Assembly: GCF_013307225.1 (NCBI RefSeq)
Contig: NZ_CP028942.1
Coordinates: 1,764,965-1,828,964 of the forward strand
Direction of reading: 5' to 3'
Origin: Polynucleobacter tropicus
GTDB taxonomy: Bacteria; Pseudomonadota; Gammaproteobacteria; Burkholderiales; Burkholderiaceae
Length of the DNA: 64,000 bases
The notes beneath the pieces were generated by a model. That model was not told the DNA's origin. It saw only the letters and a list, made by a program, of their open reading frames with translations, and ran no database searches. Positions 1 to 64,000 of the stretch are shown here, piece after piece; position 1 is the stretch's first letter; each line of letters starts with the position of its first letter. The translations under genes were made by a program, and so were the position numbers.

Positions 1-314
1 ACGCTTTTGCCCAGGCTCCAGCCGCGGGCGCAGATGCAGGTGGCTTGATGAGCTTCCTCCCCTTAATCTTGATGTTCGCAGTTTTGTACTTCATCATGAT
101 TCGTCCACAAATGAAGCGTCAAAAAGAAACTAAAGCGATGCTCGAAGCGCTTGCAGTAGGCGATGAAGTGGTTACTGTTGGCGGCATTATGGGCAAAGTA
201 ACCGCATTGAAAGATCAAGTGGTTACTGTTGAAATTTCTGCTGGGACAGAAGTGCAATTGCAAAAAGGCGCTATCACCACTGTATTGCCAAAAGGCACAT
301 TGAAGTCCGCTTAA
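1..314 (+). CDS. yajC: YajC, Sec translocase accessory subunit (5' end cut by window)
   Basis: YajC is a small inner-membrane protein that joins SecD and SecF in the Sec accessory complex. The reading frame is open from the first bases of the window and reads AFAQAPAAGADAGG before the membrane segment, as in Burkholderiales YajC, so the true start lies upstream. The internal TTG at 45 and ATG at 48 are not the start. One transmembrane helix (SFLPLILMFAVLYFIMI) is followed by the conserved RPQMKRQKE and a cytoplasmic domain with GDEVVTVGGIMGKV. The gene ends 23 bases before secD and is surely co-transcribed with it. Confidence 0.95.
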   Translation, partial: AFAQAPAAGADAGGLMSFLPLILMFAVLYFIMIRPQMKRQKETKAMLEALAVGDEVVTVGGIMGKVTALKDQVVTVEISAGTEVQLQKGAITTVLPKGTLKSA

Positions 315-337
315 TTTTTTATTAAAAGTATCTCGAC

Positions 338-2197
338 ATGAATCGCTATCCTCTCTGGAAATATTTAGTCATTGCCATTGCTTTACTAATTGGCGGACTG
401 TATTCCTTACCCAATTTCTATGGAGAGGCTCCAGCGGTTCAAGTCTCATCTGCTAAACCAACCATTAAAGTTAATTTAGCAACGCAATCTCGTGTTGAGA
501 AAATTCTGGCTGATGCCAGCATTGACAACACTGGAGTATTTTTTGAGGCAGCCGGCAATGTTGGCTCTATCAAAATTCGCTTTAACAATACCGACATTCA
601 GTTACGCGCTCGCGATCTCTTGCAGCAAAAACTGAACACCGATCAAAATGATCCTAACTACACTGTAGCCCTTAATCTACTATCCAATACGCCTGGCTGG
701 CTCAATGCAATTAATGCCCTGCCAATGCCATTAGGCCTAGATTTACGCGGTGGCGTCTACTTCCTTTTGCAAGTAGACATGAAGGGTGCAGTACAGAAGA
801 AAGTAACCTCATTGGCTACAGATATTCGCAGCCAATTGCGTGATAAAAATATTCGCCATCAAGGTATTGATCGTGGAACAGATTCAATCGCAATCAATTT
901 TGGTAGTAGCGATGAAGCTGAAACTGCGCGCTCACTTCTCAATACTTCCCAACCTGATCTCACTTGGTTGGTTAAAGCAAATAGTAGCACTTCAAAACTA
1001 TTGGGTGAATTCAAACCAAAAGCATTGAAAGACATTCAGGACAATGCGGTAAAACAAAACATCATCACCCTGAATAAGCGTGTAAATGAATTAGCAGTTA
1101 AAGAACCAGTAATCCAACAGCAAGGCGCTGAGCGCATTGTGGTTCAACTTCCAGGCGTGCAAGACACTGCGCGTGCCAAAGACATCATTGGTCGCACTGC
1201 AACCTTGGAATCACGCCTAGCGGATCCATTGGTATCCACCATTGGGGTTGGCGAAACACCACCTCCCAGTATGGATACTTTCCGCTTTGGTGAAAACCGT
1301 TTAGGCGTATTTAAAAAATCAGTCATTTTTAGCGGTGATCGCATTACCGATGCAAGTGCTGGCTTTGATCAAAACCAACGACCTGCAGTAAACATTTCTT
1401 TGGATGCCGCTGGTGGTCGTGTCATGCAAGAAGTAACCCGCGAAAATATTGGTAAGCCAATGGGCATGATTTTGTTTGAAAAAGGTAAGGGCGAAGTTCT
1501 CACGATTGCCACGATTCAAGGCGAATTCGGCTCTAAGTTTCAGATTACCGGTCAACCAACTACCGAGAGCGCCAATGACTTAGCCCTCTTATTGCGTGCC
1601 GGATCCCTTGCGGCACCAATGGAAATTATTGAAGAGCGCACGATTGGACCTAGCTTGGGCGCAGAAAATATTGAAAAAGGGTTTAAATCTCTATTAATTG
1701 GCTTTTCTGCAATTGCGATTTTCATGATGGCTTACTACATGCTATTTGGAACTTTCTCCGTTGTAGCTCTAGCGGTTAACCTGCTCTTATTAATTTCAGT
1801 GTTGTCCATGTTGCAGGCAACACTCACCCTTCCAGGCATTGCCGCTATGGCTTTAGCACTTGGTATGGCGATTGACTCCAATGTTTTGATTAATGAACGT
1901 ATTCGCGAAGAGCTACGCAATGGCTCCTCACCTCAAACTGCGATTGCAATTGGTTTCGATAAAGCTTGGGCAACCATCTTGGACTCTAACGTCACCACCT
2001 TAATCGCCGGCCTTGCTCTGTTAGCTTTTGGATCTGGTCCGATTAAAGGCTTTGCCGTTGTGCACTGTCTTGGTATTTTGACTTCGATGTTCTCTGCAGT
2101 CTTCTTCTCACGTGGTCTGGTTAATCTCTGGTACGGCAGACATAAGAAAATTCAGAAGCTCGCTATTGGCCAAGTTTGGCGCCCACAGGAGAAATAA
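338..2197 (+). CDS. secD: SecD, protein translocase subunit
   Basis: SecD is an RND-fold membrane protein that uses the proton motive force to help preproteins leave the SecYEG channel on the periplasmic side. The 619-residue product has an N-terminal membrane anchor, the P1-domain signature LGLDLRGGVYFLLQVD near residue 135, a large periplasmic region, and a C-terminal block of five membrane helices. The conserved AIDSNVLINERIREE motif lies near residue 510. Length fits the family. The gene sits between yajC and secF; the secF start follows three bases after its stop. Confidence 0.97.
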   Translation: MNRYPLWKYLVIAIALLIGGLYSLPNFYGEAPAVQVSSAKPTIKVNLATQSRVEKILADASIDNTGVFFEAAGNVGSIKIRFNNTDIQLRARDLLQQKLNTDQNDPNYTVALNLLSNTPGWLNAINALPMPLGLDLRGGVYFLLQVDMKGAVQKKVTSLATDIRSQLRDKNIRHQGIDRGTDSIAINFGSSDEAETARSLLNTSQPDLTWLVKANSSTSKLLGEFKPKALKDIQDNAVKQNIITLNKRVNELAVKEPVIQQQGAERIVVQLPGVQDTARAKDIIGRTATLESRLADPLVSTIGVGETPPPSMDTFRFGENRLGVFKKSVIFSGDRITDASAGFDQNQRPAVNISLDAAGGRVMQEVTRENIGKPMGMILFEKGKGEVLTIATIQGEFGSKFQITGQPTTESANDLALLLRAGSLAAPMEIIEERTIGPSLGAENIEKGFKSLLIGFSAIAIFMMAYYMLFGTFSVVALAVNLLLLISVLSMLQATLTLPGIAAMALALGMAIDSNVLINERIREELRNGSSPQTAIAIGFDKAWATILDSNVTTLIAGLALLAFGSGPIKGFAVVHCLGILTSMFSAVFFSRGLVNLWYGRHKKIQKLAIGQVWRPQEK

Positions 2198-2200
2198 GCC

Positions 2201-3175
2201 ATGGAATTTTTTCGCATAAAAAAAGATATTCCATTCATGCGCCATGCATTGGTGCTCAATGCGATTTCTTTAATTACTTTTTTAGCGGCAGTTTTTTTCC
2301 TGTGGCATAACGGCCTACACCTCTCGATTGAATTTACTGGCGGTACCGTCATGGAGGTTACGTACCCCCAGACTGCCCCACTTGACTCCATTCGCGCCAA
2401 AGTAGAAAAGCTTGGCTATGCGGATACACAAATTCAGAACTTTGGTAGCTCACGCGATGTAATGATTCGCCTGCCTTTGCAAAAAGACGCTGAAGGTAAG
2501 CTCATTTCTTCTGCGGATCAAAGCAATGCAGTAATGCAAGCGCTTGATCCTGCTAGCTCAGGCGTCAAGCTACAGCGCGTTGAGTTCGTTGGTCCGCAAG
2601 TTGGTCAAGAGCTAGCGATTGATGGTTTAAAAGCCTTGGTATTTGTGATTATCGGCATTGTGCTTTACCTCTCCTTCCGCTTTGAGTGGAAATTTGCTCT
2701 CGCCGGCATCATTGCGAACTTGCATGACGTTGTCATCATTCTTGGCTTCTTTGCTTTTTTCCACTGGGAATTCTCGCTTTCAGTATTGGCAGCGGTATTA
2801 GCAGTCCTTGGCTACTCTGTAAACGAATCCGTGGTGATCTTTGACCGTATTCGCGAAAACTTCCGCAAGTACCGCAAGATGAATACTCGCGAGATTATTG
2901 ATAACGCGATTACCAGCACCATTAGCCGTACCGTAATCACCCACGGCAGTACTGAAATGATGGTTCTAGCAATGCTGATCTTTGGTGGTCCAACCCTGTT
3001 TTATTTTGCCTTGGCACTCACCATCGGTATTTTGTTTGGTATTTACTCTTCTGTTTTCGTGGCGGCCGCATTAGCGATGTGGCTAGGTGTAACTCGCGAA
3101 GATCTGGTTAAGGGCGACAAGAAGCCTGACGATAATGCTCGCAATGAAGATCCAAACTACGGGGCTCGTGTTTAA
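2201..3175 (+). CDS. secF: SecF, protein translocase subunit
   Basis: SecF pairs with SecD in the proton-driven Sec accessory complex. The 324-residue product has an N-terminal membrane helix, the periplasmic motif IEFTGGTVMEV, and a five-helix C-terminal domain. The family motif GYSVNESVVIFDRIREN lies near residues 204-220. The start follows secD after three bases, with AGGAG inside the secD tail as ribosome binding site. It is the last gene of the yajC-secD-secF run and faces waaA tail to tail. Confidence 0.97.
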   Translation: MEFFRIKKDIPFMRHALVLNAISLITFLAAVFFLWHNGLHLSIEFTGGTVMEVTYPQTAPLDSIRAKVEKLGYADTQIQNFGSSRDVMIRLPLQKDAEGKLISSADQSNAVMQALDPASSGVKLQRVEFVGPQVGQELAIDGLKALVFVIIGIVLYLSFRFEWKFALAGIIANLHDVVIILGFFAFFHWEFSLSVLAAVLAVLGYSVNESVVIFDRIRENFRKYRKMNTREIIDNAITSTISRTVITHGSTEMMVLAMLIFGGPTLFYFALALTIGILFGIYSSVFVAAALAMWLGVTREDLVKGDKKPDDNARNEDPNYGARV

Positions 3176-3189
3176 CCAAAAGGTTAAAC
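3170..3189. terminator. Hairpin over the secF stop codon
   Basis: A perfect 8-base inverted repeat, GTTTAACC-AAAA-GGTTAAAC, contains the secF stop codon and lies between the convergent secF and waaA genes. No U-tract follows on either strand, so it is at best a weak terminator or an mRNA 3'-end stabiliser. Confidence 0.4.
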
Positions 3190-3201
3190 AGACAGATTTA
3201 A

Positions 3202-6026
<2,825 letters not shown>

Positions 6027-6040
6027 CTATACTGAGCCCT

Positions 6041-6655
6041 ATGAAACTCATTTACTCCCCTACCAGCCCCTATGTTCGTAAAGTCAGGATCGTATTCCTG
6101 GAGAAAAAGGTCGATATTGACCTTGAAACTAACAGTGTTTGGGCCGCAGACACCAATATCGCCACCTACAACCCCCTAGGTAAGGTTCCATGCCTCGTTT
6201 TGGATGACGGGGAAGCCATTCAGGACTCTCGCGTAATTGCTGAATATGCGGATGCTTTGAGCCCTGTGAGCAAACTCATTCCAGCCGATCATCGTGAGCG
6301 CGCTACCGTGAAAACTTGGGAAGCATTGGCCGATGGATTAGTGGATGCCAGCATTTTGGCGCGCCTGGAAAAAACTTGGCGCCCAGCAAATGAGCAAAGC
6401 CAAGCTTGGGTTGATCGTCAAATTGGAAAAGTGAATGCCGCACTTCGCCAAATGTCAGAACAACTTGGTGAGAATGCCTGGTGCTTTGGAAATCAAATAA
6501 CCCTAGCTGATATTGCAGTGGGTTGTGCCCTTGGTTATTTAGCGTTTCGCTTTCCAGAAATTCAATGGCAAAGCCAGTATCCAAACTTAGATCGTTTGTA
6601 CCAAAAATTATTACAGCGTCCTTCGTTTAAAGAAACTGAGCCGCCAACAACTTAA
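6041..6655 (+). CDS. Glutathione S-transferase family protein
   Basis: This is a cytosolic GST-fold protein of about 204 residues. The thioredoxin-like N-terminal half contains the SPTSPYVRKVRI active-site region, the conserved cis-proline stretch GKVPCLVLDDG, and the glutathione-binding IQDSRVIAEY. The all-helical C-terminal half contains ITLADIAVGCALGYL. The start at 6041 (MKLIYSPTSP) is preferred over an upstream ATG at 5990, because the family begins directly with the first beta strand. Its substrate cannot be told from sequence. It is divergent from purB and convergent with mnmA. Confidence 0.85.
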   Translation: MKLIYSPTSPYVRKVRIVFLEKKVDIDLETNSVWAADTNIATYNPLGKVPCLVLDDGEAIQDSRVIAEYADALSPVSKLIPADHRERATVKTWEALADGLVDASILARLEKTWRPANEQSQAWVDRQIGKVNAALRQMSEQLGENAWCFGNQITLADIAVGCALGYLAFRFPEIQWQSQYPNLDRLYQKLLQRPSFKETEPPTT

Positions 6656-6676
6656 TTTTGGAATTGATGTTTGGAG

Positions 6677-7789
6677 TTAGGCGGAAATAATTCCGCCACC
6701 CAAACAAATATCACCGTCATACAAAACGGCGGATTGCCCAGGGGTTACTGCCCATTGAGGCTCAGGAAAATCTAAACTGAAGTCTTGTGATGAATTGCCT
6801 GCATTTAGAACACAAGCAGAGTCAGCTTGTCGATATCGTGTTTTAGCCGAGTAAGAACCAGATGCGGGTGCGCTTCCAGAAATCCAACTAGCATCCATCG
6901 CTTCAAGCCGCTCCGCCAATAGCCATGGGTGTTCGTGGCCCTGCACCACATATAAAGTGTTGTTTGCCACGTCCTTACGAGCAACGTACCACGCATCACC
7001 ATTGCCATCCTGACTTCCACCCAAGCCAATTCCCTTGCGCTGCCCCAAGGTGAAAAAAGCTAAGCCCATGTGCTCACCAACAACCTTGCCTTCAGGGGTT
7101 TTAATTGGTCCAGGTATGCGTGGCAAATAACGATTTAAAAATTCTCTAAACGGTCTCTCACCAATAAAACAAATGCCAGTGGAATCTTTTTTCTTGGCGT
7201 TATGCAAGCCAATTTTTTCAGCGATAGTACGTACTTCCGTTTTAGGAATTTCGCCCAATGGAAATAAAACGTTTGCTAATTGCTGTTGTGTCAAGCGGTG
7301 CAAAAAATAACTTTGATCTTTAGTGGCATCTAAAGCTTTCAAAAGCTGCACCCTGCCACCTTCATGTCGCACTCTAGCGTAATGGCCGGTAGCAATCGCA
7401 TCAGCACCCAAACTCATGGCATGGTCTAAAAACGCCTTGAACTTAATTTCGGCATTACATAAGACATCTGGATTTGGGGTGCGTCCGGCAGCGTATTCAC
7501 GTAAAAAATCCGCAAATACTCGCTCACGATATTCAGCAGCAAAATTAACCGCCTCGACATCAATTCCGATCAAATCTGCAACCGAGACGACATCCAGCCA
7601 ATCTTGGCGGGCGGAGCAATATTCATCGTTGTCGTCATCCTCCCAATTTTTCATGAAAAGGCCTACAACCTCATAGCCCTGCTCTTTGAGCATCCAAGCC
7701 GCAACAGACGAATCTACCCCTCCAGACATGCCAATAACGACTTTCTTGGGGTTTGTGGGCGGGATTGCCGAGGAATTGAGCTGGATCAT
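6677..7789 (-). CDS. mnmA: tRNA-specific 2-thiouridylase MnmA
   Basis: MnmA adds sulfur to C2 of U34 in the tRNAs for Lys, Glu and Gln, using ATP and a sulfur relay. The product has the PP-loop [11 protein letters not shown] near its N-terminus, the catalytic cysteine in [12 protein letters not shown], and the second cysteine in [12 protein letters not shown]-terminal domains include HPWLLAERL and a final [12 protein letters not shown]. The start at 7789 ([11 protein letters not shown], about 370 residues) is preferred over an upstream ATG at 7822, because it fits the family length. A promoter-like sequence lies just upstream. Confidence 0.95.
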
Positions 7790-7827
7790 CAAAAAATGCG
7801 AGAATTCAATATAAGCTGACAAGCCTT

Positions 7828-7856
7828 ATTGTAGAAGTCTTAGCCTAGATTGACAG
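7828..7856 (-). promoter_or_regulatory. Candidate sigma70 promoter for mnmA
   Basis: On the minus strand CTGTCA (four of six matches to the -35 consensus) is separated by 17 bases from TACAAT (five of six to the -10 consensus). The -10 lies about 40 bases before the preferred mnmA start. Seen by eye only. Confidence 0.5.
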
Positions 7857-7965
7857 AAATTTGGGCAAAAAGGCCATATGTGCTTGTAGGGGAAAATGAG
7901 TGGGTGATTTTTAAGCCACTTAACTAAAATAGTTTTTTTGAAAATTTTGCTTTTGGAGACATGCC

Positions 7966-9099
7966 ATGCGCATAGGAGTGCCGCTGGAAACAAGAACTGG
8001 CGAAACGCGGGTTGCCGCAACACCAGAAACCGTTAAAAAACTCATTGGCCAAGGCCATACCGTTGTCATCCAAAAGGATGCAGGCGTTCAAGCCAGCCAG
8101 CCAGATTCTGCCTATGAAGCTGTAGGCGCATCTATTGGATCTGCAGCAGATGCCTTTGGCGCTGAGATTGTTCTAAAAGTACGCGCCCCTGAAGCTGCGG
8201 AACTCAAACAGATCAAAGCTGGTAGCGTACTTATTGGCATGCTTGATCCATTTGATAACGACAATATCGCCGCGATGGCTGCGCAAGGAATTACCAGCTT
8301 CTCACTAGAAGCCGCACCACGCACTACACGCGCACAAAGCATGGACGTTCTTTCTTCTCAAGCCAACATTGCTGGATACAAAGCGGTAATGGTTGCTGCC
8401 AACGAATACCAACGCTTTATGCCGATGTTGATGACTGCCGCTGGTACCGTTAAAGCAGCGCGCGTATTAATTCTTGGTGCCGGTGTTGCTGGCTTACAAG
8501 CAATTGCAACCGCAAAACGTCTTGGCGCAGTGATTGAAGCGTCCGATGTACGTCCTGCCGCTAAAGAACAAATTGAATCTTTAGGTGCGAAGTTTGTTGA
8601 CGTGCCTTATGAGACCGATGAAGAACGCGAAATTGCTCAAGGTGTTGGTGGCTATGCCCGCCCTATGCCAGAAGCATGGATGAAGCGTCAAGCCGCCTTG
8701 GTTGCTGAGCGCGCCCAACAAGCAGACATCGTCATTACTACCGCATTGATTCCAGGTCGCAAGCCGCCAGTTCTTTTGCATAGCGACACTGTTGCTAATA
8801 TGAAGCCTGGTTCTGTAGTGATCGACTTGGCTGCAGGCAAAGGTGACAATGGCTCTGGTAACTGCCCATTAACTCAAGCCGATAAAGTAGTGAATGCTAA
8901 TGGCGTGAAGATTGTGGGTTATACAAATTTAGCCAGTATGGTTGCTGCGGATGCTTCTGCACTTTATGCCCGTAACTTGCTCGACTTCATGAAATTGATT
9001 GTCGACAAAGAAGCTAAGCTAGTTATCCCAAGCGACGACGATATCGTGACCGCCTGCTTGATGTGTCGTGATGGTCAAGCCATCCGCAAAAACTCATAA
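7966..9099 (+). CDS. pntAA: NAD(P) transhydrogenase subunit alpha, part 1 (domain I)
   Basis: This is the NAD(H)-binding cytosolic domain of the proton-translocating transhydrogenase, which makes NADPH from NADH using the proton motive force. The 377-residue product matches domain [21 protein letters not shown] at the N-terminus, the dinucleotide-binding loop [22 protein letters not shown] near residue 170, and [16 protein letters not shown] with [13 protein letters not shown] in the second half. The protein stops after domain I, so the alpha subunit is split here into two genes, a common arrangement outside enterics. GGAG lies eight bases before the ATG. Confidence 0.95.
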
Positions 9100-9121
9100 A
9101 AATTCATACGAAGGAACTATC

Positions 9122-9463
9122 ATGGATCTCGCTGCTTTTCAAAGCATCCTCACAGTCCAAAACATCACCGTGTTTGTTTTGGCTATTTTTGTGGGCTACC
9201 ACGTTGTTTGGAACGTTACTCCTGCGCTACATACCCCGTTGATGGCGGTTACCAATGCTATTTCTGGAATCATCATTGTTGGTGCACTCTTGCAAACCGA
9301 AGTGATTGGTGGCGATGAAATCACCCTCACCAGCGTTATTGGCGCAGTTGCGGTATTTCTAGCGTCGATCAACATTTTTGGCGGCTTCATGGTGACTCGT
9401 CGCATGCTTGAAATGTTCAAGAAAAAAGCGCCTAAAGCAAATGCAGCTGATGCAGCTAAATAA
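9122..9463 (+). CDS. pntAB: NAD(P) transhydrogenase subunit alpha, part 2 (membrane domain)
   Basis: This small protein of about 113 residues is the membrane part of the split alpha subunit and forms part of the proton channel with PntB. It has three to four hydrophobic helices, with [20 protein letters not shown] as the family signature and [14 protein letters not shown] near the C-terminus. The start at 9122 (MDLAAFQSI) follows GAAGGAAC; the frame is open further upstream into the pntAA tail, but no start there has a binding site. It lies 22 bases after pntAA. Confidence 0.95.
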
Positions 9464-9492
9464 ATAGAACAAGATCTACAGAGACCAAAATA

Positions 9493-10860
9493 ATGTCAAA
9501 CATAACTGCAATTTCTTATCTCATTTCATCGGTATTGTTCATTCTCGCGTTGCGCGGTTTGTCCTCACCAACTACCTCACGCCAAGGCAATACCTTTGGA
9601 ATGATTGGTATGTTGTTGGCTGTAATTACCACCTTCTTTATCCCTGACTTCAAGCCTGCCGTCTCACTCATTGCTGCAGCTGTTGTAGGCGGCGCCATCA
9701 TTGGCACGCTTGCAGCGAAACGCGTGCAAATGACCAAAATGCCAGAGCTAGTGGCATTGATGCACTCATTTGTAGGCTTGTCCGCAGTGTTAATTGCGAT
9801 TGCTGCGGTATTCAATACTGCGCACGAACACACTGGCGCACAAAAGATTGAGCTCTTTATTGGCGCATTTATTGGCGCGATTACTTTCACAGCCTCCGTA
9901 ATTGCATTTGGCAAGCTTTCTGGAAAAGTAAGTGGTAAGCCAGTCAGCTTTACTGGCCAACATCTGCTCAACTTAATTCTTGCAATCTCTATGGTTGGAG
10001 CTGGTATTGCTTACTACATGGTAGATAGTCATGCAGCCTTTATGGCCATGTGTGCTATTGCATTAGTACTCGGCATCACCTTGATCATTCCCATTGGCGG
10101 CGCGGATATGCCTGTGGTGGTATCCATGCTGAACAGCTATTCTGGTTGGGCAGCAGCTGGTATTGGTTTCACCCTTAATAATCCAGTACTAATTATTGCT
10201 GGCGCATGTGTAGGCTCTTCAGGCGCGATTCTTTCTTACATCATGTGTAAGGCAATGAACCGCTCGATCCTTGCTGTATTGCTTGGCGGCTTTGGTGCTG
10301 AAGCAGCAGCTGGTGGCGCTGATGATGGTGGTCCAAAGAACTACAAAACAGGCTCACCTGAAGATGCAGCATTCCTGATGGAAAATGCTGACACAGTCAT
10401 TATTGTTCCTGGTTATGGTCTTGCCGTTGCTCGCGCTCAGCATGCCTTAAAAGAGTTAACGGAAAAACTGACTCACCACGGTGTAACTGTTAAATACGCA
10501 ATTCACCCAGTTGCTGGTCGTATGCCTGGACACATGAACGTACTATTGGCTGAAGCAGAAGTACCATACGATCAAGTGTTTGAAATGGAAGATATCAACA
10601 GTGATTTCGGTCAAGCAGATGTGGTTTTAGTACTTGGTGCTAACGACGTGGTGAACCCGGCAGCTCGCACTCCTGGAAGCCCAATCTTTGGCATGCCAAT
10701 TTTGGAAGCATTTAAAGCTAAAACCATCATCGTTAATAAGCGCTCAATGGCAGCAGGTTATGCCGGCCTAGATAACGAGCTCTTCTACATGGATAAAACC
10801 ATGATGGTCTTTGGTGATGCGAAGAAGGTCGTGGAGGATATGGTCAAGGCGGTTGAGTAA
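9493..10860 (+). CDS. pntB: NAD(P) transhydrogenase subunit beta
   Basis: PntB carries the remaining membrane helices and the NADP(H)-binding domain III of the transhydrogenase. The 455-residue product begins with some nine membrane helices, including MPVVVSMLNSYSGWAAAGIG, followed by the cytosolic domain with VIIVPGYGLAVARAQHAL, HPVAGRMPGHMNVLLAEA and VLVLGANDVVNPAA. It closes the pntAA-pntAB-pntB operon and is followed by a strong terminator. Confidence 0.97.
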   Translation: MSNITAISYLISSVLFILALRGLSSPTTSRQGNTFGMIGMLLAVITTFFIPDFKPAVSLIAAAVVGGAIIGTLAAKRVQMTKMPELVALMHSFVGLSAVLIAIAAVFNTAHEHTGAQKIELFIGAFIGAITFTASVIAFGKLSGKVSGKPVSFTGQHLLNLILAISMVGAGIAYYMVDSHAAFMAMCAIALVLGITLIIPIGGADMPVVVSMLNSYSGWAAAGIGFTLNNPVLIIAGACVGSSGAILSYIMCKAMNRSILAVLLGGFGAEAAAGGADDGGPKNYKTGSPEDAAFLMENADTVIIVPGYGLAVARAQHALKELTEKLTHHGVTVKYAIHPVAGRMPGHMNVLLAEAEVPYDQVFEMEDINSDFGQADVVLVLGANDVVNPAARTPGSPIFGMPILEAFKAKTIIVNKRSMAAGYAGLDNELFYMDKTMMVFGDAKKVVEDMVKAVE

Positions 10861-10884
10861 TAGCCCCTGACCAGGCTTTTATAG

Positions 10885-10907
10885 AAACCGCCTACGGGCG
10901 GTTTTTT
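10885..10907 (+). terminator. Rho-independent terminator of the pnt operon
   Basis: A perfect 8-bp stem AAACCGCC/GGCGGTTT closes a TACG tetraloop, which is of the extra-stable UNCG type, and runs directly into a six-T tract. It begins 25 bases after the pntB stop. Confidence 0.9.
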
Positions 10908-10930
10908 ATTGCGCTAAGATACTAAAAACT

Positions 10931-10945
10931 TTCTGCATCGCAGAA
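10931..10945. repeat. Short inverted repeat upstream of the Bug-family gene
   Basis: TTCTGC-ATC-GCAGAA is a perfect 6-3-6 palindrome, 28 bases before the start of the solute-binding protein gene. It could be an operator near the promoter, but no regulator gene lies beside it, so the role is unknown. Confidence 0.35.
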
Positions 10946-10973
10946 TGGAAAATAACAAATAGATTGAGACAAA

Positions 10974-11948
10974 ATGAAAATCAAGACTTTTATATTACTA
11001 AGCGCCGCTTTTATTGAATTACTTTTTTGCGGACTAGCAAAGGCACAAGCCAACTACCCTAACCGCACAATCCAAACAATCATGCCACTCCAAGCAGGTA
11101 GTGGCGTCGATATTCTGATGCGCCCAATTGCCCAGAAAATGGGTGAAAGCCTTGGACAAGCCATCACGATCGAAAATATACCTGGTGGTGCAGGACTCAT
11201 TGGAACGGTAAAGGTAGCGCAGAGTCCTGCTGACGGCTATGTTTTGGGTGCTTTTAATGACAGCATCCTGACAATGCTGCCTAATCTCTATAAAAAAATT
11301 GATTACGATCCTATTCAGAGCTTCGCGCCTATTTCTGAAGTTGCAGCAATTACATTTGTCATGGTTGCTAACCCTTCTTTCCCTGGCAATACCGCAGCAG
11401 ATCTTGTACGCATTGCCAAAGAAAAACCTGGAAAGATTGATTACGCATCTGGTGGTAATGGATCGCCACAACACATTGGCATGGAAATATTCCGTCAATA
11501 CACTAGCGCTCCTATTGTGCACATCCCCTATCGCGGAGCGGCAGCGGCAGTGACCGATGTCATGGCTGGCCAAGTACCCGTAATGATTAGTGCTTTATCT
11601 GTAGTACTTCCACATATTCGTGCAGGCAAACTCAAAGTACTTGGCGTAGCCAGCAAGACTAGATCCCCTTTGCTGCCAAACGTTCCAACAATTAACGAAA
11701 GCATCAAGGGATATGAGTTTTCAACCTGGGGTGCTTTACTCGCACCAAAGGGAACATCGCCAGTCATTATTGAGAAGCTCAATGACGCATTAGCAAACAC
11801 CTTGAAAGATCCCAAGCTACGTGAACAATTAATTCAGCAAGGCTTTGAATTTGTTCCGCTTGGTCCAGATCACTTAAAAGAAATGATTGCGCAAGGTTTG
11901 GTGAAGATGAAAAAAGTTATCAAAGATGGTGGCATTCAACCTGATTAA
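10974..11948 (+). CDS. Bug-family tripartite tricarboxylate transporter substrate-binding protein
   Basis: This is a periplasmic solute-binding protein of the TctC/Bug family, greatly expanded in Burkholderiales. It binds small carboxylates or similar ligands. The 324-residue product has a signal peptide ending near FCGLAKAQA, then NYPNRTIQTIMPLQAGSGVDI as the family opening, IENIPGGAGLIGTVKVAQSPADGY near residues 60-85, and a C-terminal LNDALANTLKDPKLREQL. Cognate TctA/TctB membrane genes are absent nearby, as is usual for orphan Bug proteins. The ligand cannot be predicted. Confidence 0.9.
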   Translation: MKIKTFILLSAAFIELLFCGLAKAQANYPNRTIQTIMPLQAGSGVDILMRPIAQKMGESLGQAITIENIPGGAGLIGTVKVAQSPADGYVLGAFNDSILTMLPNLYKKIDYDPIQSFAPISEVAAITFVMVANPSFPGNTAADLVRIAKEKPGKIDYASGGNGSPQHIGMEIFRQYTSAPIVHIPYRGAAAAVTDVMAGQVPVMISALSVVLPHIRAGKLKVLGVASKTRSPLLPNVPTINESIKGYEFSTWGALLAPKGTSPVIIEKLNDALANTLKDPKLREQLIQQGFEFVPLGPDHLKEMIAQGLVKMKKVIKDGGIQPD

Positions 11949-11968
11949 TACTTTTTAGATGAAGCAAC

Positions 11969-11997
11969 AAAAAAGGCTAGCATTTGCTAGCCTTTTT
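11969..11997. terminator. Bidirectional terminator between convergent genes
   Basis: GGCTAGC-ATTT-GCTAGCC forms a 7-bp stem with an A-run before and a T-run after it. It can therefore end transcripts from the Bug gene on the plus strand and from the MFS gene on the minus strand. Confidence 0.85.
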
Positions 11998-12021
11998 CTT
12001 TCAACCTTTATAGGTTAATCA

Positions 12022-13266
12022 TTAAGCAGCACGTGCCTGCATGTACTTGGCACGCATAGGGCGCAATACAAAGAACGCCAATATTGCTGCCGTTGCATCC
12101 AGGGCAATCATGATGGCAAATACTGGGATCCAACTATCCGCTACACCATGTATATAAGCAGCAATTGGGCCGCCAATAATAGAGCCGACACCTTGCGCCA
12201 TGTACAAAAATCCATAGTTTGTAGTGGCATGCTTTTGACCAAAAGTATCAGTCAAAGTGGATGGGAATAAAGAGAAAATCTCGCCCCATCCAAAGAACAC
12301 AATGCCAGACAACAATACAAACATCAAAGGATCCGAACGAGTCATTACCCATAAGAACATTGCAATAGCCTCTAGACCAAATGCAATCGTCATGGTGTAT
12401 TCACGGCCCAACTTATCAGAAACCCAGCCAAAAAATGGTCTTGTTAGTCCGTTAGTGACACGGTCAATAGTAAGGGCTAATGGTAGTGCGGCCATACCAA
12501 ATACGGTTGCAGAAGTAATGCCGAAATCTTTTGCGAATGCCCCCATTTGTGAAATCACCATCAAACCTGAAGTTGACATCATAGACATCATCAAAAACAT
12601 GAGCCAGAAAACCGGTGTCTTCAACATTGTTTTGGGAGCCACGCCAGAAGCTGCCGCTTCAATTTGGCCAGCAGTCTGAACACGATCGGCATGTGGCACC
12701 CGAATTCCTTGAGCAGCCAATAAGCCCACTACGCCAATCAAATAACCAAAGAAGGTTAAGGTACCCTGTAAGCCTGATTCAGCAAGACTGTTGGAGATTG
12801 GGAATGTAGTCAACAATGCCCCAATTCCATATCCAGCTGCAACCATACCAACTGCAAAGCCGCGATTATTGGGGAACCAACGTACCATCAAACCAACTAC
12901 ACCAATGTAGACAATGCCCGTACCGAGACCACCAAGCACGCCATAGGTAATGTAAAGATTGGAAACAGTAGTTAAGTTAGCTGATAGCACCCAACTCAAT
13001 CCCGTCAATATCGTACCGATAGACAATAACAAACGAGGTCCAAACTTATCAACTAAATACCCCTGAAACGGAGAGAAGAAAGTTTGTAAAACAATCAAAA
13101 TGGAAAATGTAACTTGAAGCTCAGTAAGCGTTACGCCCAACTGACCCATGATGGGTTTTGTAAATAAAGCCCAGACATACTGTGGACTTGAAATCGACAT
13201 CATACAAATCACGCCTAAAGCAAGTTGAACCCACTTTGACTTTAAGATGCTTGTGCCTTCGCTCAT
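12022..13266 (-). CDS. MFS transporter, OFA (oxalate/formate antiporter-like) family
   Basis: A 414-residue carrier with twelve predicted membrane helices. The N-terminal half has LGGLGTGIVYIGVVGLMVRW followed by FPNNRGFAVGMVAAGYG, typical of OxlT-like OFA carriers, and DKFGPRLLLSIG corresponds to the MFS loop 2-3 motif. The second half has DKLGREYTMTIAFGLEAIAM. The likely substrate is a small mono- or dicarboxylate, but the substrate-binding residues were not compared. The start has TAGGAGATAGGCA upstream. It is convergent with the Bug gene, so the two are not co-transcribed. Confidence 0.85.
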   Translation of the reverse strand: MSEGTSILKSKWVQLALGVICMMSISSPQYVWALFTKPIMGQLGVTLTELQVTFSILIVLQTFFSPFQGYLVDKFGPRLLLSIGTILTGLSWVLSANLTTVSNLYITYGVLGGLGTGIVYIGVVGLMVRWFPNNRGFAVGMVAAGYGIGALLTTFPISNSLAESGLQGTLTFFGYLIGVVGLLAAQGIRVPHADRVQTAGQIEAAASGVAPKTMLKTPVFWLMFLMMSMMSTSGLMVISQMGAFAKDFGITSATVFGMAALPLALTIDRVTNGLTRPFFGWVSDKLGREYTMTIAFGLEAIAMFLWVMTRSDPLMFVLLSGIVFFGWGEIFSLFPSTLTDTFGQKHATTNYGFLYMAQGVGSIIGGPIAAYIHGVADSWIPVFAIMIALDATAAILAFFVLRPMRAKYMQARAA

Positions 13267-13420
13267 TGCCTATCTCCTATTTATATAAATCAACTCATTG
13301 ACTTACTTATTATTAAAAGATCAACCACGGATATTTAAAACTAAATGATCCACTACGGTGCAACATGCTTCTTTTCGAATCATACGGGTATCTAGTTAGT
13401 GCGCAATCAAAAAGAAATAA

Positions 13421-13450
13421 AAAAAACGCCTGGTTCATCACCAGGCGTTT
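13421..13450 (-). terminator. Terminator of groES-groEL
   Basis: Read on the minus strand, AAACGCCTGG pairs perfectly with CCAGGCGTTT around a seven-base loop, and the stem is followed by a run of T. It starts about 37 bases after the groEL stop. Confidence 0.85.
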
Positions 13451-13486
13451 CTACTTCTGCGGATAAGTTGCAGAATGGTAAAGCAA

Positions 13487-15154
<1,668 letters not shown>

Positions 15155-15167
15155 TTAAATACCGAAA

Positions 15168-15458
15168 TTACTTCTGAACAACAGCCATGATGTCGTCTTC
15201 ACGCATCACGATGAGCTCTTCGTTATCAACTTTTACAGTTTGGCCAGCATACTTACCAAACAACACGCGATCGCCAACTTTGACGTCTGGTGCATTTAAT
15301 TTGCCACTGTCATCGCGCTTGCCTGGACCAACTGCCAATACTTCACCTTGATCAGGCTTTTCTGCAGCCGCATCCGGGATGATGATTCCAGAGGCTGTTT
15401 TTGATTCTTGATCCAAACGCTTGATGATTACGCGATCATGTAAAGGACGCAAATTCAT
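15168..15458 (-). CDS. groS: Co-chaperonin GroES (Hsp10)
   Basis: GroES caps the GroEL cage. The 96-residue product starts with [18 protein letters not shown], has the mobile loop [15 protein letters not shown] and [17 protein letters not shown], all canonical. AGGAG lies six bases before the ATG. It is first in the groES-groEL operon, more than 100 bases downstream of the CIRCE element, so the transcript has a long leader. Confidence 0.98.
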
Positions 15459-15565
15459 CTCTTCTCCTATGTTAGTAAGTGTTAACTAATTAAATATCTA
15501 TATAAATCAATGATTTATAATCTCCCATACGATAACTAGGGTCTAAAAACCGAAAATTCTCGGCT

Positions 15566-15592
15566 TTAGCACTCGCACGGAGGGAGTGCTGA
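15566..15592. promoter_or_regulatory. CIRCE operator (HrcA binding site)
   Basis: TTAGCACTC, a nine-base spacer, then GAGTGCTGA. This matches the CIRCE consensus TTAGCACTC-N9-GAGTGCTAA at 17 of 18 arm positions. It touches the -10 box of the groES promoter. The established reading is repression by HrcA, relieved on heat shock when GroEL is titrated by unfolded protein. The hrcA gene is not in this window. Confidence 0.95.
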
Positions 15593-15622
15593 TTATATAG
15601 GTCTGCTTCCCAGGATTTCAAG
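15592..15622 (-). promoter_or_regulatory. groES-groEL promoter, sigma70 with sigma32-like overlap
   Basis: On the minus strand TTGAAA (-35) is followed after 18 bases by TATAAT (-10, perfect). The -35 reads CTTGAAA, the sigma32 consensus, and 13 bases later ACCTATAT is a partial match to the sigma32 -10 (CCCCATNT). A promoter usable by both sigma factors is therefore possible. The -10 abuts CIRCE. Confidence 0.75.
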
Positions 15623-15680
15623 GGTTGATCCCCACAAATTATTTAAGGATTTAGCCCCTATCTATACTTTGGACAGGGTA

Positions 15681-15696
15681 GTAGGAAGATTCCTAC
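15681..15696. promoter_or_regulatory. Palindrome, candidate BvgA-type operator
   Basis: GTAGGAA-GA-TTCCTAC is a perfect inverted repeat. Read as two abutting heptads in opposite orientation, one is ATTCCTA, which fits the BvgA heptad T/A-T-T-C-C/T-T-A exactly; the other, CTTCCTA, fits six of seven. Its centre is near position -64 relative to the start site expected from the candidate promoter at 15718-15746, a usual place for an activator. The function is inference. Confidence 0.45.
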
Positions 15697-15717
15697 AGAT
15701 AAATCAACCCAAAGCCC

Positions 15718-15746
15718 TTACCGCTCCAATCTGACCTGCCTAGACT
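15718..15746 (+). promoter_or_regulatory. Candidate weak promoter of the EAL-RR-kinase locus
   Basis: TTACCG (four of six to the -35 consensus), 17 bases, then TAGACT (four of six to the -10 consensus), ending 26 bases before the preferred ATG. Such a weak promoter would fit control by an activator bound at the upstream palindrome. Confidence 0.35.
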
Positions 15747-15772
15747 GAACAGTCACTGATTGGAGAATGCTG

Positions 15773-16615
15773 ATGAGCCCGAAATCCCGGCTGTACACGC
15801 TTGTAAAAGCATGGAAGAACAAGCCCTTCCAGGAAGTACGAGACGCCTGTGGCGCACCCTGGCTTGGCCTAAATAGCCAGGCTCTTGAAGAACATCAATC
15901 CTGGTCCAAGCGACAAGCGATTAGTCATGAACCTATTTTTAATAACAAAGGCACAAAACTGACAGGATCATTATTTAGACCGCTACTACAGGCCCCCGAC
16001 ATGCAATTGCTCCGTTTATTCATGGAGGGCCTGGATACGATCTCCTACTGGCACCGTAGCGGTCGTTTCATTCCTGGAATTTTGCCCATTCCAATACATG
16101 CAATTGCCAACAGCGAATATGTTGATGCATTAAGCGACTTAATACTGAATTCTCGACTACCAGTTGGATTGGTTGCACTAGGCATTCAATCACTTCCCGA
16201 ACCTAATTTTGCCGATGCTTGCACAGAGGGCTTACTGCGCATGCGTCGCCTTGGCGTATTACTTCACTTCATTCATTTCACCGGCACTCTCCAAGAGCTT
16301 CAGTGGGTAGATGAATTAAAAATGGAAGGAATTCATCTCAATATGAATGCACTTCGCGAGCAAGCTCTTGCGCCAGATGTCCTGTCCAGCATCAGACGAG
16401 GACCATATTCATCAACCCAGATCTATGCCAGCAATATGACGCTTGTGAAGGATTTAGAAAATGCGACTGCCTGGCAAATAGACCATTGCTATGGCGGCCT
16501 CATGATGCCTCCCATCAGCAGGCATCAGATGTTACAGATTAACGATAGTCGAATCGCTAAAGCCATTTTTTCGCTGCACCCTCATCAACACCTAAACCGA
16601 AATGGAGACAAGTAA
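15773..16615 (+). CDS. Degenerate EAL-domain protein (BvgR-like position)
   Basis: A soluble protein of about 280 residues without signal peptide or membrane helix. The second half follows the EAL (c-di-GMP phosphodiesterase) fold: LPVGLVALGIQSLPEPNF where the EAL strand would be, LLRMRRLGVLLHFIHFTG where active enzymes have the DDFG region, LKMEGIHLNMNALRE where they have the KID region, and WQIDHCYGGLMMPPIS like the usual C-terminal GYLFxxP. The catalytic Glu-Ala-Leu and acidic metal ligands are not visible, so it is probably inactive and acts as a sensor or partner protein. The start at 15773 is chosen over ATG 15767 because GGAG is only one base from the latter. Its stop overlaps the next start (TAATG). 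Confidence 0.6.
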   Translation: MSPKSRLYTLVKAWKNKPFQEVRDACGAPWLGLNSQALEEHQSWSKRQAISHEPIFNNKGTKLTGSLFRPLLQAPDMQLLRLFMEGLDTISYWHRSGRFIPGILPIPIHAIANSEYVDALSDLILNSRLPVGLVALGIQSLPEPNFADACTEGLLRMRRLGVLLHFIHFTGTLQELQWVDELKMEGIHLNMNALREQALAPDVLSSIRRGPYSSTQIYASNMTLVKDLENATAWQIDHCYGGLMMPPISRHQMLQINDSRIAKAIFSLHPHQHLNRNGDK

Positions 16616-17238
16616 TGAGAAAACGCGTGATGTTGGTAGATGACCATCCTGCAATGCTGATGGCTCTAAAAAGTATGTTGCAAGACCAGTTAGTATTTGA
16701 AGTCGTTGGGCAATCGCAGAATGGCGAGGAATGCCTTCGATCTATTAAAGATATCAATCCCGACATGGTGATTTTAGATCTGGACATGCCAAAGACGGAT
16801 GGCTTTGATGTTATTCGCCGCATAGGAATCATGTATCCCGATATTCGTATGTTGATTTTGTCCAGCATGGATGAAGCGGTCTATGGCGGGCGCGTTCGAT
16901 CGCTAGGCGGGCATGGCTTCGTTAACAAAACCGCCGGGGCAGATGTGATTCTGGCAGCCTGCGTCGCGATTTCCCAAGGCTATACATTTTTCACATATGG
17001 AAAAAATGGGAATAGCTCGTTAACCGACAGTGAAAAACTGGCGATGATCTCAGATCGAGAACTACAAGTCATGAAATATCTTGGCAAAGGAAATACCAAT
17101 CAGCAGATCTCGGATTTACTACATATCAGCAATAAGACTGTAGCCACATACAAAACGCGCGTCTTTGACAAACTCGGCATTAACAATATTGCCGATTTAA
17201 TTCTGTTCTGCAGAATGAATAACATCATCGAAAGCTAA
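16615..17238 (+). CDS. NarL/BvgA-type response regulator
   Basis: A 207-residue two-domain regulator. The receiver domain (about 1-125) has VDDHP for the acidic pocket, phospho-acceptor Asp55 in VILDLDMP, a serine pair in LILSSMDE and a lysine in GFVNKTAGA. The C-terminal LuxR-type helix-turn-helix has LSDREL-like ISDRELQVMKYLGKGNTNQQ and ISNKTVATYKTRVFDKLGI. The architecture matches BvgA, EvgA and RocA. The start shares one base with the stop of the EAL gene and the kinase gene follows seven bases later, so the three form one unit. It is presumably phosphorylated by that kinase. Confidence 0.9.
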   Translation: MRKRVMLVDDHPAMLMALKSMLQDQLVFEVVGQSQNGEECLRSIKDINPDMVILDLDMPKTDGFDVIRRIGIMYPDIRMLILSSMDEAVYGGRVRSLGGHGFVNKTAGADVILAACVAISQGYTFFTYGKNGNSSLTDSEKLAMISDRELQVMKYLGKGNTNQQISDLLHISNKTVATYKTRVFDKLGINNIADLILFCRMNNIIES

Positions 17239-17245
17239 TCGCGTT

Positions 17246-19666
17246 ATGCATCGATTCTTTGTTAAGGCAGTTTTCTCTTGCGGACTTCTTCTTAGCGGAG
17301 TTGCACACGCCACTTCAATCAGTTCGGCCGAGCAGCGTTGGATCGATGCACACCCAATTGTTCATTTCAGTATTCATGAGAAATATGCGCCCTACCTTTT
17401 AGGGGGCGAAGATATTGGCTCTCATGGCGTCTTTCATAAAATCCTCCAAAAACTCAGCGAACACACCCAACAAGAATTTCGTCCAAAGTGGCGAAAAACA
17501 GAACAAGAAGGCTTAAAACAATTAGCCAATGGAGAGGTGGATTTCATGATTGATCCACCGCCCCTGAATGATGAATACCTTCGCTTTGGCTCTTTGTCAG
17601 AAGCTATCTTCTGGGGTCAAGACGCCATTCTCACCAAAAGAAATAATGGAGATGGAATCAGCTCACAAGCAAAACTTGGCTATCTTGATCGTGGCTATGA
17701 GAATCCTCCCGTCATTACGGACCCACAAACCAGCCCATCAAATAATCCAGAGAAATTATTGTTGAGCTTACTAGCTAATGACATAGAAGCCTTAGTGCTT
17801 CCAATCCGTTTAGCTCAACATTTACTCAAATACCGAACCAATCAAGAGCTTCAATTAGATGGAATTTACCAGCGAGAGCCATTTGCCTATCGCTGGCTTA
17901 TTTCTCATGAAGACAAACCCTTTCATCAACTCCTAGATCGTTTTCTAACTCGTCTTGATCCTATTGAATCTCGACATCTTTTCGCACTTGAAATATACCC
18001 CAGCGAAAATATTGCGGATCCAGCTAGCACACTAGGCTGGTTTACCAGCCTAGTGATTCTCATGATTGGCGGCACTCTAATATGGGGTCTATATAAAAAG
18101 CGATTATCCCAAGAGCAAGCTTTGGCAAGTCTCAACACCTCGAAAGAGATCGCAGAAAAAGCAAATGCCGCCAAAACTTCTTTTTTGGCAACGATGAGCC
18201 ATGAGATTCGGACGCCAATGAATGCAATCTTAGGTGTACAAGAACTGTTGCTCAGTAGCAAGCAATTTCCTACGCATGAGAAATCATTATTAAAGAGTGC
18301 ACATGCCTCTGCAGAGTCTTTGCTCGGAATTCTTAACCAGGTTCTTGACCTCGCAAAGATTGAGGCTGGCAAACTCACTCTGAACTTAGAACCTTGTTGC
18401 TTAAATAGCATCATCGACAACCTTGATCATGCCTTTTCAGCGGTTGCCACTAAGCACAATTTAATTCTTCACACTTCCAAGGACCCCAGAATCGCTGAGG
18501 CACTCATGATGGATGCCCTTCGTCTTCGTCAAGCCTTACAAAACCTTCTGAGCAACGCCATTAAATTTACCAATCAAGGTGAAATCTATTTCTCCATTAG
18601 CGTGCTAGCGGATGACCATGCAGGCCAATTAATTGAGTTCCGCATTATTGATACTGGCATTGGCATGGGAAAGGAAGAAATTGCGTTAGCCTTACAACCC
18701 TTTGAACAAATACCAGGCAAAAGCAGTAACGAGAGCGGAACCGGCCTGGGCCTCACTATTACCAATCACTTAGTGAGTTCAATGAACAGCCAGCTGTATT
18801 TTGAGAGCGCGCCAGGCTTAGGTAGCAATATTCACTTTTCAATTGCCTTCCCACGCACCAGCATTGCAGCCTCACATACTTCATATAAAGAAGCTCTGGT
18901 AGAAAATGCTAAGAAATTCATCTCCAGAAATCACCCCGAGCAACCCCTTAAAGCCTTGGTCGTGGAAGATCATCCTGCCAGCAGACAGATCATTTCCCTT
19001 CAACTTAAAGCTTTAGGAATTCAAGTATCTGTTTGTGACAACGCGGATATAGCTTTAGATGAGATTTATCAAAATACTTTTGATTTGCTGATTACAGATC
19101 AGTCTATTCCTGGCATGCAAGGGTCTGAATTGGCTAAACGTATACGAGAGATGGGATACAACGATCTAGTGATTATTGGTGTCACTGCGGATATTTACGC
19201 GCTGGATTCTCGTCATCACTTTTTATCGGCCGGAATGAATGGGGTTCTGATCAAACCGCTCAGCCTACTAGGCCTTGAAAATGAATTAGCGCGCTATTTT
19301 TCTATAACCACTACAACGCCACCACCCCAAAACAATGAAGAAGAAAGCTTATCATTTGATGCATTCGCTAGCCTGATTGCCAATGATCCAAAACAGATAT
19401 CAATCATCCTAGATGAAATTAAAAAAGTACACGATGAAGCGCTTTTGAAATTAAGCAATCCATCAATCGATGAAGACGAACTTGCTAGCCTTATTCATAA
19501 GGTAAAGGGCGGAGCCCTTTTACTACAAGCGACTCATTTTGTTAAAAACTGCGAAGTCCTCGAAAAAGAAGCCAATTTTGTGAAGCGACTGAGTACTTTT
19601 AAAGATCTTCTACTGAAGCAAAATCGGCTTATTCAGCGCTATCAACAAAATCAAATACACATTTAG
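17246..19666 (+). CDS. BvgS/EvgS-type hybrid sensor histidine kinase
   Basis: An 806-residue unorthodox kinase with a full phosphorelay. A signal peptide (1-22) leads to one periplasmic SBP_bac_3-like Venus flytrap domain (about 25-255), then a membrane helix near 265-287. The HisKA domain has MSHEIRTPMN with His319; the ATPase has the N-box NLLSNAIKF near 433, DTGIGMG near 470 and GTGLGLTIT near 498. A receiver domain has LVVEDHP near 571 and Asp618 in LLITDQSIPGM. A C-terminal Hpt domain has His751 in LIHKVKGGA. No PAS domain is seen between membrane helix and HisKA, and there is only one flytrap, whereas BvgS has two flytraps and a PAS. The ligand is unknown. Confidence 0.9.
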   Translation: MHRFFVKAVFSCGLLLSGVAHATSISSAEQRWIDAHPIVHFSIHEKYAPYLLGGEDIGSHGVFHKILQKLSEHTQQEFRPKWRKTEQEGLKQLANGEVDFMIDPPPLNDEYLRFGSLSEAIFWGQDAILTKRNNGDGISSQAKLGYLDRGYENPPVITDPQTSPSNNPEKLLLSLLANDIEALVLPIRLAQHLLKYRTNQELQLDGIYQREPFAYRWLISHEDKPFHQLLDRFLTRLDPIESRHLFALEIYPSENIADPASTLGWFTSLVILMIGGTLIWGLYKKRLSQEQALASLNTSKEIAEKANAAKTSFLATMSHEIRTPMNAILGVQELLLSSKQFPTHEKSLLKSAHASAESLLGILNQVLDLAKIEAGKLTLNLEPCCLNSIIDNLDHAFSAVATKHNLILHTSKDPRIAEALMMDALRLRQALQNLLSNAIKFTNQGEIYFSISVLADDHAGQLIEFRIIDTGIGMGKEEIALALQPFEQIPGKSSNESGTGLGLTITNHLVSSMNSQLYFESAPGLGSNIHFSIAFPRTSIAASHTSYKEALVENAKKFISRNHPEQPLKALVVEDHPASRQIISLQLKALGIQVSVCDNADIALDEIYQNTFDLLITDQSIPGMQGSELAKRIREMGYNDLVIIGVTADIYALDSRHHFLSAGMNGVLIKPLSLLGLENELARYFSITTTTPPPQNNEEESLSFDAFASLIANDPKQISIILDEIKKVHDEALLKLSNPSIDEDELASLIHKVKGGALLLQATHFVKNCEVLEKEANFVKRLSTFKDLLLKQNRLIQRYQQNQIHI

Positions 19667-19726
19667 TCATAGATAAGCGAGCGAGAATGATTTAACTTCC
19701 AGCCGTATCGGTTTATCCTATGCTCA

Positions 19727-21268
19727 ATGAAAACCGCATCTCGTTCAATAGCGCAATATGTATTAGCCATCCTAGTTTTTGGTGGATGTATTTATGGCTC
19801 ACCTGCAAACGCTCAAGATAATACCGACAGCAGAATTCCTCGCGCTATTGTTAATAGTCTAGAGCGTAATCAAATTCCTCTGAGTGCAATAAGCATCTCC
19901 GTTACAAAAATTGAACCAGGAAAACCTGGAAAGCATCAGGGTAAAGCTATTTTTGGTTGGCGCGAATCCGAACCTATGAACCCTGCCTCAACCATGAAGG
20001 TGTTAACCACTTTAGCGGGTTTAGATATTCTCGGTCCACAGTATCGCTGGCGTACAAAAATATTTACGGATGGCGTGATTCGACAGGGTACCCTTCAAGG
20101 CAATCTCTATTTACAAGGCAGTGGAGATCCGAAACTAATCCCAGAAGAGTTTTCCAGGCTGATGAAGGATTTACAAGCCCTTGGTATTCAGAAAATTGAT
20201 GGTAATTTATTTTTTGATCGTAGCGCTTATGCACCAAGTGTGATGGAACACGATACGATCGATGGCGAATCCTTAAGGGCCTACAACGTTCCCCCAGATC
20301 CATTGCTATATGCATTTAGAACTCTGTCTTTTCAGATTAGCAAATCGCGCACGGCTGACTTTATTGACATTAGCTACACGCCGACCCTTTCTCAACTTAA
20401 AGTTACCAATCAAATGCAACTGGTTGATCGGTCCTGCGATAACTGGAGAAGCAATATTCGCTTTAACCTAGACCCAGAAACTAAATCCAGTACCGATCAA
20501 GCCATCACCGCACAATTTTCAGGATCTTTTCCAAATGCATGTAAGGGCGTTAATTTCAATGTTGTAGCGCTAGACCCCAACACCTTCTTGACGCAAGGTT
20601 TTGCTGCGGCCTGGGAGCTTGCTGGTGGTGCTTGGGTAAAACCCCCTGTTGGCAAAGATGGCGCCGTTCCTCTGGCAGCTAGACTCTTATTGCAGTTTGA
20701 AGGAATCCCTCTTGCTGATGATGTTCAAGATATTAACAAGTACTCTAATAATGTCATGGCGCGCCAATTGCTATTAACTTTGGCATTAGAAAAAATGGGT
20801 AAACCTGCCACTACTACTAATGGAGAGTTAGTTATTCAAAGCTGGCTTAAACAAAATGGTCTTCTATTCAATGGACTCGTGATCGAGAATGGATCAGGTC
20901 TTTCTCGAAATGAAGCAATTTCTACTGAGCAAATGAATCAGCTCTTACTGAAAGCGCGAAACCTACCTGTTGGCGAAGTGTTCTACAACAGCCTTCCCAT
21001 TGCTGGCACCGATGGAACAATGCGCAATCGTTTAATGATTCAACTACGAAAATTTTTACATCTAAAGAAAAAACCTGAAGTCAGAATGAAGACAGGTTCA
21101 CTAGCAGATGTTCGAGCTATCTCAGGGTATGTGGTGAGCAAATCCGGAAAAATGTATGCCGTTAGCTCGTTTATCAATCACCCAAACGCTTGGAAAGGGC
21201 TAGAAGCCCACGATCAGTTGCTATCGTGGCTACTTGATGATGGCCCTGAACCAAAGCACGCACGCTGA
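19727..21268 (+). CDS. dacB: D-alanyl-D-alanine carboxypeptidase/endopeptidase, PBP4 type
   Basis: PBP4 trims and cleaves peptidoglycan peptide cross-links in the periplasm. The 513-residue S13-family protein has a signal peptide ending near SPANAQ, the SxxK motif in PASTMKVLT (Ser88, Lys91), SxN in YSNNVMAR near residue 339, and KTG in RMKTGSLADVRAISGY near residue 455. The long insert between SxxK and SxN is typical of the family. Its 3' end overlaps the convergent tsaC gene by 55 bases. Confidence 0.93.
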   Translation: MKTASRSIAQYVLAILVFGGCIYGSPANAQDNTDSRIPRAIVNSLERNQIPLSAISISVTKIEPGKPGKHQGKAIFGWRESEPMNPASTMKVLTTLAGLDILGPQYRWRTKIFTDGVIRQGTLQGNLYLQGSGDPKLIPEEFSRLMKDLQALGIQKIDGNLFFDRSAYAPSVMEHDTIDGESLRAYNVPPDPLLYAFRTLSFQISKSRTADFIDISYTPTLSQLKVTNQMQLVDRSCDNWRSNIRFNLDPETKSSTDQAITAQFSGSFPNACKGVNFNVVALDPNTFLTQGFAAAWELAGGAWVKPPVGKDGAVPLAARLLLQFEGIPLADDVQDINKYSNNVMARQLLLTLALEKMGKPATTTNGELVIQSWLKQNGLLFNGLVIENGSGLSRNEAISTEQMNQLLLKARNLPVGEVFYNSLPIAGTDGTMRNRLMIQLRKFLHLKKKPEVRMKTGSLADVRAISGYVVSKSGKMYAVSSFINHPNAWKGLEAHDQLLSWLLDDGPEPKHAR

Positions 21269-22317
21269 AGGCGATCTCTCACCCCATCCCATTCTTCACC
21301 TGCAGGGGGTTCTGGAAATAATATAAGGTCCCACCCCTGCTCATCCAAATCTCTAAGCGTACGATATAGACGACTTGCAAAAGCAGCGCTATCACTGGGA
21401 ACCTCAACCTCCTCAAACTGCGCTGATGGATGTCCATCATCTCCTAAGGAAGATTCGGAATCCCAAACCGCAACAGCAACGCGAGACTTCGTGTCCGGGA
21501 ATTCAGTTAAGGCATCGAGTACGCGGCCAGGAGCATACAAGCGCAATGGGGTTGTAGGTGCGTAATGGGCTTTTAAGCCACCAGAAACTCTTGGCAAAGA
21601 TTCGAAGTGGGCATTTGGATCGATTGCCTCTCCAAGCCTATAAACTCGCACGCCTGTTTTAGCCAGCATTTCTTTCGGGGTAATCACGCCCGGACGCAGA
21701 AGCGCTACGCGATCACCACTTGATACATCCACAATCGTTGACTCAATACCAACTTCGCAATCACCGCCATCAATTACCAATAAATCTGTATCGCCTTCAA
21801 ATTCATTCCGAACGTCTGCAGCGCTTGTTGGGGAAACTTTGCCAAATCGATTAGCCGAAGGAGCAACAACCCCCCCTTGGAATTGGCGTAATAGCTCTTG
21901 AGCGATTGGATGCGCGGGAGATCGAATGGCAACCGTATCTTGGCCGCCAGTAATTTCATTGAGCACATGCTTATCTTTTTTAAAGACCAAGGTTAATGGG
22001 CCAGGCCAAAAGGCATTCATCAGCTTGAGAGCATCCTCGGGGATATCTCTTGCCCACGGCGCTAAAACTGACACCCAATCAAGTTGCTCATGTCCCAACC
22101 GTTCAGGGGCGGCAACATGAACTATCAAAGGGTGATTGGATGGCCGACCTTTTGTCGTAAATACTTTTTGAACCGAACTGGGATTGCTGGCATCAGCACC
22201 TAAGCCATATACTGTTTCAGTTGGAAAGGCAACCAAGCGCCCATCACGCAAGGCCTGAGCAGCTTCATTGATCACTAACGATTGTGGCGATGAATCACCA
22301 GATGTAACCCCAAACAT
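21214..22317 (-). CDS. tsaC: L-threonylcarbamoyladenylate synthase, Sua5 type
   Basis: The enzyme makes threonylcarbamoyl-AMP from threonine, bicarbonate and ATP, the first step of the t6A37 tRNA modification. The YrdC domain has FPTETVYGLGADASN near residue 35, KGRPSNHPLIVHV, PGPLTLVFKK and APSANRFGKVSPTSA. At 367 residues it is longer than a plain TsaC and carries the C-terminal Sua5 domain beginning SGGLKAHYAPTTPLRLY. It starts two bases after the purK stop and closes the minus-strand operon. The tail beyond about residue 345 overlaps dacB on the other strand. Confidence 0.93.
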   Translation of the reverse strand: MFGVTSGDSSPQSLVINEAAQALRDGRLVAFPTETVYGLGADASNPSSVQKVFTTKGRPSNHPLIVHVAAPERLGHEQLDWVSVLAPWARDIPEDALKLMNAFWPGPLTLVFKKDKHVLNEITGGQDTVAIRSPAHPIAQELLRQFQGGVVAPSANRFGKVSPTSAADVRNEFEGDTDLLVIDGGDCEVGIESTIVDVSSGDRVALLRPGVITPKEMLAKTGVRVYRLGEAIDPNAHFESLPRVSGGLKAHYAPTTPLRLYAPGRVLDALTEFPDTKSRVAVAVWDSESSLGDDGHPSAQFEEVEVPSDSAAFASRLYRTLRDLDEQGWDLILFPEPPAGEEWDGVRDRLQRACFGSGPSSSSHDSN

Positions 22318-22319
22318 TT

Positions 22320-23504
22320 CTAGGGTTCTATTCCTAGCTCAGTAGCTACAGCACCACAATTTTGACGAGCCTCGTTTAATGCTTCGCCCAAACAATTGAT
22401 GTGTCCCATTTTTCTGCCCATGCGGGGAGCAGATTTTCCATAGAGATGCAACTTCGCATCAGGATGTGCAAGCACTTTATTCCATGCCGGCTCTTTTGCT
22501 TGATCTTCATTGCCGTTAAACCAAAGATCGCCTAAGAGATTTAGCATTGAGACTGGGGCTAACTGTCGAGTATCACCCAATGGCAGCCTTGCCATTGCTC
22601 TAACCTGCTGCTCAAACTGACTGCTCACACAAGCATCCATGGTGTAGTGCCCCGAGTTATGTGGTCTAGGAGCAATTTCGTTGGCAACAATATCACCATT
22701 CTTTAAAACAAAGAATTCGACGCACAACACGCCAACGTAATCAATCTTGCGTATCAGCGCTTTGGCGGCATCAATAATTTTTTTCTCTTGCGCCGGCTTT
22801 AAAGAAGGCGCAGGCACTGTTGATGTATGCAAAATTCCATCACGATGGACGTTTTGTGAAACTGGATAAGCGACTACTGAATCATCATAGCCTCGCACCA
22901 CCAAAGCGGAGACCTCGAAATCCAATTCCATGCGCTTTTCTAACACGCAAGGAACTTTACCTAACTCTGCCCAAGCATCCGTTAATTGTTCTGAGGTATG
23001 AACGGTGATTTGACCTTTGCCGTCATAACCCATGCGTGCCGTTTTCAGAATTCCAGGGAATAAATCTTTGGGTACATGAGCAATATCAGCATCATGCTCA
23101 ATTACAAAATGAGGTGCCGGGCCAATATTGGTCTCAGATTTCCAGGTAGCCAAGAAATTCTTTTCGGCAATGCGATTTTGCGCCAATGAAACACAACTGC
23201 TGCGTGGTGCTACAAAGACCCCTAAAGACTCTAGCTCATCAAGTGCTTGAGCAGGAACATTTTCAAATTCAGTACTGACAGCCGCGCACAAAGCCGCCAT
23301 CTCTTTTAAGGCGCTAGAGTCTGTGTAATCAGCTTGAATGAATTTCTCTGCGATTGAACCAGCGGGGCTATCAGACCCAGGATCGAGTACACAAACTTTG
23401 TAACCCATAGCTTGGGCAGCTTGCGTAAACATACGCCCTAACTGACCACCACCGAGTATCCCTAAATACGAACCCGGCAAAATGGGTTCCATACAATTTG
23501 CCAT
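22320..23504 (-). CDS. purK: 5-(carboxyamino)imidazole ribonucleotide synthase
   Basis: PurK makes N5-CAIR from AIR, bicarbonate and ATP; PurE then shifts the carboxyl group. The 394-residue ATP-grasp protein has the nucleotide-fold opening LGILGGGQLGRMFTQAA, TEFENVPAQALDELE, LKTARMGYDGKGQ and NEIAPRPHNSGHYTMDAC. The ATG follows the purE stop directly (TAGATG); an internal ATG at 23492 is another possible start. It lies between purE and tsaC. Confidence 0.96.
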   Translation of the reverse strand: MANCMEPILPGSYLGILGGGQLGRMFTQAAQAMGYKVCVLDPGSDSPAGSIAEKFIQADYTDSSALKEMAALCAAVSTEFENVPAQALDELESLGVFVAPRSSCVSLAQNRIAEKNFLATWKSETNIGPAPHFVIEHDADIAHVPKDLFPGILKTARMGYDGKGQITVHTSEQLTDAWAELGKVPCVLEKRMELDFEVSALVVRGYDDSVVAYPVSQNVHRDGILHTSTVPAPSLKPAQEKKIIDAAKALIRKIDYVGVLCVEFFVLKNGDIVANEIAPRPHNSGHYTMDACVSSQFEQQVRAMARLPLGDTRQLAPVSMLNLLGDLWFNGNEDQAKEPAWNKVLAHPDAKLHLYGKSAPRMGRKMGHINCLGEALNEARQNCGAVATELGIEP

Positions 23505-24002
23505 CTAGTTATACCCTGGCAAATTCATTGAGCGTGCTGCATCGGATTGTTTAACGCGAAACTCTTCCAGGCGTTTTGCCAAGTTGGCATCATGCAAAGC
23601 CAAACCTGCAATCACATGCAAAGCTGCATTTGCAGCGCCAGCCTCGCCAATGGCAAAGGTGGCAACAGGAATCCCTTTAGGCATTTGCACAATTGAATAT
23701 AAAGAATCTTCGCCGCGCAAATACTTACTAGCAACAGGAACGCCATACACAGGAACAATCGTCTTGGATGCCAACATACCTGGTAAGTGAGCAGCGCCAC
23801 CTGCACCAGCAATAATGGCTTGCAAACCATTCTTCTGGGCGTTCTCTGCATACTGAAACATATCATCTGGCATGCGATGGGCTGACAACACCTTAGCTTC
23901 GTGAACTACACCAAACTGCTCAAGCATTTGAGCGGCGTGCTGCATAGTATCCCAATCTGAATTGGACCCCATCACGATTCCGACAACTGGCTTCTTACTC
24001 AT
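23505..24002 (-). CDS. purE: N5-CAIR mutase, PurE class I
   Basis: PurE turns N5-CAIR into CAIR. The 165-residue product has the class I signature [13 protein letters not shown], the active-site loop VLSAHRMPD with its conserved histidine, [14 protein letters not shown], and the final [17 protein letters not shown]. Class I together with a neighbouring purK is the bacterial arrangement. Confidence 0.97.
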
Positions 24003-24065
24003 CTAGCTCTCCAAATAACTTACATGCCTTTAGGGCCGTTTAAGACCTTGGGGGCTCTATTATCC

Positions 24066-24965
24066 CTAAGATCCTTGGGTTAAGCGAGTAAGCGCTTCAC
24101 GATACTTTTCAGCGGTCTTTTCAATCACATCAGCAGGTAGCTGAGGAGCGGGCGCTGTCTTTGGCCATAACTTACCGTTTACTTGGGCAGTTTCTAACCA
24201 ATCGCGTACAAATTGCTTGTCATAAGACGGTGGGTTTGAACCTACATAATAGGTTTCAGCAGGCCAAAAACGAGAAGAGTCTGCAGTCAGAATCTCATCC
24301 ATCAGGACCAATTGCCCTGCATCATCTAGACCAAACTCAAACTTGGTATCTGCAATGATGATGCCACGTGTTGCTGCATATTCAGAAGCTTCTTTATACA
24401 AACGAATACTGATATCGCGAATTTGGTTTGCTAATTTTTCGCCAATCAGCTCAACCACTTTTTCAAATGAAATATTTTCATCATGCTCACCCACCTCTGC
24501 TTTTGCGGCAGGAGTGAAGATTGGTTCTGGCAATTTTTGAGCATTTTCCAAACCAGCAGGTAATGCAATTCCGCACACCTTGCCAGTCTCTTTGTAATCC
24601 TTCCAGCCACTACCGGCAAGATATCCACGCACAACCGCTTCAACTAAAATTGGCTTTAAGCGCTTAGCAACAACAGCACGACCCTTAACTTGATCTGCTT
24701 CGTCAGGCGTAACAACAGTTTCAGGATCGATTCCGGTTAAATGATTGGGAATTACCTTGCCCAACTTATCAAACCAGAAATTGGCCATCTGATTCAGGAC
24801 AATACCCTTCTCAGGAATGGGCTCGCCCATGACCACATCAAATGCCGATAAGCGATCAGTAGTAATCATTAATAATTTATCGTCGCCGAGCGCATATACA
24901 TCACGCACCTTTCCCTTGGAGAGGAGAGGCAAGGACTTGATAGAAGTAGCGTAGAGAGCAGGCAT
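24066..24965 (-). CDS. purC: SAICAR synthase
   Basis: PurC joins aspartate to CAIR with ATP. The product of about 299 residues has [20 protein letters not shown] at the N-terminus, [19 protein letters not shown], and the metal/ATP-site [20 protein letters not shown]. The start at 24965 ([13 protein letters not shown]) fits family alignment; a GTG at 24974 overlapping the fba stop as GTGA is the alternative. It forms part of the pgk-to-tsaC operon. Confidence 0.96.
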
Positions 24966-24970
24966 AGAAA

Positions 24971-26035
24971 TCACTTCACAATCTGAGCTAACTTACCACT
25001 CTTGTATAACTCGGCCATCTTTTCCAATGGAATAGGCTTAATCTTAGATGCTTGGCCGGCAGAACCAAAAGCTTGGAAGCGAGCGATGCATACTTTCTTA
25101 GCAGCTTCGCGGGCTGGCTTCAAATAATCACGTGGGTCAAACTTGCTTGGGTTCTCAAATAGGTAACGACGAATCGCGCCAGTCATTGCCAAACGAATAT
25201 CGGTATCAATATTAATTTTGCGAACGCCATTTTTAATGCCCTCTTGAATCTCTTCAACTGGCACGCCATAGGTTTCCTTCATATCACCGCCAAACTCACG
25301 AATCTCTGCGAGCAGCTCTTGAGGAACGCTAGAAGAACCATGCATCACCAAATGTGTATTCGGTATACGAGCATGAATTTCTTTAATACGGTCAATTGCC
25401 AAAATATCGCCAGTAGGTTTTTTGGTGAACTTGTATGCGCCATGGCTAGTGCCGATAGCGATTGCTAAAGCATCGCACTGAGTAGCCTTAACAAAGTCAG
25501 CAGCCTGCTCAACATCCGTAAGCAACTGCTCTCGCGTCATAACCCCATCAGCACCATGACCATCTTCTTTATCCCCCTTCATAGTCTCCAATGAGCCCAA
25601 GACTCCGAGCTCTGCTTCAACCGTCACGCCAATGGAGTGAGAAAACTTAACAACTTCTTTAGAAACATCCACGTTGTATTCATAGCTAGCCACTGACTTT
25701 CCATCAGCCTCTAGCGACCCATCCATCATCACACTAGTAAAGCCACTCTTAATCGCTGCCATACAAACTGCTGGACTTTGGCCATGATCTTGATGCATTA
25801 CGACAGGGATATGTGGATAGGCCTCAACCGCCGCTGAAATCAAATGACGCAAGAATGCCTCACCAGCATATTTACGGGCACCTGCAGATGCCTGCATGAT
25901 GACTGGAGAATCTGCTTCGTTAGCAGCTTCCATAATTGCAGTCACTTGCTCTAAGTTGTTAACGTTAAATGCTGGCAAGCCATAGCCGTTTTCAGCAGCA
26001 TGATCCAAAAGTTGTCGTAAAGATACTAAAGCCAT
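24971..26035 (-). CDS. fba: Class II fructose-bisphosphate aldolase
   Basis: A zinc aldolase of glycolysis and gluconeogenesis that interconverts fructose 1,6-bisphosphate with dihydroxyacetone phosphate and glyceraldehyde 3-phosphate. The 354-residue product has [18 protein letters not shown] with metal-binding histidines, [28 protein letters not shown], and VMHGSSSVP near residue 232. The size and motifs are those of the subtype also found with Calvin-cycle genes (CbbA type), but the context here is glycolytic (pyk and pgk upstream). Confidence 0.96.
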
Positions 26036-26091
26036 GATGATCTCTTAATTTGAAATAGGTTTAAGGTTGATTAAATATTGATGATGTTGGT

Positions 26092-27528
26092 TTACTTCAC
26101 ATGAATGATTTTCAGCGTATTGGTGCCGCCTGGTTCGCCCATTGGCTCGCCTGAGGTAAGTACTACGGTATCGCCTTTCTTAACAGCGCCTAAGCCCTTT
26201 AAGCACGCTTCAACCTCTTGCAAGGCGGTATCTCTATCCTTGGTGTAATCCAATCCAATGGGGGTGACATTACGGTAGGTACTCAACGCGCGTTGTGTTG
26301 CAATCTTCGAAGTCAATGCAAAGATTGGCACATGAATATTATGGCGACTCATCCAAATCGCAGTTGATCCTGAGTCTGTTAAAGCAGCGATCGCATCAGC
26401 ATTGAGATGGTGGGCAGTAAATAAAGCGCCCAAGGCAATTGTCTGATCAATGCGTGTAAATGTTTGATCCAAAAAGTCTGTATCCAATTGAACGCGATCA
26501 GACTTTTCAGCCTCTACACAAATTTCCGCCATTGCTTTAATGGTTTGCACAGGGTACATACCCGCTGCAGACTCTGCTGAGAGCATGACTGCATCAGTAC
26601 CATCAAGCACCGCATTAGCCACGTCACTTACTTCAGCACGAGTTGGTACTGGAGCATTAATCATGGATTCCATCATTTGGGTTGCTGTGATAGTGAACTT
26701 ATCAGCATCTCGCGCCCAAGCAATCATGCGCTTTTGCAATGCTGGTACTGCGGCGTTACCCACTTCAATTGCAAGATCACCGCGCGCCACCATGATGCCG
26801 TCACTCTCAGCAATAATGCTTTTCAAAGCCTCTGATTCGATCGCCTCAGCACGCTCTACCTTGGCAATTGTTCTGACCTTACCAACACCATACTTTTTAC
26901 TGGCTGCATCCGCAAGCTTACGGGCATAAGCCATGTCAGCACCGTCTTTGGGGAAGCTAATTGCCAAAAAGTCGACGCCCATTGCAATCGCTGCATCTAA
27001 ATCAGCAATATCTTTTTCGGTGAGTGCAGGCGCGGTCAAGCCACCACCTGCACGGTTAATGCCCTTGTTGTTAGAAAGCGGTCCACCCTGCTCAACTAGC
27101 GTCAATATTTTTCCGCCCTGAACGCTTTCAACACGCAATACCACCAAGCCATCGTTTAATAGCAAGCGATCGCCCTGCTTCACATCATTCGGAAGCTCTT
27201 TGTAATCCAAGCCAACACAATCTTGATTACCTAATTCGCAATCCACGTCCAAGGTAAATTTATCGCCTTCTTTGAGCAATATTTTGGTGTCGGCAAATTT
27301 GCCTACGCGAATCTTCGGTCCCTGCAGATCGGCCATGATGCCGACTTCTTTTCCCACTTCAGCAGAAATGCTGCGCACTAAATCATGACGCGCTTTGTGA
27401 TCAGCAACAGTGCCATGAGAAAAGTTCATGCGCACTACATCCACGCCCACACGAATCATGTCACGTAACACTTCCGGCTTTTCAGAAGCTGGTCCTAAAG
27501 TCGCAATGATTTTGGTTGCTCTAAGCAT
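26092..27528 (-). CDS. pyk: Pyruvate kinase
   Basis: The enzyme turns phosphoenolpyruvate and ADP into pyruvate and ATP. The 478-residue product has TKIIATLGPASEKPEVL and RMNFSHGTVADHKAR at the N-terminus, the active-site MVARGDLAIEVG, and TATQMMESMINAPVPTRAEV followed by VANAVLDGTDAVMLSAESA. The C-terminal allosteric domain is present. It begins two bases after the pgk stop, so translation is likely coupled. Confidence 0.97.
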   Translation of the reverse strand: MLRATKIIATLGPASEKPEVLRDMIRVGVDVVRMNFSHGTVADHKARHDLVRSISAEVGKEVGIMADLQGPKIRVGKFADTKILLKEGDKFTLDVDCELGNQDCVGLDYKELPNDVKQGDRLLLNDGLVVLRVESVQGGKILTLVEQGGPLSNNKGINRAGGGLTAPALTEKDIADLDAAIAMGVDFLAISFPKDGADMAYARKLADAASKKYGVGKVRTIAKVERAEAIESEALKSIIAESDGIMVARGDLAIEVGNAAVPALQKRMIAWARDADKFTITATQMMESMINAPVPTRAEVSDVANAVLDGTDAVMLSAESAAGMYPVQTIKAMAEICVEAEKSDRVQLDTDFLDQTFTRIDQTIALGALFTAHHLNADAIAALTDSGSTAIWMSRHNIHVPIFALTSKIATQRALSTYRNVTPIGLDYTKDRDTALQEVEACLKGLGAVKKGDTVVLTSGEPMGEPGGTNTLKIIHVK

Positions 27529-27530
27529 AT

Positions 27531-28742
27531 TTAATCTTTCGCTCTCTCAGCCAGTACCGCAAAGGCGGGTAATGTTTTGCCCTCTAAAAACTCTAAGAAT
27601 GCGCCACCACCAGTGGAGATGTAATCCACCTGATTTTCAATGCCATATTTAGCGATCGCCGCCAAAGTATCACCACCGCCAGCAATTGAAAACGCCGGAG
27701 AATGCGCAATTGCAGCTGCCAACATTTTTGTGCCGCCGCCAAACTGGTCAATCTCAAATACGCCGAGGGGGCCATTCCAAACAATCGTTCCCGCATGAGC
27801 CAGCATGATAGAAAGTCGTGCAGCGGTTTTTGGCCCAATGTCCAAAATCATGTCATCATCAGCAACTTGATCGGCTGGAACCCGGTTTGCGCGCGCTAAT
27901 GGTGAGAGTTCATTCGCAACCACCACATCTTCTGGAATGGGTACATGAGCTCCACGCTTTTCCATAAGATCCATAATCTCTTTGGCTTCATTCACCAAAT
28001 CAGGCTCTGCCAATGACTTTCCAATAGGCAGACCTTTAGCCAGCATGAATGTATTGGCAATGCCACCACCAACAATCAGCTCATCAACTTTCTCAGAGAG
28101 TGCTTTCAAGATAGTTAACTTAGAAGACACTTTTGAGCCAGCAACAATTGCCACCAAAGGACGCTTAGGGCTTGCGAGCGCACGACTCAATGCATCCAAT
28201 TCAGCAGCCATCAACGGACCAGCGCAAGCGACTGGTGCAAATTTAGCAACACCGTTTGTAGTAGCCTCAGCACGATGCGCAGTGCCAAAAGCATCATTTA
28301 CATAAACATCGCAGAGTGCGGCAATTTTCTTTGCCAACTCATCGCTATTCTTTTTCTCACCGACATTTAAGCGACAGTTTTCTAGAAGCACCACTTCACC
28401 TGGGCTCACTTCAAACCCACCTTCTACCCAATCGCTAATCAAAGGCACCTTGCGATTAAGCAATGATGCAATTCGATCCGCAACTGGTGCCAAACTATCT
28501 TCGGGCTTAAATTGACCTTCAGTAGGGCGACCCAAATGGGATGTCACCATCACGGCAGCGCCCGCATCTAAACACATCTGCACAGCAGGCATTGATGCAC
28601 GAATACGGGTGTCCTCAGTAATATTTCCAGCATCATCTTGAGGAACGTTGAGGTCGGCGCGAATCAGCACACGCTTACCCTTTAATTGTCCCGATTGGGC
28701 TAATTCGCTTAAACGCTTCACTTTAAATAAGGATTCAGGCAT
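27531..28742 (-). CDS. pgk: Phosphoglycerate kinase
   Basis: The enzyme makes ATP from 1,3-bisphosphoglycerate. The 403-residue product has [69 protein letters not shown] and the nucleotide-site [11 protein letters not shown] followed by [14 protein letters not shown]. It is the first gene of the minus-strand operon pgk-pyk-fba-purC-purE-purK-tsaC, diverging from ilvE across about 210 bases that must hold promoters for both. Confidence 0.97.
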
Positions 28743-28843
28743 GAGATAGGCTAAATATGGTGGTTTTTTGGGGAATACTCCATTCTAAATCGTCCCGCCC
28801 CATAACCCCCTAGGTCCTTACCTACAAATGGGGTTGCCTGCTC

Positions 28844-28849
28844 TACAAT
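28844..28849 (+). promoter_or_regulatory. Candidate -10 box upstream of ilvE
   Basis: TACAAT (five of six to consensus) lies about 105 bases before the ilvE start in the sequence CTCTACAATAGAGG. The -35 region 17 bases upstream is weak (CCTACA). The 105-base leader that follows shows no riboswitch or leader peptide that I recognise. Confidence 0.35.
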
Positions 28850-28954
28850 AGAGGCTTGGACGCACCCCGAGCCAAATGGTCATAGACCGCCTGGCCTGGC
28901 GCCCCGATTAATCCGCTATTTACAAATAGCCTATAGACACAAAAGGTAGAAAAA

Positions 28955-29878
28955 ATGTCGATGTCCGACCGCGATGGTTTTATTTGGTCCGATGGGAAGC
29001 TGATTCCTTGGCGTGAAGCTAATGTTCACGTATTAACCCACAGCCTTCATTACGGAATGGGCGTATTTGAGGGTATTCGCGCCTATAAAACAGCCCAAGG
29101 CACTGCCATTTTTCGCCTGCCAGAGCACGTAAAACGCTTATTCAATGGCACCAAAATCTTCCAAATGAGCATGCCGTATAGCCCTGAAGAGATCAGCAAG
29201 GGCATTATTGACGTCATTAATAGCAATAAGCTCGAAGCCTGCTACATTCGCCCAATTATCTTCATCGGCTCACAAAAGTTAGGCATCTCCCCTAAAGGGA
29301 ACAGCATTCATACGGCAATCGCCGCTTGGGAATGGGGTGCTTACCTAGGTGAAGACGGCATTAACAAAGGCATTCGCGTTAAAACATCTTCTTTTACACG
29401 TCACTTTGTAAACTCATCTTTGGTTCGTGCCAAAGCTTCGGGTTACTACATCAACTCCATTTTGGCTAACCAAGAAGTAACTGCCAATGGATATGACGAA
29501 GCCTTATTGCTCGACACAGAAGGCTATGTTTCTGAAGGTTCAGGCGAAAACCTCTTTATGGTTCGCAACGGAATTGTTTACACACCAGACCTAGCTTCTT
29601 GCCTGGATGGCATCACACGTGACTCCGTCATTCAGATTGCCAAAGATCTTGGCTATGAAGTACGTGAGAAACGCTTAACTCGTGATGAAGTGTATTCAGC
29701 TGACGAAGCATTCTTTACTGGTACTGCTGCCGAAGTAACGCCAATTCGCGAACTTGATGATCGCACGATTGGTGATGGCAAACGCGGCCCGATTACTGAA
29801 AAAATTCAGAAGGCTTACTTCGATGCTGTTTACGGCAGAAATGATAAGTACAAATCTTGGCTCACCTTCGTTAAATAA
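28955..29878 (+). CDS. ilvE: Branched-chain amino acid aminotransferase
   Basis: A PLP fold type IV transaminase that makes and degrades valine, leucine and isoleucine. The 307-residue product has FIWSDGKLIPWREANVHVL, SLHYGMGVFEGIRAYKT, the PLP lysine in LVRAKASGYYINSILANQE near residue 160, and the cofactor-phosphate region YVSEGSGENLFMV. AAAAGG lies before the ATG. It is followed by a small zinc-finger gene and waaF in the same direction. Confidence 0.95.
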   Translation: MSMSDRDGFIWSDGKLIPWREANVHVLTHSLHYGMGVFEGIRAYKTAQGTAIFRLPEHVKRLFNGTKIFQMSMPYSPEEISKGIIDVINSNKLEACYIRPIIFIGSQKLGISPKGNSIHTAIAAWEWGAYLGEDGINKGIRVKTSSFTRHFVNSSLVRAKASGYYINSILANQEVTANGYDEALLLDTEGYVSEGSGENLFMVRNGIVYTPDLASCLDGITRDSVIQIAKDLGYEVREKRLTRDEVYSADEAFFTGTAAEVTPIRELDDRTIGDGKRGPITEKIQKAYFDAVYGRNDKYKSWLTFVK

Positions 29879-29910
29879 ATTAATAATATTTAGCCCCTAG
29901 AAAGTAAGTG

Positions 29911-30099
29911 ATGACTCAATCTCAAGCTGTGATGGTCGATGGCAAAGATCTTCCTTTGCACTGCCCCACAAATAAAACGCCTGCATGGAACTCTCATCCA
30001 CGCGTCTTTTTAGATATCACAAAGACTGGGGGAGCGAAGTGCCCATACTGTGGCACAGAGTACAAGCTGATCCCTGGCACCGAGCCTCACGGGCATTAA
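29911..30099 (+). CDS. Small zinc-finger protein (zf-CHCC type)
   Basis: A 62-residue protein with a Cys-x-His pattern (LHCPTNKTP, SHPRVFLDI) and a CPYCGTEYKL knuckle near the end. This corresponds to the zf-CHCC family, related to a mitochondrial complex I subunit (NDUFS6), found widely as a small gene near ilvE and waaF in Burkholderiales. The zinc role is inferred from the motif; the cellular function is not known. An ATG at 29911 is preferred to the GTG three bases before. Confidence 0.8.
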   Translation: MTQSQAVMVDGKDLPLHCPTNKTPAWNSHPRVFLDITKTGGAKCPYCGTEYKLIPGTEPHGH

Positions 30100-30106
30100 G
30101 TCACAT

Positions 30107-30133
30107 CAGCACCCCATTCATTAAGGGGTGCTG
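30107..30133 (+). repeat. GC-rich hairpin before waaF
   Basis: CAGCACCCC and GGGGTGCTG form a perfect 9-bp stem around a nine-base loop, beginning eight bases after the zinc-finger gene stop and ending 16 bases before the waaF ATG. No U-tract follows. It may be an mRNA processing or stabilising structure, or a partial transcription stop. Confidence 0.5.
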
Positions 30134-30149
30134 AGTCGGGATACATCTC

Positions 30150-31184
30150 ATGCAAGGTATTCTGATCATCGCCCCAAACTGGATTGGGGATGCCGTCATG
30201 ACGCAACCATTATTAGCTGCTCTAAAGAATCAATATCCAGACTCCAAAATTGATGTGCTTGCTAGCAATTGGGTAGCACCTATTTATCGCGCATGCACTG
30301 AAGTCAGCGATGTAATCGAAGCTGATTTTCAGCATAAACAATTGCAGTGGAGCTTACGTAAGCAATTAGCAAAAGATCTGCAATCGAAAAACTATCAAGC
30401 TTGTTTTGTGCTTCCCAATAGCCTAAAGTCAGCACTCATCCCCTGGCTAGCAAATATTCCTTTTCGCATTGGCTACCGCGGTGAATTACGCTTTGGATTA
30501 ATTAACGTAGCGCTCGATAATCCAAGCAAAGTAAATCGCCCGCCAATGGTGGAACATTACCTAGCACTGAGTCAACTACTTTCGGATGGAGAGTCAATCG
30601 CAGCAGGATCGCTGACGCCCAAGCTCAATGTAGCCTCAACCGCTAACCAATCTATCAACAAAAAATTGTCGGATGCAAATCTTGATCCCAATTCAGTATT
30701 TGTCTTTTGTCCAGGCGCTGAATATGGCCCAACAAAACGCTGGCCCGCTGCTCACTTCGCAGCATTAGCAAACAATCTTATCCAAACTCATTCGAATGCA
30801 AACATCATTCTTCTGGGCGGCAAGAGCGATCATCAACTAGCCGAAGAAATTCTTCAGCAATCCCAGAATCGAACAAATATTCATAACTGGTGCGGCAACA
30901 CATCTCTAGATGAGGCCATCGCATTAATTGGCGCAGCTAAAGCGGTTGTCAGCAACGATTCCGGATTGATGCATATTGCCGCAGCCCTCAAAATACCCCA
31001 GGTGGCTATCTTTGGTTCAAGTGACCCAGCGCACACCCCTCCTCTGTCAGAGAACGCAAAGGTAATTTGGCTAAACCTACCGTGTAGCCCTTGTCATAAA
31101 AAAGAATGCCCTCTTGGCCATCTAAAGTGCCTAAAAGATATCCTCCCGCAACAAGTATTCGCTACACTGAATACATTGCTATAG
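30150..31184 (+). CDS. waaF: ADP-heptose:LPS heptosyltransferase II
   Basis: WaaF adds the second heptose to the LPS inner core at the cytoplasmic face of the inner membrane. The 344-residue GT9 protein has IIAPNWIGDAVMTQPLLAAL at the N-terminus, FCPGAEYGPTKRWPAAHFA near residues 187-205, the donor-site AVVSNDSGLMHIAAALKIPQ, and a cysteine-rich C-terminus with PCSPCHKKECPLGHLKC. These are specific to heptosyltransferase II. gmhB near the other end of this window belongs to the same ADP-heptose route. Confidence 0.93.
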   Translation: MQGILIIAPNWIGDAVMTQPLLAALKNQYPDSKIDVLASNWVAPIYRACTEVSDVIEADFQHKQLQWSLRKQLAKDLQSKNYQACFVLPNSLKSALIPWLANIPFRIGYRGELRFGLINVALDNPSKVNRPPMVEHYLALSQLLSDGESIAAGSLTPKLNVASTANQSINKKLSDANLDPNSVFVFCPGAEYGPTKRWPAAHFAALANNLIQTHSNANIILLGGKSDHQLAEEILQQSQNRTNIHNWCGNTSLDEAIALIGAAKAVVSNDSGLMHIAAALKIPQVAIFGSSDPAHTPPLSENAKVIWLNLPCSPCHKKECPLGHLKCLKDILPQQVFATLNTLL

Positions 31185-31202
31185 CCAACAGGAACATTAG
31201 CC

Positions 31203-31637
31203 ATGACCAAGCTCGCTAGACTTTTTGATAATGCCGATGATGTGGTTGATGCTTGGCGCGATGCTCTGCGTCACCGCGATGTCCAAGGCGCTCTAGCAAT
31301 TTGGATGGATGATGACTCCATCACCTGTGTACTACCAGAAGGTCATCGACTCAGTGGTCATGCTGAAATCCGGGAAGGCCTAGAAAGATTGCTTTCAAAG
31401 CAAGCTTTATTCTTGGAGCCTATCGCTTGTATTAGCCACTCTATTTTGGGTGCGGCGATTTATGACACTACTGAAGCCGTTCATTTCAGAGCAGATCAAA
31501 TTGAAGCAGAGTTTTTTCTAAACATCACTTTGGTGCTCTTGCAAGATAGTCAAGGTTGGCGCATTGCTCACTTACATGCTAGCCGATCAACTGACGATAC
31601 CTTCGACGCACCATCAACACCTCACGGCTTCCACTAA
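31203..31637 (+). CDS. NTF2-like (SnoaL/YybH-type) family protein
   Basis: A 144-residue cytosolic protein with the NTF2 cone fold pattern: helix DDVVDAWRDALRHRDVQGAL, strand IWMDDDSITCVLPEGHRLSGH, AEIREGLERLL, and the C-terminal strand WRIAHLHASRS. The family includes enzymes and binding proteins, so the function is open. It has an AGGAAC binding site and starts 18 bases after waaF. Confidence 0.8.
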   Translation: MTKLARLFDNADDVVDAWRDALRHRDVQGALAIWMDDDSITCVLPEGHRLSGHAEIREGLERLLSKQALFLEPIACISHSILGAAIYDTTEAVHFRADQIEAEFFLNITLVLLQDSQGWRIAHLHASRSTDDTFDAPSTPHGFH

Positions 31638-31641
31638 ATAA

Positions 31642-32259
31642 ATGGATGAGAAAGTATTACGCTCACTCATCAAATGGCCCAATGTGCCAGATTGCTATGG
31701 CTGGCTTGCTTTAGATCGGAGAGGCCAATGGCGTATGCGTGACGAATTCGCCCAGCAAAATGGATTGCCAGGCCAAGTAATTGAACACAGTGCCCTTAAA
31801 GAATTTATTACCCGCAATTACGCTTGCGATAACGCAGGGAGATATTTTTTCCAGAACGGTCCGCAACGGGTATTTATTACCATAACCAGCACCCCATGGA
31901 TTGCACGCATCATTCCCGGCGAAGATGCCCTAAAGATAATTACACAATGTCAGACTGAGATTAATCCAAGCTCGGCCCTAAGCGATGAGAACGGCAATAT
32001 TTATATTGCTGGCTCAATGAAGCAAAGCATTTACAAAGATCTAACAGCTCAGCAGTTTGAGACAGCAGAATGCCCCGGGATTGCGCTACTACACGATCAC
32101 GACTTGAATCAATTTTCTGAGCTAGCTAAATTACGCGAGCAAGCTTGCAGTTTTGGGGGTTCATGGAATTGGCAAGGCAAACAACTAGGACTTGATCCCA
32201 TACTCTCAGAAGAGCTAAGTAAGTACTTCGGATTCATCAAGGATCCCAAGCCACTTTAA
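31642..32259 (+). CDS. Conserved hypothetical protein
   Basis: A soluble 205-residue protein without signal peptide or membrane helix. It opens with LIKWPNVPDCYGWLALDRRG and MRDEFAQQNG, then has FQNGPQRVFITITSTPWIAR in the middle. I recall similar conserved proteins in Burkholderiales but cannot name the family with confidence. The start is four bases after the previous stop and no clear ribosome binding site is seen, which suggests translational coupling to the NTF2-like gene. Confidence 0.75.
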   Translation: MDEKVLRSLIKWPNVPDCYGWLALDRRGQWRMRDEFAQQNGLPGQVIEHSALKEFITRNYACDNAGRYFFQNGPQRVFITITSTPWIARIIPGEDALKIITQCQTEINPSSALSDENGNIYIAGSMKQSIYKDLTAQQFETAECPGIALLHDHDLNQFSELAKLREQACSFGGSWNWQGKQLGLDPILSEELSKYFGFIKDPKPL

Positions 32260-32269
32260 TTAGTCAAGG

Positions 32270-33979
32270 CTAGCCAGGGAATTGTTTTCCCTGCTCCTTT
32301 AACTCGTCTCGATATTGCCTCTGCATCTCTCTAAGACGTGCATCAATGCTGGAGCTTTGATAAAAATCGGCACCCCCCGCACTTCGTGCAATCTTGAGCT
32401 GCTCAATAGCGGAAGGCCAAGCCCCCTCTAGAGCATACTTTTCACCCAAAGCAAAGTGACGCATGGGAACATTTTTCGCTTGATCATATGCATTAGAAAG
32501 CATGCTCCACCAAAGGATTTCATTAGGCTGCGCACGTGTGCGCGCCTTTAACCAAGCAATAGCATCGTTTGTGCGTCCCATTTTGAGCTCCGCATTGACC
32601 ATTGCGGCACCAGCAGCATATGACTGGGGGTAGGCGCGTAATGCATTCTGCGCGATCTGCAGCGCCTCTTCATTTCTTCCTTTTGCCAATGCCAATTCAG
32701 AGGCGGTAATTTCAAGCGATAAACTTTGACGCTGAATTGGGGAACCTAGTGCACTTGCCTTTTGAGCTAAATTACGCGCTTGTTGCAAATCAGACTCAGC
32801 TTGATCCCATTTCCCTTGTCGTTGCGCGATCAAAGCCAAGCCATAAAAACCTTCCATTTGCTTGCCCACTTGAGGCTGTTTGCTCAGGCTATCAAATGTA
32901 TTTTTTAAGTCGTAGAGACCACTGGAGGTACCCGCTTGCTCCATTCGTGCTCGAGCTTTAATAAAATAAAACTCCACAACAGTAGGAACATTGCGCGTTG
33001 GAACAGTACGCGCCCGGTCTTGCATATCCGCAATGCGATCTGTTGTAAGAGGATGAGTTCGGACATAAGTAGGAACGCCCTTGTCCATGATTCCAGTGGC
33101 TTTTTGCAAGCGTTGAAAAAATCCAGGAGCACCATTAACGTCATAGCCACTGGCATCCAAAATCTGAAAGCCAATGCGATCGGCTTCACGCTCGGCATCC
33201 CTTGAGTAAGAAAGTTGATTATTAATGGCAGCAGCTTGTCCACCTTGCATTAAACCCGCTGCCGCTTGAGGATTACGCGACATTGCCAAGGCACCCAACA
33301 CCATACCCGCGATTGCAATCATCGTATTGGTGGTTTGTTTATCCATCTGCCTAGCCAAATGGCGCTGCAATACGTGGCCAGTTTCATGACCCATTACAGA
33401 AGCAACTTCAGAGTCTGACTCTGCACTCACAATCAAGCCCGTATGAAAACCAATAAATCCACCAGGCAATGCAAACGCATTAATGCTGGTGTCCTTCACG
33501 GCAAATAATTCGAAGTTGTAAGCGCTGCTACCTTGCTCATTCGCTCCGCCAAGTTGTAGCTTCTTAGCAGCTTGCAATAGACGTCGCTCCATTTGATTGA
33601 GGTAATCGTAAATAGGCAAATCATTTGAATAATCTGCATCAGGTCTAATCTGACGCATGATCATTTCGCCATACTTCCGCTCGTCTACGCGACTTAAGGC
33701 ATCACCACCTGGATCACCCATATCTGGCAACACAATCGTTGGCTGGCTTTGTAGGTTATTTCGGGTTGGGGCATTCGTAGGTCGCGCATCGGGAGACTGC
33801 ATAGCGCGATTGATGTTCTGGATCGCCGCTGAATTACCTTCTACGGAAACATCGCCTACTGGAGCAGGTCCAGCAGAATAAGCAGAAGGCACGCAAGAGC
33901 ACCATAAAGCCAGCACAAGCTGACCTGCTACCAAGCGGCGCCAAATTGCGGTATTTTGTCCTAACTTCAATTCCTTCAT
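32270..33979 (-). CDS. M48 family metalloprotease with TPR domain, BepA-like
   Basis: A periplasmic zinc protease of 569 residues resembling BepA (YfgC), which in E. coli controls assembly of the LPS exporter LptD and degrades stalled outer-membrane proteins. A signal peptide ends near PSAYSA. The zinc motif HETGH lies near residue 196 in [16 protein letters not shown], with the third ligand in [11 protein letters not shown] near residue 261. The C-terminal third is built of TPR-like helices, for example [20 protein letters not shown]. It diverges from moaC with only 23 bases between the two starts. Confidence 0.88.
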
Positions 33980-34002
33980 CCCTATATGGTAAAACTTATC
34001 CC

Positions 34003-34482
34003 ATGAACAAACTAACTCATTTTGATGCTAGTGGCCAAGCCCATATGGTAAATGTGGGAGAAAAGCCCCATACGCATCGTATAGCCATTGCGACAGGCAA
34101 AATTACGATGCTTCCAGAGACCTTCAAAATGGTCGAGGGCGGCACTCATAAAAAGGGTGATGTTCTTGGAATTGCCAGAATTGCAGGTATCCAGGCATCT
34201 AAAAAAACCTCGGAATTAATTCCGCTATGCCACCCGCTGGCATTAACCCACGTCAGCCTAGAGTTTCGTCTAGACCCAAAAACCAATAGCATTGGCTGTC
34301 AAGTTAGAGCAGAAACAACTGGGCCAACTGGCGTAGAAATGGAAGCCCTCACTGCAATCCAAGTGGCCTTACTCACAATTTATGACATGTGCAAAGCAGT
34401 TGATAGAGGAATGGTGATGGGTGAAGTAATGCTTTTAGAAAAGAGTGGGGGTAAGTCTGGCCCTTGGGCAGCGGAGAAGTAA
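34003..34482 (+). CDS. moaC: Cyclic pyranopterin monophosphate synthase
   Basis: MoaC makes cPMP, the first intermediate of molybdenum cofactor synthesis, after MoaA. The 159-residue product has [59 protein letters not shown] and [16 protein letters not shown] with the active-site lysine and aspartate region. The start at 34003 ([12 protein letters not shown]) is preferred over an upstream ATG. The last 45 codons are repeated, diverged, at 37632-37760. The C-terminal residues GPWAAEK differ from GEWKA in that copy. Confidence 0.95.
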
Positions 34483-34757
34483 ACTCTAACCTAATAAACA
34501 ACAACGAGAGTATAAAAATACTCTTAGCCTAATTGATATAAGTTTTTGATGATTTTATTTTTATCTAAACAGATTTGGCTTTTTCTTATTCCTTTGTTCT
34601 TTATCTCTAACTCGCTGTTTCTGCCAATGAAATAAGCTACGCCTTTAAAACCATAATGACCTTCGAAGATGTGAAGAAAGTTATGGCAGCCTTGATTAAG
34701 GCTGCTAAGTAAGACTGGATAGCCTTACCGAGCAGGACTTGAAAGCAAACCCTGCAC
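34483..34757. other. Non-coding left end of the island
   Basis: No supported gene. Two inverted repeats are seen: AGAGTAT-AAAA-ATACTCT at 34507-34524, soon after the moaC stop, and GCAGCCTT-GATT-AAGGCTGC at 34686-34705. Neither has a U-tract. An 18-codon frame at about 34653-34710 ends KVMAALIKAAK and may be a gene remnant, but I cannot identify it. Confidence 0.5.
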
Positions 34758-35621
34758 CTAAAAAATTAAGCTTCTATAAAAAGATGGGTTAAATGGGATC
34801 TCAGCCAAGACTCCATTTACAAGACTGGGGAAAATAAACAGATCCCCTTTTTGGCTTATTAGCCCCTCATGAAAATGAACATGCTCACATATTTGTGTTC
34901 TTAGAACATTCATACCGCCCTGATCATTTTTCAAAATCTTAATTTTTGACCCAAGATATGGATTTAAGTTTTCCAGTACAAATTTCAACTTATAAATCCC
35001 AAGTCCACCAAAAGCTGAATCAACTTTAATAGGGGGTTTGTTGGTCTCAATCGATAAGACCCTCTTGGCAAACGTTTGGGCAAACGCCTGCTCATCTGAA
35101 ACCCTATTTTCATGAGCGTAATCAAAAACCTCCTGCCAAGCATCGCAAGGGCATAAATCTTTGCTTCTTAATGCCCACATATCAAAATAACTGCCCTGTT
35201 GATTTGCAAAGACCGCAGCTCTTGAGTCTAATTCACTCAAAAAGGCCAACGCATCAGAAAATGCGAGTATAGGCACTTGATGCGTATTCCCCTCATCCAT
35301 ATCCAGCACCACTAAAAAATCAAATCCCCTTAGCTTGGGGTCAGACTTTATAAATTCCAAATACGCATTCCTTACCATTTCAAGCCTCAGAGTGCGAACT
35401 GGTATCTGATTTAATCCATCTAAACTTATAAAAGTAAAATTAGGTTTATTTAAACCAAAATTTTGAATATCTATCTTTGTCGAATCTGTAGAATCATTCT
35501 CGACAAAAACATAAGCGGTCTCAGAAGCCAGGTGAGACATATTTTCAATATTTTGAAAAACTGCGGGTAAATGTTTTGCGCTATTTTGAACTGGCCCAGC
35601 AAATATAATTTTGGGAGTCAT
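34758..35621 (-). CDS. Putative glycosyltransferase, CMT1/GT69-like
   Basis: A soluble protein of about 287 residues. The pattern is that of a GT-A enzyme: IIFAGPVQNSAKHLPAVF at the start, VFVENDSTDSTK, the probable DxD metal motif in LVVLDMDEG near residue 108, YFDMWALRSKDL, and VDSAFGGLGIYK. This combination resembles the alpha-1,3-mannosyltransferase CMT1/CAP59 group (GT69) also found in some bacteria. Sugar donor and acceptor are unknown; a role in surface polysaccharide is inferred. The ATG at 35621 is preferred to a TTG at 35648; neither has a strong binding site. Confidence 0.65.
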   Translation of the reverse strand: MTPKIIFAGPVQNSAKHLPAVFQNIENMSHLASETAYVFVENDSTDSTKIDIQNFGLNKPNFTFISLDGLNQIPVRTLRLEMVRNAYLEFIKSDPKLRGFDFLVVLDMDEGNTHQVPILAFSDALAFLSELDSRAAVFANQQGSYFDMWALRSKDLCPCDAWQEVFDYAHENRVSDEQAFAQTFAKRVLSIETNKPPIKVDSAFGGLGIYKLKFVLENLNPYLGSKIKILKNDQGGMNVLRTQICEHVHFHEGLISQKGDLFIFPSLVNGVLAEIPFNPSFYRSLIF

Positions 35622-35766
35622 AAATTGAATATTTAATAACTTATGCAAAATAACATTTTAACGTTAATGGCAGTCATGATTAAGATAACCTCACAGCAAG
35701 CAATAGCAGTAAGTCGCCAGCTCTGGCTAGATTAGGGATTTGTATAATTGGCGGTGAAAACTATGG

Positions 35767-36480
35767 CTAAACATAATGCCAATTACCAAGCAAAACAGGC
35801 GTTAAAGCTACGTTCGATCTAATCCCAAAATACTTAGGTATTTCTCGACCAATACCCAATTGCTCAACCAAATTTGAAAAAACCGAATCAACCAGAACTA
35901 GAGCTTTAGCATTCTCAAGTATTTTTAACCAATCAAAAATAGAATCCGTAATTTCTGAAATCTCAATAATTTGATAACCATTTTCCCTGGCTCCATCCAA
36001 GGTAAATTTTTTAGTCTTATCAGAACCAACCTGATGAACAACCATATATTTTTCTTGCTTAACTAAATGAGAAAATAATTCATTTTCTCTAGAAAAATTT
36101 CTATGCAAGCAATTATCTAAATCCCACTTTTTGGAAAATGGGACATTACTAATTGCATATTTATATTGGTCAAATTTTAGGACTCCCTGTAGTAGTTTGT
36201 TAGGCAGATCTAAATGAGAGGACAGATAACTATAAAGAATTACAGCGTCTTCAACGCCCACATCCGTCAATAAATCTAAGGGTGTTTGATAAAAAAAATC
36301 TTTAGCATTTTTGGGGACAGCAATCCAATTTACCCAAGGAACTGCCTCTCTAAAAGAGGATATAAAATCCTCATCAATTGGCCAAAAAACTTCATTGCCG
36401 CTATCGCTAAAAAATTTAGCGATAGGCAATGCAATGATAATGTCTCCCATGCCACGAGTCTGTATGATGCCGATTTTCAC
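35767..36480 (-). CDS. GT9-like (heptosyltransferase-fold) protein
   Basis: A 237-residue protein beginning MKIGIIQTRGMGDIIIALPI, which matches the N-terminal Rossmann strand and GD motif of the heptosyltransferase (GT9) family. VHQVGSDKTKKF and LVLVDSVFSNLVEQLGI correspond to the donor-domain strands of that family. It is shorter than the usual 320-350 residues, so it may be a reduced or non-canonical member. The start is GTG with AGGG upstream. It probably acts on a surface sugar, like its neighbours, but this is inference. Confidence 0.6.
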   Translation of the reverse strand: MKIGIIQTRGMGDIIIALPIAKFFSDSGNEVFWPIDEDFISSFREAVPWVNWIAVPKNAKDFFYQTPLDLLTDVGVEDAVILYSYLSSHLDLPNKLLQGVLKFDQYKYAISNVPFSKKWDLDNCLHRNFSRENELFSHLVKQEKYMVVHQVGSDKTKKFTLDGARENGYQIIEISEITDSIFDWLKILENAKALVLVDSVFSNLVEQLGIGREIPKYFGIRSNVALTPVLLGNWHYV

Positions 36481-36869
36481 AATACCCTAATCCCCTGCCT
36501 TAAAAAATGCAAATGCCAATAAAAAGATATTTATAGCAAACATACCAATTGCATAAATTTAACCCCTTCATTTTTTGGTCAATTAAAGGCCAATCACTAG
36601 CAAGTAGCATGAAAAATACTTACTCCGATTCTTACATTCCAGCGTTAATTTTATTCAGCCAACCTGCTAAGAATTTATGAATAGCTTAAGCAATACCATC
36701 TGTTTTTTCTCTTTTTGATATCCCAGATATATTGCTCCAGCTGCTAGCTTTAAAATTTCTCTTGCATATTTTTATTGACGTGAAGCCCTAAATGGCAAAA
36801 TAAAATGATCCTTTGCAAAAGAAGTTGCTCTAAAATAATTTAAGAGACGAATGTTCTGCAAGCTAAAAA
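36481..36869. other. Gene-free stretch inside the island
   Basis: Nearly 390 bases, A+T-rich, with short stop-interrupted frames only. I see no RNA gene, repeat or clear terminator. It probably holds the promoter of the GT9-like gene and decayed sequence. Confidence 0.5.
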
Positions 36870-37427
36870 TTATTTAATTACCTTTAAAATCATCCTATAT
36901 TCTTGTATTACGTTATTTCTATCAAGCGCAATACGGTTCAAATCTGCAATACTTAGCTCTTTTTTATCAAACATATCTTGATAGTAAGGGTCGAGAACCT
37001 GAATTGTCTCAAGCAACTCAAAATCAACATCTAAGTACAGAGCTAACGGTGTATTGGCGATATTATTCTGCTTCCAAATTAGATTGTTCTTTTTACTAAA
37101 AAGGTTAAGTACTAGAGGATTTATTACCCTTACATGTGTTGGATCGCCTATAAAGTGCTCATGCCGTGGATGTGGAACATTCACAAATATCCTTGCATTA
37201 GGCTTTGATATTCGATATAGCTCTTTCATTACCCCCAAAAAGATATCGGGTGTCTGCCCAAGATGTTCAAGGCAGTGGTTAAAAACAACCTCATCAGCCT
37301 CACTGCTATTAATGGGCCAAGGAAATTGCTCTAGGTCGATTTGCAGGTCTGGAACGCATTCAGAATATCGATCTACATTTACATAATCATGCAACTTATT
37401 TAATCCGCAGCCCATATTAAACTTCAT
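36870..37427 (-). CDS. SAM-dependent methyltransferase (class I fold)
   Basis: A protein of about 185 residues. KFNMGCGLNKLHDYVNVD at the N-terminus is the SAM-binding glycine motif followed by the acidic end of strand two; FNHCLEHLGQTPDIFLGVMK is the usual post-motif region; LYRISKPNARIFVNVPHP is strand four and five. The target is not deducible; in this context it may methylate a glycan. The start at 37427 is six bases after AAGGA, whereas the ATG at 37433 touches it. Confidence 0.75.
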   Translation of the reverse strand: MKFNMGCGLNKLHDYVNVDRYSECVPDLQIDLEQFPWPINSSEADEVVFNHCLEHLGQTPDIFLGVMKELYRISKPNARIFVNVPHPRHEHFIGDPTHVRVINPLVLNLFSKKNNLIWKQNNIANTPLALYLDVDFELLETIQVLDPYYQDMFDKKELSIADLNRIALDRNNVIQEYRMILKVIK

Positions 37428-37631
37428 TTGCATTCCTTAAAATTCTTGTTTCACTCTTTGGGTACACTCTAGAATACATGAAGCGAGATAATAGCTCATG
37501 GGCGTAAGTCTCAGTTACTTTTTTGTGCAATAAATTAACAATATGTCAAAACCATATGACCCAAAGGCCCTTATGAAATCTAATATTTAGACCCACTTTT
37601 TAACAGGTACTTTAATTTTTCCAATTTCCCT

Positions 37632-37760
37632 CTCACCGCCGTTCAAATAGCCCTACTCACAATCTACGATATGTGCAAGACATTTGATAGAGGAATGGTG
37701 ATGGGTGAAGTAAAGCTTTTAGAAAAGAGCGGCGGTAAGTCCGGCGAGTGGAAGGCGTAA
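37632..37760 (+). pseudogene. moaC: moaC 3'-end fragment (43 codons)
   Basis: The frame reads [16 protein letters not shown], then [20 protein letters not shown], then EWKA and stop. This is the C-terminal third of MoaC, collinear with codons at 34348-34482. By eye, 17 of the first 114 bases differ (about 85 percent identity). Identity is complete over 30 bases (34400-34429 versus 37684-37713) and over 15 further on (34431-34445 versus 37715-37729). Homology ends abruptly at 37632, and no start codon or binding site precedes it. It is followed by a strong terminator, probably the original moaC terminator. Confidence 0.9.
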
Positions 37761-37771
37761 TAAATCAATTG

Positions 37772-37802
37772 AAATAAACCACCAAACTTAGGTGGTTTAT
37801 TT
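37772..37802. terminator. Bidirectional terminator after the moaC fragment
   Basis: AAATAAACCACC and GGTGGTTTATTT form a perfect 12-bp stem around a seven-base loop, 11 bases after the fragment stop codon. It lies between this fragment and the convergent pilin gene. It probably served moaC before the island separated them. Confidence 0.85.
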
Positions 37803-37814
37803 AGCCCTAATAAG

Positions 37815-38333
37815 TTACTTACTGATTCTGCACTCTGAAGGTAATAACTGCGGTATCAAATTGGTTTGAGTGGATCTACAAGACCAGCCGCCTGCCCAGG
37901 TTGCACCTTCTGGCATAGATAAATCAATTGGTTTCGGTGAATTTGCATCAGGTTCATTAGTGGGCACCAGGTGCAAAGTATTTTTCCCTTCTGGCGCTAC
38001 GCTGATCTGGTAGTCAATTGCGATAGCACCTGATGGTGTAATCTCAATCAACTTCACACTTCGTGTTGGGGTAAAACTAAAAGAGCCGTGGGTAGCCTCA
38101 TCCATAGGAACAGTTCCGCGACTAGCAAATGCTTCCGTTACAGCAAGCTTGGCGCTTGACGATAGATTCATTCCCTCTACAACACGAGTTCGAGCAATAT
38201 AGTCTTGATACTGCGGCACTGCTACCGCTACTAAGATGCCAATAATGGCCACCACAACCATCACTTCAATCAACGTAAATCCAGCCTCACCTTGATCTTG
38301 TGCCTTTTGAATTTCTTGAGAACTTGTTTTCAT
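37815..38333 (-). CDS. Type IV pilin-like protein
   Basis: A 172-residue prepilin. The class III signal GEAG-FTLIEVMVVVAIIGIL has the cleavage glycine before Phe and the conserved Glu5, followed by the hydrophobic alpha1 helix and VPQYQDYIARTRVVEGM, typical of PilA. Two C-terminal cysteines (WSCRS and PSECRIS) fit the pilin disulfide loop. The start at 38333 has AGGAG nine bases upstream, and gives a leader of 18 residues, longer than the usual 6-10 of type IVa pilins. Pili made from it may serve adhesion, motility or DNA uptake. Confidence 0.88.
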   Translation of the reverse strand: MKTSSQEIQKAQDQGEAGFTLIEVMVVVAIIGILVAVAVPQYQDYIARTRVVEGMNLSSSAKLAVTEAFASRGTVPMDEATHGSFSFTPTRSVKLIEITPSGAIAIDYQISVAPEGKNTLHLVPTNEPDANSPKPIDLSMPEGATWAGGWSCRSTQTNLIPQLLPSECRISK

Positions 38334-38403
38334 ATCTTCTGCTCCTGAGGTCAAATACCTCATATTCCAGTCTATACCTCCTTTGAACAAGGTAAAAGAA
38401 AAT

Positions 38404-38429
38404 AAAAAAAGCCGACTATAGAAGCCGGC
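38404..38429 (-). terminator. Terminator of terC
   Basis: On the minus strand GCCGGC pairs with GTCGGC (one G-U pair) around a seven-base loop, followed by seven T. It lies between the terC stop and the pilin start. Confidence 0.7.
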
Positions 38430-38476
38430 CGATTCTGATTTTGAATTCAGAAATAAATTTCGCTTTATTTAGTCTC

Positions 38477-39184
38477 TTATTTAGCCTCTTTGCTGGCATT
38501 TTTTTTCTTCAAATATGTACCCAGCAAAATCACGATCGCCACCCCAATACCCTCAAAGATCATGTGAGCATCTTCAAATGCAGCCTGCATTGACTCTTTA
38601 ATTGCAGGGTCTTCCACCAACATACCGCCAGCCAAAAGACCCAATAAGCCAGCACCTAAAGTAATAATGATTGGAAAGCGATCCATTACTTTTAACAACA
38701 TCGTGCTGCCAAAAATAATCAATGGAATAGACAAGCCAAGACCAATGATGAGTAAAGCCAAGCGAGTTTCTTCCGGCCCTTTTTGAGCGGCAGCAGCAAC
38801 AGCCAGCACGTTATCTAAACTCATCACCAAGTCAGCAACCAGAATGGTGCGAATAGCGCCCCAAATATTGGAGCTACCTTCCATCTCCCCTTCATCATCA
38901 CTATCAGCCAATAACTGCACCCCGATATACACCAATAGAATCGCGCCAATGATCTTCAGATAGGGCAAGGTCAATAGCTGCACTGCGGTCACGGTCAACA
39001 CGACGCGCAAGATAATTGCTGCAGCACTACCCCAAAAAATCGCCTTCTTTTGCTGATGTGCGGGCAAGTTACGTGATGCCAAAGCAATCACCACCGCGTT
39101 ATCTCCCGATAACAAGATGTTGGCAACAATAATCGATAAAAGTGCAGCCCAAAACGCTGGGCCTGAAAATGCTGAAAAATCCAT
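38477..39184 (-). CDS. TerC/YjbE-family integral membrane protein
   Basis: A 235-residue inner-membrane protein with seven to eight helices. Two repeats carry the family's acidic metal-site motifs: NILLSGDNAVVIALA near residue 25 and DLVMSLDNVLAVAAAA near residue 117. Members are linked to manganese efflux or to metal supply for exported enzymes; tellurite resistance is the historical name. GGGAGA precedes the ATG. It lies between sucD and the pilin gene, as in other Burkholderiales. Confidence 0.88.
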   Translation of the reverse strand: MDFSAFSGPAFWAALLSIIVANILLSGDNAVVIALASRNLPAHQQKKAIFWGSAAAIILRVVLTVTAVQLLTLPYLKIIGAILLVYIGVQLLADSDDEGEMEGSSNIWGAIRTILVADLVMSLDNVLAVAAAAQKGPEETRLALLIIGLGLSIPLIIFGSTMLLKVMDRFPIIITLGAGLLGLLAGGMLVEDPAIKESMQAAFEDAHMIFEGIGVAIVILLGTYLKKKNASKEAK

Positions 39185-39235
39185 TGTGTCTCCCTACTGT
39201 ATTTATTTTTTTATCTACAACACTTCAAATACTAC

Positions 39236-39266
39236 AAAAAGGGCGCCGGTTAGCAGCGCCCTTTTT
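39236..39266 (-). terminator. Terminator of sucC-sucD
   Basis: AAAAAGGGCGC and GCGCCCTTTTT form an 11-bp stem around a nine-base loop just after the sucD stop. The A-run provides the U-tract on the minus strand. Confidence 0.85.
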
Positions 39267-39269
39267 TAA

Positions 39270-40163
39270 TTACAACATTGCCTTTAATAGCGCAGCCATC
39301 TCAGATGGGTTCTTAGTTACCTTGAAGCCGCACTCTTCCATTACAGCGAGCTTGGCATCCGCAGTATCAGCACCACCAGAAATCAATGCGCCAGCATGAC
39401 CCATACGCTTTCCAGGAGGAGCAGTTACGCCAGCGATAAAGCCAACTACTGGCTTCTTCATGTTTTCTTTGCACCAGCGCGCTGCTTCAGCCTCATCTGG
39501 ACCACCGATTTCACCGATCATGATGACAGCATCAGTTTCTGGATCTTCGTTGAACATGCGCATTACATCAATATGCTTGAGACCATTGATTGGATCACCA
39601 CCAATACCAACTGCTGTAGATTGACCTAAGCCAATTGCAGTTAATTGACCAACAGCTTCGTATGTCAAAGTACCAGAACGACTTACAACGCCAATGCGGC
39701 CTTTCTTGTGAATATGGCCAGGCATGATGCCGATTTTGATTTCATCAGGAGTAATGATTCCTGGGCAGTTAGGGCCAAGCAATAAAGTTTTTTTGCCGCC
39801 CTTTGCTTCTTTAGCTTTCATTTTGTTACGTACTTCAAGCATGTCGCGCACTGGAATGCCTTCTGTAATACAGATAACAAAATCAAGGTCAGCATCAACA
39901 GCCTCCCAAATTGCGGCAGCTGCGCCAGGAGGCGGAACATAAATAACTGAGGTTGTTGCACCTGTTTGCTGTGCAGCCTCTTTTACTGTCGCATAAATTG
40001 GAATATCAAAAATAGATTCGCCAGCTTTTTTCGGATTCACGCCAGCAACAAAACAGTTTTTGCCGTTTGCGTATTCCTGACATTTTTCAGTATGAAACTG
40101 ACCGGTCTTACCAGTAATACCTTGTGTAATGACTTTGGTGTTTTTATTAATCAAAATAGACAT
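39270..40163 (-). CDS. sucD: Succinyl-CoA synthetase, alpha subunit
   Basis: SucD binds CoA and carries the phosphohistidine of the TCA-cycle enzyme that turns succinyl-CoA into succinate with ATP or GTP formation. The 297-residue product has [44 protein letters not shown] and the active-site [14 protein letters not shown]. It follows sucC by 15 bases, with CAGGAA before its ATG. Confidence 0.97.
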
Positions 40164-40178
40164 ATTGAAATTCCTGGA

Positions 40179-41348
40179 TTATTTGTTTTTAGCAACAGCA
40201 GCAACTACCTTAGTAGCAGCTTCGGCCATTGAGTCGGCGCTAATAATTGGCAAACCTGAATCAGCAAGAATCTTCTTACCGAGCTCTTCGTTTGTACCCT
40301 TCATGCGCACTACTAAAGGTACTGTAAGGTTTACCGCTTTACATGCTGTAACAACACCATCAGCGATCACGTCACAACGCATAATTCCGCCAAAGATGTT
40401 GACCAAAATGGCTTCAACACTCTTGTTTTTCAACATGATCTTGAATGCTTCAGTTACTTTCTCTGCAGTAGCACCGCCACCAACGTCCAAGAAGTTTGCT
40501 GGCTCACCACCAAATAACTTAATGGTGTCCATTGTTGCCATCGCTAAACCTGCGCCATTCACCAAGCAACCAATATTGCCATCCAATGAGATGTAAGCAA
40601 GATCGAATTTAGAGGCCTCAATTTCCGCAGCATCTTCTTCATCAATATCGCGATACGCCACGATCTCTGGATGACGGAATAATGCGTTTGGATCAAAGTT
40701 GAACTTAGCATCCAAAGCTTTGATCTTGCCATTACCTTCGAGAATCAATGGGTTGATCTCTACCAGAGATGCATCAGTATCCCAGTAGGTCTTGTATAAA
40801 TTCTTGAACACATCGCGCGCCATTGGAATAGAGGCCTCAGGAACACCAATTCCTTTTGCCACAATGTCGCAATCCGCATTAGTCAATCCGACTAATGGAT
40901 CAACAAACACTTTAATAATTTTCTCTGGATGTGACTCAGCCACTTCCTCAATATCCATGCCGCCTTCGCTAGAAGCCATGATCACATTCTTTTGTGTCGC
41001 ACGGTCCGTAACGATACTGAAGTAATACTCTTTCTTAATATCTGCGCCATCTTCGATTAAGAGGCGATTTACTTTTTGACCTTCAGGGCCGGTTTGGTGT
41101 GTCTTAAGTTGCATACCCAAGATTTCAGAAGCGTATTTCTTCACTTCATCCATACTCTTAGCCAACTTCACGCCACCACCTTTACCGCGTCCACCAGCAT
41201 GAATCTGGGCTTTTACAACCCACACTGGACCGCCTAGTTTTTCTGCGGCTTTTACCGCCTCATCAACACTAAATGCAGGAATGCCGTTTGGAACAGGCAC
41301 ATTAAATTGGCGCAGAAGTTCTTTGCCTTGGTACTCATGAATTTTCAT
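40179..41348 (-). CDS. sucC: Succinyl-CoA synthetase, beta subunit
   Basis: SucC is the ATP-grasp subunit that binds nucleotide and succinate. The 389-residue product starts [20 protein letters not shown], has [40 protein letters not shown], and the C-terminal [21 protein letters not shown] precedes the ATG. The sucC-sucD pair lies downstream of recX, a usual position in Burkholderiales. Confidence 0.97.
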
Positions 41349-41535
41349 AATTACTCCGAAACGGTATCTTTTTTAGCAAGCGATGAGGATTTAAAAACAA
41401 TGTCGCCAAAATCCCATACTTACCCAAGAAATGACTAAATTAGCCAATTTTTGAATAAATGCGTACGGCTTGACCGACTCTCTAAGTCTATCATGTTGCA
41501 ATGCCGCAAATAGGGTTTCTAGATCCGTAATTGCC

Positions 41536-42048
41536 CTAATCGGGGGTCTGGCCACCAATAATCTTTGCCACGACATCCAGGCCAAATCCCTTGCTAGCCA
41601 AGAAGCGATATTGCCTTGCGCGCTCCTTCTGGTCTTGCGCTTTTACCCCATATTTTTTTGACCAAAGCCCATAAGCACGCTCAAACTCCGTCTCCCTCAA
41701 ATTCGCCAGAAGTTTGGCTGAGTGCTGGGCATCTACACCTGCTCTTTGCAGATCTTCCTGAATTTTCCGGGTGCCATAACGCTCACCGCGGCGTCGAGCC
41801 AGCGCTTCCGCAAAACGCTCATCCGATAACCAGCCGCGAGCTTCAAAATCATCAAGAACTGCCTCAATACTCAAAGCGCTTGCTTGTGGAGTTGACTCAG
41901 TTTCAGTCAACTTCGCCCAACGTGCCTCAGATTCAGCAAGCTTTGCTCCTAAAGTTTTACGACTGTATTCTCGCAAGGACAAAAGGCGCAAAGCCCGAGC
42001 TTTGAGACTCGGGCTTTGTTTATGTTTTTTACTGCTGACTTCTGTCAT
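41536..42048 (-). CDS. recX: Regulatory protein RecX
   Basis: RecX binds RecA filaments and limits their growth. The 170-residue product has three-helix repeats with LRLLSLREYSRKTLGAKLAE, LDDFEARGWLSDERFAEALA followed by RRRGERYGTRKIQEDLQRAG, and KIIGG near the end. It begins four bases after the recA stop and is co-transcribed and probably co-translated with recA. Confidence 0.92.
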   Translation of the reverse strand: MTEVSSKKHKQSPSLKARALRLLSLREYSRKTLGAKLAESEARWAKLTETESTPQASALSIEAVLDDFEARGWLSDERFAEALARRRGERYGTRKIQEDLQRAGVDAQHSAKLLANLRETEFERAYGLWSKKYGVKAQDQKERARQYRFLASKGFGLDVVAKIIGGQTPD

Positions 42049-42052
42049 CGAG

Positions 42053-43144
42053 TTATTCGACTTCCTCTTCCTCGCCTAGAACATCTGTCACTACAGCAGA
42101 TCCAGCTTTAACGCCTAATTTCTCGCGAATTTTTGCTTCGATGTCTTTGGCGATTTCTGGATTCTCTTTCAAGAACTCGCGCACATTATCTTTACCTTGA
42201 CCAATACGATCGCCGTTATAGCTATACCAAGAACCCGATTTTTCAACAATATCGGCTTCGACGCCCATATCAATAATCTCACCCTCTCTCGAGATACCGG
42301 CGCCATACATGATGTCGAAAATAGCTTCACGGAAAGGCGGGGAAACCTTATTCTTCACGACTTTCACGCGAGTTTCATTACCAACAACTTCATCGCCTTT
42401 CTTGATGCTACCAATACGACGAATATCCAAACGCATAGAAGCATAGAACTTCAAGGCGTTACCGCCAGTAGTCGTTTCTGGAGAACCAAACATCACACCA
42501 ATCTTCATACGAATCTGGTTAATGAAGATGACGGTTGTATTCGTACGCTTAATTGCGCCGGTTAATTTGCGCAATGCTTGACTCATCAAACGAGCTTGCA
42601 AACCTGGCAAAGAATCGCCCATGTCGCCTTCAATCTCGGCTTTCGGAACCAATGCAGCAACCGAGTCAACCACGATTAAATCAATCGAACCAGAACGCAC
42701 TAATGCGTCTGCAATTTCCAAAGCTTGCTCACCAGTATCAGGTTGAGAGATTAATAAATTATTTACATCAACACCCAACTTACCAGCGTACTGAACATCT
42801 AACGCATGTTCAGCATCAATAAACGCACAGGTGCCACCAAGCTTTTGCATTTCTGCGATTGCATGCAAAGTTAAAGTGGTTTTGCCGGATGACTCAGGTC
42901 CGTAAATTTCAATCACGCGACCACGCGCAAGTCCGCCAACTCCGAGTGCGATATCCAAACCTAGAGAACCGCTGGATACCACCTGAATATCTTGACTAAT
43001 TTCAGCATCGCCCAATCTCATGATTGAGCCTTTACCAAACTGCTTCTCAATTTGCGCTAAAGCTGCTGTTAGCGCCTTTTGCTTGTCTCCACTCATGCCT
43101 TCAAACTCCGAAGAGGCTGACTTTCTTTTATCATCCAAGGCCAT
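42053..43144 (-). CDS. recA: Recombinase RecA
   Basis: RecA forms filaments on single-stranded DNA for homologous recombination and triggers LexA self-cleavage. The 363-residue product has [15 protein letters not shown], the Walker A box [14 protein letters not shown] near residue 82, [15 protein letters not shown], and [18 protein letters not shown] with L2 residues [15 protein letters not shown] just before. AAGGAA precedes the ATG. A LexA box lies about 70 bases upstream. Confidence 0.98.
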
Positions 43145-43215
43145 TTTTTATTCCTTTTTCGCTTTGTATTGGGCTATTTCCCGAATTTTTATCTACTTTC
43201 CAACAACTTAGGAGT

Positions 43216-43235
43216 TACTGTATATAAAAACAGTA
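43216..43235 (-). promoter_or_regulatory. LexA (SOS) box in the recA promoter
   Basis: TACTGTATATAAAAACAGTA contains CTGT-N8-ACAG with an A/T-only spacer, a near-ideal match to the enterobacterial SOS box. On the recA strand a TTGCAA -35 candidate (43240-43245) lies directly upstream, so the box covers the promoter's spacer and -10 region. LexA repression of recA-recX follows from established knowledge. The lexA gene is not in the window. Confidence 0.9.
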
Positions 43236-43263
43236 TCCTTTGCAAGCGACTTTTTTAAAGAAT

Positions 43264-43797
43264 TTACGGATTTCCCGCTAATCCATGCTCAATTGGGGTT
43301 CGATCCCAATAGAAAAAGAGCGGAATAGCCAATGCCCAAACCACTCCAACCAGTATTAGGCCGACTGTTTGACCACCAGAACCCCAAGACCCAGCCCCCA
43401 TACGGATGCCAGCCTCGTAGGACATTGGGCCGCAAATACCACCCAAAATAGCCCCTAAGATGGGTCTGCCTCGCAACCAAGAAAGCGATCCATTAATAGT
43501 GGTAGCCACCAACACCCATAAAACCCACATCCAAACAGGAGAAAGATGGCCCGTGGGCCAAGAATCCTGGAAATTCAAATAACCGAGCTGCACCAAGAGG
43601 CTATCGGCAACAAACCCGTAAACCAATGCCCTACTTAAAAGATGTAGAGATTGCCAGGGCTCATCTAGATACCAGATATGAAAAGCGATATAAGCTAAGG
43701 TGAGAAGGACTGCCAACAAAACCTGTTGGTTTGCTGCGCCCAAGATACAAGCGAACCAGCCGAGCTGAAAAAAGACAAAGTTCCAAAATTTAGCCAT
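43264..43797 (-). CDS. DUF2878-type integral membrane protein
   Basis: A 177-residue protein with about six membrane helices. It opens FWNFVFFQLGWFACILGAAN, then LAYIAFHIWYLDEPWQSLHL and PVWMWVLWVLVATTINGSLSW, and the small-residue run GAILGGICGPMSYEAGIRMG. I assign it to DUF2878 from memory of that pattern. Function is unknown. It lies just upstream of recA on the same strand, but the recA promoter intervenes. Confidence 0.7.
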   Translation of the reverse strand: MAKFWNFVFFQLGWFACILGAANQQVLLAVLLTLAYIAFHIWYLDEPWQSLHLLSRALVYGFVADSLLVQLGYLNFQDSWPTGHLSPVWMWVLWVLVATTINGSLSWLRGRPILGAILGGICGPMSYEAGIRMGAGSWGSGGQTVGLILVGVVWALAIPLFFYWDRTPIEHGLAGNP

Positions 43798-43858
43798 ATC
43801 TCAATATCCAGCCAACTTAAGAAAAAAGCCACTGCCGCTGGGCAATGGCTTTTAGATT

Positions 43859-43935
43859 TGGTGGCGAATCAGGGATTTGAACCCCGGACCTGCGGATTAT
43901 GATTCCGTCGCTCTAACCAGCTGAGCTAATTCGCC
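43859..43935 (-). tRNA. tRNA-Met (anticodon CAT), elongator type
   Basis: The minus strand folds as a complete 77-base tRNA: acceptor GGCGAAT/ATTCGCC, D arm GCTC/GAGC, anticodon loop ATCATAA with CAT, T arm with TTCAAAT, and an encoded CCA end. The first acceptor pair is G-C and the three G-C pairs of the initiator anticodon stem are absent, so it is the elongator. Position 27-43 is an A-C mismatch at the top of the anticodon stem. A tRNA-Ile2 read through lysidine is less likely. Confidence 0.93.
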
Positions 43936-44003
43936 GAAGGTGTGATTGTAGCAAATCCGCCCCATTCTGTAACGGCGTAGCCCATAAACCGTAATATAGG
44001 TAC

Positions 44004-44285
44004 ATGAAAACGATCTTCCAAAAAATACTGGCATTGCTTGCCTTGGTCGCCTTTGCACCCCTAGGGGCATTTGCCGCTCAAATCTTTATCACCAACTACC
44101 CATCCGAAGCAAACGCAAAGGTTTTCGTAACCAAGTACCCGTCAGAGGCCAATTGCATTGTTTATGAGACCCAATACTCCAGCGACAACGAACCTGGTGT
44201 GTGGTTTTATACAAAATATAAATCGGATGCTGACCTCATCATCTATTACACAAAGTACAAGAGTGATGCTCGGTGCCGCTATTGA
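44004..44285 (+). CDS. Small secreted repeat protein, DUF6150-like
   Basis: A 93-residue protein with a signal peptide ending near LGAFAA and a mature part made almost wholly of five repeats of about 12-15 residues, each like V-x-x-T-x-Y-x-S-x-A: IFITNYPSEANAK, VFVTKYPSEANCI, VYETQYSSDNEPG, WFYTKYKSDADLI and IYYTKYKSDARC. Two cysteines lie in repeats two and five. I relate it to DUF6150 from memory of its Y-K-S-D-A repeats. The function is unknown; the repeats would suit short beta strands. It is transcribed away from the tRNA. Confidence 0.75.
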   Translation: MKTIFQKILALLALVAFAPLGAFAAQIFITNYPSEANAKVFVTKYPSEANCIVYETQYSSDNEPGVWFYTKYKSDADLIIYYTKYKSDARCRY

Positions 44286-44309
44286 TACTAGCGTTTTAGA
44301 ATTCAAGCA

Positions 44310-44921
44310 ATGAAATTACTTTCAATTTCCTCTGGCAAGGTGATGCCTTTATTTGGCAATCACCATCCAGATTACAAATCCGTTCCATCTGGAATTCGCA
44401 AAACCAGTATCAGCAATTTAGAGAATGCTACAAAAATTCAAATTGGTAACTTAGGCATTCAGGGTGACGAACAAGCCGATCTCAGCGTGCATGGCGGTCT
44501 TGAAAAAGCTATTTATGTTTACCCGGCAGAACATTACGCGTTTTGGAATGAACTACTCACTCGCGAAACCAAAAAACCAATTGCACTTCAATATGGCAGT
44601 CTTGGTGAAAATTTCACTATTGAGGGGCTACTAGAAACCGAAGTCTTTGTTGGCGACAAACTGGTGATCGGTGAACTGCAATTTGCAGTCACTAAATTAC
44701 GCGAGCCATGTTTTAAATTCAATGCGGCACTTGGCTACAAAGGCGCTGCTAAAGCCATGGTGCAATCGGGCTATAGCGGCTGGTACTTACGGGTGCTCAA
44801 GACTGGGATGGTCTCGGCGGGAGAGAAGATTCAGCTAATTCCTGGCCCAAGAGATACGTCTATCGCCCAGCAAAACCGAAATCTTTTAGCTAAGCGCAAT
44901 CAAAAAGATCTCTGGGATTGA
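44310..44921 (+). CDS. MOSC domain protein, YiiM-like
   Basis: A 203-residue protein with the MOSC fold that handles molybdenum-cofactor sulfur chemistry or reduces N-hydroxylated compounds (as YiiM does). GNLGIQGDEQADLSVHGG, YPAEHYAFWNEL, GSLGENFTIEGL and KLREPCFKFNAALG, with the conserved cysteine, follow the family order. It starts 24 bases after the small repeat protein and ends in a terminator. The electron partner is not visible here. Confidence 0.88.
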   Translation: MKLLSISSGKVMPLFGNHHPDYKSVPSGIRKTSISNLENATKIQIGNLGIQGDEQADLSVHGGLEKAIYVYPAEHYAFWNELLTRETKKPIALQYGSLGENFTIEGLLETEVFVGDKLVIGELQFAVTKLREPCFKFNAALGYKGAAKAMVQSGYSGWYLRVLKTGMVSAGEKIQLIPGPRDTSIAQQNRNLLAKRNQKDLWD

Positions 44922-44924
44922 AAT

Positions 44925-44953
44925 AAAAAACCCGATCATTTCTGATCGGGTTT
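44925..44953. terminator. Bidirectional terminator between MOSC gene and MHS transporter
   Basis: AAACCCGATCA-TTTC-TGATCGGGTTT is an 11-bp stem with a four-base loop. The T-rich end on the minus strand is longer, so it serves both convergent genes. Confidence 0.85.
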
Positions 44954-44991
44954 CTAATTTACTGCAGACTAAAGAATCTTAATAATTCTCA

Positions 44992-46662
44992 TTAGTCACG
45001 TGCATAAATATCAACATCTTTGGTTTCACGGATAAACAATGTACCGATTACCAAAGTAATAGCGGCAATGATGATTGGATACCAGAGACCGTAGTAAATA
45101 TTACCGTTCTGTGCAACCAAGGCAAAGGAAATTGTTGGCAATAAGCCGCCGAACCAACCGTTACCAATGTGGTATGGCAATGACATAGAGGTGTAACGAA
45201 TGCGGGTTGGGAACATCTCAACCAACATCGCAGCGATTGGGCCATAAACCATGGTCACCAAAATCACCAAGTAAACCAACAGGAGCAATACGGCAACATA
45301 ATTAATTTGTGCTGGATCAGCTTTAGTTGGATAACCTTCTTTGTTCAAAGCTTCGCGAATAGCTTTCTTGAATTCAGCATCTTTTGCCTTTGCTTCAGCA
45401 GGATCAATGCCTTTAGCTGTGTAGCCCTGAATTTCAATGTCGCCAATCTTCACAACCGCTGTGGAACCAGCTGGGCCTGGAACAGTGCTGTAGCTAGCAG
45501 AGTTTGAAGCCATCACCTGTTTTGCGATATCGCAAGAACTGGTGAATTTCGCCGTACCTGTTGGGTTGAACTGGAATGTACATTCATTCACATCAGCAGT
45601 AATTGTTGCTGGTGCAGTTGCCATCGCTTTTTCCAACGCTGGGTTAGCGTAGTGAGTCAAAGCATTAAAGACAGAAACTGGGGTGTTTGGAATGTAGGTA
45701 ATAACAGCCAACAACAAACCGCCCATGATGATGATCTTACGACCAATCTTGTCTGATAAGCTACCAAACACAACGAAGAATGGTGTGCCGATTACCAATG
45801 AAGCAGCAATCAACAAGTTCGCAGTTTTTGCATCCACCTTCAATACTTGAGTGAGGTAGAACAAAGCGTAGAACTGGCCGGTGTACCAAACTACTGCCTG
45901 ACCCGCAACCAAACCAAACAATGCCAAGATAACGATCTTCAAGTTCTTCCATTGACCGAATGACTCAGACAAAGGAGCTTTAGATAATTTGCCTTCTTCT
46001 TTCATCTTCTTGAAAGCTGGTGACTCATTCATGGACAAACGAATCCAAACAGAGATCGCCAACAATGCGATAGAAACGATGAAAGGAACGCGCCAACCCC
46101 AAACATCAAAGTCTGGGCCTGTGAATTCACGTGTGAACAAAATCACGAGCAAGGACAAGAACAAACCTAATGTAGCTGTAGTTTGAATCCAAGCTGTGTA
46201 AGCGCCACGACGGCCGTGAGGAGCATGCTCTGCAACATAAGTTGCAGCACCACCGTACTCACCACCCAAAGCCAAACCTTGAAGCATACGTAATGCGATC
46301 AAGATGACTGGAGCAGCAACACCAATGGTTGCATAGTTAGGCAGGATACCCACGATGAAAGTCGCACCACCCATCAATAAGATGGTTACCAAGAAGGTAT
46401 ATTTACGACCAATCAAATCACCTAAGCGACCGAATACCAATGCACCAAATGGGCGCACGATGAAACCGGCAGCAAATGCCAAGAGGGCGAAAATGAAGGC
46501 AGAGCCAGCATCTAAGCCCGAGAAGAATTGCTTAGCAATAATTGCCGCAAGTGAACCGTATAAATAAAAGTCGTACCACTCAAAAACCGTTCCTAAAGAA
46601 GATGCAAAAATAACTTTGCGTTCTTCAGCGGTCATTGGGGCTGCTTTATGCGCTGTTGACAT
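44992..46662 (-). CDS. MFS transporter, metabolite:H+ symporter (MHS) family
   Basis: A 556-residue inner-membrane carrier. TVFEWYDFYLYGSLAAIIAK, FGALVFGRLGDLIGRKYTFL and RMLQGLALGGEYGGAATYV are hallmark MHS motifs (ProP, shikimate and ketoglutarate carriers), and MFPTRIRYTSMSLPYHIGNG lies near the end. A soluble segment of over 100 residues, with two cysteines (NECTF and SSCDI), interrupts the second half near residues 330-450, which ProP lacks. The substrate is unknown. TAGGAG precedes the ATG. Confidence 0.88.
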   Translation of the reverse strand: MSTAHKAAPMTAEERKVIFASSLGTVFEWYDFYLYGSLAAIIAKQFFSGLDAGSAFIFALLAFAAGFIVRPFGALVFGRLGDLIGRKYTFLVTILLMGGATFIVGILPNYATIGVAAPVILIALRMLQGLALGGEYGGAATYVAEHAPHGRRGAYTAWIQTTATLGLFLSLLVILFTREFTGPDFDVWGWRVPFIVSIALLAISVWIRLSMNESPAFKKMKEEGKLSKAPLSESFGQWKNLKIVILALFGLVAGQAVVWYTGQFYALFYLTQVLKVDAKTANLLIAASLVIGTPFFVVFGSLSDKIGRKIIIMGGLLLAVITYIPNTPVSVFNALTHYANPALEKAMATAPATITADVNECTFQFNPTGTAKFTSSCDIAKQVMASNSASYSTVPGPAGSTAVVKIGDIEIQGYTAKGIDPAEAKAKDAEFKKAIREALNKEGYPTKADPAQINYVAVLLLLVYLVILVTMVYGPIAAMLVEMFPTRIRYTSMSLPYHIGNGWFGGLLPTISFALVAQNGNIYYGLWYPIIIAAITLVIGTLFIRETKDVDIYARD

Positions 46663-46871
46663 CCGTAGCTCCTAACTTATTTTTATTGAAATAAAAAACA
46701 ACGGATTGATTATGCTGTGAAAAAAAACCAAGAAATTCACTAGTTAGGGTAATTCCTCATCAATTGACGTGGGGGTTTTCCCGAGAAAGTACAAAAGCAA
46801 TTGCGTTAAAGCAACAAACATTCGCCTGATGTCTAATATCAATAAACATATACAACTAGGGACAAATAACC

Positions 46872-48470
46872 ATGCAACCAAAATGGGGAATTAGAGGGAT
46901 GGCAGTAGCGCCTCACTCTCTCGCATCTGAATCTGCTTTAGCCGTACTTCGTGAAGGTGGTAATGCACTTGAGGCAATGGTCGCTGCAGCGGCAACTATT
47001 GCGGTCGTCTACCCACACATGAACTCTATCGGCGGCGATTCCTTTTGGGTCATTCACTCACCAGGCAAAGCCATGGGGGGCATTGATGCATGCGGCGCTG
47101 CTGCAGGCTTGGCTACCAAAGATTGGTACAGAGAGCATGGCATTACCAAAGTGATCCCATTTAGAGGTCCAGTTGCTGCCAATACTGTTGCGGGAACTAT
47201 TTCTGGTTGGGGCGCAGCCCACAAACTTTCTAAGCAAGGCTTGGGAGGCAAGATACCCTTATCGCGTTTGCTTTCCGATGCCATTCACTATGCTGAAACT
47301 GGCGTGCCTGTTACACACAGCCAATCTAGCCTGACAGCTAAAAAGAGTGAAGAACTGAAATCCATTCCAGGATTTGCTAAAACATTTTTAGTAAATGGCA
47401 AAGCGCCGGCGGTTGGTAGCATATTTAAACAAGCGCGTCTCGCAAAGACATTGCGACAGATTGCCGAAAAAGGAACGGATGATTACTATCGCGGCGAACT
47501 TGCAGAGTTAATCGGCAAAGAACTGACTGATATTGGAAGCCCTCTTCGCTTAGCCGATCTTCATCGCCATCATGCAAAGCTGATTGACCCTCTAGAGCTC
47601 AAGCACAGCATTGGCAATGTTTACAACATGATTCCGCCAACACAGGGCGTAGTCTCTCTCATGATTGTTGGCATTTTGGACCAATTAAATTTGAAGCGTT
47701 TCAAGGTTGATAGCGCTGAATATGTGCATCACTGCGTTGAGGCAACCAAGCAGGCATTCAAGATTCGAGACCAATTTGTTACAGATCCCGCTTATATGAC
47801 CAAGAATGCGCAATCATTCTTATCCCCAGCGTTTCTGAAAAAACTCGCCAAGAATATTGATCCCAATAGAGCATTGCCTTGGGGTCAAGGCAAAGGGCCT
47901 GCCGATACGATTTGGATGGGCGTGATTGATGGCGACGGTAATTGCGTTTCCTTTATCCAAAGCATCTATCACGAGTTTGGCGCAGGAATCGTTCTACCTA
48001 AGTCTGGCATCAATTGGCAAAACCGCGGTTGCAGTTTTTCTCTGGATCCAAAAACACTCAACCACCTCGAGCCCTATCGCAAACCATTTCATACCCTTAA
48101 TCCGGCAATGGCCTTATTTAAAGATGGTCGCTCAATGGTCTACGGAACTATGGGAGGTGATGGTCAACCACAAACGCAATGTGCGGTATTCACACGCACT
48201 GCTACTTATGGACTTGATCCACAAGATGCCATCAGTCGTCCTCGCTGGTTGTTGGGTCGCACTTGGGGGCAGACGAGTGACAGCCTAAAACTAGAATCTC
48301 GTTTTAGCCCATGGGTTGCAAAAGAGTTGCATGCTTTGGGTCACGAAATCGAAATGCTCGATGCATTCGATGAGACAGTGGGTCATGCAGGCTGCATCAT
48401 TCGCGAACCTTCAGGCACCCTACGCGGAGGCTGGGATCCTCGTAGCGATGGCGCGGTTAGCGCGTTTTAG
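46872..48470 (+). CDS. Gamma-glutamyltransferase family protein
   Basis: A 532-residue Ntn-hydrolase precursor that should cleave itself into two subunits and act on gamma-glutamyl compounds or related amides. GMAVAPHSLASESALAVLRE and NSIGGDSFWVIHSPGK open the large subunit. The expected nucleophile is Thr346 in PADTIWMGVIDGDGN, followed by SFIQSIYHEFGAGIVLPKSG. In classical enzymes the residue after this Thr is His (TTHxS), here Ile-Trp, which fits the shorter YwrD-like branch. No signal peptide is seen, so it is probably cytoplasmic. It overlaps the convergent TRIC-type gene by 14 bases. Confidence 0.85.
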   Translation: MQPKWGIRGMAVAPHSLASESALAVLREGGNALEAMVAAAATIAVVYPHMNSIGGDSFWVIHSPGKAMGGIDACGAAAGLATKDWYREHGITKVIPFRGPVAANTVAGTISGWGAAHKLSKQGLGGKIPLSRLLSDAIHYAETGVPVTHSQSSLTAKKSEELKSIPGFAKTFLVNGKAPAVGSIFKQARLAKTLRQIAEKGTDDYYRGELAELIGKELTDIGSPLRLADLHRHHAKLIDPLELKHSIGNVYNMIPPTQGVVSLMIVGILDQLNLKRFKVDSAEYVHHCVEATKQAFKIRDQFVTDPAYMTKNAQSFLSPAFLKKLAKNIDPNRALPWGQGKGPADTIWMGVIDGDGNCVSFIQSIYHEFGAGIVLPKSGINWQNRGCSFSLDPKTLNHLEPYRKPFHTLNPAMALFKDGRSMVYGTMGGDGQPQTQCAVFTRTATYGLDPQDAISRPRWLLGRTWGQTSDSLKLESRFSPWVAKELHALGHEIEMLDAFDETVGHAGCIIREPSGTLRGGWDPRSDGAVSAF

Positions 48471-49086
48471 TAATAAATAGTTTGGGTACGCGCAGATCCC
48501 AATAAATTGCGGCTGCGCGTAATCCAAATATTCCCAACATACAAAGAACTGAACCCTCGATTGCATATTGAGGAAGAAAGTTCAAAATTAAAACGTAAGC
48601 ACAACATCCAAATGTCACCGGAATGGCGTAGAGTTCATGCGACATGATGAGCGTTTTTCTTCCAGCCAAAACATCTCGAATTAAACCACCGCCGATTGCA
48701 GTAATCACGCCCAAAATCACTGGGGCTACTGGCAAACCATAATTCATGCTCCAAGCTTTGTCTGCACCCTGTATCGCAAAAAGCGCGGCGCCAAAACCAT
48801 CGATATAAAGCATCCAACGATAAATCTGCGGTTGCGTGAAAAATGATTCAGCAACAAAAGTTAGAACGCTTGCTCCCAAAGCAAGCCATACATATATTTG
48901 ATTCTCAGACCAAAAAACAGGGGCTTCCAAAATAATGTCGCGAATGGTTCCACCACCAATCGCAGTAATTAAGCCCAATACCAATACGCCAAAAAGATCG
49001 ACCCCGCGATCCGCTATCGCCAGTACGCCAGTGACCGCAAATGCCATGGTTGCGATCACGCCAACCCAAAACTGAATATGTTCCAT
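48457..49086 (-). CDS. TRIC-type (UPF0126/YicG) membrane protein
   Basis: A 209-residue protein with seven membrane helices in two homologous halves. Each half carries the glycine-rich kink motif: LITAIGGGTIRDIILEAPVF and VITAIGGGLIRDVLAGRKTL. The family includes prokaryotic TRIC cation channels and YicG, linked to glycine import in some bacteria. It overlaps the tail of the GGT-like gene. Confidence 0.88.
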   Translation of the reverse strand: MEHIQFWVGVIATMAFAVTGVLAIADRGVDLFGVLVLGLITAIGGGTIRDIILEAPVFWSENQIYVWLALGASVLTFVAESFFTQPQIYRWMLYIDGFGAALFAIQGADKAWSMNYGLPVAPVILGVITAIGGGLIRDVLAGRKTLIMSHELYAIPVTFGCCAYVLILNFLPQYAIEGSVLCMLGIFGLRAAAIYWDLRVPKLFITKTR

Positions 49087-49174
49087 GGCAATCAGTCTAA
49101 ATCACTTTAAATAAACTTCGTCCAAATTCACCGCCCTGAATATACTGAGAGTAATCTATTAAGCAAAATATAAG

Positions 49175-49873
49175 ATGATCACGAAATCGAATTCCAAGCC
49201 TAGGCTCTATAGTTTTTGGCGCAGTTCAGCCGCCTTCCGTGCTCGTATTGCCCTCAATCTCAAAGGCATTTCCTACGACATCATTCCCGTGCATCTCACA
49301 AAAAATGGTGGCGCCCAATTTGATCCAGAATACTCAGAAAAAAATCCGACTCACTTAGTGCCCCTATTTGAAGATGATTTAGCAAATATTCATCAATCAT
49401 TAGCGATCATTGAGTATCTAGAAGAGACTCATCCTAGCCCACCCCTCTTACCCTCATCACCAGGTGATCGTGCTTGGGTGCGTTCCTTAGCAATGGACAT
49501 CGCTAGTGATATCCACCCCATCAATAATGTCCGCGTTCTACGGTATCTATTGAAAAACTTGGGCTGCAGCATTGAGTCAAAAGATATTTGGTATCAGCAC
49601 TGGGTTCAATTGGGCCTTAATAGTCTTGAGAAACAATTGAGCATTGATTCTCGGGTGGGGCTATTTGCCTATGGAGATCAACCAGGGCTTGTAGAAATCT
49701 GTTTAGTGCCGCAATTATTCAATGCTCTGAATAGCGGAATGGATTTGAGTCCTTATCCAACCCTAGTCAAGATTCTGCACGAGTGCCTAAAGTTGCCCGC
49801 CTTTATTGATGCCTCTTGGGAGAAGCAAATAGATGCTGAAGGCTCAAACCCCAGCATTCCACCACAAAAATAA
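49175..49873 (+). CDS. Zeta-class GST, maleylacetoacetate isomerase-like
   Basis: A 232-residue GST-fold protein. RLYSFWRSSAAFRARIALNL corresponds to the zeta-class signature SSCxxRVRIAL, NPTHLVPLFEDDLANIHQSL is the glutathione-binding region, and the C-terminal half has VEICLVPQLFNAL. The signature cysteine is replaced by Ala here, while the catalytic first serine remains. Whether it still isomerises maleylacetoacetate in tyrosine breakdown is open; no hmg or fah gene is near. It overlaps the convergent AEC gene by 30 bases. Confidence 0.8.
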   Translation: MITKSNSKPRLYSFWRSSAAFRARIALNLKGISYDIIPVHLTKNGGAQFDPEYSEKNPTHLVPLFEDDLANIHQSLAIIEYLEETHPSPPLLPSSPGDRAWVRSLAMDIASDIHPINNVRVLRYLLKNLGCSIESKDIWYQHWVQLGLNSLEKQLSIDSRVGLFAYGDQPGLVEICLVPQLFNALNSGMDLSPYPTLVKILHECLKLPAFIDASWEKQIDAEGSNPSIPPQK

Positions 49874-50773
49874 TGACAGAGTTAACAAAGAGCCAACCGT
49901 AGTAATCAATACGACCCGCGAAATCAAACTGCCATCGGCTTTGTAATATTGAGCCAACATAAAGGGTCCTGTGCCTGTTGGGAGCGCGCTCAAAATCACA
50001 ATGGCATTTAACCAAAGTGTCGGCAAATTTAGAATGGGACCCGCAATAAACCAGGCGATAAGAGGCTGAATAAACAGTTTTGCGATACTTACGCTCCATG
50101 CTTGACTAGCTGAAGCCTTACTTTTTTGCAGCAGAAACAATCCAATAGAAACCAAAGCGCATGGTGTTGCTGCTGCTGCCAAGAACGTAATGACTTGAGC
50201 GATTGGGTCATACAGAGATTGGCCAGTAGATGCCCATACCAAACCAGCTACTGGAGTAACTAACAAAGGGTTAGCACAGAGCGACTTTAATACGCTTAAC
50301 AAAATTTCATGATGTTTTTTATGCGACAGAATATCGATCTCGATTAACACCGTCGCTAATGCAAACATGACAAACACTATAAAAGTAGAAATAATTGCTG
50401 GGGCTATTCCATCCTGACCCAGCGCAAGAGCGCACAGTGGTATACCCATGTAACCCGTATTTGAATAGGATGCACTTAAACCATTAAAGCTTGCTGTAGC
50501 CAAATCTCTTTTCTTGAAATAACTAATGCCAAGCACTAGCAAAAAGACAACGAAACAACTAGAGAAAAAAGCAGCAATAAAACCTGGTTGCCAAAGAGTT
50601 TGCCAACCGCTATTGGCGGCAAAATTAAATAGCTGTGCAGGAAGTGCCAACCAAACTACAAAACGATTGAGCTCAACAGAGGCGCTTTCTCCCAATTTCC
50701 CAGTGCGCCCACAAACATACCCAATCAGTATTAGCGCAAAGACTGGAAGGACTACATTAAATACGTAGATCAA
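49844..50773 (-). CDS. AEC family transporter
   Basis: A 309-residue membrane protein of the auxin efflux carrier family, with ten helices in two inverted halves of five: FNVVLPVFALILIGYVCGR, GLSASYSNTGYMGIPLCALA with its kinked asparagine-rich helix, and ILSALPTGTGPFMLAQYYK. Bacterial members export or import organic anions such as malonate or malate. The start is TTG with no good binding site; no in-frame ATG fits better, and the following MIYVFNVVLPVF is the family opening. Confidence 0.85.
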   Translation of the reverse strand: MIYVFNVVLPVFALILIGYVCGRTGKLGESASVELNRFVVWLALPAQLFNFAANSGWQTLWQPGFIAAFFSSCFVVFLLVLGISYFKKRDLATASFNGLSASYSNTGYMGIPLCALALGQDGIAPAIISTFIVFVMFALATVLIEIDILSHKKHHEILLSVLKSLCANPLLVTPVAGLVWASTGQSLYDPIAQVITFLAAAATPCALVSIGLFLLQKSKASASQAWSVSIAKLFIQPLIAWFIAGPILNLPTLWLNAIVILSALPTGTGPFMLAQYYKADGSLISRVVLITTVGSLLTLSLFLWWNAGV

Positions 50774-50791
50774 AGGAGCACTTCAGCAGAA

Positions 50792-51316
50792 TTAAGAAAT
50801 CTTTTTCAGAGTCTTGGCATAGCGTTGCGCGTTTTTGACATAGCGTCCTGCTATCTCTCCAATTCCTGAAATTTGCTCAGGAGTTAAAGTTTTAACCGCT
50901 TTTGCAGGTGACCCAATAATCATAGATCCATCAGGAAATTCTTTGCCCTCTGTAACAAGAGCGCCAGCACCCACTAAGCAGTGCTTGCCAATTTTTGCGC
51001 CGTTCAGAATCACGGCGCCAATTCCGATCAAACTACCATCGCCAATTTGACATCCATGCAACATTACTTGATGTCCTACAGTGACATTTTTGCCAATGGT
51101 AAGCGGGTATCCTGGATCGGTATGTAGAACAGATGCGTCCTGCACATTACTGTCCTCACCAATCTGAATCAAATCGTTATCACCGCGGATAACAACCTTG
51201 GGCCAAACATTGGAATTTTTGTGAAGTTCTACTTTGCCGATGACTTCTGCGCTTTCGGCAACCCAAGCACCCTCAGAAAGTTGAGGTGCATTTCCATCTA
51301 GTTCAAATATAGCCAT
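50792..51316 (-). CDS. Gamma carbonic anhydrase-like protein (YrdA family)
   Basis: A 174-residue left-handed beta-helix protein built of hexapeptide repeats, such as [20 protein letters not shown] and [20 protein letters not shown]. The metal histidines of the gamma carbonic anhydrase fold are in VLHTDPG and [13 protein letters not shown]. The family forms trimers; activity varies between members. It precedes amtB in no shared operon direction problem: both are on the minus strand, 51 bases apart, with amtB upstream. Confidence 0.88.
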
Positions 51317-51367
51317 GACCCATTATAGGTATGAATCAGGCTATATCAGCATGGCTCCTGAAATGGC

Positions 51368-52570
51368 TTACCAGTTAGGCTCGCGATCTGGAGTTGAAGA
51401 AATGCGGTGAACACTTAAGTCAGCGCCTTCAAACTCTTCTTCATGTGACATCCGAATACCAATGATTGCCTTAAGTGCGCCATAAACAACAAAACCACCA
51501 ACCAGGGCGATACCCACCCCCATCAAACTACCAATCAGCTGGCCCGTGAAAGTAATGCCGCCGATTCCACCAAGCGCTTTCGTGCCAAAAATACCGGCAG
51601 CTAAGCCACCCCAAAGTCCACACAATCCATGAAGAGGCCAAACACCCAACACATCGTCTAACTTCCAACGGTTTTGCACCAAGGTAAACATATACACAAA
51701 TAAAGCGCCAGCAACCAAGCCGACAAATAAAGCGCCAACTGGATGCATCAAATCAGAGCCCGCGCATACAGCAACCAATCCAGCAAGTGGACCGTTATAT
51801 GCAAAGCCTGGGTCATTACGCCCAATCACCCATGCAGCAAGTGTTCCACCAACCATCGCCATCAAAGAATTTAATGCCACTAGACCACTGATCTTGTCGA
51901 TTGTCTGTGCGCTCATCACATTAAAACCAAACCAACCTACCGCCAAGATCCAAGCACCTAATGCCAAGAATGGAATGCTTGATGGCGGGTGCGCAGAGAT
52001 TTGTCCTTCTTTGGTGTAACGACCACGACGTGCGCCAAGCAAGATAACTGCAGGCAACGCAATCCAACCACCAACAGCATGCACTACAACTGAACCGGCA
52101 AAATCATGGAACTCTTCGCCAGTTAAACCCTTGATCCATGCCTGAATGCCGTAATGCTGATTCCATGCAATACCTTCGAAGAAAGGATAAACAAAACCAA
52201 CCAAAACAAAAGTAGCGATCAGTTGGGGATTGAATTTAGCTCTCTCAGCAATACCACCAGAAATAATTGCAGGAATTGCAGCGGCAAAAGTAAGGAGAAA
52301 GAAAAACTTCACTAACTCGTAACCATTTTTTTCAGCCAGCAGTTCCGCGCCTGAAAAAAAATTCACTCCATACGCAATGCTGTAACCGATGAAGAAATAA
52401 GCAATGGTTGAAACCGCAAAATCCACCAAGATTTTTACCAAGGCATTCACCTGGTTTTTCTTGCGCACAGTACCTAGCTCTAGAAATGCAAAGCCAGCAT
52501 GCATAGCGAGCACCATGATGGCACCCAACAAAATAAATAGAGCATCACTGCCAGATTTCAAAATTTCCAC
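51368..52570 (-). CDS. amtB: Ammonium transporter
   Basis: A 400-residue trimeric ammonium channel protein of the inner membrane with eleven helices. The opening LFILLGAIMVLAMHAGFAFL is normal, the twin pore histidines are in GSVVVHAVGGWIALPAVILL and VWPLHGLCGLWGG, and GFVYPFFEGIAWNQ forms part of the outer region. No glnK is adjacent, although amtB is often paired with it. The start is GTG with AGGGGAAAA upstream. A palindrome about 64 bases upstream may be a nitrogen-control site. Confidence 0.93.
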   Translation of the reverse strand: MEILKSGSDALFILLGAIMVLAMHAGFAFLELGTVRKKNQVNALVKILVDFAVSTIAYFFIGYSIAYGVNFFSGAELLAEKNGYELVKFFFLLTFAAAIPAIISGGIAERAKFNPQLIATFVLVGFVYPFFEGIAWNQHYGIQAWIKGLTGEEFHDFAGSVVVHAVGGWIALPAVILLGARRGRYTKEGQISAHPPSSIPFLALGAWILAVGWFGFNVMSAQTIDKISGLVALNSLMAMVGGTLAAWVIGRNDPGFAYNGPLAGLVAVCAGSDLMHPVGALFVGLVAGALFVYMFTLVQNRWKLDDVLGVWPLHGLCGLWGGLAAGIFGTKALGGIGGITFTGQLIGSLMGVGIALVGGFVVYGALKAIIGIRMSHEEEFEGADLSVHRISSTPDREPNW

Positions 52571-52633
52571 TTGTTTTCCCCTTTTATTTTTTGCATCATT
52601 ATGGGGAGTAAATAAACCAATTCAGGTGCAACA

Positions 52634-52650
52634 TGCACTTATTTAGTGCA
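52634..52650. promoter_or_regulatory. Palindrome, candidate NtrC-type site for amtB
   Basis: TGCACT-TATTT-AGTGCA is a perfect 6-5-6 inverted repeat, close to the NtrC pattern TGCACC-N5-GGTGCA, with an extra GGTGCA half site at 52625-52630. It lies 64 bases upstream of amtB and 57 bases before the divergent secreted-protein gene. I could not find a convincing sigma54 -24/-12 promoter between it and amtB. Confidence 0.4.
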
Positions 52651-52706
52651 TATACCCTCTAAAATGATGGTTTATGATCAATTTACATTCACTTAAGGGA
52701 GAACCC

Positions 52707-53075
52707 ATGAAGAAAGTCCTGTTTTTTCTAGCTGCAATTACAGCATTTGCTGGCCTAGTACAAGCCCAACCAAATGCCGGTGTTAAGGTTCTCAGCACAC
52801 AAGAGCTAGTAAATGTTTGCAAATTACCAGCAAGCCCGGAATCCCGAAGCTTCTGTATTGGCTACTCAACTGCAATTTATGACACTTATTTGGCTACGCG
52901 TCACCCACAGCGCGCAAAACCATTTATTTGCGTAAAACAACCCGCCCCATCCCGCGATGAAGTCATCGCTGATTTTGTGAAGTTCGGACAAGAGAACCCA
53001 CAAACTGCTGACAAACCAGCAGCCGGAGTTTTCTTAGGTTTCTTGGCGGCAAAGTTCCCTTGCGCCAGAAAATAA
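52707..53075 (+). CDS. Rap1a/Tai-like small secreted protein
   Basis: A 122-residue protein with a signal peptide (KKVLFFLAAITAFAGLVQAQ) and a mature part with four cysteines in the Rap1a/Tai pattern: LVNVCKLPAS, SFCIGYSTAIYDTY, PFICVKQPAP and a final KFPCARK. Named members are immunity proteins against type VI amidase effectors, but most homologues, like this one, stand alone with no effector gene, so immunity is not supported here. The start at 52707 has GGGAG upstream. Confidence 0.75.
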   Translation: MKKVLFFLAAITAFAGLVQAQPNAGVKVLSTQELVNVCKLPASPESRSFCIGYSTAIYDTYLATRHPQRAKPFICVKQPAPSRDEVIADFVKFGQENPQTADKPAAGVFLGFLAAKFPCARK

Positions 53076-53121
53076 TCTAATCAATCTACTGAACTCAATT
53101 TAATTTAAAGGATCTGTTGAT

Positions 53122-53409
53122 ATGAAAAAAATTATCGCAATTACTGCGGCAACTCTTGCAATTGCTGGATGCTCTAACATGAGCAATACTGAACAACGCA
53201 CACTCTCTGGCGCTGGTATTGGCGCTGCAGCAGGCGCGATCGGCACCGCTATTTTCCATGGCAACCCAATCTGGGGTGCGGTTGGTGGTGCAGCCGTTGG
53301 CGCGGCATCAGGCTACATTTATGATTCCTACAAAAAAGAGCAGGCATCTGAATACAACGCTGGCTACAACGCTGGAAAAAATAACAAACCAGCGAACGCA
53401 CCAAACTAA
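53122..53409 (+). CDS. Glycine-zipper lipoprotein (YMGG-like)
   Basis: A 95-residue lipoprotein. LAIAGCSN is the lipobox with Cys17. The mature part carries two glycine-zipper stretches, AGIGAAAGAIGTAIFHG and GAVGGAAVGAASGYIYDSY, and ends in a hydrophilic NAGYNAGKNNK tail. Such proteins associate with the outer membrane; the function is unknown. AAGGA precedes the ATG and a strong terminator follows. Confidence 0.85.
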   Translation: MKKIIAITAATLAIAGCSNMSNTEQRTLSGAGIGAAAGAIGTAIFHGNPIWGAVGGAAVGAASGYIYDSYKKEQASEYNAGYNAGKNNKPANAPN

Positions 53410-53455
53410 TTACATACTTACTTAACGCTTACTAATAGCATTGCTGCAAAAACTA

Positions 53456-53488
53456 CCCAGCTTGTATTAACTTACAAGCTGGGTTTTT
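53456..53488 (+). terminator. Terminator after the glycine-zipper gene, overlapping the osmC-like stop
   Basis: CCCAGCTTGTA-TTAACT-TACAAGCTGGG is an 11-bp stem followed by five T. The stop codon of the convergent OsmC gene (53467-53469) lies in the loop, so the last OsmC-side transcript bases form the same hairpin. Confidence 0.9.
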
Positions 53489-53856
53489 ATTTGGATATCC
53501 CCTGCTAATGCCTTATGTATTGGGCATTTATTTGCAATTTCAATTAAACGATTTTTCTCTTCTTCAGTAAGGCTCCCTTGCAGTTGAATGTCGCGCGTGA
53601 ACATCTCAATATCATTCGCTCGCTCAATATCCACTGTCACAATTGCATTCTCTAAGTTCATCGACTTACGACCCGCATACATTTTTAATGTCATGCTCGT
53701 ACACGCCGCTAATGCCGCGCCTAAATATTCATGGGGCGTAGGGCCAGTATCTTGTCCACCGTTGCTAGCGTAAGCATCAGATAAAAAATGCAAATTACCT
53801 GTCTGCAACTTTTGCTGTAGTGGTCCATCCCCAAACTGCGAAACTACTTTTCTCAT
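53467..53856 (-). CDS. OsmC/Ohr family peroxiredoxin-like protein
   Basis: A 129-residue protein with the OsmC fold. The two reactive cysteines lie in ALAACTSMTLKMYAGRK near residue 52 and IANKCPIHKAL near residue 110; TGPTPHEYLGAAL is the family lead-in. Length and motifs fit the YhfA-like branch. It probably reduces organic hydroperoxides with thiols. It diverges in orientation from the rhodanese gene only by operon spacing: both are on the minus strand, the rhodanese gene upstream. Confidence 0.88.
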   Translation of the reverse strand: MRKVVSQFGDGPLQQKLQTGNLHFLSDAYASNGGQDTGPTPHEYLGAALAACTSMTLKMYAGRKSMNLENAIVTVDIERANDIEMFTRDIQLQGSLTEEEKNRLIEIANKCPIHKALAGDIQIKTQLVS

Positions 53857-53894
53857 ACTGTCTCCGAAATGGATTAATTATTCATTAGCAAAGC

Positions 53895-54305
53895 TTAACT
53901 CTTTGGTGATTTTGATGGCTTCTCTGCGACTAGCAAATTCGCTTGTTTCCAGGCGCTAAATCCACCCTCTAAATGACAGACATGAGGAAGACCCATGTCT
54001 TGCAATGTTTTCGTGGCAAGAGCAGATCGCCAAGCAGAAGCGCAATACAAAATGAAACGCTTACCCTCACCAAAAATGGGTTTGTAGTATGGGCTTTCTG
54101 GGTCTATCCAAAACTCCAACATTCCCCGCGGAGCATGCAAAGCGCCAGGAATCATCCCATCACGCTCAAGCTCTCGAATGTCACGAATATCTACAAACAC
54201 TACATTAGAATCCTGGAGCAATTCTTGCGCCTGATTCAGGGGAACAGTTTCAATTTTCTCCATGGCGCTATCAATTAACGCCCTATAACCAATCTTTAAT
54301 TTCAC
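53895..54305 (-). CDS. Rhodanese-like domain protein
   Basis: A cytosolic single-domain sulfurtransferase of 136 residues. VPLNQAQELLQDSNVVFVDI followed by RDIRELERDGMIPGALHAPR is the domain opening, and the active-site loop is YCASAWRSA with the catalytic cysteine near residue 91. GTG at 54305 lies six bases after AGGAG and is preferred to the TTG one codon upstream. Substrate unknown. Confidence 0.88.
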   Translation of the reverse strand: MKLKIGYRALIDSAMEKIETVPLNQAQELLQDSNVVFVDIRDIRELERDGMIPGALHAPRGMLEFWIDPESPYYKPIFGEGKRFILYCASAWRSALATKTLQDMGLPHVCHLEGGFSAWKQANLLVAEKPSKSPKS

Positions 54306-54362
54306 CAAAATCTCCTAAAGTGACAATTCTTTTTTTGTTGGGTCACCTGCTAACATTCTCCT

Positions 54363-55625
54363 ATGAACTTTACCCCTATAGAACTTGGTGCAAGCATTAT
54401 TTTTGCAATTGCCGTTTTGCACACCTTTTGCACTGGCTATTTTGAATCTCTATCAAAACATTCGCCAAGACATGCAGGCCTTTGGCATCTCCTAGGAGAA
54501 GTGGAGATTGTATTTGGCTTTTGGGCAGCTGCGCTCATCATCTATATCTGCCTAGCAAGCAACTTAAACGCGGCTAAGTCTTATCTAAACTCGCGCAACT
54601 TTACAGAGCCCCTATTTGTTTTTGCCATCATGATCGTCGCTGGCAGTAAACCCATATTGCATTTTTCAACGCAATTACTGCATGCTGTAGCAAACATATT
54701 GAAACGCTTACTGGGCATAAGAGGCGCTCCAGTGCTGTACTTTCTAACACTCGGCTTAACACCGCTTCTCGGCTCCTTAATTACCGAACCAGCAGCAATG
54801 ACCTTGGCCGCATTTTTATTGCGTGATCTAGTGTATCGACATCAATGCTCTAAATCATTGCTGTTTGGCACTTTGGGCGTCCTGTTTGTAAACATATCTA
54901 TTGGCGGTACTCTGACAAATTTTGCCGCGCCTCCAGTACTCATGGTTGCATCCACTTGGGAGTGGAGCTCAGCATTTATGTTTAATCATTTTGGAATCGA
55001 GTCGTGCATTGCCATATTCATGAATGCTCTTGTAGCAACTCTTTTATTTCATCGCCAACTTATTGAACCCTCCGCATCAAGCCAGCATGAAAAAATTCCA
55101 TTGACCGTAATTGCAGTACATCTGCTTTTCTTGTTGGGCGTGGTGGTATTTGCGCATGACCCAATTATTTTTGTATGGCTACTCTTATTCTTTATTGGCT
55201 ACACCACTGCATACCCAAAATATCAAAGCCCGCTCATTCTGAAAGAAGCGTTGTTAGTTGGCTTCTTCTTGGCTGGATTAGTGGTACTCGGAGGATTGCA
55301 AGGTTGGTGGCTACAACCGATTCTAGAAATGATGAACCCAACCGCTGTGTTCTATGGCAGCTTGGCTTTAACCGCTATTACCGATAATGCCGCCCTAACG
55401 TATTTGGGATCCTTAGTAACTGGCACTTCTTTGGACTTCAAGCTTGCTCTAGTAGGCGGTGCAGTTGCGGGTGGCGGCCTTACGGTAATCGCAAATGCGC
55501 CAAACCCGGCAGGCATTGCAATATTGCGCAGTTATTTTCCTGGTGGCGCCGTCTCTGCACTTTATCTCCTTTTAGCTGCAATACCACCCACACTAGTTGC
55601 AATCGCTGCCTATCGACTACTTTAG
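54363..55625 (+). CDS. Putative Na+/H+ antiporter (PF07399-type)
   Basis: A 420-residue inner-membrane protein with about eleven helices. It opens with ASIIFAIAVLHTFCTGYFES, then has EPAAMTLAAFLLRDLVY and TNFAAPPVLMVASTWEWSSA, and the second half has LTAITDNAALTYLGSLVTG followed by ANAPNPAGIAILRSYF. Acidic and asparagine residues within helices (ITEPAA, ITDNAA) suit an ion-transporting fold like NhaD. I assign it to the putative Na+/H+ antiporter family from memory; transport has not been shown from sequence. Confidence 0.75.
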   Translation: MNFTPIELGASIIFAIAVLHTFCTGYFESLSKHSPRHAGLWHLLGEVEIVFGFWAAALIIYICLASNLNAAKSYLNSRNFTEPLFVFAIMIVAGSKPILHFSTQLLHAVANILKRLLGIRGAPVLYFLTLGLTPLLGSLITEPAAMTLAAFLLRDLVYRHQCSKSLLFGTLGVLFVNISIGGTLTNFAAPPVLMVASTWEWSSAFMFNHFGIESCIAIFMNALVATLLFHRQLIEPSASSQHEKIPLTVIAVHLLFLLGVVVFAHDPIIFVWLLLFFIGYTTAYPKYQSPLILKEALLVGFFLAGLVVLGGLQGWWLQPILEMMNPTAVFYGSLALTAITDNAALTYLGSLVTGTSLDFKLALVGGAVAGGGLTVIANAPNPAGIAILRSYFPGGAVSALYLLLAAIPPTLVAIAAYRLL

Positions 55626-55691
55626 ATTTAGCAAGCGGTGTACGCTGTAAAATCTGAGCTTCGCCCCCAGCTATAAATCTGAGAACGGCAT

Positions 55692-57038
55692 ATGAAAAAG
55701 CTCTATATCAAAACCTTTGGTTGCCAAATGAACGAGTATGACTCGGGCAAAATGGCCGACCTCCTCCATGCAGATGAAGGCATGGAAATGACTAACTCTC
55801 CTGAAGATGCGGATGTTGTCCTCCTAAATACATGCTCCATACGAGAAAAAGCGGAGGATAAAGTTTTCTCAGATCTTGGACGACTAAGAGAGCTAAAAAA
55901 AACAAGGCCCAATTTACTAATCGGAGTTGGTGGTTGCGTTGCCAGTCAAGAAGGTCAACAAATTGTTAGTCGTGCGCCCTATGTCGATGTTGTTTTTGGA
56001 CCCCAAACCCTCCATCGTTTAACCGACCTTATTGCCGAACGCCGTAAAACAGGAGTTCCGCAGGTTGATATCTCCTTTCCAGAGATTGAAAAATTTGATC
56101 AACTACCAGCATCACGTCAAACACGTGGCTCTGCATATGTCTCCATCATGGAGGGTTGTTCCAAATATTGCAGTTATTGCGTTGTTCCCTACACACGAGG
56201 TGAAGAGGTATCGCGCCCTTTTGATGATGTTCTGACTGAAGTTGCTGGACTTGCCGCCAACGGTGTCAAAGAAATTGTTTTACTTGGGCAAAATGTAAAT
56301 GCTTATCGCGGGGAAATGGGTGACACTGCAGAGCTTGCTGACTTTGCTTTACTCATTGAATATATCGCCGAGATACCGGGGATTGAACGCATCCGCTTTA
56401 CTACCAGTCACCCTAAAGAATTTACGCAACGCTTAATTGATGTATACGCCAAGGTTCCAAAATTGGTAAGTCATCTGCATTTGCCAGTACAACATGGCTC
56501 AGATGTCATGCTATCGGCGATGAAACGGGGCTATACAGCGCTTGAGTTCAAAAGCATTATTCGAAAAATGCGTGCAGTGCGCCCTGACCTCACACTATCC
56601 AGCGACTTTATTGTTGGCTTCCCTGGTGAGACAGATGCTGACTTTGAAAAACTTCTGAAGATGGTGCGTGACCTGAATTTTGATAACAGTTTTTGCTTTA
56701 TCTTTAGCCCGCGTCCCGGTACACCCGCGGCAAATCTAATTGATACCACGCCATACGAAGTGAAGTTAAAGCGCTTACAAACACTACTTGCCCTTGTTGA
56801 GGAACAAGCCAATCAAATTAGCCAAAAAATGCTGGGCAATATTGAAACTGTTTTAGTTGAAGGCTTGGCAAAGGATGGAGTTAACCTACAAGGCAGGGCT
56901 GAGAATAATCGCGTAGTTCACTTTACTGCGCCCAGCGATCAAATCGAATCTCTCACAGGACAAATGGTCGATATCCAAATTACCGAAGTACTCAATTACA
57001 CTCTCAGGGGAGAGATGGTAGAAGCACATGCCAGCTAA
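55692..57038 (+). CDS. miaB: tRNA-2-methylthio-N6-dimethylallyladenosine synthase MiaB
   Basis: A radical SAM methylthiotransferase acting on i6A37 of tRNAs that read UNN codons. The 448-residue product has the N-terminal domain with three cluster cysteines ([37 protein letters not shown]), the radical SAM motif [16 protein letters not shown] near residue 153, and a C-terminal TRAM domain. The last 11 bases overlap ybeY. Confidence 0.96.
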
Positions 57039-57486
57039 ATTAATCATTGATCTCCAGTTTGCTAGCCCAGCTCTTGAAAGCGTTATTGAAAAGACTGCCT
57101 CGGCAGCGCTCATCAAAAAATGGGTCAAAAGTACGGGCGCAGCATCGGGATTAATTACTCTTCGGTTTGTAAATGCCGCTGAAGGCAAAAAGCTAAACGC
57201 CTCTTTTCGTAAAAAAGATTACGCCACAAATGTACTTACCTTTCCTTACGAGCACTCAAAAAATAGCCTCATGGCAGACATCATTTTTTGCCTGTCTATC
57301 ATTCAAAAAGAAGCAAAAGATCAAGGAAAGACATTAAAAGCCCATTTGGCGCATTTAATTATTCATGGATGTCTACATGCTCAGGGCTACGATCATGAAA
57401 ACGATCGAGATGCGAAAAAGATGGAAGCTCTAGAAATTAAAATCCTTAAAGCACTCGGATTTACCAATCCCTACCTAAACTCATAA
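57028..57486 (+). CDS. ybeY: Endoribonuclease YbeY
   Basis: YbeY is a zinc RNase that takes part in 16S rRNA maturation and ribosome quality control. The 152-residue product has [20 protein letters not shown] with [10 protein letters not shown], and the metal motif [14 protein letters not shown] (H-x3-H-x5-H) near residue 112. It overlaps miaB by 11 bases. In most Proteobacteria ybeZ (phoH) stands between these two genes, and it is absent here. Confidence 0.93.
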
Positions 57487-57522
57487 TTTTCATTTGTCAT
57501 CGTTCTACGCTATTCTTGCTAT

Positions 57523-58350
57523 ATGCCTGACCCCAAATCCCTTTTAGATCGCCTGGCCGATTTCTTATCGCCACAGCCAATCAGCCCCAGTGAGCGACGT
57601 CAAGAACTGATTGAAACGCTACGTGAAGCCCAAACAGAGGGATTAATTGATGCTGACGCACTTTCTATGATTGAGGGCGTCTTTCAGGTGGGACAACTCT
57701 GCGCACGAGATATTTTGGTGCCGCGAGCACAAATTGACTGGATTGATATCAATCTTCCTTTGGCGGAGTTAATGAAGATTGCAATCGAAGCCGCTCACTC
57801 TCGCTTTCCAGTCTTTGAGGGAACGCGAGACAACGTGATTGGTATTTTGCTTGCCAAAGACTTGTTACGTCATGCAACTGAAAAAGATTTTCAAATAAGA
57901 GACTGGTTACGTCCTGCAGTATTCATCCCCGAATCAAAACGTCTTAGTGTCTTATTGCGCGACTTCAAAGATAATCGTAATCACTTAGCCATCGTTGTCG
58001 ATGAATATGGTGGTGTAGCCGGCATCATTACTATTGAAGATGTTCTTGAACAAATTGTTGGCGATATTGAAGACGAGCACGATATTGATGAGGAAGCCGA
58101 CAATATCATCGCACTTGATAATGGTGATATCCGAGTTAAAGGCATTACCGAGCTTGATCAATTCAATCAAACAATCGGCACACACTTTGCGATTGAGGAT
58201 ATCGATACCGTTGCTGGCTTAGTGATTCAGCATTTAGGGCGCGTTCCAAAAGTAGGTGAACGCATCACTATTGACGGCATTGAATTTGAAGTGCAGCGAG
58301 CCGATCCACGACAAATACACGTGCTGCTAGCGCGGCAATTGCCTCAATAA
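57523..58350 (+). CDS. ybeX: CBS-domain protein YbeX/CorC
   Basis: A 275-residue cytosolic protein with two CBS domains (about residues 60-190; GILLAKDLLRHATEK and DEYGGVAGIITIEDVLEQIV) and a C-terminal CorC_HlyC domain (GLVIQHLGRVPKVGERITID). It is related to CorC, a factor for magnesium and cobalt efflux, and in E. coli YbeX is linked to ribosome metabolism. It lies in the conserved order between ybeY and lnt. Confidence 0.9.
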   Translation: MPDPKSLLDRLADFLSPQPISPSERRQELIETLREAQTEGLIDADALSMIEGVFQVGQLCARDILVPRAQIDWIDINLPLAELMKIAIEAAHSRFPVFEGTRDNVIGILLAKDLLRHATEKDFQIRDWLRPAVFIPESKRLSVLLRDFKDNRNHLAIVVDEYGGVAGIITIEDVLEQIVGDIEDEHDIDEEADNIIALDNGDIRVKGITELDQFNQTIGTHFAIEDIDTVAGLVIQHLGRVPKVGERITIDGIEFEVQRADPRQIHVLLARQLPQ

Positions 58351-58367
58351 ATCGACCAGGGCGTAAC

Positions 58368-59888
58368 TTGCTCATTTCCAAGATATTTACAAAACGCACC
58401 TCAGCAGGAATTGTGCTTTTTGGACTTGGTGCTCTGCTTGCTCTCGCCGCTGAACTACCCTATGGTGGTTGGCTTCAAATACCAATTCTGAGTATTGTCT
58501 GGTGGCGACTTCGCAATGAGACATCTCAAACAACAAAGCAATACTATGCTTACGGACTTATTTTTGGGCTTGGTTATTTTCTAATCGGATTGTGGTGGCT
58601 ATACATCAGCATGCACGATGTTGGGGGCATGAATCCCATGCTGTCAGCTATCGCAGTTTTATTACTGTCGCTCTACATGGCGCTGTATTTTTCTGCAGCC
58701 ACTTTTACCATTCGTCATTTCAAGCAAAGTCACACCTCCGGCTTGCTACTTGCCGCTAGCTGGGTGATTAGCGAATATTTACGAGGCTATATATTTACTG
58801 GCTTTCCATGGATGGGGTTGGCAGAAAACCAATTCGATGGACCTTTCTCACCCATTGCACCAGTCTTTGGCGGTCTTGCCTGCACATTCTTAGTGGTATG
58901 GGCTTCGTGGGAAATTCTGCAAATGAGAACGTACCCCATAAAGCGCGTTGTTATATTGCTCGCAACAATCGCATTGATTCAATTTACAGGAAAAATTTCC
59001 TACACAAAACCTTTTGGCGAGCCAATTAGCGTGCGTCTCATTCAGGGTAATTTTGAGCAGAGTCTCAAATTTAATCTGCAAGCAATTGGTCAGCAGATTG
59101 ACTTTTATGTTTCAGAAATTCAGAAACAATCAGCCGACCTCATCATCATTCCAGAGACCGCTTTTCCTTGGCCACAAAATAATCTTCCATCTGGCTTGCT
59201 AAATTATTTACAGAATTATTCCAACACAAGCCTCAGCAATCTCTTGCTTGGCTTGGTTGGTGAAGTACCCAGCGAACAGGGAATGCAATACACCAATCGC
59301 GCTATTGGCCTATCACCCAATGCTCAGCCATATCAATATGATAAGGTTCACCTAGTTCCCTTTGGAGAATTCATCCCTCCAGGCTTTCATTGGTTCATCA
59401 AAGCATTTAATGTTCCCCTAAGTGACTTTGCACGAGGTAGCTTTGATCAAAAACCTTTTAGCATTGAACGCAAAAACCAAACGAGCGTTAATGCTGCAAT
59501 CACGATTTGCTACGAAGATGTCTTTGGGGATGAGCTAGCTTCACGCATACATCGCAATAAAGAGCCAGTTCATTTGTTAATTAATATGACTAACTTAGCC
59601 TGGTTTGGTCAATCACAAGCCCCTACTCAACAATTACGTCTCTCACAATTAAGATCTCTTGAAACAGGTCTGCCAGCTCTAAGAGCGACTAATACTGGCA
59701 TCACTGCCGCCCTGGGCCCAGATGGCAAATTGCACCAAACCCTTCCAGAATTTACCCAAGCAACACTCACCACCAAAATCCAGCCTTACAGCGGTCAAAC
59801 GCCCTACGTGAGATGGGGCAACCTACCGATCCTAAGTCTTGCCGCAGGATTGCTAATCCGGGGCTTTATTCGTCGTCGTCGTTTTTAA
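58368..59888 (+). CDS. lnt: Apolipoprotein N-acyltransferase
   Basis: Lnt adds the third fatty acid to the N-terminal cysteine of lipoproteins in the inner membrane. The 506-residue product has about six N-terminal membrane helices (FTGFPWMGLAENQ in the periplasmic loop) and a nitrilase domain with the catalytic triad: Glu in LIIIPETAFPWPQ, Lys in YDKVHLVPFGEF, Cys in AITICYEDVFG. The start is TTG with AGGG seven bases upstream; no in-frame ATG fits better. Confidence 0.94.
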   Translation: MLISKIFTKRTSAGIVLFGLGALLALAAELPYGGWLQIPILSIVWWRLRNETSQTTKQYYAYGLIFGLGYFLIGLWWLYISMHDVGGMNPMLSAIAVLLLSLYMALYFSAATFTIRHFKQSHTSGLLLAASWVISEYLRGYIFTGFPWMGLAENQFDGPFSPIAPVFGGLACTFLVVWASWEILQMRTYPIKRVVILLATIALIQFTGKISYTKPFGEPISVRLIQGNFEQSLKFNLQAIGQQIDFYVSEIQKQSADLIIIPETAFPWPQNNLPSGLLNYLQNYSNTSLSNLLLGLVGEVPSEQGMQYTNRAIGLSPNAQPYQYDKVHLVPFGEFIPPGFHWFIKAFNVPLSDFARGSFDQKPFSIERKNQTSVNAAITICYEDVFGDELASRIHRNKEPVHLLINMTNLAWFGQSQAPTQQLRLSQLRSLETGLPALRATNTGITAALGPDGKLHQTLPEFTQATLTTKIQPYSGQTPYVRWGNLPILSLAAGLLIRGFIRRRRF

Positions 59889-59947
59889 GCATTTTTAACT
59901 CTACAGTGCGCTAGCCATGTAAAATCAATGGCTTAGCCAGGTTAATC

Positions 59948-60832
59948 ATGCTTACTTTTCAGCAAATCATTCTCAAACTTCAAGATTATTGGGACCAACA
60001 AGGTTGTGCCCTATTGCAACCCATCGACTTAGAGGTTGGCGCAGGGACTTCCCATACCGCAACCTTCTTAAGGGCAATTGGACCAGAGCCTTGGAAAGCC
60101 GCTTATGTGCAACCATCGCGTCGACCTAAAGATGGACGCTACGGTGAAAACCCAAATCGCTTGCAACACTACTATCAGTATCAGGTTGTTTTAAAGCCAG
60201 CCCCTGAAAATATTCTGGAGTTGTATTTAGGGTCCTTGGCAGCGCTCGGTTTAGATCTCAAACAAAATGACATTCGTTTTGTTGAAGACGACTGGGAAAA
60301 TCCAACCCTTGGTGCTTGGGGCCTAGGCTGGGAGGTATGGCTGAACGGCATGGAAGTCACTCAGTTTACTTATTTCCAACAAGTGGGCGGCCTTGACTGC
60401 AAACCAGTTTTAGGAGAAATCACCTACGGTATCGAGCGCTTAGCAATGTACATCCAGAATTGCTCCAATGTTTACGATCTTGTTTGGGCTGACGGAATTT
60501 CTTATGGTGATGTTTATCACCAAAACGAAGTTGAGCAATCTTGCTACAACTTCGAACACTCAAATACAGATCTCTTATTTGCGAATTTTGGAAACTACGA
60601 AAGTGAAGCAAAGCGCTTAATGGAAGTGCCGCTGGCATTACCCGCTTATGAAATGGTTCTGAAAGCAGCGCACACCTTTAATTTATTGGATGCTCGTGGA
60701 GCAATTTCTGTGACCGAGCGTGCCGCTTACATTGGCCGTATTCGCAATCTATCGCGCGCAGTTGCACAAGCCTACTTTGACTCCCGAGAAAAACTCGGCT
60801 TTCCTATGTGTCAACGCCAAACCAAGGCTTAA
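59948..60832 (+). CDS. glyQ: Glycyl-tRNA synthetase, alpha subunit
   Basis: The catalytic subunit of the bacterial alpha2beta2 glycyl-tRNA synthetase. The 294-residue product opens [20 protein letters not shown] followed by [20 protein letters not shown], and has [20 protein letters not shown] followed by [12 protein letters not shown]. It lies about 30 bases before glyS, and short TAAAAT-like -10 sequence is seen upstream at about 59920, which may be a local promoter. Confidence 0.97.
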
Positions 60833-60863
60833 GAGCCTGACTGATTGAAATTATTGTTTCCTT

Positions 60864-63002
60864 ATGAGCTCATCTAATTCAAACACTCCATCAGCAAGCT
60901 TGTTGATTGAAGTCTTTACCGAAGAATTGCCACCTAAGTCATTACGCCTTTTGGGCGATGCGTTTAGTGAAGGTATTTTTGCAGCCCTCAAAGCAGCCAA
61001 TCTCACCACCGAGTCTTCTGTTGCAACGGGATTTGCAACTCCACGCCGCTTAGCAGTTCAAGTAAGCAATGTATTAGGTCAAGGTCAAGATTACCCAGTA
61101 AGAGAAAAGCTCTTGCCAACGAGCATTGCGTATGATGCAGATGGCAAAGCAACAGCCCCATTATTAAAAAAATTAGCTGCCCTTGGTTTTTCTGACATTG
61201 ACCTGTCCACCCTAGAAAAATCTGGCGAAGGTAAAAATGAAGCGCTCTATCTCAATGTGATCGCTAAAGGCGCTTCGCTTGAAAAAACTGCGCAAACCGC
61301 ATTAGAGCAAACACTCAACAAACTACCGATTGCCAAAATGATGCACTACCAAGTGCAACAGAAAAATGGCGAGCTTAGTGATGTTCAATTTGCTCGCCCA
61401 GCACATCGCATTATTGCGCTGCACGGGGACAAAGCCATCAATATTCATGCTCTTGGCATCGATGCGGGTAATCAGACTGAGGGGCACCGCTTCTTGGCGC
61501 CTGGCGTATTTACGATTAGCGATGCAGATCAATACGAAAATGAACTTCAAAGTAAAGCAAAGGTGATTCCTGGCTTTATTAAGCGTCGTGAACAAATTAA
61601 AACCGCTTTACTTAAAGCGGCAGGCGATGACCTAGTCTTAATGCCTGACAGCCTGTTGGACGAGGTGACTTCATTAGTTGAATGGCCAGCTATTTATGAA
61701 TGTCACTTTGATCCAGAATTTTTAGAAGTACCGCAAGAGTGTCTGATTCTTACAATGCAGACAAATCAAAAGTACTTTGCTTTAACTGATAAACAGGGAA
61801 AGCTACGCAATCGATTCTTAATTGTTTCAAACATAGAAACAATTACGCCAGATGCCATTATTTCTGGTAACGAGCGAGTTGTACGTCCCCGCTTATCGGA
61901 TGCACGCTTTTTCTTCCAGCAAGACCAAAAACGCCCTCTAGCTTCTCGTGTGGCAGACCTCGGAAAAGTGGTCTATCACAATCAACTTGGAAACCAACTT
62001 GATCGTACTAAACGCGTACAAGGCATTGCTGTTGGAATTGCCAAGAAACTCAATGCAGATGAAAAATTGGCTAGTCGTGCCGCTGAAATTGCCAAGACAG
62101 ACTTGCTCACCGATATGGTTGGCGAGTTCCCTGAATTACAAGGCATCATGGGCACTTACTATGCGAAACATGATGGTGAGAATGTCGATGTAGCATCAGC
62201 ATGCAGCGAACACTATATGCCACGCTTTGCTGGCGATAACTTGCCTCAAACCCAAACCGGAACAATATTGGCAATCGCAGACAAACTAGAGACGCTAGTC
62301 GGCATCTGGGGCGTAGGACTTGCGCCAACTGGCGATAAAGACCCTTATGCGTTGCGTCGTCATGCGCTTGGTATTTGCCGCCTGCTTTTAGAAAAAAATC
62401 TTTCATTGAGCTTGCCAGAATTAATTGAACTGGCGCGCACGCAATTTACCCAGAAAGATGTTCAAGATAAAGCCAAAACAGCTGATATCTATGAATTCAT
62501 TATTGATCGTTTGCGCGCGTATTTACGTGACCAGTCCGTAGCAGGCAAACCATTTACCAGCGCTGAAATTGAGGCAGCTCTAAGCCAGTCTCCAGAGCAA
62601 ATCAATGATGTGATTGAGCGTCTAACTGCTCTTCGCGAATTTAATGCGTTACCTCAGGCTGCTCAGTTGGCTGCCGCAAACAAACGCATTAGCAATATTC
62701 TGAAGAAGACAACTACGGCTATTCCAGTAAGTTGCTCAAGCAAACTTTTGCAAATTCCTGCTGAAATCTCCCTACATCAAGCCCTGAATGCCGTTATTCC
62801 CACCCTGAATGCCGCTTATGAAAAGCGTCAATATGTTGAACTTTTACAAGCATTAGTTGCGCTTAGCGCGCCTATAGATCAGTTCTTTGCGGATGTCATG
62901 GTGATGGACCCCAATGCCGATCTGCGTGATAACCGTTTAGCTCTTTTGCAAGAACTACACCAAAAAATGAATCTCGTTGCCGATCTCGGCAAGTTAGCAT
63001 GA
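60864..63002 (+). CDS. glyS: Glycyl-tRNA synthetase, beta subunit
   Basis: The tRNA-binding subunit of glycyl-tRNA synthetase. The 712-residue product has LLIEVFTEELPPKSLRLLGD at the N-terminus, VATGFATPRRLAVQV, TEGHRFLAPG, and an HD-like region near GEFPELQGIMGTYYA and APTGDKDPYALRRHALGICR. The ATG of gmhB overlaps its stop as ATGA. Confidence 0.97.
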   Translation: MSSSNSNTPSASLLIEVFTEELPPKSLRLLGDAFSEGIFAALKAANLTTESSVATGFATPRRLAVQVSNVLGQGQDYPVREKLLPTSIAYDADGKATAPLLKKLAALGFSDIDLSTLEKSGEGKNEALYLNVIAKGASLEKTAQTALEQTLNKLPIAKMMHYQVQQKNGELSDVQFARPAHRIIALHGDKAINIHALGIDAGNQTEGHRFLAPGVFTISDADQYENELQSKAKVIPGFIKRREQIKTALLKAAGDDLVLMPDSLLDEVTSLVEWPAIYECHFDPEFLEVPQECLILTMQTNQKYFALTDKQGKLRNRFLIVSNIETITPDAIISGNERVVRPRLSDARFFFQQDQKRPLASRVADLGKVVYHNQLGNQLDRTKRVQGIAVGIAKKLNADEKLASRAAEIAKTDLLTDMVGEFPELQGIMGTYYAKHDGENVDVASACSEHYMPRFAGDNLPQTQTGTILAIADKLETLVGIWGVGLAPTGDKDPYALRRHALGICRLLLEKNLSLSLPELIELARTQFTQKDVQDKAKTADIYEFIIDRLRAYLRDQSVAGKPFTSAEIEAALSQSPEQINDVIERLTALREFNALPQAAQLAAANKRISNILKKTTTAIPVSCSSKLLQIPAEISLHQALNAVIPTLNAAYEKRQYVELLQALVALSAPIDQFFADVMVMDPNADLRDNRLALLQELHQKMNLVADLGKLA

Positions 63003-63571
63003 GCACCAGCTCTTCCAAACTCATTATTTTGGATCGCGATGGCGTGATCAACGAAGATCGCGATGACTATGTCAAATCAGCAGATGAATGGATGCCACTT
63101 CCAGGCAGCTTAGAAGCAATAGCACTTCTCAATCAAGCTGGCTATCAGATTGCCATTGCCACCAATCAATCGGGATTAGCAAGAGGGTATTTCACAATCA
63201 ATGAATTGCATGCCATGCATAGCAAGATGGAGAGGCTTCTCAAGCCCCTGGGCGGCAATATTGACAGCATCTTTTTCTGCCCCCATACGGATGCTCACGC
63301 TTGCGATTGCAGAAAACCAGCTCCGGGACTCATGAAGGAGATCGCTTTACGCTACAAAAGAACAGATACAAAACACCCTCTATTAGGTGTTCCAATTGTT
63401 GGCGATTCGCTGCGAGACCTACAAGCAGGCGTAGTATTAGGAGCGTCCCCACATTTAGTACTGACTGGAAAAGGGCAGAAAACCTTGGCAAAGGGCGAGC
63501 TTCCCGAGGGCACACAAATTCATGCAGACCTGATGGCATTCGCGAACTCTTTACTAGCAAACAAAGCTTAG
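62999..63571 (+). CDS. gmhB: D-glycero-beta-D-manno-heptose 1,7-bisphosphate 7-phosphatase
   Basis: A HAD-family phosphatase in the ADP-heptose pathway, the donor used by WaaF. The 190-residue product has the HAD motif LDRDGVINEDRDDYVKSADE, TNQSGLARGYFTINELHAMH, the zinc-binding FCPHTDAHACDCRKPAPG and VGDSLRDLQAG. The start overlaps the glyS stop. It precedes plsC. Confidence 0.93.
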   Translation: MSTSSSKLIILDRDGVINEDRDDYVKSADEWMPLPGSLEAIALLNQAGYQIAIATNQSGLARGYFTINELHAMHSKMERLLKPLGGNIDSIFFCPHTDAHACDCRKPAPGLMKEIALRYKRTDTKHPLLGVPIVGDSLRDLQAGVVLGASPHLVLTGKGQKTLAKGELPEGTQIHADLMAFANSLLANKA

Positions 63572-63578
63572 GATATTT

Positions 63579-64000
63579 ATGGTGCTCATCCGCTCAACGA
63601 TATTCGCTCTCTTCTTATTGGTCTTCACGCCAATTTGGTCAGTGCTATGCATGATTGCCTTTCCTTTCCTAAGCCCAGAAAATCGTTATAACTTCATCGG
63701 ACTTTGGAACAAAGTAGTCATTTGGCTCTTGTGGCACCTTTGCGGCATTCATTATGAAATTCGGGGCATGGAAAACATGCGCGCCGTTTTAAATCAGCCT
63801 GTAGTCATTCTGAGCAAACACCAATCCGCTTATGAAACTATTGCTTACATAGCCTTATTGCCTAAACAGCTCTGTTTTGTTTTCAAACGTGAATTACTTT
63901 GGATTCCATTTTTTGGTTGGGCGCTTGCTTTGTTAAAAATGATCCACATTAATCGAGCCAACAAACAAACGGCAGCCCTATCTGTCGCTAGCCAAGGTCG
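63579..64000 (+). CDS. plsC: 1-acyl-sn-glycerol-3-phosphate acyltransferase (3' end cut by window)
   Basis: The frame starts at 63579 (MVLIRSTIFALFLLVF) and runs off the window after about 140 residues. It makes phosphatidic acid at the inner membrane. The PlsC motif HQSAYET, where the usual Asp of HX4D is Glu as in other Burkholderiales, lies near residue 83, FKRELLWIPFFGWAL is motif two, and INRAN is near the cut. It lies seven bases after gmhB and is probably co-transcribed with glyS and gmhB. Confidence 0.9.
   Translation, partial: MVLIRSTIFALFLLVFTPIWSVLCMIAFPFLSPENRYNFIGLWNKVVIWLLWHLCGIHYEIRGMENMRAVLNQPVVILSKHQSAYETIAYIALLPKQLCFVFKRELLWIPFFGWALALLKMIHINRANKQTAALSVASQG

Follow-up and report, generated by a model that had tools for sequence, protein, structure and literature searches.

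The question raised by this locus is whether three tightly linked genes of Polynucleobacter tropicus form a signalling module comparable to Bordetella BvgR-BvgA-BvgS, and what the first gene product, an EAL-fold protein with no active site, does in such a module. The window (the whole 64,000-nucleotide stretch of DNA analysed here) was taken from a closed 2.04 Mb chromosome. All three open reading frames lie on the plus strand, at 15767/15773-16615, 16615-17238 and 17246-19666; the first two meet in a TAATG junction with a 1-base overlap, and a gap of 7 bases separates the second from the third, so that the compact co-directional arrangement described in the earlier note was confirmed by the coordinates. 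The first gene (gene 1) has two possible start codons. A Shine-Dalgarno GGAG (15762-15765, plus strand) is located 7 nt upstream of the ATG at 15773 and only 1 nt before the ATG at 15767, which is not conserved in relatives; because of this spacing and conservation, the start at 15773, also chosen in the earlier note, was favoured, giving a protein of 280 residues (15773-16615). The trio is flanked by a divergent groES-groEL pair and by dacB, and this setting was kept in many relatives. A CIRCE-like element, TTAGCACTC-N9-GAGTGCTGA, was present upstream of groES-groEL at 15566-15592, pointing to possible HrcA control of the chaperonin operon.

As a single sequence, the window's own copy of gene 1 showed no match in Pfam, NCBIfam or the PDB, and its fold was therefore recognised only through its family, in which we included relatives down to approximately 25% identity. 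The Pfam EAL profile (PF00563) was matched by 22 of the 27 family members, with a best value of 3e-8, and two members of the genus (G009 and G010) exceeded the Pfam EAL cut-off in the genome scan. A search of the PDB with the family profile revealed only EAL structures, including that of RocR, and the hhalign comparison of the family with EAL gave a score of 73, compared with 21 or less in 40 shuffled or reversed controls. The predicted core of gene 1 could be superposed on EAL domains with Z-scores of up to 15.9 (RocR and Lmo0131), and the EAL structures of FimX and LapD were also found among the fold matches. The block means of pLDDT were 65-92 at residues 101-240 of this model and poor elsewhere, the N-terminal 100 residues being of low confidence. 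As evident from the profile, fold and family results, the gene 1 protein is EAL-derived, as had been proposed in the earlier note.

The active site of this EAL-derived protein was lost. All seven metal-binding and catalytic positions (E, N, E, D, K, E and Q, as listed in PMC11537037) were substituted in the gene 1 family, with E replaced by G or S, N by P, E by G, DD by mixed letters, K by H, E by S or G, and Q by Y. The corresponding residues of gene 1 are G67/S68, P107, G139, I169/H170, H190, S222 and Y242, as mapped by profile alignment, in which the EAL motif itself was the least sure position. P107, H190 and Y242 were nearly invariant replacements across the family, and the R of the ExLxR motif was missing in divergent members. 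A Response_reg domain was not matched in any of the 27 family members. Gene 1 thus encodes a stand-alone EAL-like protein with neither catalytic residues nor a DNA-binding domain.

The second gene (16615-17238, plus strand) encodes a response regulator with REC and GerE domains, the latter a LuxR-type HTH, which bears out its assignment to the NarL/BvgA type; its best NCBIfam score was obtained with the EvgA model, below the cut-off of that model, and we place it in the EvgA/BvgA/NarL class. Upstream of the trio, we found an inverted repeat, GTAGGAAGATTCCTAC, with a 7-2-7 architecture (15681-15696, plus strand), which was the sole exact site in the genome (G000). BvgA binds with high affinity to two TTTCCTA heptads in inverted orientation (PMC4314077), and the form TAGGAAA-TTTCCTA was found exactly in L099 and some other genomes. 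The repeat is followed by a -10-like hexamer, TAGACT (15741-15746, plus strand), with a poor -35 element, ttaccg (15718-15723); this putative promoter hexamer was conserved in the clades with flytrap and two-TM kinases. The distance between the repeat and TAGACT or TAAACT was exactly 44 nt in 86 of 86 scored loci, and it was 44 or 45 nt in the deeply diverged two-TM clade. Exact repeat sites were present in 83 of 101 genus genomes, mostly at the trio promoter, and reversed-pattern controls were near zero; the site was absent from the trio promoter in the one-TM kinase clade and in the divergent locus L094. The simplest reading is that the operon would be positively or negatively autoregulated through this candidate site, and the repeat could also belong to another regulator.

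We also looked for further targets of the regulator. The window's own genome contained two one-mismatch sites within open frames, a count not above that of the control, and these were rejected as targets. Extra exact sites were found in single clades, including the end of ligA (8 genomes) and the region between sucA and an HTH gene (3 genomes), and they suggest that the regulator may have further targets there. In the first case (L195-L202, position 2501), an exact GTAGGNNNNTTCCTAC site overlaps the ligA stop codon, and an FAD/NAD-binding and MFS pair or a Nudix gene is located downstream in several of these loci. In the second case (L205, L210 and L211, position 2501), a perfect extended palindrome, TTGTAGGAAATTTCCTACAA, is placed between sucA and a regulator gene of the HTH_17 type; these loci belong to the one-TM kinase clade and their own trio promoter lacks the site. 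In G041 and G005, a perfect site also precedes genes for a CorC-like protein and a T2SSE-type ATPase. This pilus link did not recur in the 98%-identical G090 locus, in a test of loci outside the flytrap clade, and is therefore only a lead. A second inverted repeat, CTCCAATC...GATTGGAG (15724-15731 and 15758-15765), spans the putative -10 element and covers the Shine-Dalgarno sequence of gene 1. Most loci of the main flytrap clade retain it, and deeper clades lack it. It is unlikely to act as an mRNA hairpin because its start lies upstream of the putative -10 element, and a search for a leader RNA switch gave no Rfam match.

The third gene (17246-19666, plus strand) encodes an unorthodox hybrid sensor kinase of 806 residues. 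Its HisKA (18170-18370), HATPase_c (18512-18847) and REC (18956-19267) domains were clearly matched, and the Hpt domain (19436-19567) was a sub-threshold Pfam match (E 0.0011) with a visible H-box, LIHKVKG. A single periplasmic flytrap (VFT) of the BvgS VFT2/EvgS-like type was assigned to 17312-17995, all of these domains being encoded on the plus strand. The flytrap alone gave no single-sequence Pfam match above threshold; the clear matches of its profile were restricted to the periplasmic domains of EvgS and BvgS, of which EvgS was the best, and the predicted fold was closest to BvgS VFT2, BvgS and EvgS. No PAS match was found in the kinase with Pfam. The domain content anticipated in the earlier note, with one flytrap and no PAS domain, was therefore recovered, and the kinase, with its VFT, TM, HisKA, HATPase, REC and sub-threshold Hpt components, belongs to the BvgS/EvgS family of flytrap kinases.

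Upon comparison with Bordetella, the trio resembles BvgRAS on paper in containing a dead stand-alone EAL-fold protein, a regulator of the NarL class and a hybrid kinase with a flytrap, and in the BvgA-like inverted heptad pair, a candidate site, in its promoter. This analogy was strengthened by that heptad pair and by the loss of 12 of 13 EAL residues in BvgR itself (PMC11537037). The likeness is one of features and the gene order differs: gene 1 comes first in the operon, whereas the bvgR gene is located downstream of bvgS, its expression being dependent on BvgA (PMC11537037, PMC12805831). In addition, the kinase of the trio has one flytrap and no PAS domain, in contrast to the two tandem flytraps and PAS domain of BvgS. 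The earlier note had taken these differences as a reduced version of a virulence switch. We found no virulence link, and PAS-less kinases are ordinary, as approximately 30% of two-flytrap BvgS-type kinases lack the domain (PMC5829827); the kinase is a relative of BvgS and EvgS and not a shortened BvgS, and the reduced reading is therefore unsupported. Genuine sensor trimming does occur, but inside the genus Polynucleobacter.

The comparison with Pseudomonas rocS1-rocA1-rocR (and rocR3) was the weaker one. In both cases an EAL protein is encoded alongside a regulator of the NarL class and a flytrap kinase of the unorthodox type. However, RocR is a REC-EAL protein and an active phosphodiesterase, and rocA1 is divergent from rocR-rocS1 (PMC12051241). 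Gene 1 has no receiver domain and no active site, unlike RocR, and its membership of the RocR family was ruled out for this reason. Among degenerate EAL proteins, gene 1 is similar to those of the YdiV type in being a stand-alone, dead EAL fold. YdiV acts by protein contact, and its gene is not known to belong to a two-component operon. The trio also shows similarity to E. coli EvgS-EvgA, to which its flytrap profile and, below the cut-off, its regulator were best matched. EvgAS is not known to have an EAL partner, and its kinase carries a PAS domain in addition to two flytraps. For EvgS, the PAS domain and a large periplasmic region have been described (PMC5573083).

In a sample of one genome per species, gene 1 was present in 139 of 151 genus genomes and in 113 of the 117 of better quality, a few matches being weak or fragmentary. 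The order gene 1-regulator-kinase was identical in the loci read, so that the claims that the EAL gene comes first and is retained beside the regulator in relatives both stood. No close ortholog of the regulator (none above 32% identity) was found in the seven gene 1-less genomes checked (G069, G132, G135, G084, G095, G122 and G037). Quick trees of gene 1 and of the regulator both grouped the loci by kinase type. The trio was not found outside Polynucleobacter in the sampled neighbouring genera; the nearest regulators beyond the genus were 42% identical, and no EAL gene was present in the 14 neighbourhoods read around selected regulators there. Candidates in other Burkholderiaceae were rejected, the gene 1 profile matches being weak and mostly to long ordinary EAL-type proteins. 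In G035 (L203 and L218), approximately 18 kb separates the trio promoter and the first gene 1 codons from the remainder, which is a large insertion or rearrangement. The trio at L094 (G116) is divergent; its kinase has no HisKA Pfam match and a weak receiver match, possibly reflecting a decayed or changed relay.

On balance, we consider it probable that the trio is one autoregulated module of the BvgR-A-S type in which the dead EAL protein works through protein contact, as the current BvgR model also proposes (PMC11537037, PMC12805831). The regulator would receive phosphate from the kinase through the REC and Hpt domains of the latter; a regulator dimer bound to GTAGGNNNNTTCCTAC would switch its own operon. 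Levels of the dead EAL protein would be set by this switching, and the protein may contact the regulator, the kinase or a target protein without cleaving c-di-GMP.

A different role for gene 1 is raised by the kinases of the genus, which range from a full flytrap, through removal of lobe 2, to flytrap-less forms with two or approximately one TM segment, as classified by a hydropathy scan and sequence reading. Lobe 2 was cleanly excised in frame in two lineages, L078 (kinase at 7415-9628) and L082/L219/L220 (1850-3982, 2963-5095 and 2620-4752; DFIIDPP to YAWLxHH), leaving half a flytrap. The flytrap-less kinases, found in other clades, had two TM segments in L085, L087, L088, L091, L093 and L100-L102, and approximately one in L084, L086, L089, L090 and L092. 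The three genes stay together where the flytrap is trimmed or missing, and gene 1 was open in the copies read at such loci. Gene 1 could accordingly be read as supplying the kinase with a cytoplasmic input or as serving as its adaptor, explaining why the flytrap is trimmed or absent while gene 1 is kept. However, flytrap loss may simply reflect a signal that is no longer relevant, gene 1 is broken beside an intact flytrap kinase in two genomes, and the gene 1 and regulator trees do not settle the ancestral kinase type; we regard the adaptor role as rather unlikely. A broader form of the idea, in which the dead EAL protein is the conserved core of the module, replaces both c-di-GMP and the periplasmic sensor, and serves as a c-di-GMP-independent input or gatekeeper of the phosphorelay that permits flytrap excision or absence, is similarly doubtful.

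It is also conceivable that the two-component system is informed of the c-di-GMP level by gene 1, acting as a receptor of the FimX or LapD kind that does not hydrolyse its ligand. Binding of c-di-GMP can persist in EAL domains that have degenerated (PMC12805831), the FimX and LapD structures were among the fold matches, and the window's own genome encodes two GGDEF proteins (C1:639324-639818 and C1:540963-541451), with no EAL-domain match genome-wide in an HMM scan for GGDEF and EAL domains. Against this, gene 1 retains neither the metal-binding letters nor the E of the EAL motif, and divergent family members have also lost the R of ExLxR. Moreover, at the HMM thresholds on which such calls depend, five genomes with neither a GGDEF match nor an over-cut-off EAL match (G001, G004, G011 and G013, 99-100% complete, and G015, 93%) all keep gene 1. 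Since gene 1 persists where c-di-GMP enzymes are not detectable, conserved hydrolysis or sensing of c-di-GMP is unlikely to be its job, barring an undetected cyclase, and a receptor role appears unlikely.

Gene 1 might instead be a decaying hitchhiker carried by its position in the operon. Broken copies exist beside an intact regulator and kinase in L214 (G023) and L215/L079, and gene 1 is thus dispensable in some lineages; gene 1 and the kinase are both broken in L213 and L103, and nearly everything is gone in L212. Passive carriage is nevertheless very improbable, as the dN/dS of gene 1 was approximately 0.05-0.12, indicating purifying selection, and its reading frame is intact in deep clades that share 25-30% identity, seven alignment columns being invariant. 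An active phosphodiesterase like RocR, for which the EAL fold speaks, is hardly credible, given that none of the metal-binding or catalytic positions is kept in the family and that gene 1 is retained in genomes without GGDEF matches.

What is new here is the BvgA-like heptad pair at a fixed spacing, together with the trimming or absence of the flytrap while the trio is kept. The mode of action of BvgR, which lacks catalytic residues, is an unsolved problem, and in Bordetella it is further obscured by effects of c-di-GMP. Polynucleobacter offers a parallel module in small genomes of harmless freshwater bacteria, and because some of its carriers have no detectable c-di-GMP enzymes, a clean test of c-di-GMP-independent action is possible. 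The repeated excision of a flytrap lobe likewise represents a natural experiment on what BvgS-type kinases need for signalling.
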